Assembly (NCBI GenBank): GCA_009739215.1
Contig: VSJF01000007.1
Coordinates: 1,488,001-1,552,000 of the forward strand
DNA: 64,000 bases
From: Floccularia luteovirens
Lineage: Eukaryota > Basidiomycota > Agaricomycetes > Agaricales > Squamanitaceae
Direction: 5' to 3'
Below, piece by piece: positions 1 through 64,000 of the stretch. Made by a program: the position numbers and the translations under genes. The stretch's first letter is position 1. The number at the start of each line of letters is the position of its first letter. The notes beneath the pieces are model-generated. The model saw nothing but the letters and a program-made list of their open reading frames with translations. It searched no databases and had not been told where the DNA came from.

Positions 1-1328
1 TGCATGTGGAAATTCATGCATGATTGAGCGTTTTGGGGGGATGCTTGGATTAGGAGAAGCAAAGTATCTTATCTGTGAAAGATGTTTGAATGATATCCCA
101 ACAAGACTTTATAAGCCACTGTGAGAATGGAACAGGATTGTAAAAGGAGCTCTGATATATTGTGAATGCAGGATCTAGCAGAGTGATAGCCATTCAAATT
201 GACCAAGAATAGCAACAACATATGGTTTTTTGTCCCTGATCAATGATCATGTGAGCACCTCACTACCATGTGAATGCGTTCTTGAATGCATCTGTACCTT
301 ATGTTGTTGGTATGGATCAACCCTCACTTTTTGGAACTGAACTAAAATTGGGGCAATGAGAGGCGCCAATCTTATAGCTATCCAATGTCGAAAGATTCGC
401 TGCGGGTAAGAAAGATGACATAAGGATCGGCCCCCGTTCTAAAAACTACGTGAGTTTTGATGGATGGGTGAAACTTTCTGAAAAACGCGCACTTGCTTGT
501 GTTACTAGTATGCAGCACAATTGAATGATCATGGTTCCCTTAACATAGCGAAACGACACGATAGATCGCAGCAGTAACTGCTTCGAATGCCTGGCGGGTT
601 CACACCCGGATCCATTCACAAAGACCTGTAGGAGCTTCACAATCCGGAGAAGATAGGGCATTCTGGTAACACTGGATACATTCAGGGATTTACGGGACTC
701 GCCGCAAACTTGTATCCGGCCTCTTTCAATAGGAGGAAGGTTGGATGAGAAAGCGAAAAAGATTACGTTCACGAACCATGGCATCTTGCGGTAAAATTTC
801 CCTATCCCTCATACGTACATACAGCGCGGATCCCTAAAACGAGAGACTTCGTCGTGGTCGTTATTTTGGTGAATGTACGTTTCTTGTGACATCTGCGAAA
901 TGAAGTCCTGATGTTGAACTGCCAGTCAGTACCAGTGTAATACACAAGCGTCATATATCACGGAAGGGTGTTTGTTATGTTATATCCCGAATAATGCCCG
1001 AGAGCTGAAAGACGTTCTGCAGCTGAAGAATAAGTACAAGAAAGAAGGGTACTGTAGTCTTGCAATTTACAAAGCTATTGCTTTTCCTGGATAAATCACA
1101 ATTCAATGCACTAAAAATATACAAACTATCCCAAAACAAGGTTGAAATCTGTCTCTGGTGACGTTCGAACATGTAGCGTTACATAAATTTACCTTTCGTC
1201 CTCGTGTTTGACATGCTCATCCATGCAGTTTGAAAGTGCCACTATATAAGTGCAAGTTTTCAAAATCTCATCCTACACTTTACACTACACTACACTCTAC
1301 ACTCTACTACTAAAGGTCTAATATATAT
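1..1328. other. Intergenic, no gene seen
   Basis: Only short open frames without family resemblance are present on either strand, the longest about 110 codons on the minus strand at 446-784. The right end is the promoter of the downstream GTPase: a TATA-like tataa lies at about 1243-1248, followed by a TACACT-rich tract. Confidence 0.5.
1273..1311. repeat. TACAC/TCTAC-rich simple tract in a 5' leader
   Basis: Imperfect short tandem units of the type TACACT and CTCTAC run up to about 18 bases before the start codon at 1329. It lies 30-70 bases after a TATA-like element, so it is probably the pyrimidine-rich leader of the GTPase transcript. Confidence 0.55.
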
Positions 1329-2487
1329 ATGGGTTTCCTATCCGGCGCCAAAGCAATCGGCCCCGAAAAGGTGGAAAAGGACGATATTATTATTGCGTAA
1401 ATGACACTTTCATTGTAACTCCAGGAGAATTAACAATAAACCTCCATTATATAGCATCATGGGTCCGACGGGGTCAGGAAAGAGCAATGTAGGTCAACAA
1501 TTTATTTCCGTAATCACTAGCTCATTGTATCTTAGTTGATCGAAAAAATAGTTGGAGATGGTGTCAAACGTGCAGGAGATAGCCTTGGTTCACAAACGGC
1601 CAAGGTTCAGGCAACGAGGATCACCTACAAAGGTGGAAAACTAGTGGTGGTGGACACACCCGGCTTCGATGACACGAACAAGTCCGATATGGAAATACTA
1701 AGTATGATCAATGCTTGGCTCGAGAAGACGTTGGTGTCAAATCTGCTAAATCTTGAGTGAAGTGGTAATAATCTAACCTCTGAAATAGATACAGAAAGGG
1801 CGTCAAGTTGTCTGGTATACTGTATCTCCACCGCATCACGGACAATCGCATGACTGGGGCAGCGCACAAAAACTTGAGAATGTTCGGAGAACTTTGCGGT
1901 GATGCGGCAGCGCAACGAGTGATTATGGTGACGACAATGTGGGATAGTAAGCGTGCGGACCCCACCATCGCAGAGAAACGCGAGAAGGAACTAATGGAGA
2001 CCCTCTGGAAGACGATGATTGAACACAAATCATCATGTGCCCGATTCTATAATACGCAAGATTCCGCATTGGGCATTGTAGACATGATCATCCAAAAGGA
2101 GAAAGAAAGAGAAACGTTACTGTTGCAGGAGGAGGTCGTGGAGATCGGCAAACAGCTCAACGAAACCCAGGCGGGAAAGGCCTTGTACACCACTCTTCAG
2201 AAACTTCTGTCAGAGCAAAGGGAAACTGTTCGCCTTCTTTCTGAACAGGCTGCTAAACAGGACAATCCCATGCTGAAAAAACAGTTGGACGAAGAACTAG
2301 ATAGAATCCAGCAAGAGTTCCAAAGTACTTTTAACATTGCCAAGTCGATGAAGATTTCGTGGACTCGGAAGTTCGTCCTGTGCTTTCTACGGAAAGCCAA
2401 CTCTGTGAGTTCTTGAAGATGTGAAAGATGTGAACCTCTTCTGATTTATTCATAACTACTTCTCAGAACCCTCTCCATCTTGGATGA
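1329..2487 (+). CDS. AIG1-like P-loop GTPase with C-terminal coiled coil
   Basis: Five exons (1329-1396, 1455-1488, 1536-1729, 1789-2404, 2467-2487) give a protein of 310 residues. The G1 loop reads GPTGSGKSN, and exon 2 carries almost nothing but this loop. The switch II/G3 box is VVDTPGFDD, and a later hydrophobic strand ends in TTMWD, the usual fungal form of the G4 region in AIG1/Toc34-like GTPases. Residues after about 200 are Glu/Gln/Lys/Leu-rich and look like a coiled coil. No signal peptide or clear membrane anchor is visible. Such proteins are common multicopy families in Agaricomycetes, mostly of unknown role; GTP binding is inferred from motifs. The last exon adds only six residues. 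Confidence 0.8.
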
Positions 2488-3719
2488 TCTGATGAACCTG
2501 CGCTTTGGTTACTCCTAATGGAAAAAAAGGAGCAATGTCGGGTGACTCACAAATACGGAACACATTGATGTCATATACTATGGTAACAAGAAATACTGAT
2601 CTTTATTCTCTGTTGGGTGGTATCACTATAAGGCTAGGTAATTTAGGTAATTTATATATGTAACAACGGGGACATACCATATTACGCTATTTTATGGAAA
2701 GATTTGTCTGCCATAGGAGGCGTGATTTCCCGACACTTCCAAGATCTATAAGTATCGCTCCGATGCCCGCTGAAACAAAATTCAAGAGGCCTTAAATTAG
2801 GATGTGGTGTTACTGCATACTCACAAATATATATTTACGCGAAGGCAGTGCGGGGATGCAGAGAACACGAAGTTAACAGAGGGTTCAAAACATTGCGCGC
2901 GTGATCATTATGACTTGACTTGGTAGTTAGGACCCTGGGGCTATGCAGGGTTTGCACGGGTGCTCAGAGAAGGAACGGCCCCAAAATTGATGTGCTTACA
3001 ATTTGACGTAGATATGGAGCCATTTGTCTTCCGTATATAGGCCGACTACAATGTATGACTATGTATCAAATATAAGGCGTCTATTGACCAGTTCCAGTAA
3101 ATGTAGGCAGGACTAAAACTGACGAAGTTTTGATTAGGAGCATTGAATAAAAGAGTAACGGTGTATAATACTAGTAGCCACATGACGTTTAGTTTAAAAT
3201 CTCGGCTCGAACGTTAAGCATAGATTTGATACCAACTAAACGCCGCAGTGCAAGTCGTGGTATGTTGATAGCGTGACCTGCATTTACAGCAGAGCCTGCG
3301 GACTTGGGTCTGTGCATGGGGAAGAATTTCCAAACGATAGACCCTCGTTGACTATGATGACGCACGTTGAAGATGAGCTAGGTATAGAACGGCGTGTAGA
3401 CGCCGGTTGAGTTGAGCTGCGTGGTTGATGGGCTGTGATGGCCGCATTGCAGGGACTGTATCTACTTAGATACGAAATATTAGAGGCTTGGTATGTGGGG
3501 TGGAGAAAGGAAGAGCTATAAGGGCATAGGGCTTGGTAATTGGTGTTAACGGTGTTGAGTAGCGATAAGAAGCTGTTTTGAATTGAATACGGGTGTTGAC
3601 TACTTCAACTTGATCTTGTCGCTTACAACCATCCGACCATCCTCCTACCAACACAATCACAACTTTCACTCCTCTTCCTCAAACCACCACCATATTACTT
3701 TCTTATTTCTTTCTCTTTC
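2488..3719. other. Intergenic, no gene seen; may hold the 5' exon of the RhoGAP gene
   Basis: No convincing coding sequence was found. The RhoGAP gene that follows has no in-frame ATG at the start of its first recognisable exon, so a short leader exon probably lies somewhere around 3350-3650. I could not place it. Confidence 0.4.
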
Positions 3720-6151
3720 GTGCTGGCGCTGCCTTCATCCCAACCACCGCCCCCGCCAGTCAAAACCCGCGGCAAACTTGGCGGGCTCTTCAAGCGTCCT
3801 GTCCTTCGTCGCCATACCTCGCCCGTTGATCCAACTGCTCCAGAACACGATCGTATTCACCATCTCATTCGTGGTTACACAGAAACGGACATTGCTCGCA
3901 CAAACACCCCTCACATCTCCCCCCAAATCCAAACACACGAACAGATGCTCGCTCAGACCCACCATATTCCGGCGCAGCATTCACACCCACCGCCCACCAA
4001 GGCAAGCCTCAAGGCGTGGTGGAACCATTTTGCCTTCGTACAACGTACCAAGAAAGACGTTGAGTTGCATCATCATTACAATCCAGGTAAGTTCCACTCC
4101 CTATGCCATGATTTCATCGTGTGTATAGTTTACTCCCCATTTCCACTTCTTTCCGTGGCTTCTGTTCCATTTTCTTGTATTTTGCTAGGTTTCGAGCTAT
4201 CTGACTTTTACTTCCGTATTGACATTCTCCACAATTACAGTTGACACCACAGATCATCCCGTTTTTGGAAGACCACTCAAGGAGAGCCTCCGCTATGCTA
4301 GCGTCCAGATATCTACTGCAAACTCAACAGGAGAATTATATGTCTGGGGTTATATTCCTGTAGTAGTGGCCAAATGGTGAATTCTCAGTTTTATTTTGTT
4401 TTATTATCATCATCCCTTCAAGGACCGATATATTTCTGTTTCTGAGTGTCGCGTCTGCACATTAGACGCATTCTTTGGTTTTCGTTTGAAACCTCTCTTA
4501 ATTAATCATTACTCCATTCCATTTCGTCATTATTTGTTACTGTAAGCTGACTTGTACTCCAGTGGCCTGTATTTGAAGGAGAATGGTACGTTCCAACACT
4601 ACGTACTGAGCCACACCCAACACCGCCTTTGCCCCCACAGCCACCGAAGTCCCAGGCACGTTCCGGGTGAGCGGTTCGAATAAAAGAATGCGAGAACTGC
4701 AAGCTCAGTTCGAAACGCCACCAAGAGTAGGTTTTTCACCATTCCAAAATAGGCAGTTCGACATTACTTACCAAGGGATTTTCATCCAGTACGGCAAGTC
4801 CCTCGATTGGAGGAAGGAAACCTACACCACACATGACGTCGCGAGTGTATTCCGACGGTATCTTACACAAATGCCTGTGTGTATCCCATATTCTTTAACT
4901 ATATACTTGTTTCTAATATTCATTGTAGGAACCAGTAATACCATATGACATGTATCACAATGTGGGTTTGCACAGTTTCTAAATTGTTTTGCACGACCTA
5001 AGCTTTCCACCCTAGTTTCGAAATGCCCTACGTAGGCTTATAATTCCTCACTAATGACGCGTCTTCTGATCCATAACGAAATAGTCAATAATCCAACACA
5101 AGAGACACTAATATCAACTTACAAGGAGCTTATACGACAAATGCCTCGTGCTAATCAATATCTTCTTCTTTACGTCTTGGATCTTCTTTCCGTGTTTGCC
5201 CGTAAAAGCGATAAAAATTTGATGACTGCAGCTAGTATGTTGTTAAAGCGGTCACGCCTTAAAGCTTGTTGATCTTTTTATTAGATTTAGCAGTTATCTT
5301 TCGTCCGGGGTTGATTTCACATCCTCAACACGAGATGTTACCCCATGAACACCCATTAAGTCAACGGGTGCTCGAATTCTTGATTGCACAACAAGATTGG
5401 TTTATGCTCGATATTCCTAAGCCCCAACCGCCTACTCCACCAATACCAGCATGGAATTTCAAAAACACGCCTAGTGGTGATGCAAGGGGGAGAGAGGTGA
5501 GACAGAACACAGAACAAGGCAGAGTGCATATACAAGATTCCGGAAGAGAGAGGGGGATGGCTGGTAATGAAAGGGGTAACGCGCGCCCCTCACCGCGTCT
5601 TCCAAATTTGGTACCAACCCGAGCCATGTCGGATATCGATGAGGTGATGCTTGTTAGCCCGGATGAGCAATCTCAATTAGGCGGGGACTGGAATATGATT
5701 TCGAAAGAAGTTGGTATGAATCCTGTGGGTGATAACATAAGAGAAAGGGAGCAAGTGGAGCGGTTGAGAATGATCCGTCGGCAGATAAAATTGAAGCATG
5801 GAGGTTAGTTTCATTTCGTGTTATGATGCTTAGTTTCTGATGCATCTACATATACCCACTTGTTAACTAGATAAACAAGGGCTCTTAACAGAAGGCGATA
5901 TGTCTCCTCCACCTGACAGTGCAGGCCCGGTAGAGAAGGGGCCTGATTTGCATGCTGTTGGAGTAGTCCGCAGGCGGACACTGCCAAATTCACGGCGAAG
6001 AGACGACTCCGATGTTGCTGCTATAAGCCCTCTTTCAGCAAAGGCGAATCCTCCAGAGCGAGAGCGTTCAAAAGTTCTCAGAAAAAATAAGCGTATCTCC
6101 CTGGCAGCTGATCGTGGACCTCACTCGCAACAGTCGTCAGGGAACGAATGA
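3720..6151 (+). CDS. Rho GTPase-activating protein, Sac7/Bag7-like
   Basis: A multi-exon gene whose spliced product contains a full RhoGAP domain. The core begins GYIPVVVAKCGLYLKEN. The arginine-finger region is GTFRVSGSNKRMREL, and later landmarks include FRRYLTQMPEPVIPYD and NLAVIFRPGLISHP. RhoGAPs accelerate GTP hydrolysis by Rho1-type GTPases, and this arrangement matches yeast Sac7/Bag7, regulators of cell-wall and actin signalling. Splice sites are standard, e.g. donor 4087 with acceptor 4240, and an intron at about 5031-5081 with branch-like actaatgac. The N-terminus is Pro/His-rich and basic; the C-terminus is disordered. The true start is unresolved: the frame is open back to about 3600 without ATG, and the first in-frame ATG (3943) would discard plausible coding sequence. 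Confidence 0.85.
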
Positions 6152-9100
6152 GGTGAATAATACACGGTTTGCAAGATTTCCTAAAACCCAACAATGTCGA
6201 GAGCGAGCGTTGGCTTTGTTGCTTTGATTTTGTTGTTTGTTGTTGCCCTGGCATCGAGGGTATCACCATAACCTCTACACAATGCGATCCAAGCCGAATA
6301 TGTCCACGGAGGCACGGCGACATCCTAAGTGCTCTCAAGCCCTCCCACCCTATTTCTATTTTACCCCTACTCCGCAGTATCATACGATGGTATGGACGAC
6401 ATCGCCTTCCGACCGAGCCACCCCCTTCTATATTCAGCATTGCGTCCTTACCTTCCCCCTATCATATATATCACATTCGCATCACAAACTGCATTTCTAA
6501 TGTCACGCAAAGCACGCTCCCTCAGTTCCGTCATTGTTGTAGACTTTCCTTTCGTTTCCCAAATATCCTCAGGCGTCCTTCACCCTTTTGTGGTATACCC
6601 CCGACAGTGACGTAACATTATGCAGTCCTTCGGCCTTAACGAACACTAGCTATTTATTGATGCGTACTTCTCGCGTCCCCCCCATGCTGCAGTTATATGG
6701 CAGTATCATATTGTGCTGCAAAGCCAAGTCTGATATTATAGTAATATCGCTGTGGTTGTATGCTGGTGAAACTTTAGCATTAGGCGCTAGAGCATGTCTC
6801 CGGGATTGTATTCTTTATTTTTCTTGATCCAGTGTCTTACGTTTAGTAGGGTAATATGATATTAATGACATGTAAAATGATTTCAGACACTTCTACTTTG
6901 CTACTACCAAACTTATACGAATGATAACGAATAGTAGATACATTACATTACGTGGATTTATTTAATTGCATTATCCTTTATATAAAGCTGGCCTGGACCA
7001 AGATATAGAATTACGTGGTATATGAATATGCAGAAGCGGTTTCTCCGATGCAACGAGTATATATGGCTTTCAAATTAACAAAGCAGGGTGTGTAGAGTGT
7101 GAGTGGTTCGGCTTGTAATGATATATTAATTTAAAGTCCTGAAACTAGTTACTCCGTTAACTTTATAAACGTCACACGTAAAATGAAAATTGGTGGAAAA
7201 CGCACTTGTGAGTGGCAGCTTGCTTGAAATTCATCATCATGAAGTTCAAGCGAATACACAGTAGCTATTTTTGGTCACTTGCGATCCGTCACATTCCCCG
7301 TTCGGCCGCTCGTCACTCACATCTTCTGGACGAGTAACAGTAGATATGAGGGAGAGGATGTTACTGAATGCGTCCTTTTATTCTTGTTGGGAATGAATCA
7401 TTTGTTTAACCTCATTGTTGTCATTTTATAAGTTCTTGAAATAAGCTCGGGGCCAGGGTTTTATTGCTATATTTACCAGTCTCTCGCAGTAGATGAGGCA
7501 TAGGGCACATCTCATCTCGTCCGTTCGCTGGAATGGTTCATTGGAAACCCGGAGTTGTATATGATTAAATAAAAACGAAGCCGGTTGGCAGTTGCCAGGA
7601 AATAAATTTAAAACATCGTTCAGTCAAAGAGTCGCGGTGAAGTCGGTCTTTTATCATTGATTGTCACTGATGGTCCCAATTCAATCGTTGGCCGGTATAC
7701 CAGGAGGTAGCCGTGGGGATGAGGAACAAGGGTCATCACGGGATGAGAAGTCCGTCCATGCAGTAGACGGTTTGCTGCTCTGCGATAAATTTGTTGATTC
7801 GATAGTTACTCCCAGGACCCTAGGAACGTGATTGGAGTCAGCCCATATCAGGTTGAAAACACAATCTTTTTGTTGTGCGCAGTTTCTTGATCTCGGCCAA
7901 TCCTACCCGTCCGTCAACGATTTTTTAGTTCAAAGTCACCCTTAAAAAACATGATTCTTTCGCTCGCCTTCCAATTTAGATGCTATACATTCAGAGCATT
8001 AGCCTTTACAGTGAAACCGGTTTGGTCTTCCGACTCCGACGAACCCGTCATCCCATCAAAACCTGAGAATAAAACCTCCATTTGGTGCATAAGTACCCGA
8101 TTGTGGGGATTCCCAAAATGTCGCTAGCGGACCCGGATTTGTCGGGATTAATGTTCAATCAAAATTAAAACCCACCTTACTTTTGTTTATTTTTAGATGC
8201 TCTTGATTGAATCACCGCGATGTTGCTCAAGGCTGTATGCAACCTCTTCCCCAAGTAGCGCTTGATTGTTGTCAGGCGTTAGCGTCACTTGTGGATATTG
8301 CTGCGGTACGGGTATTGTGTCCTTGGTCCTACTGGGGGTAATCTGCAACTGAGAGATCCGAAAACTCTAGGGCCACCATTTTTTTCCCATAAGCGCGACG
8401 CAGCAAATCAATGAAGCGTGGCATGTTATGAAGGGAAAACCGACGGCAACGGTTGGCCGAACTGGGGAATTTTGGGAGTTCCAATCAGTATTACTATTTA
8501 TTACGTACTTCCATCGTTACTGTCGATTCCTTATCCGTATCACTTGCCCTTTAATTCTGAATGAATCCATTTATTTGTGAAGAGAGGAACGGTTTAGAGG
8601 GCAGGTGGTTCTTGATATTTAGGGAGTTGGTATGAGTCTGGTAATTCCAAAGTATCTTTGCTTTAAATTGTGCAGTCACATGAGAAATCTCAGGCCAGCA
8701 ACAGAGTGCAGTATAGAAACTCGTGCGAAGTCCAAAAACAATAAGTGCTAGGTCCGTCTGTAGTGCAACTGTGTAAACAGATGTGAGGATACTTGTTAAT
8801 TAGAGGCAGTACACAGAAATAGGCCTGTAGATTTAGGCACAATTCTATTCCATTTGTCGCTCATCTGCATCATCTTCGAACCAGCGAACCGTTCATTAAT
8901 AGTCGCATCTAAATGTCATTTTAAATTAGTGTTACTTCTAGTATATCCTCACAGAAAGACCCGGCAGTATTTGCGTCACTTTCTGATACAAGCCTACGTG
9001 GCTATCTAGTCCTTCTGGGGCATATGAATGATGTCATTAAGCCGCAGAAGGGAACAATTGACATTGATGAAAGTTGTGAGCACCTGAATTTGTCGACTGG

Positions 9101-11507
9101 ATTCCTGCAACATAATTAGCACTCTCTTGAATAACGGGTGCAGAAACTACGCAGAATGACAAGGCTCCAATTTCCTTCCTAAGTACCCAAATTTGCCATC
9201 CTCATCACTGTTTTCTCCACTCAATCTGGAGTCGAGGGTGTGAGACTTCAGTCAGTCGAGAGTCTGTGCACGTGGCAACACCTTTTGCACCATCGTTTAT
9301 GCCGTGCATCCTCGTACCGTCGCATAAAAATAACGAGTATGTTAGGTATTTCAAATCACTGTAAAAAAATACAAGAGTCCATAGGGGCTACCTTATAGTA
9401 GAATTAATGATTTTTTATGCTATGTGGTTTAAATGGTTTAGACACTTTTTGAATATCAACGGAATCCAGAGCATCCTGAATAAGGATTGCTGGACAAGTA
9501 GTAACGAGAAGAAGATTTGAATATCTACATAAAGACATACACCAATTGCTCAGCCTTGTTCTATGCTGGTTGAGCCATACACTCGTCCAGAGCATCCGTG
9601 ATTGTTTGTCACAGGTGAGGTGAGAGGCAAGTCTCTAGAGGCTTCATGATGAGATCTTTGAGTCAGGATTCGAATTTCTGGCTGTACTTGCATTAGTGGT
9701 AGCTGCAATATGAAGATAAATGTCGAGATCTGTGATGGTGTAGATTTATGCTGTCTCGAATGCATATGATCGCATACGAAATAGCACAAAACACAGTTGC
9801 ATCATGCTCGAGCTCATCTTTGAGTGGGTGACAAGACGAGATGATAAATTTTCGGCATCGACCGAATCGGAATCCAAAATCCGTCAAAATGGCTTAAGTT
9901 AGCGGACTGCAAGAACATTTGAAGAAATGGGTATATACATAGTCCACACAACTAAGCCATCTTCGATTTCTTCCACGCATCACCATATATATTGAATTTT
10001 ACCAGCGCCACCGGCTTATAGTATGTACTCCAAATTTTCCAAGGATCAGCTGCGACGTGGTGTTACGTTCGTCATGCGAAGGAATTGTACCACTGATGCG
10101 GAACTAGAATCAGCTCCAATTGTACGAGTGTTCCACTATTTAGTCCATTCCACATGATGACGAGTTTCATTGTGATCGTGTTGGTGCGTTAATCTAAGAA
10201 ATGCATTTTGTGGTACTGCTGGGCTAAATATAATGTGCTAAATATAATGATTTAACTCTAGAAATGCTTGCGTTAGTTAAAGCTATTCACTCAAAAAATG
10301 GTCTTGAAGGCTATATTGTACATCTTCTGTTCCCAGTAATGTACTAAATCAAGTCTTGAGCGTCTCACTACAAGGGCTCGATTTCTTTGTAGAGTCGGCT
10401 ATCGCGTGACATTTTAAACTTAGGGATTTTTTTTACAAGCTAGGCAAATGGATTTTTTACATAACCCTAATACATAAAAATGTTATGGTTCGGAAGTTTG
10501 ATGAGAGTAAAAGCCGTGTAGTATCATGCTGCCGGGATAATACTTGGTTATTGGTGGCTGACGATCCCAAGGTATATCAACGAGCGATGGTGGATTTTTC
10601 CCAAATATTTTCAAATGACATTGACGGTACCAAAAAAGGACGACAAACAACAAGGTATATACTGCAACGACAAACGACTAAATGAATACAGATAAAAGAG
10701 GGCAGACGGTGGTTTAAGGCGATGGGTGTATAATCAAGCAACGATGCGCTCAGTAACAAGAACCCGCTGAAAGAAAATCTGTCAATTATTGCTTTATCGC
10801 GACTGGCAAGAACTTGAAACCTGCAATTTATAACGGCAGACTGTAGCTGGACAGCCTAAGCAATGACGAGATTAAGATTGCTTGGGAAACTAAAATCTTG
10901 GTAACATTTTCCAAAAAAGATTGCCGAACTCGCGCCTTTCTTGGGATTTGTGCAAGCCTTACGACAAGGAATTGATATCACGGGATAGTTCTCAGGAGGC
11001 AAGATGGGTACTGTAATACGTGTACATTTGTATTCTTATACAGTTGTAAATATCCCAATAATTTGAGACTCTGGAAGAGTCGGAAAGATGCATGCAATAA
11101 GGGCGTCGGCGAATGATGGATTCCATAACCCGCAATGCAGAAAAAAAATAGACAGTGTGCGAAGGTCGAAGTTGTATGAGGAGTTGAAGTGATGCAATGC
11201 TGTGACGAGAATGCGAAGATATGGTTGAATGCGCGATGGTCGACGATGAGAGATTATAATCCACTAAACTTTCTATCAGTACTTGTTTTGAAAATATTTT
11301 TATCCAACTTACATATCAATAGCTCTACGGCGACAGTGTTTTGCAAAAGCTTGCAGCTTAAGCGACGATGCAGTAGGCATTGTTGCCATAACCGCTTCCG
11401 GGGGTCTCTTCGCTCACTGGAATCTCAACCTCCTCAACTTGAGATTGAGTTGAGAAGATAGTAATGAGAGAAACGAAGGAGTCCATGATTTTGTGAGGAG
11501 AGTTGAT
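6152..11507. other. Long intergenic region, no gene supported
   Basis: More than 5 kb with no open frame that resembles a protein family and no exon chain I could join. Stop codons are dense in all frames between about 6.9 and 9.4 kb. The first 600 bases are probably the 3' flank of the RhoGAP gene. A small tandem duplication (gctaaatataat twice, 10223-10248) is visible. No terminal repeats, poly-A tails or transposase fragments were recognised. It could contain noncoding transcripts or decayed mobile DNA beyond recognition. Confidence 0.5.
10223..10248. repeat. Two-copy 14-bp tandem repeat
   Basis: The unit gctaaatataat plus gt/ga occurs twice in direct succession in AT-rich intergenic sequence. 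It has no evident function. Confidence 0.6.
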
Positions 11508-12047
11508 TTAAGAGAGTGGTTTTGATGATTGAGAAGTAGTTATGAGCTTGGTGGTTGTTCGCAACTTCGACATCGTTTTATAGGCATTGCTGGAAAGCAA
11601 GATCAACTTCTTCAGTCCCACAAGAATGTTGACCATGCAGCAAAGATCAATCCATCCAATTGTTTCAACGCAGTGAAAAAATAGATTGCTCATTGCAGAC
11701 TCGATAAGATGTCCAAAGACAATAACAGGGTCGTTAGTGCGAGCATACCAGAAGCTGTACAGAAATAGATAGATAGACACAATAAGAGTTGCTGGCAGCA
11801 GTTCCTGCTGTGGCTTGGAGAACAAAAAGCGGCGTCCTGTTTAGGTCGTTTCATGACTTACGTAATCTGTACCCGACAAAGTTCTGTCACAAGCAATGCA
11901 TAAACAGATCATCCCGGATAGCAATCTAATACAGAATGGTGTGAGAGTGATAAAAAGGGTATCGGTGTTTCCATTACCACCTTGACCAGGTGTGTTCCGA
12001 GCATCATGCATCATGGTCGTGAGGAAGTTTGAAACTTGGAGATACAA
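11508..12047 (-). CDS. Possible hypothetical membrane protein (tentative)
   Basis: Two minus-strand open stretches can be joined by a roughly 47-nt intron (donor GTAAGT near 11866, acceptor AG near 11820, branch-like cctaaac). The product would have two or three strongly hydrophobic segments, e.g. around LIVSIYLFLYSFW and IDLCCMVNILVGLKKLILL, suggesting a multi-pass membrane protein. I do not recognise the family. No clear ATG context is present: the first methionines are in TTMMHDAR, with codons 5' of them open but starting TTG. Both ends are uncertain and it may be partial or a chance frame. Confidence 0.3.
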
Positions 12048-12190
12048 TCACAGTCACAGTGAAGTCCAAGTGACAGTACCTCGATCACATGACCAAAACG
12101 CGCTCTGAACAAATTGCAAGGAAGATGAACCATCACCAAATTTGGACAGTTCAACTTTCTTCGACCACAAACATTTTCTAATACTCAATC

Positions 12191-14389
12191 ATGTTCAAGA
12201 GTATTCTACCTTCAAAACGAATCCCGTCAGCAGACTTTACCATGGTCACAAACTTGGCTGACAATGGGAAGGAGAATCAACCAAGTTCAGGCGTAACACA
12301 ACAACTTACCGCAGGAAACAAAAACACCACCAGAACAGCACTAACAGCTTCCAAGGGCTATGGTCACCTCACTGATAAAAAGAAGAGAAACGAACCAAAG
12401 AAGTCGGTTGAACAGCCTGCTGCTCCACCAGTTGAAATGAACCAGGCATTTGACAAACTCCTAGTGCGTTCAATTTGTCAATAGCATCGCAAAACTATTT
12501 CACGAATATAATTTTTATTAGGATGATCTCCAAATCCCTTCAAGCCTGAGACCTAAACTTGCTGGGATGGACTCTACTGTCAAGGCAGCTATGCTGAAAT
12601 CTTCCCATATTTTGGCTGTCCAACCGACGCCTCCCCAACCTACACCAATGCCAACGACACCTCGAAGCCAACTTAGACGCGCAAGGAGTATCGAAACTCT
12701 AGACACACCACGACTTGCCAATCTGATGTCTGAATACGAGCAAATCGAACCGCCAAACACTTCTATATTTACAGGGGCAGGAGGGCACGTTTCTGCACAC
12801 CACTCACCTTATGGCGTGGGGGGATCATCTATACCGCGCAAATCAAGTGCCCATACTCGTGGCATTTCTTTTGATGCTCCTGGTTTTTTCTCTCGCAGCC
12901 AAGTTAATTTACCGATGTCTGCTTCTACAGTAGATTTATTGTCAACCAAGAACGGAAAGGACAAAAACGCGTCTTTGAAAATATCACCCACCAAGGTTTT
13001 GAGCATCCTTTCTAGTACATCTAGCACACAACTTGTTGTTGAGGACCTTAAGAAGCTGAGATTACTTCTTCGCAATGAATCTGCAAAGTAACGGAGATGA
13101 CTTTCTGTGACATACCCCGACTCATTCTTTTCTTTTTATAGTTGGTCCCAGGAATTTTTAAAACTAGGCGGTTACTCTGCGCTTTTGACACGTCTGAATG
13201 AAATTCTCGAAGTCGAATGGAGGTGTGTTATTCTTCATTGTTGAAGCGGCCGACTAACTATCTTCTCCAGAGAGGAGCAGCACGATGATCAAGTACTGCA
13301 TGAACTCCTTCGATGCCTCAAAGCCCTGTCTACATCTTTAATTGGCTGTTTTGCTCTGCGAAGCTCGTGTCCCACGTCATTCGTCCAACTTGTTGCTCTT
13401 CTTTACTCGGACAAAAAGCCAGGAGATATTGCTACGCGTCAAATCATTGTCGATTTGCTTTTGATACTGTTTGACCTATACCCTGCTTCTTCGTTACCTT
13501 CGTCAGGAGGATATCCTAATGGACGATCCCGGCTTCATCGAGAGGCATGGGAAAGCGACGATTCGATTGCAACATCACGTCTAATCACTCTTCCAGCGCC
13601 ACATAAAACAGTTTATTCTCTGATCCGCGCTTTGTTACTAACACCCGCACCACCGCCATCTGAATCTCCTGCTACACCCATATCACCACATGCATTTATA
13701 GAATCTTTGCATAGGCCTAGAATTTACAAAACGTATCTGCAGGAACTGTCGGATGTTTGCAGAGATTATTTCTGGGTATTCTGTCATCAAAATAACGCAA
13801 TTTGGGTGCTGTCGGAGACCGATGAAAGCAAAGTAGAAAAACCTAGAGCGCCAGGAGGGATGACTGGAGGAGTAGAGTTTGAGGCGATGGGATACTTTGT
13901 GAGATGATATTCTTTCTAAAAAGTCTTATACTGACAATGGGACTAGACAACACATTTGAGGCTTATCAATGCCATAGCTAAGTGTGTAGCAGAGCTGAAC
14001 ATGCCGAAAGAGCACGAACTCTCGGCATTCCGTTTTCACTCTGATTTATTCCTGTCCGGCCTTGAGCGAATCATATTGGTCAGTTATAAGTATTCTTCTC
14101 TTTACCATTCTATATTTACAGATTTTACCAGATTTCTCGCAAAGCTTCGCTGACATATTACCCAACTCTTCACCTCGAACTGGCCCGATACATCTCCCAT
14201 GCCATAAAATCCGGGTATGACCTTCCATACACTGTATCCCGTCTCATTGGTATTCCCCCTCCTGCCTTGTCGAAAAATGGTGGAACTTCAGGAAACACGT
14301 CTATACGAACCCCTGTGACGCCGACAAAACGTGGAGGCACACCTGCTTTGCCATCTCCAAAGAAGCTCGAACCCCTGAGATTCGAATAA
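12191..14389 (+). CDS. Formin-type GBD/FH3 domain protein lacking FH1/FH2
   Basis: ATG at 12191. Exon 1 ends at 12463 and exon 2 starts at 12522; further introns lie near 13089-13140, 13222-13270, 13902-13948 and 14080-14131. The region FDKLLDDLQIPSSLRPKLAGMD followed by TVKAAMLKS is the start of a diaphanous-type GTPase-binding domain. After a Pro/Ser-rich insert, helical armadillo-like sequence follows (EFLKLGGYSALLTRLNEIL, LLRCLKALSTSLIGCFAL), as in FH3 domains. A basic Pro/Thr tail ends in PLRFE. The protein, about 640 residues, stops where a formin would continue into FH1/FH2, so it probably binds a Rho GTPase without nucleating actin itself. Other agaricomycetes carry GBD/FH3-only proteins of this type. 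Confidence 0.8.
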
Positions 14390-14892
14390 ATCTAAAGGAA
14401 CAATCTTACGACATTTTCGTATTGAAGTCCATGATGGGAAGAATACCCATTTGTAAATTAAGATGTTTTTGTATTTGCTCAGGATTATGTGTCACTCGTT
14501 TTTTTGTTTGTTGAAAGTTCTTGTTTGTCGAGCTTTTTAGTTTTATGTTATGCGACGTTTTGCCAGTCGTTGACCGTCTTGCAAACTAGTACCGAGATGA
14601 TGCGTGCCGTACTTATGACTCTCACGAAATCACTATATATGTTTTGCACTTATACGCAAATAGCTTTTTGTTGGACATGTAAGACTGCAGTAGCACCGCT
14701 GCGAGTAAAGCAAATATATTAAAGTCAGACCCGGACGTCGGACATATATAAAGGAAATAAACCACGAACGACCTGTACATAACCGCTAGTACCAAAAACA
14801 AGTACCTGGTATAAAAAAGACAAATCCGATTTACGTTCACAAGTCTTAACACCATAGTCATAGAACATTCGTCATGACTGTGTCATAACAAT
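14390..14892. other. Convergent intergenic region
   Basis: 3' flanks of the GBD/FH3 gene (plus strand) and of the GMC oxidoreductase gene (minus strand). No coding sequence is supported. Confidence 0.5.
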
Positions 14893-17674
14893 TTAAACAT
14901 TGGCATGTCCTACCCTGGATTTGATAATGTCAGCCAGATATTCCGCGGTGGCTAATACGGCGCCTGCCTATATATTTTTTTTCTCGCATTAGTTAAACCC
15001 TCACGTATGCTGAAGAAATTTGACGTACTGTGTGTCCAGATACAATCTCTGGAAAGATCGAAGCATCACATACTCTCAGTCCCTTTATCCCATGCACCCG
15101 TAGATGGGAGTTGACAACGCCTCCCTTTTCAAGAGGTGCCATCCGACATGTGCCAACCGGGTGATATAATGTTTCTACCCGCTCACGAACAATATCTTCT
15201 AACTCCTTATCACTCAGCGTATGAGCTTGGTGGTCCAACCGTGGATCTCTATTTGTGTGGTCAAGTCGAGCCAGAAGAGGCTCTGCCTTTGAAATTCTCA
15301 TGATCAATCTCATTCCCCTTACAAGCCTCTCGACATCCTCAGGTGCCGTCAAATATCTGGTTTGTGGAATTAGAACTTGTGGTCGCAAGTATGAAGATAT
15401 GATCAAATAACCTTGGGTCCATCAAAGGATACTCCCATGGATCTGAAGACTTTAGCCTGAGACTCCCTTTGCTCATGGGTCTATTCATCATGTAATAAGC
15501 ACACACCGCGGAGGATTACGACGTAACATACCGTAGAAGGCATGCGTGGATTGAAAATGTATGCATTGGGAATATATAATCCCCATGATCCTGTACAACC
15601 AAATTCATGGAAAGTGTGGAAAATACTCATCTCTTACTTACCTTGTGTGCGAAAGGAGTACAGAAAATCTCCACGTCCGGACTGTCAGCTCCCGATGTAC
15701 AAGGCGCCAGCTTCTTTGAATATTCTTCCGGAGGAAATAGGACCGGGTCATCCGTTCTAATGAACGCCGCACATTCTCCGTACTACACAAAACAGTCAAT
15801 AATTTGGAAACATCTTCACTTGAAATGGTTGAACTGTACATTTGAAGTCAAAGGTCCACGCCTGGTTACAAAATATTGTATAGCAGAGCCTGCTGCCTTG
15901 AAGGCGTCAAAGATATTCTGGGGTCTTACGTGTTTTGGTGAGTTATTGAGCTTATCCTTGAAGTACATATCGACCACAGGGTGGTCCACAAGATTTGATC
16001 CGACACCTTGCAGGTTGTGAATGACAGGAATGTTAACTTTCTTCAGTTCGTCTGCAGGTCCAATCCCAGACAGCATTAATATCTAATGGAAATTTAGCTC
16101 GCTGATGAGACACGGCGATGAACTAAATGATTACCTGTGGCGAATGAATTGCACCCCCGCTATTGTCACGAAAATGAGAATAGTTGCAGAAGAAAAACAG
16201 AAATGTTCATCATACGCAACAATCACTTCCTGTCTCGAACGAACCCTATATGTGGGACCTCCTTTGTATTTAGAGAATTCTACCCCAGTAGCGCGCAGGT
16301 CACCGTTGTCATTTACGACAATCACTCGCGTCACAGTGGCACGGATGACCACCTTCAAATTTGGCCTGGATAAAACATCCTTTGTGAGATATGCAGACTC
16401 AGCGGATACTCTTGTCCGCGTCTCGTCTATGTACGTCACTGCAAAAAGAGGGGTTGGTCGTTATTCCGTTACTATTTAGAATAACCTACTAAGCTGTCAA
16501 ACAGGAATGATCGTATTAGTGACATTCAGCGGCGAATACACAGGGGCTAGAGCGCACTCGATTGACTCCCTTAGTCCCAGAAGGAACATTGAAGTCTGGA
16601 CTATATGGAATGCCAAGCTTTGTGCAAGCTTTGATGAAGTCCTTTGAAGCTTGTGAAATGGCGCTGAAATACCCTATTTGCACCGGTCCCTCGGAGCCTT
16701 TGAGACTGTTTTTAACGTCAGGGTAAGCTGGGTCGTCGACATATTTTTCGAACTTCTTGAAGTATCTATCATATGAAGTCAGTTTTTGGTGACATAATTC
16801 CCAGACCGTAGCAAGTCTGACCGGCTGAGGTTTTTCCATGACCAGTTTTCATCTCCGACAATATTGGCCCATTCATCAAAGTCTTGTGGGGCACCATATT
16901 GTGCCCTATAGCGCAAAAACGTCAGTTAGTTCTCATAAGGCTGCCATAAAGGACGGACATTTCTGCATTTATGGAGGAGCCTCCAATGACACGTCAATAT
17001 GTGGTGGTTCAAGGTGAAGTGTAGCTTACATCCACCCAACATCTTAGCTAACAACGGGAATTAATATTGAGACAACAACAAAAGTCCTGACACCAAACCT
17101 CTAGGCCAGAACTTTTTCTTCCCCTTCGCAGACGATTGTGGTTCCGTGAAGAGTTCGTAGACATGTTTTGTGTGAAATAAGAGCGAGAAGCCAATGGGAA
17201 TGCGCGTCAATAAGAGACTCCTCCCACTTCAGGTTGGACGTAAGACTTAGCATATACATCAAAGATAGATTAATATGAAACCAACCTGCCCCCAGCCTCC
17301 AGAAGTAAAACTCGAACTTTGGGATCCTCTGAGAGACGCGCCGCAAGAACACAACCAGCGGTCCCTGATAAAAACATTAGTATGTGGGCATAATGAAGAA
17401 CCTGCAAATTACCTCCGCCGGCAATTATGATATCATATTCATCAAAGTCGGATTCCTCTGTACTTCTTACTTTGCGAGCTACATCTCCTGCCTCTGTTTT
17501 AAGGCTTCGTGGTGTTCCCATGGTTATGTGATGGAGAAGAACGCTCATTGTTATCAATGATATATAAGGAAGAATTCGGTATACTGCCTTCAAATTACCG
17601 ACCTTCAAAGCGAATGATATGGACTTCAGGATCTCAGAAGTGCGTCGCAAAGAAAGAGAACTTTGCACTCTCAT
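14893..17674 (-). CDS. GMC oxidoreductase (aryl-alcohol oxidase/choline dehydrogenase-like, AA3 family)
   Basis: A gene with about a dozen introns. The start ATG at 17674 gives a basic N-terminus with one hydrophobic stretch (about residues 32-48) that may anchor or target the protein. The FAD-binding Rossmann motif is spliced as DEYDIIIAGGGTAGCVLAARL, followed by LLLEAGGSGR. Further family landmarks are WPRAKMLGGCSSINAEMAQYG, SGIGPADELKK and YHPVGTCRMAP with the catalytic His; the second active-site position lies in VSGHTAGAV. GMC enzymes oxidise alcohols or sugars using FAD and may supply hydrogen peroxide; the substrate cannot be read from sequence. Continuity between GTKGVNR and MTYIDETRTRVS requires a 4-nt exon (see separate entry). 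The other junctions use standard GT-AG sites. Confidence 0.88.
16490..16493 (-). other. Predicted 4-nt microexon of the GMC oxidoreductase gene
   Basis: On the minus strand the bases ctta are flanked by an acceptor (gacag, ending the 64-nt intron 16494-16557) and a donor (gtaggt, starting the 51-nt intron 16439-16489, which ends in tttttgcag). Splicing both introns adds a leucine and completes an ATG codon, giving NR-L-MTYIDE in frame. Skipping the four bases by one long intron shifts the frame, because the upstream exon ends in phase 0 and the downstream one begins in phase 1. Confidence 0.65.
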
Positions 17675-18546
17675 GATGCTTTATACCACATGAGGTGATG
17701 CAGAACGGCAAAATGATGAATGGGAAGCGCCCTGACTTATGTACTTTAGTAGGAAAGCAGAAATCACATTCATGATGCAGAACTGGGTCATATGCATACC
17801 GGTGACATACTGTGGGACCGGAAGGACCAAAGCTGGGTGCCCAAAAACAAATCTTTTAGAAAAGCTTCTTCGGTAATACAGAATAGAACAAAAGGATGCA
17901 CATGATTTGCATATGATAAGTACAGTTGCAGACAAGCAAAATTAAGTGGACCCAAAGAGTTATTCCCGCTATCTTAGTGGTGGTATCATTACGAGTACGG
18001 TCAGTATACAGTGTTCACTGTGTTTATAATTTTGCTCCGACATCAGATTGTTTCGGTAAAACCCGGCCCGCGTCTAGTTCTGTTCGATCAAGTGCCTTCT
18101 TGTCTATTCTTATACGTAAATATCATTGTCAATAACTTATCAATTTCTTGGTCTTTCAAACGTCGCATCAACAGATTTGTTTTGAACTACGGGCTTGTCA
18201 GTGAAAAGGTCTGACTCTAATAGTTAACCACAACTAGCTTTGTCACTTCCGAGGGTGTTCAAGGATGGCAGATTAGTCTTCTCATTTCGTTGTGAATAAT
18301 CTTTACTGTTCCAATTCTATACTGTACCTGAGAAATGATCAATTATTAATGACATTATTTCAGCTCCGGTATAAACAGAACAGAACAGAACAAAAGGACA
18401 TGTATGATTTTCACACTTGCGGACAAACTAAGTCAGCGTATTTAGTAGACTGATTTTGGGTGACAGTTTGGTGTGTATAATATATAAAAGATGACTAAAA
18501 ATACAAATTCAGAGTGATAACATTGATGCGACAATAGGATAGCTTT
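17675..18546. other. Intergenic: GMC promoter and helicase 3' flank
   Basis: No gene supported. It contains the two related direct-repeat segments listed below. A TATA-like tatataaaag lies at 18480-18489. The left half should carry the promoter of the GMC gene, which is read leftwards. Confidence 0.5.
17871..18432. repeat. Degenerate direct repeat pair (17871-17944 and 18367-18432)
   Basis: Both segments share cggta, a run of acagaa/acaaaagga units, a catgattt-like block, then ttgc.gacaa and a taag end, in the same order and orientation. They are about 500 bases apart. The shared core is short and diverged. They could be remnants of an insertion's ends or duplicated promoter elements. Confidence 0.4.
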
Positions 18547-21194
18547 TTAGTTGATCTGGTTAATCCATGCCTCCGGTCCCAGACACTTTGCCAGACCATT
18601 CACCAACGATTTGGATCCAGTTGTCTCAAGAAACTTGCGATTGGTGCATATTATCATTCCCCGCTTGCAGCGAGTCAACATGACATTTACTCTCCTATAT
18701 TCTTTCAAAAAGCCGACTTTCTGCGTTCTGACAAGTGAAATGATAATGTAATCGGATTCGTTTCCTGGAATATTGATTCAAATTTTTAGAGAACAGATTA
18801 TGAAGGATATTGATAAGTGATCACCTTGAAAAGAGTCAACATTGAAGCACTTGTCTTTCCAGTTAAGTCCTGCATCTTTCAAGGCTACTTCCAGTAGGTT
18901 TCGCTGGGCATCATATGGTGTGATTATGCGAAAATCTTGCTTCTTGACGATTAGACCCTTTGCGAGCCGCACTGCAGTTTCCACTTGTTTGCGGTTCTAT
19001 TGATTATAGTTCTTCAGTAAGTCCACCATCTTTTAAAAGCGTTCAAAACGTACAATCCAGCTGTTCCCATTTCGTTCTTCATGCCCATTCTTGACATCAA
19101 CGAAAAAACAACTATCCATCCCGGAGATTGAGTGTACTGTTTTCAATCGCCCGCCATAGACTTGCTTAGAGATGAATGCACCAATTATTGTCGGCATTCT
19201 ATCTTATGGAGAGATGATAAGCATGGATGATGAATGTGCTAACTAGGGATCTCACATTGTGTGTCCAAAAATACCGCCCGCTTCTTTAAATGGGACATCT
19301 CAAAAATACTTTTCAATTCTGGGACGTTATTTTGGCCATATGGCGCCACTTAACGAATCATATTATTACCCATAGAATACGGAACGTCATGGCCCACTTA
19401 CATTGCTTGTCGTCTCCGATGAAAACGAGCTTTGTCAAAGTGCTTGAAAACGAGTGCAGCATCGGAAAGTAGTCGCCAATTTCAATCTGACTTGCTTCAT
19501 CGAAGATAACCGTTTGAAGGGGTACCAAACGAGAAAAAACCCTTATACGAGGCAGGCTTAACATGCTCAGCGTGCACAGAATAACTCTCGACCCAGCGAG
19601 AAGCCTTTCCATTGGTAACAGTTGATCTGTGAACAAATCTGACCGTATCAGATTCTTAACAATATCCTCTCCATAAAGATGCTCATGCCTAGAACCAATG
19701 AGTGATGATTATAAATGTTGGGAACAATACACACCAGTCATAATGGAAGTCCATGCTGACTAACAGCTTAAAGTCCAAGAATCTAACTGCAGCCAGTTTC
19801 TCTGCTATGTTTTTAACAGCAACATTAGATTGGGCGACTAGCCATAGTGTTCGAGTCTGATCAGACGATGCCATCAGAGTCATTACTGCAGAAGCAATAA
19901 CTGTCGTCTTTCCGGTACCCGGTGGCCCCTGGATTAACACTACACGGTGATCATTGCTACTGGAAAGGATAGAATCTACAGCATTCTTTTGTGAACAGTT
20001 CAAAGTCGTGCTTGCCACATGATCAAGTGATATTAGGACTGGCAGTGTAGGACATTTGCTCCAGTCTGGTTGTCCCGAGAACCATATTTTTTGAACGAAT
20101 GGATGCTGCAATAATGTGATTGACCTTTGCATTGCTTGAAGCATCACTTTGGATCGCAGGGACTCTGCGTTTGTTGCTCTTTCTCTGCCTATCGTTGTTA
20201 CGGACTTGATGGATCCAGAAAATGAACCATTAAGGCTAATGGTAGCGCCGCGTCCCTTGACCTTCTTCGTTTGACCAGTCATTGTCATATTATCGCCCTC
20301 GATTACAAGTTTCTGTGAATTTCGTTTATTTATTGGTATCTTTTACTTTACAACAAGCACAATACCTGATGAGGCGCCGATGCCATAATCCTGGTTTTGA
20401 ACCGGGTGGAGGTGAGGTTAAGTTGGCCCTGTTTTTGCGTATAGTTCCCATCGACTTCGTTCCTGACTTTCAGTGGCTTTAAGGCTAATAAGAGGTAGAA
20501 GATACGGATGTTCTTCGAGATGAGAACGAGTTCCTGCGGTCCACATAAATTCGGGTTGTTTGAAGTGCGATCATATTTACACACCTGTTTATTCAGCAAA
20601 AGAGTATCAATTCTCGGAATTCTCGCCAATATTTGCTGCATATGTGATAAGGTTCCAGCTTTGCAAGCAGCCCAAGCTTGGCAAGCAGTTTCTCTGATTT
20701 CGGTATTTGCACCTTCCTCCTGCCTCATCAAATTTCTCACTCCTTCTCTATTGAGAGTGGTTTCTCCACCAAGCGCATTCATCAATGCCTGTTGTGAGTT
20801 GCGATCGTCGTTGGAGACTGACAAGAGATCAACAGCAGTGTTTATATGAAGGCCTACGTCAGAGAATAGAGTTGCGCTAAGCTTGTCCATCCTGAACGCA
20901 TATTTGGTTAGAAAGGCTTGACATAATAGATATTCCGCCAATAAGTTCCGGCCAATACTCCTTGATTTTGTTAGTCTGATGACAATTATATGCTCGAGAG
21001 TAGCGATAGCGAGGACTTTCAACGAGAACTTTGGGCCGTAGGCCGGCGAAATTCCAATGGCATCGTTGGGTGCTGCGGTTGAGAGTTCCACAAGAAGAGT
21101 TTCATCGATCTCGTCCTCCGTAATGACTCTTACGGGTATCGCTGGACATTGCTGCCTAAAAACATCTTGCTTGAGAAGGAAAGAGGAGACCATG
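18547..21194 (-). CDS. SF1 (Upf1-like) helicase with N-terminal RNase D-like region, copy 1
   Basis: ATG at 21194 (MVSSFLLKQDVFRQQ). The N-terminal 200 residues align by eye with the neighbouring paralogue at 23924-26756 and resemble a degenerate 3'-5' exonuclease fold: hydrophobic strands, then a block with VGLHINTAVDLLSV where RNase D has its DTQ motif. The helicase part has Walker A GPPGTGKTT, motif Ia VAQSNVAVKNIAEKL, Walker B FDEASQIE, motif III GDDKQLAPYG, QYRM, FQGNESDYIIISLVRT and motif VI NVMLTRCKRG. These are the SF1B motifs of Upf1/SMUBP2/ZNFX1-type helicases, so ATP-driven RNA or DNA unwinding is expected. Exonuclease activity is doubtful because the acidic residues are not well kept. 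The gene stops at 18547 after EAWINQIN. All inferred splice sites are GT-AG. Confidence 0.8.
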
Positions 21195-21613
21195 GTGAGC
21201 GAGCCCTCTGAGACAGGATGGATGGGCGACAATGGATGAAAGCCCGCTATTAAGTGAGCCTTTAAATATTAAAACTGTATAGTGTGGCGCACCTTTGAGG
21301 GGTGAGCACAGCGCGAGGCACGGACAGTCATCGATTCAACACCAAACATGGTTTGTATGCGATGGTGGGCGTGAGGGATACGAACCAGTTTAATGTATGA
21401 GTCACCGCATGTACTACGCGAGCCGGTCGATCACCGGACGGGACAATGCAGTAACCACAGCTTTTATTTCAAGTCGAATAACGTTTAATATCAACTTCCA
21501 AATAAGGACAAAATGTGAGCGTCGTCGAGAATTTACCGCCGTTCTTGCTTATGTAATCCATCTGCATTTCTCGGAGCCACTTTGACTTCCTTCGCTACAA
21601 AAAAAAAGAAGTT
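21195..21613. other. Divergent promoter region between helicase copy 1 and PAM18
   Basis: 419 bases separating two start codons pointing apart. No open frame of note and no convincing tRNA; a ggttcg-like box on the minus strand was examined and rejected. Confidence 0.5.
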
Positions 21614-21997
21614 ATGGCGACTCCGGTCATCCTGGGCTTTGGGGCTGTTGCAGCTGCGATTGCTGGTCGCGCTCTCATGCGACGCGGCCTGCTAGGTGGC
21701 AAAAGTGCTAGTGAACAGTGGGTGCAAGGGGGGTTCAAATCCAAAATGGACAGAAAGGAAGCAATTGCAATTCTGGGTCTAAAGTACGCACTGCTTTCTC
21801 TTGATTCAATTGTGGAACCTGTCAATGACATGCAATGCCTCAATAGAGATGGACCCATGTTACGAAACAAACTAAAAGACGCTCACCGCCATATCATGCT
21901 TGCAAACCATCCTGATCGTGGCGGTTCCCCATACCTTGCGAGTAAGATAAACGAGGCAAAGGATTTGTTGGAAAAAACGGATGGAAAAGGCAGATAG
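21614..21997 (+). CDS. PAM18: Mitochondrial import motor J protein Tim14/Pam18
   Basis: Two exons (21614-21783 and 21847-21997) encode 106 residues. The N-terminus is a hydrophobic helix ([20 protein letters not shown]) that anchors the protein in the inner membrane. It is followed by the conserved linker [19 protein letters not shown] and a J domain with the HPD tripeptide in [24 protein letters not shown]. Pam18 stimulates the ATPase of mitochondrial Hsp70 at the TIM23 channel. The intron 21784-21846 is 63 nt, a multiple of three with no in-frame stop, so unspliced transcripts would also encode a complete but longer protein. Removing it restores the family-standard [17 protein letters not shown]. 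Confidence 0.95.
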
Positions 21998-22355
21998 TCT
22001 AGGTATGTTTGACCTCCAAACTTTACATCTCATGCTGCCAACACACCCAATATAATCAGATCCCCCTGTACCCTTGTTTCCTAGTCGTGCTTTCTATTTT
22101 ATCATCATCATATTCATACTTATCCGCATTATCGCCCATTGCAATATATCAATCACCCCTCATCTGAACTTCTGACGTCAAACCCTGGTCTGTGTGGCAC
22201 ATTGATGATATTGAGATATTCTAGGAGAAAGACGGTCGTTACATGCATGCTGCAAAAACTCTTCACAGAATATGATTTCTTATTTAATGCTGACTAAGCG
22301 AAAGTTTCTCATCGAGGCACCAGAACGGATTTTATCATTGTTTAAGCACTCCAGC
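21998..22355. other. Intergenic between PAM18 and EFM4
   Basis: No gene seen; a 3' flank followed by the EFM4 promoter. Confidence 0.5.
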
Positions 22356-23274
22356 ATGGACACGGACTTGCCACCGTCCAAACTAGGCACGAAGGAACAG
22401 TACGTATTAGCCTTACCTTACATTCCAAATCTTCGTACAATCTGGACATTCGGTGCACAGCTGGGAAGACGTATACCAAAGGGAGCTGGCAAACTTTGAA
22501 GAAATTGGGGATGAAGGTGAAGTCTGGTGAGTGGACTCTTATACTACTGAACCAGACCGTTTAGAACATTCTTGCTTTTGTAGGTTTGGGCTTGATAGTG
22601 TAGAGAAGATGGTTGAATGGTCGTTAGAGCACATACCTCCAGGTGAAAAGTCTTCTATCTTAGAAGTCGGAAGTGGAAATGGAAACCTACTTTTCGCACT
22701 TCTGGAGGCTGGGTATGAATCATCAGCCTTGGCTGGTGTCGATTATAGCAAAGATGCGGTTGCGCTATCTAAAGCAATTGCTGCCACACATGAAGCCGAT
22801 GGAATTTCGTTTGCTGAATGTGATTTTCTCAATGATGATCCACCACCATTGCCTCACATGAGGGAAAACCTCTGGGACCTTATACTCGATAAGGGGACTT
22901 ATGATGCCATCGCTCTTGGGGAAAAAGATGAAAGTGGACATTCGCCCGTTGCGAATTATCCAAAACGGGTGTCAAGGCTGCTACACCCTGGAGGATTCTT
23001 TCTTATAACAAGTACGTCCACATACTGTCTTATGATCTTCTTCTCTCACTCGGCTATGATTTGATAGCGTGTAACTTCACAGAGGAAGAAATACGAGTTG
23101 CATTCACAACACCTGAGACAGGTTTGGTTTACCAGTAAGCAAGCTTTGCTTTATTTCTCGATACGCAACGAATCAAACGTCCCTTTTTGTAGTTCAAAGA
23201 TCAACCATCCGAAGATCATGTTTGGTGGTCAAAGCGGCAGTTCATATTCGAGTGTCGCATTTCAGAAACAATGA
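22356..23274 (+). CDS. EFM4: eEF1A lysine methyltransferase, Efm4/METTL10 family
   Basis: Five exons (22356-22399, 22461-22526, 22584-23011, 23068-23134, 23193-23274) encode 228 residues. Family landmarks are LGTKEHWEDVYQRELANF at the N-terminus, WFGLDSVEKMVEWSL, the SAM-binding glycine loop ILEVGSGNGNLLFAL, LILDKGTYDAIAL and the C-terminal GGQSGSSYSSVAFQKQ. Efm4 (See1) is a cytosolic SAM-dependent enzyme that methylates a lysine of translation elongation factor eEF1A. Length and all motifs match a full functional member. The start is the ATG immediately before the conserved LGTKEHW region. Confidence 0.93.
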
Positions 23275-23923
23275 TTGTAAAAATACATCTTATTTATGTA
23301 TCCTATCTACATTCTGTTGTTCCGGTCGTGCGCTTCAAATCCCTTACTCTTCATAACCAGCCACTCCCTAGGACCTATATCCAAGGAGACTTTTTACCAT
23401 TTGCTGGCCTTTGTCTTGCTTCCAATGATAGAAGAATCCTGGCATTCACTTCTTTGGACAACCTCCATAGGGAGACGTGCGGGCTTCGAGTTCTAAAACT
23501 CCCAAACCAATATTGACATCCGACATCCATTTATACATTGTTCTGCAACGTATGTCATACCGCGATGCGACCTTGTGTTGCTGGATTCATCACAGCAAGT
23601 GCCGGTGAACCCCATGCTTTTTGCTACGCCAAGAGAGTGGCTAAGTGTTACCAAATGTGTCTAGATACTTTATTTTATCGCATAAGAAGTGCAAGGGCCA
23701 TGTGATTACTCGCACTTAAACCTGCTGAATGAAACGACGGGTCAGCTACTTATCGTAATATTATTATAAACCTCGCCTCATTGCACTGATGAAGAAGCCC
23801 TGGTTGGTGATAACGATGGTATCAGATTGTGCTTTTATCAAAGACGGCACGACTTCCTGCCTCATGCCATGTAATAATCCATGAAGTCCCCTGCTGTCCT
23901 GCCTCTGTAGCTACCCACTACTC
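23275..23923. other. Intergenic between EFM4 and helicase copy 2
   Basis: No exon chain or domain recognised on either strand. The right end is the promoter side of the plus-strand helicase. Confidence 0.5.
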
Positions 23924-26756
23924 ATGGCACCGAATAATTTCAACCTGACTCAAAATCTTATCGATATTGATCATGACCCAATCCCAACAATAACAATTGA
24001 GGATTCTGGACTTGTACCAACGGAAACAAATCCAAATCCGTTATCTATATTTGATCACGCTTTCCCTCTAGGGTTGGCTCCGGGATACTCAGAAAAGGGC
24101 AGGCTTGTATCTCTCGCTATCTTGGACGGTAAACACGCACGTATCATCGAATTCGCTCAGCCGAAATTCAATCATCAAACAAAGACGGTCGCTGAAAGCG
24201 TCCCACAAAATAGCATAAAAGGCCGGGAATTGTTACAAGATAAGATCTTGTGCCGCCAAACTGGCGATCTCTACGCATTCGACATGGGCCCCCTCGCCCT
24301 GTCTCTTTACTATGATCTACAGCTTCGCATCACAAATGCTGTTGATGTGCAATCTGGATTTTCTGCAGTAGCTCGCAAGCCGATCAAAGCTATCCTTGAT
24401 GCTTTCGCCGATGTGGAAAAATTCATCATGACTGAAAATATCAATGATGTATTTCGCAATCCTATCTACGATAAAAAAGATCGGAACTGCTACATAGACC
24501 TGGCTCAGCGGGCATGGATAGCACGCTACATTGCCGTGTATGGCAATGGAGCGGAAACGTTCCAAAATGTCCCAAAAATTAATACGATGAATATGGCCAA
24601 TGAGGTATGTTTGCCGGTGAAATCCCATAATTCTACTCACAAGTTAAACTCCTCTCTCTGTCGTTAAGCAACTTCACATGTTAGCCAAGGTCGCAACAGA
24701 CACCATCCGACTCACCCAAGGAGACCCAATCCAAAAAACGATCTCGGTCAAATCCACTGGTAGAGGAGGGGAACTCACTTCACAAAAAGTTCATCTAAAC
24801 CACCGAAACAACAAAGTACGAGGGGAAAATCAAGTAAGTAATAGCATCGCTCGAGACAGGATTAATTTGATAGTGTTGCAATTTTATAGAAAGCAAGAAT
24901 AACAGTCAACGATTTTGAACAAAATCAATTTTCCACTCAAGGTTTTATCAGTGCAACCAAGAAAACTTCAAGCGATGTCTCTACAGGCGTGCCTATAGGA
25001 GAACGGACTATCGTCAGCTTGACCCTCATCGGGCGCGATGACCCAACCACAGCTGAAGCACTCAGAGCTGCTACAATCCTTCGCGTCCTCCAGGGTTCGA
25101 AAGAACTTCTCACCAACAGTCCATGGATTCAAAACATCTGGTTCCCATCACTCGATGGTCTCCAGATGTGGCCTGATTCAGATGATTGGACAAACGAGCC
25201 TACTCGTGCGAAGCCATTGAAGCCACCGACAGCCAAGAAAGGCAACCAGGCCCGACACACTCTCAACAAATCCCAGCAGTGTGCTGTGAATACTTTGTTA
25301 TCCTTTCAAGACAAGCACCGAATTACTCTCATCCAAGGTCCGCCAGGGACAGGAAAAACTTCCGTTATCGCCGCCTACGTTCAGAGCGCCATCAAATTAT
25401 TAGGATATCGAGGGATCTGGCTCGTAGCCCAGTCCAACGTCGCAGTAAAAAATATTGCTGAAAAGTTGCAATCCGTCGGATTTCTAGACTTCAGGATTAT
25501 AGTTTCCAAAGATTTTTATGATGGATGGTACGCTTCAGAATTTCAGTACAACCAATTAGATCATCTTACAACAACCTAACAGGCATGAGCACTTGTATAC
25601 CGATCTGATGGATTTCGTCATCTTCTCTGATGCGCTCATAACAACGCCAAGCTCGAGTTTCATTGGTTGTCAAGTTGTATTATCCACATTAAACATGCTC
25701 TCCAACAAATTCGTCCAATCAAAGATCACTAGATATGTGCCATTGACAACCCTGATCGTCGATGAAGCCAGTCAGATCGAGATTGGGAACTATATTTCTA
25801 TCTTCTCGCACTACACGTCCCTACGCAAAGTCGGGTTCATTGGAGATGATAAACAATGTGATTAAAATCAATATTCATTGGTGAATACATGCTAATCTTG
25901 TATCAAATGATAGTGCCACCTCATGGTCAGGAAGACCTCCAGGACCTTCAGAGTATATTTGAGATCACCCATCTCCAACGAGACGTGATCTTTCTAGAAA
26001 CACAATGTAAGTTATAAACTATATTTCCATGAATTCACTACTAAATATCTCATAACAGACAGAATGCCTCCCCAAATTGGTGACTTCATATCAGAAGCAG
26101 TTTACGAAGACAAACTCAGATCAAACCCCCTTCACCCGATCACTGACAAGGTGATTGCTTGCTACTTCATTGATGCAGTGGCAAATGAGTCAAAGAAAGG
26201 CACCTCTTATATGGTGGGTTTTGTATTCTATATTCACATTAAAACTAATCATATCATCCAGAACAATGTAGAGTGTGATGCTGTACTTAAGCTTGCCCGG
26301 TATCTCCAAGACAATAAGAAAGACTACAGAATTATCACTCCCTATGAAAACCAAAGGACTCTTATTGAAGAAACCATGAAAATGACACCAGACTTGAACT
26401 GGGGTGACAAATGTTTCAATGTTGATGCATTCCAAGGTTTTTATTATTTATTTCATTTTGTAATTTCGGTCTGTTTTTTTAATTTTTTTTTTCGGTGCGC
26501 GCGCGCGAACGCATTTTTAGGTAACGAAGAAGATTACATCATCATCTCGCTCGTGCGATCGCGCGCGCTCGGATTCATGGCCGATTTGCGTCGCACAAAT
26601 GTTATGCTCACCAGATGCAAAAAGGGAATGTTCATCGTCACAAGCAAAAACTTCTTGAATGGGATCGGGGCTGACTCGTTGGCTGGAAAGCTGAAGGACA
26701 GGATGGGCCCGGAGGCTTGGCTTGAGTTGGGTGACCTGGAGAAAGGCATTTTCTGA
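23924..26756 (+). CDS. SF1 (Upf1-like) helicase with N-terminal RNase D-like region, copy 2
   Basis: ATG at 23924, stop at 26756, roughly 800 residues after splicing. The first 230 residues contain RLVSLAILDGKHARIIEF and LYYDLQLRITNAVDVQSGF, which resemble RNase D strands and the DTQ-type block; the first acidic DxE motif is not kept. The helicase motifs are Walker A GPPGTGKTS, Ia AQSNVAVKNIAEKL, Walker B VDEASQIE, III GDDKQLPPHGQ, QYRMPPQIG, V VDAFQGNEEDYIIISLVRS and VI NVMLTRCKKGM. All are intact after removal of introns such as 24604-24667 and one of about 85 nt ending near 26520 with a GC-repeat-rich 3' end. It is clearly paralogous to the gene at 18547-21194 but strongly diverged, so the duplication is old. 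A function in RNA surveillance or silencing is conceivable but not shown. Confidence 0.85.
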
Positions 26757-26798
26757 AGTGATCTTCATAGGTACTCGAGATGTCTAGTATCTTCCTGA

Positions 26799-26858
26799 TT
26801 GATCTAGAGCCAAGGAAGTATTTAAATGTACTTAGATGATTCCCTGGCTCTGGATCAA
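26799..26858. repeat. Imperfect inverted repeat/hairpin between convergent genes
   Basis: The arm ttgatctagagccaaggaa (26799-26817) is matched by its reverse complement at 26840-26858 with 17 of 19 bases paired. The 22-base centre is itself partly palindromic (aagta..tactt). It lies 43 bases after the helicase stop and 80 bases before the carnitine acetyltransferase stop, so it would fold in both 3' ends. It could be a tiny MITE-like element or an RNA 3' structure. Confidence 0.6.
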
Positions 26859-26937
26859 TAAGATCATAGCCAGGGATTTTATCTCACTCCCAGTTTTTTT
26901 TTACTACCGGTGCGCGAAAGATTAAGCAAAATTTATA

Positions 26938-29357
26938 TTATAAATTACTAGAGACGATAGGACTATCGACAATTTGGGAGGATACGCAAAGCGCTTGCAT
27001 ATCTAACAAAGCGCTGGTAATCGCTTTCTTAAATCCTTCCGTAGAAGTGAGCGGGCTAGAAAACTTTGATTCGATCCCGAATTTGATAATTTCGGGAGCG
27101 GCAAGGTCTGCGCTGGGGCGTTAGACACTGAGGACATGGATGCTTGATAAGAGGGGATTACGCACAGTTAATTCCATAGCCATCATTATAACCAGCTCCA
27201 AAGCCGGTCCCCTTAAAAAGGTGTCCGGCACTCAGCCCACTCGTGCTTAATTTCCATGCCGCGCTACGCCCAAACAGCTCATCATCAAATAACGGTGACT
27301 GCTCTCCGTGGGCAGGGCGTAGAAGAAGTCGCAAGCCAAGGAGATGTCGGTCGATTCCACGGCCAGTTGCTGCTTCACGCGTTAGACGGACGTGCGTTTG
27401 TATCGCTCGCTGAAGAGAGTTATAGCGGGTTGCTTGCTAGTTGAAAAATTAGATCCTGTTTCTGCACAGTAAAGCTGTTGTGATTACCGACGCCTGGGGG
27501 TTCATCATAGCTAAGGATCCACTCTCGGCTGTGGTGGGTATATGAACGAAGTGTTTCAGTGCGACCATGCTTGAACATGCGAGTAAGCACAGTCTCGTAT
27601 GTCGCAGTAAACTCTCCTCGAGTTCTGTACCATGCCAGTTGGAGGAACCATCTGTATATATGCGTCCGGAGAAAAATTTGCTATCATAAAAGGTACCGTT
27701 AAGATTAAGCAGAAAAACAAATATCTTTGAATGAACTCACCAACGGATTTGATCCATTCAGTACCGTACTTATCAAACCACAGGACACTATCGTCTGAAT
27801 CCTGAATAATATGATGCGCTCTCGCTTTCGCTTCCTTACATTCCTTCCAAATTTTTCCATCAGCGATCCAGTCAAGGCGTTCAAAGGCACTCTCAGAAGT
27901 TTTCCGTCCAGTACTTTCGCTTGATGCTTCATCGAATGCAGCGGTATCTATACAGTCTACGACTCCATACTCTGCCACTATACTGGGAACAAGGGCATCA
28001 CACGGCGAATGTTCTCCCGTTGCACCTGCGTGTGTCGATGGATCAACTATTACGGTGAAGGGTTTATCGAAGAATCTATTCGCGACATTGAGATGAGTGG
28101 ATCTGATCGTATGTAGGTGAGAATCGAGAGCGTTTTGATTCTGAGATAGCGGCGACGATGAAGATGGAGGTATGGAATATGTATTGTGATCTAGGCTAAG
28201 CCCCATGACAGAATGAAGCATCGCTGTGTGTGATTTCCGGTTCGTAGGTGAAAGGGAAAGGAGATATTCTAGATTCTGTAATTGTTCAATATGGATGCTT
28301 ATTCACGTTTTGATAGACCTACCTCAGCCCAGCGATCACGATCGTCCGCACTCAACACACCAACAGGAACCGCTTTTTCCCCATTAGCTAAGCGACCTTC
28401 AACGTCGAGCACGGCTAACCGAAGTCGTTTTTCTATCTCTTTTGGTGACATTAATTGTGGGCGTGATGTAGTCGCAGAAGGGGGGTGATATACTGTAACT
28501 GAATAACACATATTATGAATCATAAGAAGAATAGAGCGTGACGCTCGAGATGAAAAAGGTGGTGCTTCTGAAATTATGTCGCAAAATGGTTTCGGGACAC
28601 GGGCGTTATTAAACATCTTTGATGTGTTTTCGCGTAACCAAATCCCTGCGCTTGAAATTCTATAAGGTGCCATGAAGCTTTGACACAAGTTGACGAACCT
28701 GTTCGTGTTGTATCTGGTTGGGGTTCCTCCCTTAATAAATCAAAAATGGTCAGAACGCGACTGACCGCGTATGATGATATCCGACTTACGCTTCTAATTT
28801 CTCTTTCCAAGCCAACACGCGATGAACAAGCCATGCTGCCCTCCTTACCTGCCAAAATGTCGTTCCTACTCTAGTGTTGTTTGTTTCCCCAGAGAGTGCA
28901 CTTGCTGGTAACGAGCTATCGTCATGGAACGCTAGCCACCAATTGGAGTTGACAAGGAGCGGGGCCCTCCACTCTAGGTATGCTTTGTTGATCCAAAAGT
29001 TATCGTTCAACCAGTTATTGGGAGATGCCCGATCAAGTGCTGCACAAGGTTTCATATGGATAGGTTGCAAAGAGAGGTTGTATACTGACCAAGCAAACGT
29101 TCCTGTAAAAGCTTTCCTATTCCTGCTTCGAACTCATCTGCCCATTTTGCGCGGAGAGCATACGCTGTCTTGTTTGGAACACCTCCAAGACGCTCGTCCT
29201 CCAGGAAAAAAGGAACCAACGATTCCAAGTACTTATTGAGAGTCTTCCGCAGGTCCGGTACAGGTAAACGGGGAAGATGTGGTAGTCCTTTTCGAGACGT
29301 GCTCCTGGTTGAACCCGAACGTGCCAACATATTAATGGTTTTACCTGGTCTAACCAT
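26938..29357 (-). pseudogene. Carnitine/choline O-acetyltransferase, frameshifted (possible pseudogene)
   Basis: An otherwise complete multi-exon gene of the carnitine acyltransferase family. The N-terminus has LPRLPVPDLRKTLNKYLES and KWADEFEAGIGKLLQERL. The middle has NNWLNDNFWINKAYLEWRAP and CYSVTVYHPP. The catalytic His is in GEHSPCDALVPS. C-terminal blocks include GRGIDRHLLGLRL, STSGLSAGHLFKGTGFG and PEIIKFGIESKFSS. These enzymes move acetyl groups between CoA and carnitine, linking cytosolic, peroxisomal and mitochondrial acetyl-CoA. One base too many lies near 27640-27650: the family reads YIQM-x-x-QLAWYRTRGEFTATYE, but here frame is lost between YIQM and QLAWYRTRG, and no intron explains it. 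A second weak point is a GTCGGT donor needed after EPPG. Either a recent pseudogene or a sequence error. Confidence 0.75.
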
Positions 29358-29537
29358 TACCTATTTTAAAGGCCAGTCCTGTTGTTATTCACTCTCGATA
29401 CAGGTGCCGGACCTGCGCGAGAGAATCAAGAATTTCGTAAAGCGGACTGAGTTGGGTAACATTTTTGCAGTTATGTAATCTAATATATTGCAACAGAGTT
29501 CCTGAATCAGAACACATCAAAATCGGTAAACATATGT

Positions 29538-31281
29538 ATGGCTCCTCCCCGGAATGTTCTCGATTGGCTTGAAAGAAACTATCCTAAACCCCGTGTTGAT
29601 CGTGTACGCTACGGCAAACTTCCTTTCATCACAAATCATCTGAATGGCATGGACAGGAATGGCTTGACTCGTGTTACGAATGGCTCATAGACCAAGGCCA
29701 CTCTCCTAATGAGAACCTACAAGCGTTCCTCGCAGAGCTCGAGTCACAACTTCTTCGCTCGGATCTACGAGATTCCATGGTACAGGGAACAGGATTACCC
29801 GCCCATACACCGCTTCAAAGTACATCCACCACGCTTTCCGGTCCCCCTGTATTGGTCGAGATTATAGCATTAACTGAGATCGGCAGCAGCGCCGTCAACC
29901 TCGAAAACATCCGTAAAACAATTGAGGAGAGGATGAGAGCAGGCAATATACCAGAAGGTGACAATGGTGAGGAAGCCGATCTGGACATTGAAGGGGAAGG
30001 TCCAATACCGAAATACCCAAGGGGAATGCTCAGATTTCAACTCACGGACGGAACGGTAACATTAGAAGCTATTGAATACCGCACTCTGCCACAATTAACT
30101 CTTGGAGTGACACCATTAGGTTATAAAGTGCGAGTCAAAATGTGATTCAGAAAATGGCTAATCATATTATTTTTATGCAGATGCAACTAAAGAATGTGCT
30201 CATCCAACGAGGAATGGCCTTTCTTGAACCGAACACAGTCGTCATGAAAGGGGGGCTGACAGAAGATCGCCAAAATAACCAGACAAGAGACTTTATTCGG
30301 GGTCTCCGCATTCGTATGGGGTATGTGACTCTTTTAAATCGTAGATCCTGCATTCATTATTTTGGTGATAGTCTGCCGATTGACCCATCTCCTCCAGCCG
30401 AACCTGACTTACCTCTACCCGAACTCGAACATCAGCGCCAACCAGCGGCTCAAAACCAGTTGCCTTCACCTCAGTTGTCTCCTACCTTACCACTGGTCAC
30501 TCAAACCAATATCGGACATTCTGGACAAGAGAAGCCAACATCAACCCAACTATCCACGATTTCAAGCTCTGCAGAATCTAGTACTATGGCCAGGACGAGA
30601 TCTCAAACCGCGAAGACTACTTCCCCATATTTCAATTCAACCGGATCGACGTTGGTCCCGGGTACATCACAGAAAGATAGAATGCAGAATGAAAGAAACG
30701 TTGATTTAAATTTAGCACCAACAACGCGTCATACTTTGCATTCACCCTCGCCTGCTAGATCAATCGACTTCGACCCCTTTGATGACATGGATATATTCAA
30801 TGACGAAAATATGCCACCTAAAGGAGAAAATTCCACTGCCCGAGAGATACCTGACGAAGAACAAATCATAGATCTTGATGCAGCAAGTTCAGATAGTTAT
30901 GGTATCAATGACGACCCAATGGATGATGAATTCTTGCAAGGATTAGATAGAGTGGAAATGGAGGCGCTTAGCGGGAGCCAACTAAGTCCTCCAGAAAAAG
31001 CTGTAGGAGTTGAAGCCAGAAACTTGGGAAAGGGTGCCATAACAGACGTTGAGGTTATCACAATTGAAGACGACGACAACGACAACGGTGGCGGTGGCGG
31101 TGATGATGACGATGAAGAAGTTGAATTTAGTAATGAGATAAAGGGAAGTGCACCCCGGCCAACCCAGAAGTGGAAACCTCACAGTCAAAGTCAAAGTCAA
31201 CCGATACGTGGAGTAAGAGGCTCGTCTACCGCCCGTACGACTGACCCGCCGGAAGTCATCGAGATCACAGACTCTGATTGA
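29538..31281 (+). CDS. RMI1: RecQ-mediated genome instability protein 1 (Rmi1)
   Basis: ATG at 29538 begins MAPPRNVLDWLERNYPKPRV, the helical N-terminus of Rmi1. It splices to EWLDSCYEWLIDQGHSPNEN and then the OB-fold region with VLVEIIALTEIGSSAVNLENI, MLRFQLTDGTVTLEAIEYR and TLGVTPLGYKMQLKNVLIQRGMA. Rmi1 is the OB-fold partner of the Sgs1/BLM helicase and Top3 in double Holliday junction dissolution. The rest is a long disordered, acidic Ser/Pro-rich tail with a Gly/Asp run at about 31070-31120, ending PPEVIEITDSD. Introns lie after VDR, after GYK (30139-30180) and at about 30320-30370. The 180 bases upstream are shared with the divergent carnitine acetyltransferase gene. Confidence 0.88.
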
Positions 31282-31566
31282 AAACACTCATGTATAATCT
31301 ACAGGAATAACTCTCACCGGCCATATATACTGTGACTTTTTTCTTAGCTTAATTGCTGTAGGAAATCATTGCATAAATATACCATCCCTGTTTTCAAAAA
31401 TCAGCTGGTACAATAGAAGTTGATGTTCACTTAACATTGGATAACGAAAGCTCGTGAAGGCCCGCATATATACTGAACGCAATTCGCCTGACTGCCATCA
31501 ACTCTACATAGACGTACATACAGAAAAATAACATGAATAGTAAGTACAAACAACTTGGAATGATAA

Positions 31567-32547
31567 TCACCCCAGGACAGCAACTTTGGTTTTCTTTTTC
31601 TTTTTCGTGTTAGAAAATGAACGCCAGCTGTCAACACGCTGATCTCTAGTATCTAAAAAGGTTCATTAACATCGGAACTGGCTCATCTGGCAAAAGAAAA
31701 AGAATGATCACACCTTCCCATTGTTTGTCCTCTTCTACCTTTCTCTTCCGCGAAGCTATCTCTTCATCCTTCTTTCTTGCTTCAAGTCCTTCATTAGCCA
31801 AGTTCATTTTTATCGCCCTGGATGAAAAGAAAACATGATCGTCAATGAGGCCAATGAAGGAAAATATAGAATATCTCACTTTCTTCTTCTTACTTCTTCA
31901 TCGATTAGCAAGTCTTTAGATTGAACTCTTAAACGCGTTTTGAAGGGAGGGTCAAGGCCCTTCAGGCTTGGGTCGGTGTCTTCCGTCGACGTAGGAAGAG
32001 AAAGTGATTTAAGAACTAACAACCTCGCTTGATTAATTACTGCGTCTAGTTCCTCTCGTTTAGCTTTATCCGACAACTCTGACTCAGCCTGTAAGCGAGA
32101 CAAAGTGTAAGTTTGAGCAGACAAGTCAGCTAGAGGCAAATTCACGGACCTTCTTTAGGATGTCAAAGGCTTCAGGGGCACGGGCATGTGGGCATTTATC
32201 TGGATGGATGACTGTAGCGTAATATGTCAAGGAAACGTTTTGAAAATAGTTCGAGGGTGAGATACTGACAAAGTGAGATTTGCTTGTATTTCTTCTTGAT
32301 GTCTTCCTGCGTAGCTTGTTCGTCTATGTCTAAAATATCGTACGGGCTACCAAAAAACAAGAGAGTGGTGAGTCACTAGACAAAGTGATGTGTTGCCGAA
32401 GAATACATACTTGAGTCTGAACGCCTTCAAAATACGCTCTACTTCAAGTTCACGTTGGAAAGCAGAAGCTTCACGACTGAGTAACTTGTCTATTTCAGCA
32501 TCATCGAGTCTTGAGACTGGAGGCGTTGTGGATGTGGAGCTTGACAT
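31567..32547 (-). CDS. J-domain protein, DNAJC8/Spf31-like
   Basis: ATG at 32547; about 215 residues over five or six exons. After an acidic N-terminus (LDDAEIDKLLSREASAFQREL) comes a J domain spliced as NPYDILDIDEQATQEDIKKKYKQ and then ISLFIHPDKCPHARAPEAFD with HPD intact. It is followed by a long charged helix and a lysine-rich nuclear-type tail ending TKVAVLG. This layout matches human DNAJC8 and fission yeast Spf31, spliceosome-associated J proteins. The start lies 110 bases from the divergent COX11 start. Confidence 0.88.
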
Positions 32548-32657
32548 GACAAAGGTAGGGTAAAGATTCAAATGAGACTCGGACACATTTCCAAAATACA
32601 TATAATCACGTGATGTATATGCAGTTTTTACCCGGAAGGACAAGAATACATTAAGGT
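32548..32657. promoter_or_regulatory. Bidirectional promoter, DNAJC8-like/COX11
   Basis: Only 110 bases separate the two divergent start codons, so both core promoters and 5' leaders must fit in or overlap this interval. No TATA box is obvious. Confidence 0.6.
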
Positions 32658-33740
32658 ATGTCTTTCATTCGACCGACGCTGATCAGGACATTGTTCCCTT
32701 CGAATCCATTAGTGAGCTCCTTCCAAAGATAACGGACAAAACTTATTAGTTTAACCCCAGACATGTCGGACGATATACCGTCAATCCCATATACCCCAGA
32801 ATCCATGGCGAAGACTATCTACCCAAACGAAACCTAGATTTTCTCAACCAAAAACTACCCCACCACCTGCTAAACACCCATTTCAAGGAAAGACTCGTCA
32901 AGAAGTACATGCTGCAAGGAACCGAGCACTTCTGATGTACACCTCTGCTATCGTATGCCTCTCCCTACCCAATAACAGTTCATGGGTAACACCAATCCCA
33001 GATAGTTGTAGGCCTTGGCGCAAGTTACGCTGCGGTGCCCCTATATCGAATGTTTTGTGCAGCTACTGGGTTTGCAGGGACACCAAAAGTTGGCACAGGG
33101 CGTTTCGACGCCGAGCGTCTCGTCCCCATCGAAAATGCACGAAGGATCAAAGTTCATTTCAACGCAGACCGGTCAGAGCAGCTACCATGGAAATTCACCC
33201 CACAGCAAAAATTTGTTCAAGTGTTACCAGGAGAGACTAGTTTGGCTTTTTACACTGCGAAAAATGTCTCTGACAAGGATATAATTGGAATTGCGACTTA
33301 TAACGTTACGCCAGATCGTGTGCGTATCAAAATTTTTGCGCAGATTCAACACGAATATTTATCGTCAATTTCTCATGTTATAGATTGCTCCATATTTTTC
33401 TAAAGTAGAATGTTTCTGCTTCGAGGAACAGAGACTGTTAGCAGGAGAGGAGGTCGATATGCCTCTTCTATTTTTCATTGACAAGGATGTATTAGAGGAC
33501 CCTGCATGCAGAAATGTTGACGATGTTGTTTTGTCATATACTTTCTTCCGGTACGTCCTACTATGCCTTCCTAGATTGACAACTTCATTGTACGTTATGT
33601 TTAGTGCCCGACGGAATGAACAAGGCCAGCTTGAACCCGACGCTTCAGAAGATGCCGTTCAGCAGTCTCTTGGCTTTGGCGGATATGTGCATGCTCCAAA
33701 AGCAGAACTGCGCAAAGATACTACAACGCCTACATCGTAA
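32658..33740 (+). CDS. COX11: Cytochrome c oxidase assembly protein Cox11 (CtaG family)
   Basis: ATG at 32658 encodes an Arg-rich, acid-free presequence (MSFIRPTLIRTLFPSNPL) consistent with mitochondrial import. The next exon has RNRALLMYTSAI and continues as a membrane segment, VVGLGASYAAVPLYRMFCA. The intermembrane-space domain includes TGRFDAERLVPIE, the beta strands LPWKFTPQQKFVQVLPGE, and the copper-binding CFCFEEQ motif. Cox11 delivers copper to the CuB site of cytochrome oxidase subunit 1. The stop at 33740 is 145 bases from the convergent RAD2 stop. All key cysteines are present. Confidence 0.94.
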
Positions 33741-33885
33741 TTGTATCCACCATCCAACCCAAAAATTTGATATTTGTAAAATGCACGCTATTTGGTTTCG
33801 ATCATAAACAATGCACAGGAGCAATGTTAACCCGAAATACTAGAATAATACACCCTGTCGAGATAACCATAATAAATCAATAAAA

Positions 33886-36800
33886 TCAATCCGGTGTTTT
33901 CTGAGTACTTTTGTTAATTGGTCGTGGCTTGGGACGTGGACGTAGCTCTGCGGCAAGGGGGACATCGATTGTCACAGCACCATCAGCTGGATATTGATCT
34001 TCATCTTCGGCAGATGTTTTTGCTTCCGGCTTCTTTGCTCTTGGACGCTTCGCCGCCTTCCTAGGTCTCGATGTTTTCTCCTTGGCATTCGTAGTCGATG
34101 CTTTTGTCTTTCCCTTGGAATTCCTTTTCGGTGCAGCAGCAACCCGCTTCCGCTTTCTAGATTCATCCGGTACCATCTCGACCTCGGATTCGGATGTAGA
34201 TGTGGATGAAACTGACTGTGACTTCGAACCAGAAGAGGCTGATGATGATGTGTTCTTCTGCTGCTTGCGAAAGTCTGAAACTACTTTTTGAAGCCGTTTA
34301 CTTGCGTAAGCTTGGCGTTTTCGAGGAGCGTATGTCCCACTTCCAGCAGATACATCGAGGAAATCGTTTAGATTCCCTTGTTTATTCAATGCAGCTGCCT
34401 GTACAGTTTATATTTCAGACATGCTTGCGACCAGTGACCAAGAGCCATTACCTGTCCACGTTTATTCATTTTCTGGATTATGGGTAGTAGAAGTTCATCG
34501 ACTTTGGCCTTTCCCCAACCAAGTTCTTCCCGGAAGAAACTAGAACACCTAAGTCTCACAATCATTACACTAGTGAGAAATGACATACTCTCGAAGTCCA
34601 TCAAGGTCGGGGAGTCCCCATTTAAACGGCTCTTCCGAGCTATCAACTGTAGGATGGTAATATGCATCTTTCTGTGAATGATGGTGAACAGAGAATAAAA
34701 ACAGAGTATAAAAATCGAACTAACCACCGCAGTATTTGGCCAATCTGTGGGTAGGTAAAGCTCTTTGAACTTCTTTTTCTGTGAAAGGTACACATTAGAC
34801 ATAGAACTTTATAGAACAATATGAAAAACTAACAAAATGCTTCCGGAACTTGGACTTGTTATCCTCTTCTTTGTCTTTACCCGATTGCACCTTTAACCAC
34901 CAATCCTTAAATTTGTGCAAACCATCCTTGCCCGGAAACTCCTTCAGAAGTTCCATAGCCATAACGGGACCTACACCTGGAAGTCCTTCAACATAATCAC
35001 TTCCAAGCAGATAGGCTAGTCTGATGAGTGTATCTTTGTCGAGACCAAGCTCTCGTGAAAGATCACTCAACAAGAAACATTCGACTGTTTTGGATTGATT
35101 GAACATATTTTTATAAACCCGCTGTGCTCCAAAGAGGAAGACGTCAGAGTCGTCGGTAATCACACCATCGACCAACCCCAAGGTAACTAGTTCAGCACAC
35201 TGTGCTTCAGCTTCCATAGGAGCAGTGATATATGGAATACCGAATAGGCGTAACATTGTCTACATAAATATGTTAGCGAATCTTTTAGGAATATTGAGGG
35301 AGGTGAAAGTCCCACCATTATCTGGGAGATCATCTGTTGAGTAATATCCTCGGAGTCCCTCATTGCTGCCTTCCGTTGATCATTGAGAACCCTTATTTCA
35401 TCGTCAATCTCACGTCTAACAGTTTCTATATCTCTTCCTTTCACTTGGGATACGAAGTTGGCGAATTCTCCTTCTTCAGCATGAACATCCATCTCTTCTG
35501 CTGCATCCCAGTTTTCTGAAACAGGAGGAGCCAGTTGTAGAATTTGTGGATCTTGAGTAAAGTCTTCGAATGGTGAAGGAGAGCGTGAAGACATGAACAA
35601 CATTTCAGCGCTGTCGTCATTGGGTAGAGAAGATATCTTGTCTCGTGTGATATCAGGTGGGGGAGGAGTTTTAACGAAAGGTTCGGCTTCGATATGTTCC
35701 ATGTCGCCTTCATCACTTTCTACCAATTCTCTTGACATAACCGGTTCCTCCAATTGAGGAGTCTTCTTTAACGGTGTGGATGAGATTTCAGGCGCCTCAA
35801 CGATAGCAACAGCCTCCATATCTTCATCTTCATCTGTCACATCTTCGGTAGAAACTGGAGCGGGCAGTGCATCATCTCGACTAGTAGGCTTCGGGGATGA
35901 TGCATGCATTACAACTTCCTCCAAATCTGAGTTAGAAACTGATGCCGCTACAGAGATTTGAGAGGTTGTAGCCGCTGCCGGAATTGTGATAGCTTCTAGT
36001 TCTTCTGACTGAGAATTATATCCAGACCCTACCAGCTCAGCTTCTGGAGGAAAATCGGTTGTAACTGTTGGTTGCATATCACTCGGAGGAACTATATTGG
36101 AAGACCTCGACAGCAGTGAAGGCTGGCCAAAGAAAGATGACTTATCATTGTTGAAGGAAGGGGATGTTAGTAATTGCGATCGTGAGGATCCAGCATTGGC
36201 AAATGTTAGTGCAGTTTGTAAGGGATACGAAGATAACAAATCCTCAGGGGACGACAATTGGCGTAGCCGGTTAATAGATGATTTGGGAGATGTGGTTACT
36301 CCGAATTGTTGACGAAGCAACGGTTGAGGACTTGGAGTAACCTTCGAGTTTGATGGTCCTGCTGTCGGAATTTCAGCAGAGCTCTTTGGGTCTCTCGTTT
36401 GGTCTAATGATTCCTGGATTGCAAATGCGAGCTCTTCATCATCATCTTCTAAAAAATCTTCCAGCACGTAACCAGTCGGGAGCTCGTCCTCTTCCAAATG
36501 AAACAATGGGGTTGTTTTAGCTTTCCCATCACTTCTCTGAATTCGTGGACGTCGTTTTTCAATCCCTGAAAGGGCCGCTTGCCTCTGATGTTCACGAAGA
36601 TCAGGATCATGAGCAGCAGGCTCTGGCCTATACTTATTCAAGACATGAAATTTCACTTGAAAGCTATGAGGATGGCGTACAATGACACTTCTTCCATGTC
36701 TTCTTCACTGTCCTCTTTTTCGGAATCCGTAACAACATCTTCATCATGATCAATTTCAATTGGCTTTTCTCGAGTCCCTTGGTCTCTAATACCGAGAATC

Positions 36801-37965
36801 CAACCCCCAGCTTCACTCTCGTTCTTTATCAGGACATATTCCTTGTTACGTTCACTAGCAATTCGCACAGGTATGGAAATATGCGCATTCCCAATAGAAT
36901 CAGTCGTCATTAGAAGTTGTTGGGTTAGATTATTCCTTTGCCGCAAGTTTTGGATCTGTTTCTTAGAAAAGTCCATAGGTGTGTGAGCACTTCTGAGCAT
37001 ATTTTGCAGTCGTGCATATGAAGTTTGGCGTGACTTCAAGCGCAAATCTCCGACAATCTCGTACTGTACTTCAGTCGGTAGTTCTCGAAATGCTGGTGAG
37101 GTTACATCGAAGTCTTCGGGCCGCATATCTTCGATGAAAGCGCGTAATTCATCTTCCGTCGCGAGGCGAGGATCTGGTGCGACCGAGCGAGTGGCTTTGG
37201 CGACGGCTACTTCCAGGTCGACTTCTGGTAATTTGTAAGGATCATGGTCATAAAATTTGTGCGTTTTCTTTGAAGAGCTTGGCGAGGGTTCGGTCGGTTT
37301 TTTATTATGAGCAGGAGTTTTGGGTACGCTTCCGTCTACATCTTCCAAATAAACCGTATCCTCATTCAAGACCACTGGACCCCTCGGTTTTTTGTTCTTA
37401 GGAGAACTAGCCGATTTCCTTTTTATTTATTCATGAGATAAAACAGAAAGATTCTAGTATGCATACGCACTTGGTACCTTCAGCATGATTCAAAGCCTCC
37501 CGCCTCAACTGTGCTGCTAACAGCTTTTCCGCCAATTTGGCATGAGTAACTGCAGCACCACTCTTCTTCTTCCTACGCTCATTCTGAAAAACAATACATT
37601 ATATTCTAATTGACTAAGAAAAAGGTATAACGAACGCACAAGGGTTGCCCTCTTCAACGTCGGTGCACCTCCATCAAAGACGAAAACGGGTTTAATTCCA
37701 TAAAACAAGAGTTTCGTTATCCGGCGCAAGAATCCTAGGACATGCGCATTGACTAGAACTTGTCCATCTTTGGTACGCATCGTAGCCTGAAATTGGTATA
37801 TCCAGATACTAGAATCAATCGCCATAGTCTTCCCTTCAACTGTTTCAAGCCTAAAGACACACATATCATAATTTATAATAGAGCCTTTTTAGAAATTAGA
37901 TACACAACATACAGAATTGGACGGCCAACTGGTGCCAATAGATTCCACAGCGACTTGACACCCAT
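33886..37965 (-). CDS. RAD2: DNA excision repair endonuclease Rad2/XPG
   Basis: ATG at 37965 gives [17 protein letters not shown]. The XPG-N domain continues [19 protein letters not shown] and [15 protein letters not shown] with its catalytic acids. A long, mostly disordered spacer follows and contains [21 protein letters not shown], typical of Rad2/XPG. The XPG-I domain has [25 protein letters not shown] and the H2TH region [23 protein letters not shown]. The C-terminus is strongly basic (RKRKR, KRPRAKK), fitting a nuclear localisation and PCNA/TFIIH-binding tail. About 1,200 residues, the normal family size. Rad2 makes the 3' incision in nucleotide excision repair. Confidence 0.94.
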
Positions 37966-38466
37966 TTTGAGCTATACTTTTTGGGACCATTGACTGTGAT
38001 AACAACAGAGTTAACAACGCGACTAGGATACTTTGTTCATGAATGACTCTTGGCGGAACGCGGCCATATCCATTGAGTCACGCGAAGTCACACTAATTGG
38101 AAAATACATTGCGAATTTGCAAGATACTATTATGACTGCAAATGTCCACTCATAACAGCTGAATGTTGTCGATGAACCGTTGACGTTAACAGCCAAAATA
38201 TTATAGTTGTTATAAATAAAAGTCTAATCTTTTCATAACTGTTGCGTTTGTACCATGAAGCAAAATTTTCGCGCTATCCTAAAGGAAAAAAAAGAAAGAA
38301 TAATAACCAACGTAGATGTGTCAAAAGGGAAGGTATACGAATACTAATGGTGCAAGAACAAGACACAAGATCTAACAAAAAAAGATTGCTCCTATGAAAG
38401 ATGAGCGAAGCAAGGTGTCCAAAATGAAAAAAAAATATTAGAAGAAACTCATGCAGAACGCCATAA
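37966..38466. other. Intergenic, RAD2 promoter and CAF120-like 3' flank
   Basis: No coding sequence recognised; both neighbours are read leftwards. Confidence 0.5.
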
Positions 38467-41400
38467 TTAATGCTTTGGACTCTCCGGACGTGAAGCACGT
38501 GTGCCCTCGGGTGTATCACCATTTCGTGCAAGAGGAGAACTTTGATGCCCAGCTGGAGAGCTATTTCGTGACGGGAATTGTGCCTGGGTGGCTATAGGTG
38601 GTAATAATCCACCACCATCTTGAGAACCAGGTGAATTATTCATACCTGGAGCGAACCTGGGATCAAAACCCGACATTCCCGTCATCTGCATACCCATCGG
38701 TGCGCCCATCATTGGCATACCCATCATCGACATCCGAGGATCGAATCCAGTCATATTTGGTGCCATCATCCCTTGATTCAGTTGAGGAGCACCACCACTG
38801 CCGCCGCCGCCGTCACCGCCTGCTTGTGAACCTGCTACGGAGAACGCCATCATGGCTTGTTGGTACGCCTGAGCAGCTTGTTGTGCAGCGAACATATGTT
38901 GAGGGTTGAAGCCAGGCATCATCCCAGGGTACCCCATTTGCCCGGTCATCATCGGATTCATACCTGCTCCAGTCATCATCGGGGCCATTCCGCCTCCAGT
39001 CATCATAGGGTTCATACCCATCATCGGATTCATACCCATCATCATGGGGTTGGCCATCATAGGATTATAACCACCAAACTGGGCGCCGTACATCGAACCA
39101 CCTTGCTGCATTTGATCAAGTTGTTGTCGCTGGTGGTCATCAAACCTCCTCTGCCTTTCTTCAGCCATCCTCTTTTCACGCTCGCGTTCAGTGAGAGTAG
39201 CACCAACACCTCCTTCGCGCTTCCGTTCTCGTTCGTGAGCAGTAATTGCGCCAAGTAAACCGGTTTGTGGGGGTGGAGGTTTGTTCGGAACATTTATAAG
39301 CGAAGCACCTGACTCCCGGGCTAGCTCTTCTTGACGTTTTGCAGAACGATCTTCTTTATCTTGAAGACCGGCAGACAGTAAACCCTGGGGTGTAAACGCT
39401 TTTGTCATAGTTTCTGCAGGTTCCAATTGAACGAATGTGTCCCGGACCGCTGGCTGTTCCTGAGGTGCTGCATGTCGTCCGGGATCAAGAACTTGGCTCC
39501 ATACATTTTGACGTGGGGCACCAGGTTTAAGTAACTCTGATTGGGATCTGTTTTGTGCTCCATCGTCATGATAGGTACGACGTGCAGATTGAGAATCTGA
39601 CACAACACGTCGTGGCTGTACTTCTTCGGCTATTACATCAAACGTTAATGATATGAAAAAAAAAATATTGACACGACATACAATATGGTTGGTTGCCTGG
39701 AATCTGAGGAAGATGTCGTGGAGGACGTGCATGGGGATACACTGTTTGCGATTCGGGAGGGGATGTGTTAAATGAGAAATTCGGTGTTTGGCTCTGAGGT
39801 GGTTGAGGTCGCATCGCGGCGTTTGTCTGCGGAAGATTCGAAGGAGGCATATTCTGATTACGAGGAGGACGCCGTTGGTTGTCATAATCGTCATCATCGT
39901 CCTCTTCCTCTTCCTCCTCTTCGTCATCCTCTTCTTCTTCACTACTCTCATTCCATGTTCCAGACCCTCCCGATTTCCTCTGAGCCTGTTTTCCGGGTTT
40001 ATGCACTGCAGCGTGGTGAGCAGCTTGTTGAGCCTGAACCTTCAATTTCCGTTCCTCCGCTCCTCTCGATGGGGCAAATGATGACTTGAATGGTTTGTCC
40101 GTATCGACAGGCTTTTGGGCCAGCGCATATGACTCTGGCAATCCAGAAGGAGGAGCTGAAGGCTGGACTTTAGTAACTGGAATAGGGGGGGTTATTTCTT
40201 CGTCATTAAGAGCCAAGTAAGTCAAGGCAGCCAATGTCCCGTCATCGGGATCCACATTTGGAGAAGTGATTGGAGCGGGCTTATGATTATGGTTGCTTGA
40301 CATGCTTTGATTGCTTTGGGTTTCGTCTTCTTCGGTGAGGTGTTTGTGGGAAGACATTAAATCCCCGTTGTTCAGTGTTAGTCTGCCTGCTGCCGGGGCA
40401 CGTGCACCTGATGGCTTACGTCCTAAACCAGGTCGTAAAGCCGGACTGAGCCGACCAGCGGTGTTACCGCCAGTCATAATGACAGAGTTTGATGATGCTG
40501 CTGGTGAGTTTCTGTCAACAAATGCCATTGGCGTGCTTTGGCGGACTGGAAGGGATCTGCTAGTAACAGATGTGTCCGTCGTTACCATCGGCGAGGTGCG
40601 TTTATATAAGTCAGACTCTGAAGAGGAGGTTTCATCGCCTCGATCAGACACAGCTGGACGGCTAGGTGGCTGACTACGTCTGTCAGTACCCGCCATATCA
40701 TACTGCTGCATATAGAACAACGCTCCAGCTTCATCTTGCAGTTCCGGTGATTCTTCCTTGATAGTCTGATTAAGCTTTGATTGAGGCACGGCTTTTTGGG
40801 AGCTGTTAGCGAGGTCGTTATCAGAATCTGGCAATTTCTTGTTATTCCCCAAGTGTGGTGAATATGGTGAAGTGAGAATGGAAATATTTGTATGTGAATC
40901 TACGCTCGGCGCTCTTGATTCTTCATTCATGGGGTGAGGAGTTAGAAGATTATTCGATGTCTTGGACTGCATGTCATCCGGCGGTGGGGTGTGGTGGCCA
41001 CTTGGTTGCGAGTTGGCATGCGCAGGGAAGCTACGCAAATCTGCACTGATAGCAAGACTACGACTAGAACTATCGACAGATGACTTCTTCCCGGAATAAT
41101 CGATACTGCTTGACCGAGGAGGTGATTGGGACTGGCCACCCTCCATTGGAGTAGTTTCGGGCTTCTTTTCAGAGCCATTGCTAGAATACATCGAATAGAG
41201 GGTTGGCCTTTTATCGTTTTCTCCAGGTGTCCCTGAAATCGATGAAGCCTGAGAACCAGACACATGGTTTGTCATGCTTGGGGGAGGAACTCTTGACATA
41301 GGTCGATCAAACACAGAAGGTGATTGGGGTAGTGTAGGCGAGGTTTTGTTTTCCTCAGGGGATGCGGGCATGTCTTTGCTTTTGTTCGCTTGTCCTTGTG

Positions 41401-43622
41401 GCGTTTCGTTCATAGCTATTTTTGGTGAATTCATCACAACTGGCGAACTTGGTTTTGTCCCAGAGCTACTCGTTTCCGGAATCGTCGTCAAAGATGGGTT
41501 GTCGGCAATAGGTGTATTAATAAATCCAAGTGGTGGAAGTTGAGGACCTGATTTGACTCCTTGATCTAATAAGTTTTGTTGAGACGATGGTGCAGCAGGA
41601 GCAGAACCCAATGGTGGTGATGCAAGTGGTTCCCCAGAAGTTGATCTCTCGGCTTGGGGACGAGTCTGTCCAGATAAGCTTGGGTCACTACTACGCATAC
41701 GGTCTAAGACCATTCCTAAGAGGCGAGACCGGACTACAGAAGTGCGGTCATCTCTAGGATCAGAAGCTTCTGCGACTTCACGATCAAGGAAAAGAAGCTA
41801 AAAGGGAGGATTTTAAGTATGTACAGCTAACTCCTATATACGAAGAATAACAATCTTACATCTTTGTTGGCACCAACTGGGTATGCAAACATCAGTGAAT
41901 CGGGATCTCGAGGGTCCCAAGTCCATGCTTTTGGTCTTCCATACATTTCGAACGCATCATGGAACGCTTTTGAAACAACATCATGATCAACCCCAAAACA
42001 GAATTGAATTTAAAGAGGGAACTCACCTATAATCCATTTCAATACCTCAGCAGCTTGACCCACACCGCTTTCTACCTCAGGCATAATAAGTATCCAACCT
42101 TCCCTGGTCTTCCACGCCCCCGCAACTTCTTCATCGCCAAATGTTCCTTCAAGTTTGATTAGCGTACTTCGACTAATAAGTTCCGGTCGTTCCGGGTACA
42201 CAGCAAACGATTGTGTGATGTCATTGAACGTTAGAAGAGCTTTTTTCCTCTCTTTGGGTTTTGTTGACGTATACATCGAAATAATGGGCTTTGGAGGCAT
42301 AGCAGACTGTGGAGGGCTGTTATCACGCGAGAAGATGTTTGACATGCGTTTCTTCTTTGTACCAACAGGGCTAGTGTTTGACGGACCACCAAATTCTGAA
42401 TTTCCTTCTCGAGCTATTGATTCGCTGCCGGCACTGACAACCATCCATACACGTTTCCACTCTGTTTGACCTGCAATGCGGATTTGAACCCAACCCTCTT
42501 TGTGGCCACGGACGAGGGTCGACGGTGTATCTCTCGCTATTAGAATAGTGTAAATGTGATGATAGATAGTTGACAAAGACACATGCTTACAACTGAGCGT
42601 TATCCTGATCAAGTGGGCAGTATAGATCTCTTCCAGACGCGATTTTTCCCAGGCTGAGAGACGCAACGCCGTAGCCCATGATATTAAGGCCGCTGTGGAA
42701 GGGCAAGAAAAGAGTATGAGATTTGATCCCGCCGTATTGAGTGTGAGGACATTCGTGTAACGCTTTTCTGGAGCGCTTGCGGTTGCTTTGATAATGACAG
42801 AACCAAGGACTTGTACAAACTAAACGACAGTCAACCGCTCTGTGAGCTTATCATGTATCGCAGATAAGGATAAAAACATACAGCATCTGTTACATTCACA
42901 TATGAAGGGGGAACTTCCTTCCCTTGTTTACTTGCTTCTTGTATCTCCTTCATGTCCCATACACTCAGTGTCGTTCCGCCTAATTGAGCCCAGACTTCTG
43001 TCCATTCATCCTTTGCAGCCCGTTGACCATCAGATTGCCTTTCAATACGACGGACTAATGGACCAGAGAAATAAATTTTATGCGCATGGGCAGCAGTTAA
43101 TTGAACAACTGAGCGGATTTCCGGGTGAAGCTGTCCCTGAGCGAGCTGTGGTTGGGGGCTTTGCGGGTTTTGAGACCACAGAGATTGAGATTGACGAGAT
43201 TGTTGTTGTAAAGACTGGTTAGTTCCTTGATATTTTATGGGAGGGGAAGTGGGTGGAGAAGTAGCGGGAGAAGTAGGTGATAAAGACGAAGTTGAGGTTC
43301 CTGAACTTGCCGAAAGTGTGTGAGAGCCAGCTGGAACATCTGAAGAATGCTTTGTGCGGAAAGGAAAGAATGAGGAAGAGCGAGAGTGATTGTGATTTTG
43401 ATTTTGAATTCCAGGTCTTTGTGGTGGAGGGGCCTGTTCGGAGATGGGAGCCATCGCTAATGGAGAAGGGTTTGGAGCTGAGAAGCGATGTTGAGTGTTG
43501 TGCAGTTGCTGATGGGCAGCGTTTGCACGTAGCTGTTGGAAGCGAGGGGGAGGGACGAAGCCCGAATTTCTGTTTTCCCAACGATTCGAAGAGGACGACT
43601 GGGGAAAAGGCGCGGTGGCCAT
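38467..43622 (-). CDS. Skg3/Caf120-like PH-domain protein
   Basis: ATG at 43622; about 1,500-1,600 residues in few large exons. A Gln/Pro/Ser-rich N-terminus leads to the first PH-like unit (HKIYFSGPLVRRIER, WTEVWAQLGGTTLSVWDMKE, ATALRLSAWEKSRLEEIYTA). The second follows (EGWVQIRIAGQTEWKRVWMVV, ERPELISRSTLIKLEGTFGD, WDPRDPDSLMFAYPVG). This pair matches Skg3/Caf120, PH proteins linked to the Ccr4-Not complex and the bud neck. About 700 residues of Ser/Pro-rich linker with an acidic run (about 39896-39955) follow. The tail is Met/Gly/Pro-rich with NPMM and GMNPMM repeats. The exact partners in this organism are inferred from the yeast family. Confidence 0.85.
38680..39080 (-). repeat. Met/Asn/Pro/Gly repeat region in the Caf120-like tail
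   Basis: Short degenerate units coding for NPMM, GMNPMM and MMTG repeat through roughly 130 codons, followed by Gln/Ala-rich and Gly-rich stretches. On the plus strand this appears as repeated catcat(c/a)gg-type DNA. Confidence 0.75.
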
Positions 43623-43777
43623 GAAATCTGACTTTGGCGGGGAAGTTTGATGGCAGAGAACACGATGACCACCTTCACGTGTTGTTCACTTCCCTAACCC
43701 TCACCAGCGCTTATATTCACTACAATAAACAGTCTTACATCCATGTCTCTTATAACTACAACTGAAACACCGGACCA

Positions 43778-44190
43778 TTACCGATGCTTTTTGACCTTTT
43801 TTACAGCTCGCATTGTGTCTGTCGATCCTCGTCTGTACACGAATACCTTGACAGCTTCAAATCCTTGCACCTAAATGTTATCTCAAGACAAAATAAGATG
43901 TAAACATTCAAGCAACCTGTCGAACCAGTACCATCACTGCCCCCCATGATCATGATAGTCGACACATACTTAAACTTGTCAAATGCGGAACCGACCATTT
44001 TTTTCATGATCAGTTGATTCTGCCAGTCGCCGCAGCTGAGTACTTGCGTGCAACCATGTGAGATTTTCTTGATGTTTACAACCTTAAATTTACTTCCGTT
44101 CCTGGCATTGTCCGGAGTTCTGGCGCATAGCGAAGAATGCAAAATATTACACAGGAGAAGAGGGGTCTGATCCCTGAGAGTTCCTGGCAT
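43778..44190 (-). CDS. Small protein of unknown family (tentative)
   Basis: Minus-strand frame from ATG 44190 reads through VVNIKKISHGCTQVLSCGDW and VSTIMIMGGSDGTGSTG. It can be spliced (donor gttgct, acceptor gtgcaag) to FEAVKVFVYRRGSTDTMRAV and ends with a basic tail at 43778, about 120 residues in total. It has the mixed polar/hydrophobic pattern of a small folded domain. I do not recognise the family, and the N-terminal part up to about residue 35 may belong to an intron or a different exon. It lies just upstream of the CAF120-like gene in the same direction. Confidence 0.4.
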
Positions 44191-45200
44191 GGCTTCAGCT
44201 CTGAGGGATGCAGGTAAGACCTGTTATGCGAGACTCAACGACTTTGCGTATCTCCACCAAATGGTGCTTATCCATCCACTTCACATGAACAAGTATTTCG
44301 GATCTGACTCAAAATGGTAAACCAGAAGTTCAGTACTCAGCAATTATACCTACTAAATAACCACCCCACACGTCGCGTGAGTTTATAAGCCAATGCGGGT
44401 AACTTTAACTATGGCTAGAACAAAATGTTAAGTGTGGACGTAGTCTCGAAAACAGAATGATAAATATATCTCGTCCTTCCCACAATTTTCTACTTGATTC
44501 TACCTCTAGCATCCACAGTATACTGCGCAACAATAATAAGTTAAGAATCAAGATTTCGGCAAGTGTACAATTGAAAACATTCCTGAACTTCATCACTTCT
44601 GAAGACACAGGGGCGCCGAATTCGATATCGCACAGCTGCTGACAAGCATTTTGGTTCCGTTCCTAATGGACGCAGATTTGCATCTTTCTTTAAACCATCA
44701 GAAGCACATATGTCTTTCGGTTAAACCTTCAGAAACGTAAAAAGCGATGATTGATTTCGCATGAGAAAGAAGCTAGGCACACAAGTACTGTACAGGGAAG
44801 TCTCTCCATGAATGGGATTGCTCTGTCAGCCCTGTGTAAGCCAACAAAATATTTCGGTTTGCAACTTTTTTTTGATGGCGTGATTGCGGTGCGGTTGCTG
44901 TGGGGGAGGAAGCCTCTCGCGGCATCCTGAAGCGGAGCCTTGGGGGTCCAACAACCGAGAGCAGGGCCATTGAATAAAAAAGAACCTATGTTTTTTTTTA
45001 CATACGAACAGGTCACGACTCCGAAATCTCAGCGTATTCTACTTGCGGATATGCGTAAGGGCTTTGACAACAAAAATTACTGTACTCCTCCATTACGGAA
45101 GGTCGTCGGGTATCAATGTTCTTCTACGATAGTATCCTCCGATCTTGCCTGTTAACCGAGTGAGTTCGAAACACAAAGACAGGGGGTATATTGTAAGCTA
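44191..45200. other. Intergenic, no gene supported
   Basis: Short open frames occur on both strands, e.g. minus 44729-45016, but none shows a family motif or a joinable neighbour exon. Confidence 0.45.
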
Positions 45201-45667
45201 TCAGACCTTATTATCCTCCAGTCCACCGAGCTCACGAACGAGACCAGAATAAGGGTACTGCCGACGGATAGCTGGTGGTTCTGGTGTGAGACTATTTTTC
45301 ACAAAGTAACCAAAGATAGTGAAGCCCGCAAAAACATATAGGAATTGTCGTAACGCGGATTGTGGTGCAATGGGAGGGGCATCTGGTCCCCACATGGAAT
45401 AAAGTTCCTCTTGTTCATGTAGCTTTTTATGATGATGAAAAAATTAATTATTTGAAAGAAATAGTGGATACACACTGTGTCACCAAAATTCCTCCTCTGG
45501 AGTTGATCCTGCCAGCCTTTTGCAGGGAGATCTTGTCGGGAGACAGGGGGCAGCTGTGGATAGCCATTCAACTGGGGATCCGGATCTTGCGTATGTGTAG
45601 CATAGGACCTTGAAATGTTGAATGCGCGTGGAACGAGAGCGCGACGGAGGAGAAGAGAGCAAGACAT
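45201..45667 (-). CDS. NADH:ubiquinone oxidoreductase subunit, NDUFB8/ASHI-like
   Basis: Two exons separated by the 53-nt intron 45423-45475 encode 137 residues. The N-terminus MSCSLLLRRALVPRAFNIS is an Arg-rich mitochondrial presequence. The mature part has DPQLNGYPQLPP, WQDQLQRRNFGD, HEQEELYSMWGPD, a single hydrophobic segment (FLYVFAGFTIFGYFV) and the C-terminal RRQYPYSGLVRELGGLEDN. This order matches the accessory complex I subunit NDUFB8 in fungi. It sits in the membrane arm and has no catalytic role. Confidence 0.88.
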
Positions 45668-45928
45668 TGTGGAGAGGATCGGGTTGACGGAGGAGAACCT
45701 GAACGCGGGGTTGAGGCCGACGATATTCCCACGGAAAATGCATGTGTTCGGGCAGTGGATACACACAGTCTTGGGACCCTGAAATTTATTTGTCGCTCAA
45801 CGAAATAAGGAGAATCTTTCCAACAGAATTTTACTAGATATATTTGCCATGTCCTTCCAGTTTATGTTTCTCCGTTCCTTATTTCCTGTCTCCCTCTCTC
45901 ATTTATCTCTATATCATTGCCTGCACCC

Positions 45929-47906
45929 ATGACAAAGGCCGTCGCGAGAGATGTAGAAGCCCTTCTTATGAGCACTCGCAAGTGCAGGCGCAAGTCGGGC
46001 GAAGTCCCATACCCTGTCATCTACTCCCTCAGCATGGTCGACTAGTGTGTATCATTTCTGTTTTCTCTTCTACATGTCATGTCAACATCTCGTCAGTGAT
46101 ATTTGGGATCATATGTTTCTAAAATCCTGCTGCAAAAGCCTGACAATGCACCAGTTCTCTGAGCCTCCAAAAGTTGTCTTGGATCTTGGTTGTGGGAGTG
46201 GCTACTGGGCAATAGAGGCTGCAATACAGTGGCCGGTATGTGACAAACTATATGCATAGTAATAAGTCAGCAATTCATAACAACACCTGACCCTTACCCT
46301 TATAGTCCAGTACAATTGTCGGTCTTGATTTGACGGACGATCAAGCCTATCTAAATCAAATGGAACCCTACAGGCACTTGGCACGCCGTGTAAAATGGGT
46401 TCATGGTAATCTGTGTGTAGTAAAGAGTTCTAGTCCTGTGGCTTGATGGTTTCATGACTCATGAAACCCCTTGATACTCAGGTTGGACGGTCTACCATTC
46501 CCTCCTTCACATTTCGACTTGGTAAGAATTACAGGACTTGGACTCGCCATTCCAGAAGATGAGGTGAGGTTATTATACCCAATCAATACATTTTCCTTTA
46601 GACCTAACTAATTTTTTTTGTTCTGTTAAAGTGGCAATTCGTATTAGAGGTATGCTGCTGACTCACAGTACATGCTGTAAAATTTAACGTCACCCATCTC
46701 TTTAGGAAGTAGCCCGAGTAACAAGGTCAGGGGGCGTTCTTGAGGTTCGTGTGCAACTCATCTCTATGGTTAATTTTCAGTTACAAATCTATCCCATCAG
46801 GTCATAGAGGAAGAGCTTATCTTCCCTTGTCCATCATTTCAACCCCCAATATCATTCGTGCCGCTGAACACAAATGTCCCACCTTCACGAAGTCAAACAC
46901 TTCGTTCATGTAGAAGCACCACAACACTACGATCCGGTTATACTGCGGAGGATGAAAACTCATTATACCCCATACTCGAAAACTCATCTACAACCACTCT
47001 GGACCACACTACATCACCAACTTCCCTCAAAGCACCTTCGACTCATAGTCCCCCATCACGGCCCCTCGCCCAGGAATACTTCACTCATCCCCAAGACCAC
47101 TCAAGACTAAAAGAAGTTTGGGCATCCATGTTGGCTACCCGATTTCTTTGTCCAAATCTTCTCTCAGTGCTACCCTTTTACATTACCTCATCTTCATTTA
47201 TCGACGTGCAAACCCATGCACCTTGTAGGATACCTCTCCCACCGAATAGCGACCTATTTTTGGAACAAAATAAGACGTCTTCGCAAGGTTCTGAAGGCAG
47301 CCTTCCCGATACGATGTTTGATCTAAAACCAACCCCAGCGAGAAATTCTGCGAAAGGGAAATCTTCTTCCTCTCAAGTTCGCATGCCCCAATGCCAACAA
47401 AATGTAGATCAATGGGCATCGATGCACCTCGCAAAAGTAGTGAGTACCATCAAGGGCTGCAAGGAAGCCATGTGGGAAGAATATCAAAAGATGTACTCAG
47501 ATGAGGCAGTGAAATTCTCGACAGAGAGTCTTCTCCCAAATGAAGTACCCATGCATCTATCATTCAGTTCCCCTTGTCGAGCCTCATTTGAACAAGACTG
47601 GAGAAATTGGGAGAAGTACGTTCATTCAAAACCCTTTCCGAAACCAAAAAATAACAAAGTATAATGTAAACTAATTGATTCATGGTGCCCAGTGACATGC
47701 AGGATAGAATCAGTATGCGAAGTCGAGTTACCCAGCAACTCGGATGGGGTGCACCTCCAAAGTATAACTATGATTACGACTGGCGCGTTTGGAGGAAATC
47801 ACTAGTTCCTGGCACCTCTGGATTCACCGGTCACGTGTATCACGAATCCGATGATACAAGCGACCTATGTAGGTCGATACGAGCTTTCGTGGGATGGAAA
47901 CCATAG
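45929..47906 (+). CDS. SAM-dependent methyltransferase of unknown substrate
   Basis: ATG at 45929 (MTKAVARDVEALL); exon 1 ends in the middle of a Tyr codon before gtgtgt and joins to give MVDYDIWDHMFLKSC. The SAM loop is VVLDLGCGSGYWAIEAA, followed by the acidic STIVGLDLTDDQ strand, VKWVHGN, HFDLVRITGLGLAIPEDEW and EVARVTRSGGVLEVIEEEL. This is a class I (type 11-like) Rossmann methyltransferase. A Ser/Pro-rich insert of about 120 residues follows. The C-terminal block (WASMHLAKVVSTIKGCKEAMW, DYDWRVWRKSLVPG) ends at 47906. About 520 residues. The gene is divergent from the NDUFB8-like gene with 261 bases between the starts. Confidence 0.8.
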
Positions 47907-48282
47907 ACGACGATCCCAAATCACCACAAAGTGCCAATTTCTGGAATGGGGACTATTCACCATAATTATTAACTTGTTACTGCGCATTTTTTTCCTTTTC
48001 CCCCCACTAACATTGCATCCTCACATCTGTTTTTACTCCCCTTAACACGTCATTTAAGAGAGTGTGGTAAAGTAGTTGTACATCAATGTACTTTTTCATA
48101 TGTATATAGAAGATATGTTTTTTGCTAAATACTTTGAAATGAGGTTAAATTGACTCTTTGATTAGAAGGATCCCGATAAGGAGATTAAAATCCATAATCC
48201 TAATTTTTTTCTCAGAAAAACTCTTCTGATTTCCCATTCCACTTTACATCCATCCCAACTCCAAGCTTTCCTTTGTATCATC
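47907..48282. other. Intergenic, methyltransferase 3' flank and PA2G4-like promoter
   Basis: No coding sequence recognised. Confidence 0.5.
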
Positions 48283-49971
48283 ATGTCTGATCCAGAAACA
48301 ATAGCCACACCCACTGCCACAGACAAGAAACCTGCTGCATCGACATTTGAAGCGGATCTCACCAAGTACAAGGTCAGTCACATAACACAATCTTGCCATT
48401 GATATAGATAAACTCGAGAGGCAAAAGAAAATTCTCACCACAATCACAATTTTCTTTTTACATAGACAGCAGCAGAAATCGTCCATGGCGTAACCAAAAA
48501 ACTCATCGATCTCTGTGTACCAGGAGCAAAAGTGATCGATCTATGCATCGAGGGTGATAAACTAATAGAACAAGGGACTGGAGCTGTGTATAACAAGTCT
48601 GTCAAGGGTGTCAAAGTCAATAAAGGTACCGTCCCATTCCATAAATTCACGATAAAAATATAGGAACATTGTACTAAAGATTGATAATTTGGTCTTTTCT
48701 CTTCTTGATGTATAGGTGTTGCATTCCCAACTTGTATATCAGTCAACAACGCAGTCGCGCATTTCTCTCCTCTCGCGTGAGATTCCCTTTTTATATTATC
48801 AATCTATGTTTTTATAACAACTCCCATCCATACACGGGGAAAATTTTTTTTTTAATACAAACAGATCCGACCCTCTAGCATCACAAGTACTCGCTCAAGA
48901 CGACGTTGTAAAAATCCAACTCGGTGCTCAGATCGATGGATTCGCATCGATCAGTGCGGAAACAATTATTATCGGTGCTACTCCCAAAAGCCCTGCAACA
49001 GGACGTCGCGCCGATGTCGTAAAAGCAGCTTGGCATGCAGCAGAGCTTGCTATGCGTACAATTAAAGTCGGTAATAGAAATTGGGCTGTTACCGAAGCTG
49101 TAGCGCGTATTGCGGATGTGTGGGATTGTAAACCGGTAGAAGGTTCGTTTATCTCCTTTGCTACTTATCAATGAAGATTAACGGCCCGGTTTTTGTTAAT
49201 TGACTTGGCATATAGGAATGTTGTCTTGCCAACAAACACAAAATGTGATAGATGGGAAGAAGCGTATTATTCTGAACCCTGCCGAGGCACAAAAAAGGGA
49301 CTTTGAAAGTGCAACGTTCGCTGAAGGGGAAGTTTATGGCATGGATATCCTGATCTCATCTGGTGAAGATGGAAAGGTCAATATCTATTTCATCTTTTTC
49401 GCAGAACAATATAATTTTCTAAAATGATTCGGTGCTTAATAGGCCCGTATAGAAGAATCCCGTACAACGATCTATCAGAGGGATTCATCAGTCACATATC
49501 AACTCAAAATGAAAACATCCCGTGCCGTTTTCTCTGAAGTACAAAAGAAAGCAGGTGCATTCCCATTCAATATCCGTACATTGGAAGATGAGAAACGTTC
49601 TCGCATGGGACTGCAAGAGGCAGTCCAACACAGCCTAGTCAAGCCCTACGAAGTGATGTATGTTGTTTTTTTATGTTTCAGAAATTCCAAAACAATCGAC
49701 GGGCCCTGCTAACCATTACCTTACACCCAGTTATACCCCAGCAAACACTTTCGTCGCTGGGTTCCACTTCACAATCGCACTGCTCCCTGGTGGACCTTCC
49801 CTAATCACCCATCCACCCATCTGGTACAAACCCGAGCTGGTTAAAACTACAAAGGAGCTAGAGGATGAGGAGATAAAATCGCTCCTAGCGAGAAACCTAC
49901 GCGAGAATAAGAAGAGTAAAAGAAAGGCGAAGAAAGCAGGCGAGGGGTCTGATGACGCCAAAGATGAGTAA
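48283..49971 (+). CDS. PA2G4/Ebp1-like protein (M24 aminopeptidase fold, nonpeptidase)
   Basis: ATG at 48283, about 390 residues over at least six exons. Landmarks are KYKTAAEIVHGVTKKLIDLC, FPTCISVNNAVAHFSPLASDP, VVKIQLGAQIDGF, MLSCQQTQNVIDGKKRIILN and FAEGEVYGMDILISSGEDG. The Lys-rich C-terminus (ENKKSKRKAKKAGEG) follows the usual PFNIRTLEDEKRSRMGLQE region. The family (human PA2G4/Ebp1, fission yeast Cdb4) has the pita-bread fold but lacks metal ligands. It acts in ribosome biogenesis and translation control and binds nucleic acid. Its stop is 183 bases from the convergent PCC1 stop. Confidence 0.92.
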
Positions 49972-50153
49972 ACTAAAGCATGGAAGGAAGTACAAAAATA
50001 TAGTTTGAATGAAGAAGGGATCCAAAGGTGTTTCTATAGCCCCCCCTAACCCATTACTACTACTGCGCAAAACTGCGCATTCCCAACACTTTATCCCCTC
50101 TGCTTCAATTGTAGTATTATTTTTTCTTTTCTTCTTTGGACAAGCCTCTTTAC

Positions 50154-50628
50154 CTAAACCTGAACTTGAGAGATGCTTTCCGCATCCGTACCGAATTGCT
50201 CTAGTGTACGAATCACAAGTTCAACATTTTCAAGGTAGCCATTTACGGTTAGTCGTGCAAGGCGGACTGTAAGAGTCTTGAATGAGCTGCAAAAAAAGGA
50301 GATAAATAATAGTGGAGATAGCAATGATAATAATGATACAAATCGTGAGGTTATGGCATAGGATAGGGTGGCAGAGACATCGGTAACTGGAGAGTAAGGG
50401 GTGCACACATACGCGATAAGTTTGTTATCATCAACGATCAAGGTACGTTGGACAGCTTGGGGCTGGAGCTCGGTGTCAACATCAATTACTTGCTTTGCGA
50501 TGTTCGCGTGCTTTTCTGAAGCAAAAGGTACCTGTATTGTACTTTGTATGTTAAAAAAAAATCAGGTGTCGGCTTGTAGTAAGGTAACCTAGATCAACGT
50601 ACACTGTGTGCCAGTCTGAATCTGACAT
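50154..50628 (-). CDS. PCC1: KEOPS complex subunit Pcc1
   Basis: Three exons, about 90 residues. The start ATG at 50628 gives MSDSDWHT, then VPFASEKHANIAKQVIDVDTELQ, RTLIVDDNKLIA, and the last exon SFKTLTVRLARLTVNGYLENVELVIRTLEQFG. This is the complete CTAG/Pcc1 fold. Pcc1 is the dimerising subunit of KEOPS, the complex that makes the t6A modification of tRNAs reading ANN codons and affects telomeres and transcription in yeast. The second intron is unusually long for the window (about 120 nt). Confidence 0.9.
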
Positions 50629-51181
50629 GGAAGTCAAAAGTAAAACACAAACACAATAAATAGGAAGCATGCATCATTAATTATTCAACTCCCGGCTTCC
50701 TGGTTACGATCAATTTAGGGGCATTGTAGGTGACATTTAAATTGGAAAAAAAGAGTAATTGTATATCTATATACATTGAACCAGGCGAGTACATGTACAT
50801 CGCTGAGTGTATCAAGCTGTACACTGACATATTCGGTCGGAAATAAAGATAAAGTTAATGAAACCAACACCAATTATGGGCACAGATGTAAGAAGGGGTA
50901 TGTTTTGATGGTATATGCGTGCATGCCAGCTCGAGGTGCAGCGATGTCAACCTGTGAGCACGTTCGAGATCGCAAGCATATTCCACCAAAAAAAAGTATC
51001 TAAACCGGCAGTCAAATGCAATAAGCAACCTCCTGAGCCCCTGGATCAGAACCGAGCACCGTTATGAAATCTAGCAATGTTTATGTGGATATAAGAGAGC
51101 CCCAGGCAAGTAAAAGATTGAAGAAGATGGTCTGCCAAGTCCAATGTCACCTGGTTGTCGACAGAACAGGGGTATAAGGTG
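50629..51181. other. Intergenic, no gene seen
   Basis: Contains the PCC1 promoter and the 3' flank of the GPI-protein gene. A short plus-strand frame at 50776-51003 has no recognisable content. Confidence 0.5.
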
Positions 51182-51986
51182 TTATAGTGAAAGCACAACA
51201 GCAGCAGCGAGTGCGCTGAGAACCATGAAGGGTGTGCTAACTTGGCGTAAAGCTGGGGCTCCGTTGTTGCTGCCGAATGGATCGGTACCGGCATTTGCTG
51301 CACCGACTGGTGCAACGGAGACAGATGGGCTGGGTGTTGCAGCTGCTGGCTTGGCAACAAGACTTGAAGAAGTAAAGGTCAGTCGGTATGCACACACAGT
51401 AAGAGATAACACGTACGGTGTTACAGATGGCGTCGAGCTAGAGCTAGATGCAGCATTTCCTGCTACAGCCGCAACGTGCAAGCATGAAGTATCATCACTG
51501 GGAGCAACAGTGATCTAGGGATGTGTTTGTTGGGATCATAACCACGCAGACTTATCAACATGGAACTTACCTCGCCGCTCCAAGCTTCGTCAACACCACT
51601 ATCTTCAAGGTACACTTGAACCGTCTTTCCAGCAGGGATTGCCGCTGTCCATGATATCGATGTACCATTAAATTCACCAGCCTCTAGACTGAGAGAATGT
51701 CAGTAAAACAAAGGCGTCGTAACGACCGAAACACGCGACTCACATTGCAGGCCCACAAGGATCTTTGGGGTCTACAATAGTCATGGAGTAAGGTCCTTTA
51801 CTGGGTGCCCAAGAGATGTGAGCAGGTTGACACTGTAACAATGGATGGTCAACTTGAGGATCGAGTAAGTGAAGAAACCTGAAAACTGACTTGTGTGAAT
51901 TCGGGGGTTGAGATTGCGAAATCTGCGAGAGCGCCTGGGAGGGCAGTTGCAAGAAAGAGAGCGACAGTAAGGAGTGTGGAGTACAT
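51182..51986 (-). CDS. Secreted GPI-anchored Ser/Ala-rich surface protein
   Basis: ATG at 51986 starts a classical signal peptide (MYSTLLTVALFLATALPGALA, cleavage after ALA likely). The mature protein starts DFAISTPEFTQCQPAHISW, then YSMTIVDPKDPCGPAILEAGEF and a small beta-sandwich-like region with ISWTAAIPAGKTVQVYLEDSG and a conserved Cys. A Ser/Ala/Pro-rich stretch follows. The C-terminus is a hydrophobic helix (STPFMVLSALAAAVVLSL) after a small-residue region, fitting a GPI signal. Five exons. Such FTQCQP-type proteins are common in Agaricomycetes and resemble Kre9/Knh1 or Ser-Thr-rich GPI families; the function is unknown. Confidence 0.85.
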
Positions 51987-52250
51987 GTCTTTCGTAGAGA
52001 CAGAAAAAAAAGCAGGGCGGTTATATAAGAAAGAGGGTTAGGGGGGAGCACGCGGTGGAAATGAGGTTGTAAAAAGATGAAAAGAGAGGGAGTTTTACTG
52101 ATCAAAGGCTTACAAACACGAGTCAACAGTTCCCCATTTTCACTTTCCGACGGCGCTCTTTCGGAACAATGCTAGTAGAACTAGTCCGGGCTTGGCTCAA
52201 TATGTGTAATTCATTATAATATTTTCATTATCTACTTAATTATTCAATTA

Positions 52251-54857
52251 TCACAACTTCGCCACCGCTTTTCCTTTGAACGACGCAAGCTTTGTCCGCT
52301 TCATGATCCTGCAAATACAATCACATGCTCAGTCTTAAAGTTGTCATGACACCCTTTGCCAAGTATAAATCTCACCCAGAATGGATTATCACTGATGGTG
52401 TCTCTCGAGCACCCTCAACCGCCACTCGTTCTTCAATTGGAACATAGTCGCGCTTACCCGCACCGACATAAATCTGCACCGGCAAGGATAAACAACTCCG
52501 GATCAAACCTGAAACGCGTTTTTAAAAAGTTGTCACGCTTACCTGGCGTGGCCTCCAAATTTTCACCCCTCCTTCTTGAAGCATCATCTTTGATTGTGTC
52601 ATCGCTTAGTTTAGGTCGTTTTATATATGGTAACGCGACTAACCTGACGCCAATGAGCAAGCCACCCTACCACACGAGGGACTGCAAAAAGCACAGGGAA
52701 GAAATCAAGGGGGAATCCTGATTTGGTGGTCAGAAGGACACCGTGATGGGATCAGGTTATAGTTCTAACCCATTTGAAGATAAATTAGTCCACTTCAAAA
52801 AGCCATCAGCATTGCTTTCCAATACATATCGAAACATCAAAATTACCTCCTACGTAACATATCAACATATCAGTCTAGCAACATGCGTACAGTGCATAAA
52901 CACGTACCAGTAATCCACATTTGGGGCCAGTTTTCGTGAAACAAAATATTCATCCTTCATTGCAGCGTCGTGAAGAGCCAATGCTGTGTCGAGAAGCTCA
53001 TTTTTTCCGGTGCTGCAAATCTATGTTAGGCAGGATTCACCGGATTCAACTCGGGCGTACATTTTGAATACCTCGTCAGCAGTCTTTCTGACAATGAAAG
53101 ACCGAGGATCCGACTATGAGGATATCAGCGTGACCCTTCATGAACCCCCAAAAGTTACACACTGTTTTGTATACGCGGTGCCCAAATCCGGAAAGAACCT
53201 TTTCGCGCCTCTTGACAGCCTCAAGGAAAGCTGGTACATTTGATGGCCTGAATCCAGTTGAGAAAGGAATATTCGTAAAGCTTCTACTCCACTTACTTTC
53301 CAATAGAAATTAGCATACGGATGACAGCTTCATTTGCGCCACCTGAAGACAAGTCAATCCAGACTAAAGAAAGATCATTACACAGGGGAACTTACCATGC
53401 AAGGGTCCGCTGTTCGAATGTTTATCCATCAAGTCACTTCGCTGCACATGATCAATACTCACTATAAGGAAGCACACCCAGCCCTAAAACCCCCGCAATT
53501 AATAATACAGACACAAAAATTAAGTAAATAACTTTACGCGATAGCAGAATAAGGATCGACCAACGAACTACCGGTTTGTAAGACTGTGGTTGATGAGGCA
53601 TTCAACTCGTGATCTGCATGAAGTAAGAAAAGCGTATCCAAGGCTTTCTCGAGGACTGGGTTCGGCACGTAATCCTCCTGTCCTAAATGATCCATTTGGT
53701 ACAAGAAGCTATAGCAAATATTTACCCGGAGAAGGCGTGAAGAATTCCGGGGGAGGCAACTTACGAGCCGGTGTAGCTCAATCCCGTGGGCGGGATCACA
53801 AACTCACGGCCTTGGCGGACGCGATAAGCCATACTAGCAGCATAAATTCAGTTAGCTGTCGGATTCTGGAGTAACCCGGACATATAGGGGAGGAACTAAC
53901 GCAGCGAGTGTAGTAGCTTTTCCAATCAACCTGTAAATTTGCTTATCCATCACTGCGAGAGACGCCTTGTCTCCCTTTGTATAGAGTGTTTGGCCTAGAT
54001 GTAAATATTCAGCGATTAGTGGCCTGATGTATGCTTTCCCCGGGCTTACCTTGCAAGGACGGGTTGGCCTCGCCGTAGTAAGAACCGAGGTACGCGAAGG
54101 CACTCGTCAGAATGGCCATAGGGTGAGCATCGTAGCTATAAGGACATAGAAGGCATTGTAAAGATGTGAGCGTTGTACCTAACGGAAGCCAACCCACCGG
54201 AATGAACGGCAGAATTGTTCAGCGTCTGCATGAGTGATGCCATGATGGAGTACCTCGCCCTCGAACTCTTTGAACTGGGATTTGGAAGGTAAGTTGCCAT
54301 AGATCAAAAGATATGCTATTACGTATCGGTCACATTTAATATTAATATAAGTGCAGGAGCTTTAACCACGCACCAGTTTCTAGATGTGATGAATGCAGAG
54401 CCAGTTGCTCAATAGGGTAACCTCTGATGTAGCGCCAGTATAAATTAAGATCAAAGAACCAGTAAGTGTCTCGTACCTGTAACGAAGTACTAATAGATAT
54501 GATTAGTTGATGTAGTATCACAGCACTTTTGAAGTCCCTACCTCCTGCTTCCCCATCTATGTAGGTTATTTGACTTCGAATGACGGCGGTGTTCAGAAAC
54601 CCTTTGTCTGATACACGTAAACCCTTTTCGGTTTCATTTTCCTCTCGTTCGCCAGGTGCAGATGGGGCCTTCATGACTTTGAAAGCAGTAGCCGCAATAC
54701 TGTTGTCAACGATTCTGTAATAATAAATCACTGTAAGTTATTAAAATTCCACCAGGGTCTTGTGCATGACGTACGGAACATCATATACCTTGCCTGTACG
54801 GTTATCTCGCACAGTAAGGCTGTAACTTGCTGATGGGTTTTCTATTGGACGGCCCAT
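52251..54857 (-). CDS. Citrate synthase, probably peroxisomal (PTS1 -AKL)
   Basis: ATG at 54857 (MGRPIENPSASYSLTVRDNR) has no mitochondrial presequence; upstream the frame is open for some 20 codons but has no ATG. Family blocks are VDNSIAATAFKVMKAP, YRGYPIEQLALHS, MAILTSAFAYLGSYYGEANP, the active-site His in LLHADHELNASSTTVLQTGSS, GGANEAVIRML, GHRVYKTSDPRSFI and the catalytic Asp in KLAPNVDYW. The product makes citrate from acetyl-CoA and oxaloacetate. The last intron (GTGAGA donor) leads to IMKRTKLASFKGKAVAKL and stop at 52251. The terminal AKL is a PTS1 tripeptide, as in glyoxylate-cycle isoforms. The Trp-Ser following NVDY requires a 3-nt exon (see separate entry). Confidence 0.9.
52770..52792 (-). 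other. 23-nt exon of citrate synthase
   Basis: Acceptor gaag ending at 52793 and donor gttaga starting at 52769 bracket 23 nt that supply most of SGLIYLQMG. The flanking introns are 52793-52846 (54 nt) and 52718-52769 (52 nt). Family continuity on both sides supports it. Confidence 0.75.
52847..52849 (-). other. Predicted 3-nt microexon of citrate synthase
   Basis: On the minus strand the bases gag lie between acceptor acgtag (end of the 58-nt intron 52850-52907) and donor gtaatt (start of the 54-nt intron 52793-52846). With it the spliced protein reads NVDY-W-S-GLIY, matching the family's conserved Trp-Ser-Gly after the catalytic Asp. Skipping it keeps the frame but turns Trp-Ser into a single Cys. 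Confidence 0.6.
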
Positions 54858-57471
54858 GAGAGTAGAGAGGTAAGTTATAGAGGTGAGGTTGGAAGTAGTT
54901 CCGCGACTACTAGGTGTCTGTTTCACTACGGTAGTATATCATTATGTAGTTTCCTTTGCCCTGACGCAGGGTAACACTTGTGACTTCGCAAATCACATGG
55001 TTTACGGTTTCTCGGATTCGAGAGTTACCGAAGAAACAAAAGAAACACAGCTTGCCTAAGTACGAGTGCATACATACTACATTCATGACAAGGTTAATTT
55101 CACGTACTCATCTCAAACTACGACAAGAAGCTTGTTCACATGTACTAGGAATTCATTTGCTTTCTGACATCATTATTAATTATTATCATGCTGTTTGACA
55201 GCCAATCAGGGTTCCGAGTTTGAGTCTTGTAAAACGTTCTGATTCAAGTGATTGTCAGCGGTGTTCTTGCAGTCAATGAATATATATAGCTATTGTGAGT
55301 GCCACAGTTGCTATTTAGTCGATACCTTCGAATACCGTGAATACTCGCTTAGGTCGACGAAGAGATGGCTTTAATGAAGAAGCGAAATGAAAAGGCGACC
55401 GATGGCCCAACGCTCTTGAAGCTCTAGCAACATGCCTGATACCGAATATCATGGCATTTTTGTAATGCGTTACGTTACTCGTGTAACTCCAATTTACTTT
55501 TGTAGTCCATTCGAAACAACCATGTATGGAGCATGTCAGATGTCATCGATATCTTCCTCACACGATAATTTAACTGTATGGGCGCAACCTGGAGACTTGA
55601 AGATTCAATGTTTTTAGACTTTTGTCTAAAGGACAACATCAACACTATTAGATATCTCGTATATTTGTCAAGGTACGCTTTGACTTACAATTGTCCAAAT
55701 TTTACAGTAACTGCGGAGAGAGTATCGAATTCCCCGGAGCACCAAAGACGAAGGGACAAACTTACTTGCGGCAAGTTCCGGTGGAACAAAGGAAATGAAC
55801 CACCTTTCATTACGAACCGATTCTGGTTGAAAATGACAGCCAAACCTTGGGAGCTTTATCCATTTAATACTGGGTGTGTGGAAGTTTGATCCTGCGACAC
55901 TCTGAGCCCACGCTTGCACTGTCCTCGAGAGACAATCAATTTGTATGCAAAAGCTTATTTAAAGCTGTCGATGATTGATTGGTATTGTTTTCCTGACTAT
56001 CTCCCGAAAGAAGACCTGAAAAACGAATTTGCGAAAGATCGGACACTCGTACCTGCACACCAGTGTGGCCAAGGTCCCATTCGACCTTCTAGCCTTGCGA
56101 CTCACCATATGATCCTCATCAACTGAAGATAGATTTATACGGAAGTACCCTTCAACACGTTGCATGCGCTGTGTATGTCTGCCTCTGCACACCAGCTGCC
56201 GTGTAGCAAAGATCAAATATGATGGAAGGTGCCCTGTTTACCTATTTATAGGCAGTATATACGATATTTCATCTACTGGCACATACCCGGAGATACGTGA
56301 TCTGATGTAAAGTAGTGTATCAATACGTGCGTACAGCCAATCCACAAGACACACGTACTTGAAGAATACAACCTAACTATCTACAAAACAGCACACGATT
56401 TATTGGTGAAGGCAGTACATATTCATCAAGTTCCACAGTGCTAAGAATGAAGACCTTGGAGATCTTTCTCATTCCAACAATAGCACCCAGATGAAAAAAT
56501 ACTTACCCGCATGGGTTTAACGTAACCTCCCCTTGCGGAGCCAGTGTCGGGGACGTATTACCCCCGCTTCATGCTTGTCGGAAAGGTGATAGCTATGCAT
56601 CAGAAAGGGTACATGTGGTTTTTTGAAGACATACATGTACAGTGCTTCTATTAATCTTTAGAAGAGCACTCACGCTTCATAGTTCAATCATCTCTATTAG
56701 AGCTATATTGCTCTAAACATTCTCTTCGCTCCAGTTCACCGCGACATCACAAGTCGAATATTTTGGGACGATGACGATGTAATAGATATTTTTCTAATCA
56801 CCAAGACACTTCTGTACATATGTATATATCTTTCCCATACCCATACTTACTCCTGGACCTGATGCTTCCGGACCGAGGAAATGCGAGATACTATCATACC
56901 CAACCCTGTGCTTTCTCCCTGAAATGAAACAAAAACATATGATAGTTAGAGATCTACAACAAAATTTCGTATGGTGGTGGAAGTGGAAAGCGCTGACTTC
57001 GAAAACGTGCGTCTGGGATCCCTTGATTTATCTTGACTGGGAGACTGTGAAAGCCTATCTATTTCCTCCAGCCTCAAATTGATATATGTCTATTTTATGT
57101 TTCGTTCTTGAGGAGACCGGAAAGATGACATCACGAACGTGCGCCTTTCAAAGTCGGAAGAGATGCAAAAGCGACCGCACCATTCCTTTGGTGTTGACAC
57201 GGTTTGTTCTAATTTTGTGAGAACGCGAGCGCATCTGTCGACATCCATGTGCACCCACCGGCGGGTGGCCCCCTGGCACTGCTCATTTTTCCCCAATAAG
57301 GCATCTGACTTCCGACACTGTGACTTCTTCGCTAAGAGACTGCTCCAAGTGGTTTGGAACCTTTTGGAACACAATCGTGCGTGTTGGTACAAAAATAAGA
57401 AGCATGGCTTCGATACTGGTCAAGTTTCCATTGCTTCCCAGACTTCTGCTCCAGGTCCGTGAAAAGTGACA
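54858..57471. other. Intergenic, no gene supported
   Basis: 2.6 kb between the divergent citrate synthase and first transporter genes. Plus-strand frames at 55578-55889 and 55914-56126 are moderately long but match nothing I know and do not join cleanly. The last 300 bases are similar to the promoter of the second transporter copy. Confidence 0.45.
57261..57280 (+). promoter_or_regulatory. Conserved 20-bp promoter block, transporter copy 1
   Basis: gcgggtggccccctggcact is identical here and at 62268-62287 upstream of copy 2, about 200 bases before each start codon. The surrounding sequence is diverged by substitutions and indels. It is preceded in both by a catgtgcac core. Confidence 0.5.
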
Positions 57472-60153
57472 ATGTCCCAGCAGTATTCTTTCAAGGAGCG
57501 TCTCAGAGGTGTATCTCTCATCTTTGCGTACGTTTTCTACTGCTACCCATCGTTTGTGAACTTATCTGACGAGCGTACTTATAGGTGTGGGACAGCCCTC
57601 TTCTCGGATGGTAGCTATATGTTATATTTTCTGCCTTTTCAATTTTTTTGACCATCACCAGGATATGCCAACGGTGTCGTTGGAAATGGCAAGTCTACTA
57701 TTCCTCCCATCTAGTAGAATCTATCCTGATAACCTCTTGATAACAGTCAACACCTGTCAGTCACATTGACGCCAATCGCGACATTCACTCTTGACTTACT
57801 GATACCTGATAGTGTTGACTCGAATCTATGGCGCTGAGAAGCTTGCAGAACACAACCACACCAGGGTACTTAGCAGTATGACGTTTGCGGGAACAATTGT
57901 GGGCATGCTTATTTTTGGTAAGCACATTGCCTTTGTAGTACTGAAAGTTGTTCGTCACCACAATCTCATCTTTACCCCCTACCAGGCTACCTTTCAGACA
58001 AAATTGGAAGGAAGTTCGGGATGGCAAGTCTTATTTCCGTTTGATGGTGGAGGCATTTTCATTAAACAAACCTGATAGATGACAGCTACTGGCATCGTTG
58101 CTCTTTTCTCCGGTTTATCTGCTGCGTCGTCTGGTGCACACGGTAGTGTCAATGGCTTGTTTAGCATGCTCAGCGCTATGCGGTTCGTCTTTCCACCATA
58201 TCATCTTGGAGCCTCAGTTAATCTCCCCTTAGCTTCTTGATTGGTATTGGTGTAGGAGCCGAATACCCTTGTGGTTCCGTGTCTGCTTCAGAACAGTCCG
58301 AAGAATCCAACATCAGCAAGAACGCTCAACATCGGTGGTTTGCTCTTGCAACAAGTACGGGACATAGTCATTTGGGAATTTGACCATTCATTGAAAACTG
58401 TGATCTTAGATTCTATGATTGATTTCGGCTTCGTGATCTCCTCATTCGTCCCCCTGGTCCTGTTTTGGATGTGAGTACTCCAAGTCCGCCTACAGGAAAG
58501 AAAAATGGATGCTATATCTATGATCTAGATTCGGGAATGACCACTTACGTGCGGTTTGGCGCCTTTCGCTTGGCTTGGGGATTGTCCCCGCCCTTGCCGT
58601 GTTCATCTGGCGATTGAACATGGACGAACCGGTCCGATTCAAGAAAGACTCGATGAAACATGCTCGTATCCCATATATGCTCATCCTTCGTCGTTACGGT
58701 GGTTCCTTGGCTGCTATTTCCGCAACTTGGTTAGCTGTAACCTGACTCTTCATTTGGTGATTCAGCGACTCATAGCTCTCCCATGCAGGTTCCTTTACGA
58801 TATTATCTCGTGCGTCTAAGGAAGCTTTTATTTATATAAAATCGCTCATCTTTGCTTTGTGTGCCTACAGATATCCGGTGAATAGATAAAAATAACTCAT
58901 TCTTCTGAATCTGCGATTCTAATACATTGTTTCTTTCGATAGTTCGGCATTTATTCTTCCGTTGTCATTAACAAGTGAATGAGATTTTTTTGCAAGAAAT
59001 TGATCGGTGACTAACACATATATGTTTAACAGTATTACCGGAGGAAAAGATGACCTCGTCACTGTTTTCGGCTGGGCTACCGTCATCAAGTAAGTCTTAT
59101 GTTCACGATGAGCGATAGTATGTGTTCAACTTTTTTATAGCTTGTTCTACATGCCAGGTAACTATAGCACGTATTTTCTCATCCGCATATCTTAACATCC
59201 CGTCAAAAGGAACACTCGGTGGTGCTTTCATTGTAGACTACTTGGGACCAAAATGGACTATGGTATGCATAAGATCTGCCACAATGAAGTATAGAATTAT
59301 AATCCCGATTCATAACAGATCACAGGACTTGTATTACAAGCAATCATTGGATTCATCATGAGCGGTCTTTATTCGGCATTGACCAAGCACATTGCTGCAT
59401 TTGCGGTAATATCTTAATCAGTTCTTCTGAGCTCTTTGACTGATGTTGTAATCAGGTCGTATATGGAATCTTCCTGAGCTTCGGAGAACTCGGTGTGTAG
59501 AGTAATCACATTTCAGATAGACTATTCCTCATGTACATGGTTGATAGGTCCCGGTAATTGTCTTGGTCTCTTGGCGAGTAAAAGCAGCCCAACTGCTGTT
59601 CGTGGTCAGTTCTATGGGGCCGCTGCTGCTATCGGCAAAGTCGGTGCCTTCGTTGGTACATGGAGTGAGTACTCACACTTTTCATGATGCTTTTGCCTGC
59701 TGATGCTCTTGTAGTATTCCCTCCGATTATTGATGGTAAGTTTTGAATGATATCATCACATTGCCTTGTCACCAACAAAGATTAGCATTCGGTGGCTCTG
59801 ATACTGACCGTGGAAACACCGGTCCATTCTGGATCGGCAGTGGTAAGTCGATTCCTGATTTGAAGACAATCCCAATATAGTGTTAACACAATTTATGTAG
59901 GTTTTGCAGTTTTGAGTGCACTTATTACATTCTTCTTCATCAGACCATTGTCCCATGACGGTATGGTAGAGGAGGATCGCTTGGTATGCAGAACTTTTCA
60001 TTCACAAGGTTTAGGCGTTCCTAAATACTGATTGTTCGTCAGTTCCGTGAATACTTGGAAGCCAATGGCTACGACACTTCGCATATGGGCCTTATTGGAT
60101 CTAACTCAGAAGGCTCATCAATTGACGAAAGGGACGAAAAAGTGGCTGTGTAG
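57472..60153 (+). CDS. MFS transporter, GIT1-like glycerophosphodiester permease, copy 1
   Basis: ATG at 57472 ([13 protein letters not shown]), stop at 60153, about 540 residues in roughly 16 exons. Twelve-helix MFS layout: [17 protein letters not shown] and [14 protein letters not shown] (the MFS loop 2-3 signature), [17 protein letters not shown] in helix 4, a central loop after [14 protein letters not shown], then [21 protein letters not shown] and [21 protein letters not shown]. The GAEYP and SASE motifs and the paired signature loops place it with GIT1 within the phosphate:H+ symporter group. It is likely a plasma-membrane importer of glycerophosphoinositol or glycerophosphocholine, giving phosphate from lipid breakdown. 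Two introns have GC donors (57689 and 58024). The cytosolic tail is acidic ([11 protein letters not shown]). Confidence 0.88.
57689..57812 (+). other. GC-AG intron, transporter copy 1
   Basis: The exon ends gga aat g and the intron starts gcaagt. Joining to tgttgactcg at 57813 gives [12 protein letters not shown] in frame. No GT donor nearby keeps the frame. The same intron in copy 2 (62683-62801) also starts gcaagt. Confidence 0.75.
58024..58080 (+). other. GC-AG intron, transporter copy 1 (GT in copy 2)
   Basis: After KFGM the intron begins gcaagt and ends at a tag before ATGACAGCT. In copy 2 the equivalent intron at 63012 begins gtaagt. The flanking coding sequence is the same. Confidence 0.75.
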
Positions 60154-60415
60154 ATGCTTAGATAAAGACAAGTGGTTTCTGTACGGCTATGGGGTTTTTA
60201 ATGATGATGCGCGCAACGAATTATGCACTTAACATGTAGTACACCTCGATTTAACCGTTTTCTGACCGAATTTTCATATAATCTCCAATTTCATTTTGAT
60301 GCAATATAACGCACAGCCGATTTTTGATGGCATGCTGATTATTGGAAAAGACAAACAAGGAAGTACATTAAGTGTTAAAGGCGATTTTTGATTTCATTGT
60401 TCCATCGCAGAGCCG

Positions 60416-60834
60416 CTACTTGATGTTCTTGTCTTCGCTAATTCATTCCTACGTATCATTCAAGAACAAATTTGAGAGACATATTGTAGAAAACACCCAG
60501 AAGATCAGACCCACCTCAACTGCAAACTGAATTCATCCTCAATATCATCATCGTCCCAGTTATCCTCCCACAACTTATCACCTCCAGATTTCGCTGCTCC
60601 AGGTCCAGCACCACCCAAATGTGCCAAATCAGTTTGAGAATCATCCCAATCTAAGAAGATATAGAGAGTCAAGAACGGCTCTCAAAAAGACGATGCACAG
60701 TGCTAGATACCTGCTACGGGAAACTCTTCAAACTCGTCATCTTCTTCAAGGACACCCAGATTGGGGTTATCCTGTTTGTGTAGGTCTGTAGGCTTAGACT
60801 CTACAGTTTTTGATGCGGATGTAGACGTTGACAT
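60416..60834 (-). CDS. SEM1: 26S proteasome subunit Sem1/Dss1
   Basis: ATG at 60834. The product of about 90 residues is strongly acidic: NLGVLEEDDEFEEFPVADWDD, then WEDNWDDDDIEDEFSLQL, the two acidic/aromatic blocks that define Dss1/Sem1. An intron of about 55 nt splits VADWDD from the next exon. Sem1 is a disordered lid subunit of the proteasome and also part of TREX-2 and BRCA2-type complexes. The C-terminus is uncertain: splicing a further intron gives SEDKNIK and a stop at 60416; without it, translation ends two residues after LQLR at 60505. It lies between the two transporter copies on the opposite strand. Confidence 0.88.
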
Positions 60835-61898
60835 TGGTTTGTGGGATGAGGTTGTATCAGACAGTGAAAGGCTTATGGTGATATTAACTCAAACGCGGTG
60901 ACGCGTCCTTGTCATTCACGCGCTGCGTGGGAATATCAAGCAGATAAGTATAAATTATAATTTATTTCAACCGAGCGACAATGGCGAGAAATATGTTGAA
61001 ATCTGACTCCAAGTCCCAAGATATATAAGACGCGGGGGAGGGTCTCACTGAAAATTAATAAAGGCAATGGATGAATATGAACAATAGCGAGGGGAACAAA
61101 AAAAGCGACTGAAATGAATGAATGAAAAAGGTTATTTAATCATTGCAAAACTCCGAAAGCTCATTTTGCAGTACAACTACGCATCTTGGGAGCTTCGTAT
61201 ACCTACCAAAGCTCTATGTTAAACATGTTTTATGCTTCTCGTGATATTTCTTACTTTCTAGAACTCTCCAAAATTGAATTTATGTCAAAAAATCACTAAT
61301 AACACTTCTGTGACATGCTTATTGAAAATCACTCTAGATGTTGTACTATCAATAGCAAAAATCGATTCTCCGAGATTACTTAGCACAAGTAATCCGCTTG
61401 AGACGAAGCTGAAGTTTAGGGTGGAGTGTGGCAGTCTGCATTGCAAAACCTGTGATGGGACTGAACCCATATTATTTAAACCCTAAAATAGAAAGTTGAT
61501 AGCGTGGAATGAAATTTTGGTAGTGACCCCACTGTGATAGTTTACAAACTTCGAATCTCTCCTCCCACTCGAGCTATAGCTGGAAAACAAATTGTGAGCC
61601 AAAGTTTTTTGGCATAACGCTATCGACGCCCTCGCAAATGCGAGGCCAATTAATCGAGTGCTTATTGAGCTACAAAAAGTTTTGCATCACTAGGTACATA
61701 ATACATGTATCGGTGCCTGCCCGCCAACCGGTGTTATTTCCTACCTCTTGCACTGGAATAGCAGAATCATCCATTACAGTACTAGGCCACTTTCGGGTTC
61801 ACTCATAGTGTGGTTAGCATCGCAAATCTGGTGTTCAGTGTCATGTCCTTTGTATCCATTATTTTGGTGTTCTGGAGCCTCAACTATAGGTTCGGTCT
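60835..61898. other. Intergenic, SEM1 promoter side, no gene seen
   Basis: Includes the SEM1 promoter. A plus-strand frame at 61274-61486 has no recognisable content. Confidence 0.45.
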
Positions 61899-62200
61899 TC
61901 ATTGATTCTTCCGGGTATACTTAGCTTCTTGATCAGAAGTTGCTTCGTCTGGGACTTCCACATTATCACTACATATCCCGGCAAGCAAACCATCATCGTG
62001 ATCAGATAAAACCACTTGACATTCACGTTCATCAACCTCGTCATAGGGTATACTCAGCCTCCATTGCAGCAGCAATGCTATAGGTTGTAGTAATGGCGGC
62101 AGCGGCAGCTCGAGCTGATGACCCAGGCTTTCTCCCCCTCAATGAAGACGGCTTGCTTTGAGACTTTGTCGCGGTTTTGGTGGGAGGGCTCCGTTCGGTG
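61899..62200 (-). pseudogene. Possible broken gene fragment upstream of transporter copy 2
   Basis: One minus-strand frame reads KPGSSARAAAAA and then IAAAMEAEYT with a basic/Ala-rich, protein-like composition, and stops. The next frame carries on YDEVDERECQVVLSDHDDG and EVPDEATSDQEAKYTRKNQ. Joining them needs a one-base shift near 62040 and no start codon is visible. It looks like the remains of a gene tail, but the family is not recognised and chance is possible. Confidence 0.25.
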
Positions 62201-62267
62201 TTGACGTGGTTTGTCTAATTTTATGGACATCGCGAACACTATCGTCGACACCCATGTGCACTCTCAG

Positions 62268-62287
62268 GCGGGTGGCCCCCTGGCACT
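62268..62287 (+). promoter_or_regulatory. Conserved 20-bp promoter block, transporter copy 2
   Basis: Identical to 57261-57280 and at nearly the same distance from the start codon. Confidence 0.5.
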
Positions 62288-62468
62288 TGTTACCCTTTGG
62301 TATCCCCAATAAGACATCTAATACTGTGACTCCGTTCTTCGATGAGAGTATTTCAAGTGGTTTGGAACGTTCGTGTTAATACAAAAATAAGAAGCATAGA
62401 TTCGACATGTACTGGCCAAGTTTCCACTAACCCCCAGACTTCTGCACCAAGTCCTTGAAAAGTGACAA

Positions 62469-64000
62469 ATGTCTCAGCAACCTTCTTTCAAGGAACGTAT
62501 CAGGAGTGTATCCCTCATCTTCGCGTACGTTTCTAATGCTATCTATCGTGTGTGAATTTCCTTACATGTGCGGTTACAGGTGTGGAACAAGTTTGTTCTC
62601 AGATGGTAGTTATATGTTGAATTTTTTGCTTTTACAATTTTTTGACCATCACCAGGGTATTCCAACGGTGTCATTGGAAATGGCAAGTCTATTATTCTTT
62701 CTACCTGGTTAAATCTATTCTGATAGCCCCTTGGCAATAGTCAACACTTGTCAGTCTTACTGACGCTAATCGCGATATTTCAACTTACTGACATCCGGCA
62801 GTGTTGACCCGGATTTATGGCGCTGAGAAACTTGCAGAGCACAACCACAGTAGGGTACTTAGCAGTTTGACGTTTGCAGGAACAATTGTAGGCATGCTTA
62901 TTTTTGGTGAGAACATTGTCCCATCAGTGGTGAAAACCTCTCGTCACCACCGCCTCATCTTTACCCCCGCCAGGATACCTTTCAGACAAAATTGGAAGGA
63001 AGTTCGGAATGGTAAGTTTTATCCTCATTTGATAGTTGAGGCATTTAATAATAAAAAACTTCGGATCACCTGATCTGTAGATGACGGCTACTAGTATCAT
63101 TGCTCTTTTCTCCCTTTTATCTGCTGCGTCGTCTGGTGCAAATGGTAGCGTCGATGGTCTGCTCAGTATGCTCAGCGCTATGCGGTTCGTCTCTCCGCCA
63201 TATCATCGTCAAGCCTTAGTTAATCTCCCCTTAGCTTCTTGATTGGTATCGGTATAGGAGCTGAATATCCATGCGGCTCCGTGTCTGCTTCAGAACAATC
63301 TGAAGAGTCCAACATCAGCAAGAACGCTCAACATCGGTGGTTTGTTCTTGCAACAGGTAACATAACTGTTTGTAATTTTGGCCAGTCAATGAGAACTGTT
63401 ACCTTAGATTCCATGATTGATCTCGGCTTCGTGATCTCCTCATTCGTCCCATTGATCCTGTTCTGGATGTGAGCACTCCAACTCTCGTCTACATAAATGA
63501 TATATCTATGAAATATCTCCAGATTCGGAAATGACCACTTGCGTGCTGTTTGGCGCCTTTCGCTCGGCTTGGGTGTTGTTCCCGCACTTATTGTGTTCGT
63601 CTGGCGATTAAACATGGACGAACCAGTCCGATTCAAGAAAGACTCGATGAAACATGCCCGTATCCCATATATGCTCATTCTTCGCCGTTATGGTGGTTCC
63701 TTGGCTGCTATTTCTGCAATTTGGTTAGTTGAAGTAGTTGACTCTTTAACTGGCTATCCCGAAACTCATCGCGTTCATATACAGGTTCCTCTATGATATT
63801 ATCACGTACGTCTGACTGAAATTATTATCTATCTAAAATATCTCATCTTTGCTGTGTGCCTACAGATATCCGGTAAATAGATAAAAATGACTTATTTTTC
63901 TGGATCTGCGATTCTGATACATAGTTTCTTTCGACAGTTCAGCATTTATTCTTCTATTGTCATTAACAAGTAATTGAGGTTTTTTTTTCAAGAAGTTGAT
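62469..64000 (+). CDS. MFS transporter, GIT1-like glycerophosphodiester permease, copy 2 (partial, cut by window end)
   Basis: ATG at 62469 (MSQQPSFKERIRS). The same exon-intron order as copy 1 is present through the middle of the gene: [62 protein letters not shown] and [20 protein letters not shown]. The coding blocks are close to identical and the introns moderately diverged, so the duplication is fairly recent. The first half is intact with no stops after splicing. The remaining exons lie beyond the window. The GC-AG intron at 62683-62801 is shared with copy 1; the later intron at 63012 uses a normal GT donor. Confidence 0.88.

What the first reader, a model, noticed from the sequence alone, without database searches (positions are those of the whole stretch)
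52718..52907. 3-nt microexon at the citrate synthase active site, next to a 23-nt exon
Right after the catalytic Asp block NVDY, the bases gag (52847-52849, minus strand) lie between a good acceptor and donor. Including them yields Trp-Ser-Gly, conserved in citrate synthases; skipping them gives Cys-Gly with frame kept. Because both outcomes are in frame, splicing could make two enzymes differing at an active-site-adjacent position. Three introns of 52-58 nt and exons of 3 and 23 nt are packed in 190 bases.
Basis: partly seen in the sequence, partly recalled or inferred. Interest (0 to 1): 0.75.

Follow-up and report, generated by a model that had tools for sequence, protein, structure and literature searches.

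The report
Three-base exon in citrate synthase
A mushroom-type fungus keeps part of an important serine codon of its peroxisomal citrate synthase on an exon only three bases long; the exon looks real and is probably always included, and many public gene models of related fungi appear to miss it.

Summary
On the minus strand, GAG (52849-52847) is a 3-nt exon between introns of 58 and 54 nt, followed by a 23-nt exon and a 52-nt intron. It is exon 16 of 21 of a 493-aa citrate synthase ending in -AKL (peroxisomal type) and completes Trp and Ser of NVDY-W-S-G. Shuffles of the stretch yield such an exon in 0.045% of trials.

Of 46 transcript-like homologues from unnamed mushroom-type fungi, 45 read W-S-G, 0 read the skipped C-G, and 1 runs into the upstream intron. 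C-G appears only in annotated genome models (55 of 152 in a query-biased set), best read as missed microexons; other models break off in ways that fit the microexon's splice sites. C-G or W-R models come from eight Agaricomycete orders, so the exon is probably old and constitutive. Two paralogues in the same genome have no intron there. Codon-sized microexons are already reported in fungi (Tuber) and misannotated microexons in plants: a new member of a known kind. No RNA from this organism and no relative's DNA was available; a regulated two-enzyme switch is unlikely but not excluded.

The parts
52847..52849 (-). 3-nt microexon GAG (exon 16 of 21): last base of the Trp codon and first two bases of the Ser codon
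52850..52907 (-). intron 15, 58 nt, GTACGT...CGTAG, CTGAT branch-like motif at -21
52793..52846 (-). intron 16, 54 nt, GTAATT...TGAAG, CTGAT at -14; weak acceptor
52770..52792 (-). exon 17, 23 nt (rest of Ser, Gly-Leu-Ile-Tyr-Leu-Gln-Met, part of Gly)
52718..52769 (-). intron 17, 52 nt
52908..53012 (-). exon 15, 105 nt, ends ...Asn-Val-Asp-Tyr-TG
52251..54857 (-). whole citrate synthase gene from start to stop codon, 21 exons, 20 introns, 493 aa, C-terminus -AKL
   Evidence: PF00285 matches over the cut-off at window 53534-53725 and 52644-52736
54477..54489 (-). exon 3, 13 nt, another very short exon of the gene
53463..53483 (-). exon 10, 21 nt
53396..53409 (-). exon 11, 14 nt

Best explanation
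GAG at 52849-52847 is a constitutively included 3-nt microexon of an intron-dense peroxisomal citrate synthase gene. Each short flanking intron is recognised as a unit and removed by ordinary GT-AG splicing, probably one after the other because a 3-nt exon can hardly hold both sets of splicing factors at once. Inclusion completes Trp and Ser of NVDY-W-S-G in the first turn of the helix that holds the Asp. The arrangement is old in Agaricomycetes, and the C-G proteins in databases are gene predictions that missed the microexon. Shown: sequence, frame, uniqueness of the in-frame model, W-S-G in transcript-like relatives. Inferred: inclusion in this organism, order of splicing, age.
For: Spliced alignment picks it; chance 0.045%; the only two-intron model of four that adds an in-frame exon; 45 of 46 transcript-like relatives read W-S-G and 0 C-G, 43 of the 46 on contigs with no room for the introns; 98 of 100 other rows have Ser-Gly; 23 annotated models keep W and then depart, 22 of them as read-through of a GT right after TG or after GAG would allow; C-G or W-R models in eight orders; a single 115-nt intron would be outside the 48-69 nt of the gene's other introns.
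Against: No RNA from this organism and no relative's DNA. 55 of 152 annotated models read C-G and 16 read C-S-G; if some rest on RNA, skipping or another structure is real there. The database is clustered at 90% identity, so a skipped transcript can hide behind a W-S-G representative. Intron 16 has weak sites. One bacterial structure has Thr for Ser (4tvm), so the Ser is not strictly universal. The score margin of the microexon model is small. One W-R model (P0248) does not fit the GT read-through.
Confidence: 0.92

Rival explanations
1. Regulated cassette microexon: inclusion (W-S-G) and skipping (C-G) give two citrate synthases that differ next to the active site.
For: Skipping keeps the frame; the intron-16 sites are weak; C-G is deposited for many species (55 of 152); switch-like microexons exist in fungi (PMC11121469; Tuber NLRs in PMC10197012).
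Against: 0 of 46 transcript-like sequences read C-G, although the C-G query would rank them first; Ser-Gly in 98 of 100 other rows; skipping would replace two residues by one in the helix next to the Asp.
Confidence: 0.04
2. Not a switch between enzymes but partial splicing: retaining intron 15 or 16 truncates the protein (W-Y-V... then stop, or W-R-stop), lowering the amount of enzyme.
For: Both retention products stop early; one transcript-like relative, P0033, runs into the upstream intron; intron retention is the commonest event in S. commune (PMC5034255).
Against: 1 of 46 is as expected from ordinary background; no sign of regulation was seen.
Confidence: 0.1
3. No microexon: one 115-nt intron (52907-52793) is removed always, and the enzyme is C-G.
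For: Simplest GT-AG model; annotated models of 55 listed relatives are of this form.
Against: Transcript-like relatives, Ser-Gly conservation, intron length outside the range of the gene, and models that break off at the microexon's own donor.
Confidence: 0.03
4. Other single introns: a non-canonical TA-GA intron that leaves the same three bases, or a 109-nt intron from donor 52901 giving W-Y-V-G.
For: The TA-GA reading keeps W-S-G, as seen by reading the sequence; the 109-nt intron is what the aligner takes when the microexon sites are masked.
Against: TA-GA is no known intron class (recalled). Donor 52901 scores -1.2 bits against 9.6 for 52907, and W-Y-V-G is not what transcript-like relatives show.
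Confidence: 0.02

Closest known systems
Conserved, often misannotated microexons of plants, 1-15 nt (PMC8831610, passages seen)
   Same: Tiny coding exon, mostly included, missed by annotation, loss changes the protein
   Different: Fungal gene with 48-69-nt introns; citrate synthase does not occur in the text of that paper
3-bp microexons of Tuber melanosporum NLR genes (reported in PMC4986451 and PMC10197012, passages seen; the original paper not seen)
   Same: Codon-sized exons in a fungus
   Different: There alternatively spliced to diversify a receptor; here one exon in a metabolic enzyme, with no skipped transcript found
Xlr2 20-nt switch microexon of Trichoderma virens (PMC11121469, passages seen)
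   Same: Fungal microexon missed by the gene model
   Different: 20 nt, glucose-dependent inclusion shown by RNA; no such evidence here
Small exons of Phanerochaete chrysosporium P450 genes, down to 6 bp (PMC1184071, passages seen)
   Same: Agaricomycete, introns of about 50 bp, very short exons
   Different: Twice as long or more, other gene family
Arabidopsis glyoxysomal citrate synthase 3 (PDB 9x0i, 9xau, 9xdg)
   Same: Nearest solved relative of the orthologue P0188 by sequence and by fold, 49% identity; reads PNVDFYSG
   Different: F-Y-S-G in place of Y-W-S-G; exon structure of the plant gene not looked at

Membership tests
coding microexon | internal exon of 30 nt or less flanked by GT-AG introns | tested here: met
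   3 nt, introns 52907-52850 and 52846-52793
coding microexon | present in spliced RNA of the organism | not testable with these tools
   No RNA of this organism; relatives' transcript-like proteins carry the residues
conserved constitutive microexon | same exon in relatives | tested here: inconclusive
   Inferred from C-G and W-R gene models in eight orders; no relative's DNA read
conserved constitutive microexon | inclusion dominates in transcripts | tested here: met
   45 of 46 transcript-like relatives W-S-G, 0 C-G, 1 intron-retaining; other species, and 90% clustering may hide minor forms
regulated switch microexon | skipped isoform seen in RNA | tested here: not met
   0 of 46; this organism itself not tested
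regulated switch microexon | both outcomes keep the frame | tested here: met
   Skip product is full length less one residue
citrate synthase (PF00285) | match over the Pfam cut-off | tested here: met
   Two exon matches of this gene over the cut-off; relatives carry PF00285
bacterial citrate synthase equivalogs of NCBIfam (NF004126, TIGR01798) | score over the curated cut-off | tested here: not met
   452.8 against 505 and 422.9 against 485.15 bits
peroxisomal citrate synthase | SKL-like C-terminus and peroxisomal relatives | tested here: met
   -AKL; relatives end mostly AKL, SKL, GKL or TKL and many are named peroxysomal citrate synthase; the signal rule is recalled
peroxisomal citrate synthase | location in peroxisomes | not testable with these tools
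   needs microscopy or fractionation

The most novel reading that the evidence does not exclude
The 3-nt exon is a deeply conserved splicing checkpoint: its weak second intron and the need to splice in sequence make a regulated share of transcripts either skip it (C-G) or keep an intron (W-R-stop or a short tail, losing the C-terminal part and the -AKL signal), so that splicing sets how much active peroxisomal citrate synthase mushroom fungi make, for instance between carbon sources.
Probability: 0.08. Interest if true: 0.65.

Novelty: new member of a known kind. Interest (0 to 1): 0.36.

Why it matters
It is a clean test case for how a spliceosome with short introns handles a 3-nt exon, and it points to a repeated annotation error: many deposited Agaricomycete citrate synthase models lack a conserved serine, break off after the Asp block, or carry intron-derived residues there. 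Correcting this matters for structure prediction, enzyme expression and comparative work. By itself it shows no new mechanism.

Tried and rejected
Two-enzyme reading: a C-G query was used to bring up C-G transcripts; the C-G rows listed are all annotated genome models (120 of 899 matches were listed). Relatives in viral contigs: none confirmed. Paralogues with the same microexon: the one at C20:1120537-1121831 reads NVDAHSG and the one on C16 NVDATSG, without an intron there. Other two-intron models between 52907 and 52793 with introns of 40 nt or more: of four, the 14-nt and 11-nt exons run into stops and the 0-nt one equals skipping. Errors of mine that were mended: one search gave 58 of 60 because two proteins were cut at the wrong NVD (105 of 105); one search used 60 of 103 eligible rows; one search read the paralogue loci on the wrong strand (mended); one search printed the intron-15 retention product in a wrong frame (right frame: NVDYWYVFMHCTHVARLIC, then stop); one search binned P0138 and P0258 wrongly (one search has the corrected counts). 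The 35 sequences were chosen among those with xSG, so their invariant Ser is partly my selection; the 98 of 100 is the fairer count. The 16 C-S-G models are not explained.

Full report
What is there. The window lies in a 27-Mb, 22-contig genome (G000:C20:1488001-1552000). On the minus strand, 54857-52251, is a citrate synthase gene. Joining the exons gives 21 exons and 493 aa, ending -AKL. Five of the 21 exons are 23 nt or shorter: 13, 21, 14, 3 and 23 nt. It gives the third base of Trp and the first two of Ser: NVDY-W-S-G-LIY.

Is it more than chance? In 20000 dinucleotide shuffles of the 115-nt stretch, 7.6% hold some AG-NNN-GT with 44 nt or more on each side, 0.045% one that restores W-S-G, and 0.005% one with YAG and GTR as well. 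Of the four two-intron models with introns of at least 40 nt, only the 3-nt one adds an in-frame exon; two run into stops and one is empty, which equals skipping. All 105 homologues tested choose it, but these were picked for carrying xSG (15 of 120 left out), so that count supports the position and not the residue. The margin over the next model is small, 2 to 7 raw units. Against the 17 other introns of the gene the flanking introns are normal in length (58 and 54 nt against 48-69); their sites range from the strongest donor (intron 15) to a below-middle donor and a weak acceptor (intron 16).

What transcript-like relatives show. Three protein searches listed 120 rows each, of 7998, 899 and 311 matches. 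From them I took the jgi and lgn rows of mushroom-fungus type (78% identity or more; all such rows) on contigs under 2.2 kb, 46 in all. 43 of the 46 are on contigs with no room for the introns their length would span, so they should stem from spliced RNA; for P0006, P0020 and P0029 introns could fit (the contigs themselves were not seen). 45 of 46 read W-S-G, 0 read C-G, and P0033 runs on into the upstream intron (NVDFWYV...). Because one search was queried with a C-G protein, C-G transcripts would be expected near the top of its list; the C-G rows listed there are all annotated genome models. The database is clustered at 90% identity, so a minor skipped form can hide.

What annotated models show. 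Of 152 annotated models that I picked as Agaricomycete from the three listings, 55 read C-G, 52 W-S-G (47 of them intact just after), 16 C-S-G, 3 W-C-G, 23 keep W and then depart, and 3 are unreadable there. The set is biased by the C-G query and gives no frequency. Of the 23, four end in W-R (Meripilus, Cerrena, Trametes versicolor, Serendipita indica); that is what GAG followed by GTAA, GTAG or GTGA gives when read on, as in this window, where retention of intron 16 gives W-R-stop. Nine go W-Y, three W-C, two W-S, one W-W, all possible by reading through a GT after TG. After W-R, 7 of 8 continue as a codon starting with T could; P0248 does not fit. C-G or W-R models were seen in Agaricales, Polyporales, Russulales, Thelephorales, Hymenochaetales, Sistotremastrales, Cantharellales and Sebacinales (models; orders). 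I infer that the arrangement is old in Agaricomycetes. No relative's DNA was read, and I do not know which models rest on RNA.

Function. Of the 100 rows that are not among those annotated models, 98 have Ser-Gly at this place, one is P0033 and one is unreadable. In a 35-sequence alignment, chosen among xSG proteins, Ser393 and Gly394 of P0188 are invariant and Trp392 is not. A bacterial structure (4tvm) has Thr for Ser. A predicted model of the orthologue P0188 (mean pLDDT 82.6) has a helix at 389-399 that holds Asp390, Trp392 and Ser393; that this Asp is catalytic is recalled knowledge of the family. Skipping would put one residue in place of two in the first turn of this helix. The nearest solved structure is Arabidopsis glyoxysomal citrate synthase 3 (49% identity). 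The protein ends -AKL and many relatives are named peroxysomal citrate synthase. NCBIfam's bacterial models match below their cut-offs. The paralogue at C20:1120537-1121831 reads NVDAHSG and the one on C16 NVDATSG, both uninterrupted at this place.

Mechanism. The best reading is constitutive inclusion by ordinary intron definition; removal of the two introns one after the other is an inference from size. Retaining either intron truncates the protein, and skipping keeps the frame. In Schizophyllum commune skipping is 1% of coding alternative splicing events and intron retention the commonest type, although a junction-based count in the same paper gives 1,527 skipping events inside coding regions (PMC5034255, passages). 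In Coprinopsis cinerea intron retention and alternative splice sites are the major types (PMC10532568, passages). If splicing here has a second outcome, intron retention is likelier than a second enzyme.

What is known. Microexons of 1-15 nt, conserved, mostly included and commonly misannotated, are described in plants (PMC8831610, passages). In fungi, codon-sized or 3-bp microexons are reported as alternatively spliced in Tuber NLR genes (PMC4986451 and PMC10197012, passages; original not seen), a 20-nt switch microexon in Trichoderma (PMC11121469, passages), and exons down to 6 bp in P450 genes of Phanerochaete (PMC1184071, passages). A search for papers holding both 'microexon' and 'citrate synthase' listed two, on retinal disease and on neuroligin (listing only). 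The library holds only open-licence PubMed Central papers, so this does not show that the exon is unpublished.

Verdict. A real, probably old and constitutive 3-nt exon: a new member of a known kind, with a useful side finding about public gene models. The two-enzyme idea is unlikely on present evidence and easy to test.

Noticed in passing
proteins (for example P0008, P0121, P0129, P0143, P0038, P0041, P0067): Many deposited Agaricomycete peroxisomal citrate synthase models are probably wrong at this place: 55 of 152 C-G, 4 ending in W-R, 19 others departing after W.
   Followed up: partly
P0162, P0163, P0167, P0168, P0179, P0201, P0217 and nine others: 16 annotated models read C-S-G, neither the skip nor the inclusion product; this would need a three-base piece ending in AG with C or T first, perhaps a neighbouring acceptor. 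Unexplained.
   Followed up: no
54489-54477, 53483-53463, 53409-53396: The same gene has three more very short exons of 13, 21 and 14 nt.
   Followed up: partly
L001 (G000:C20:1119240-1122674) and L002 (G000:C16:1274900-1278397): Two further citrate synthase genes in this genome, reading NVDAHSG and NVDATSG with no intron at that place; the second looks diverged.
   Followed up: partly
about 51986 downwards, minus strand: Next gene on the same strand starts about 265 bases after the citrate synthase stop; by eye it begins with a signal-peptide-like stretch and is Ser/Thr-rich further on.
   Followed up: no
P0033: The only one of 46 transcript-like sequences that runs into the intron before the microexon, on a contig too short to hold the other introns.
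   Followed up: partly
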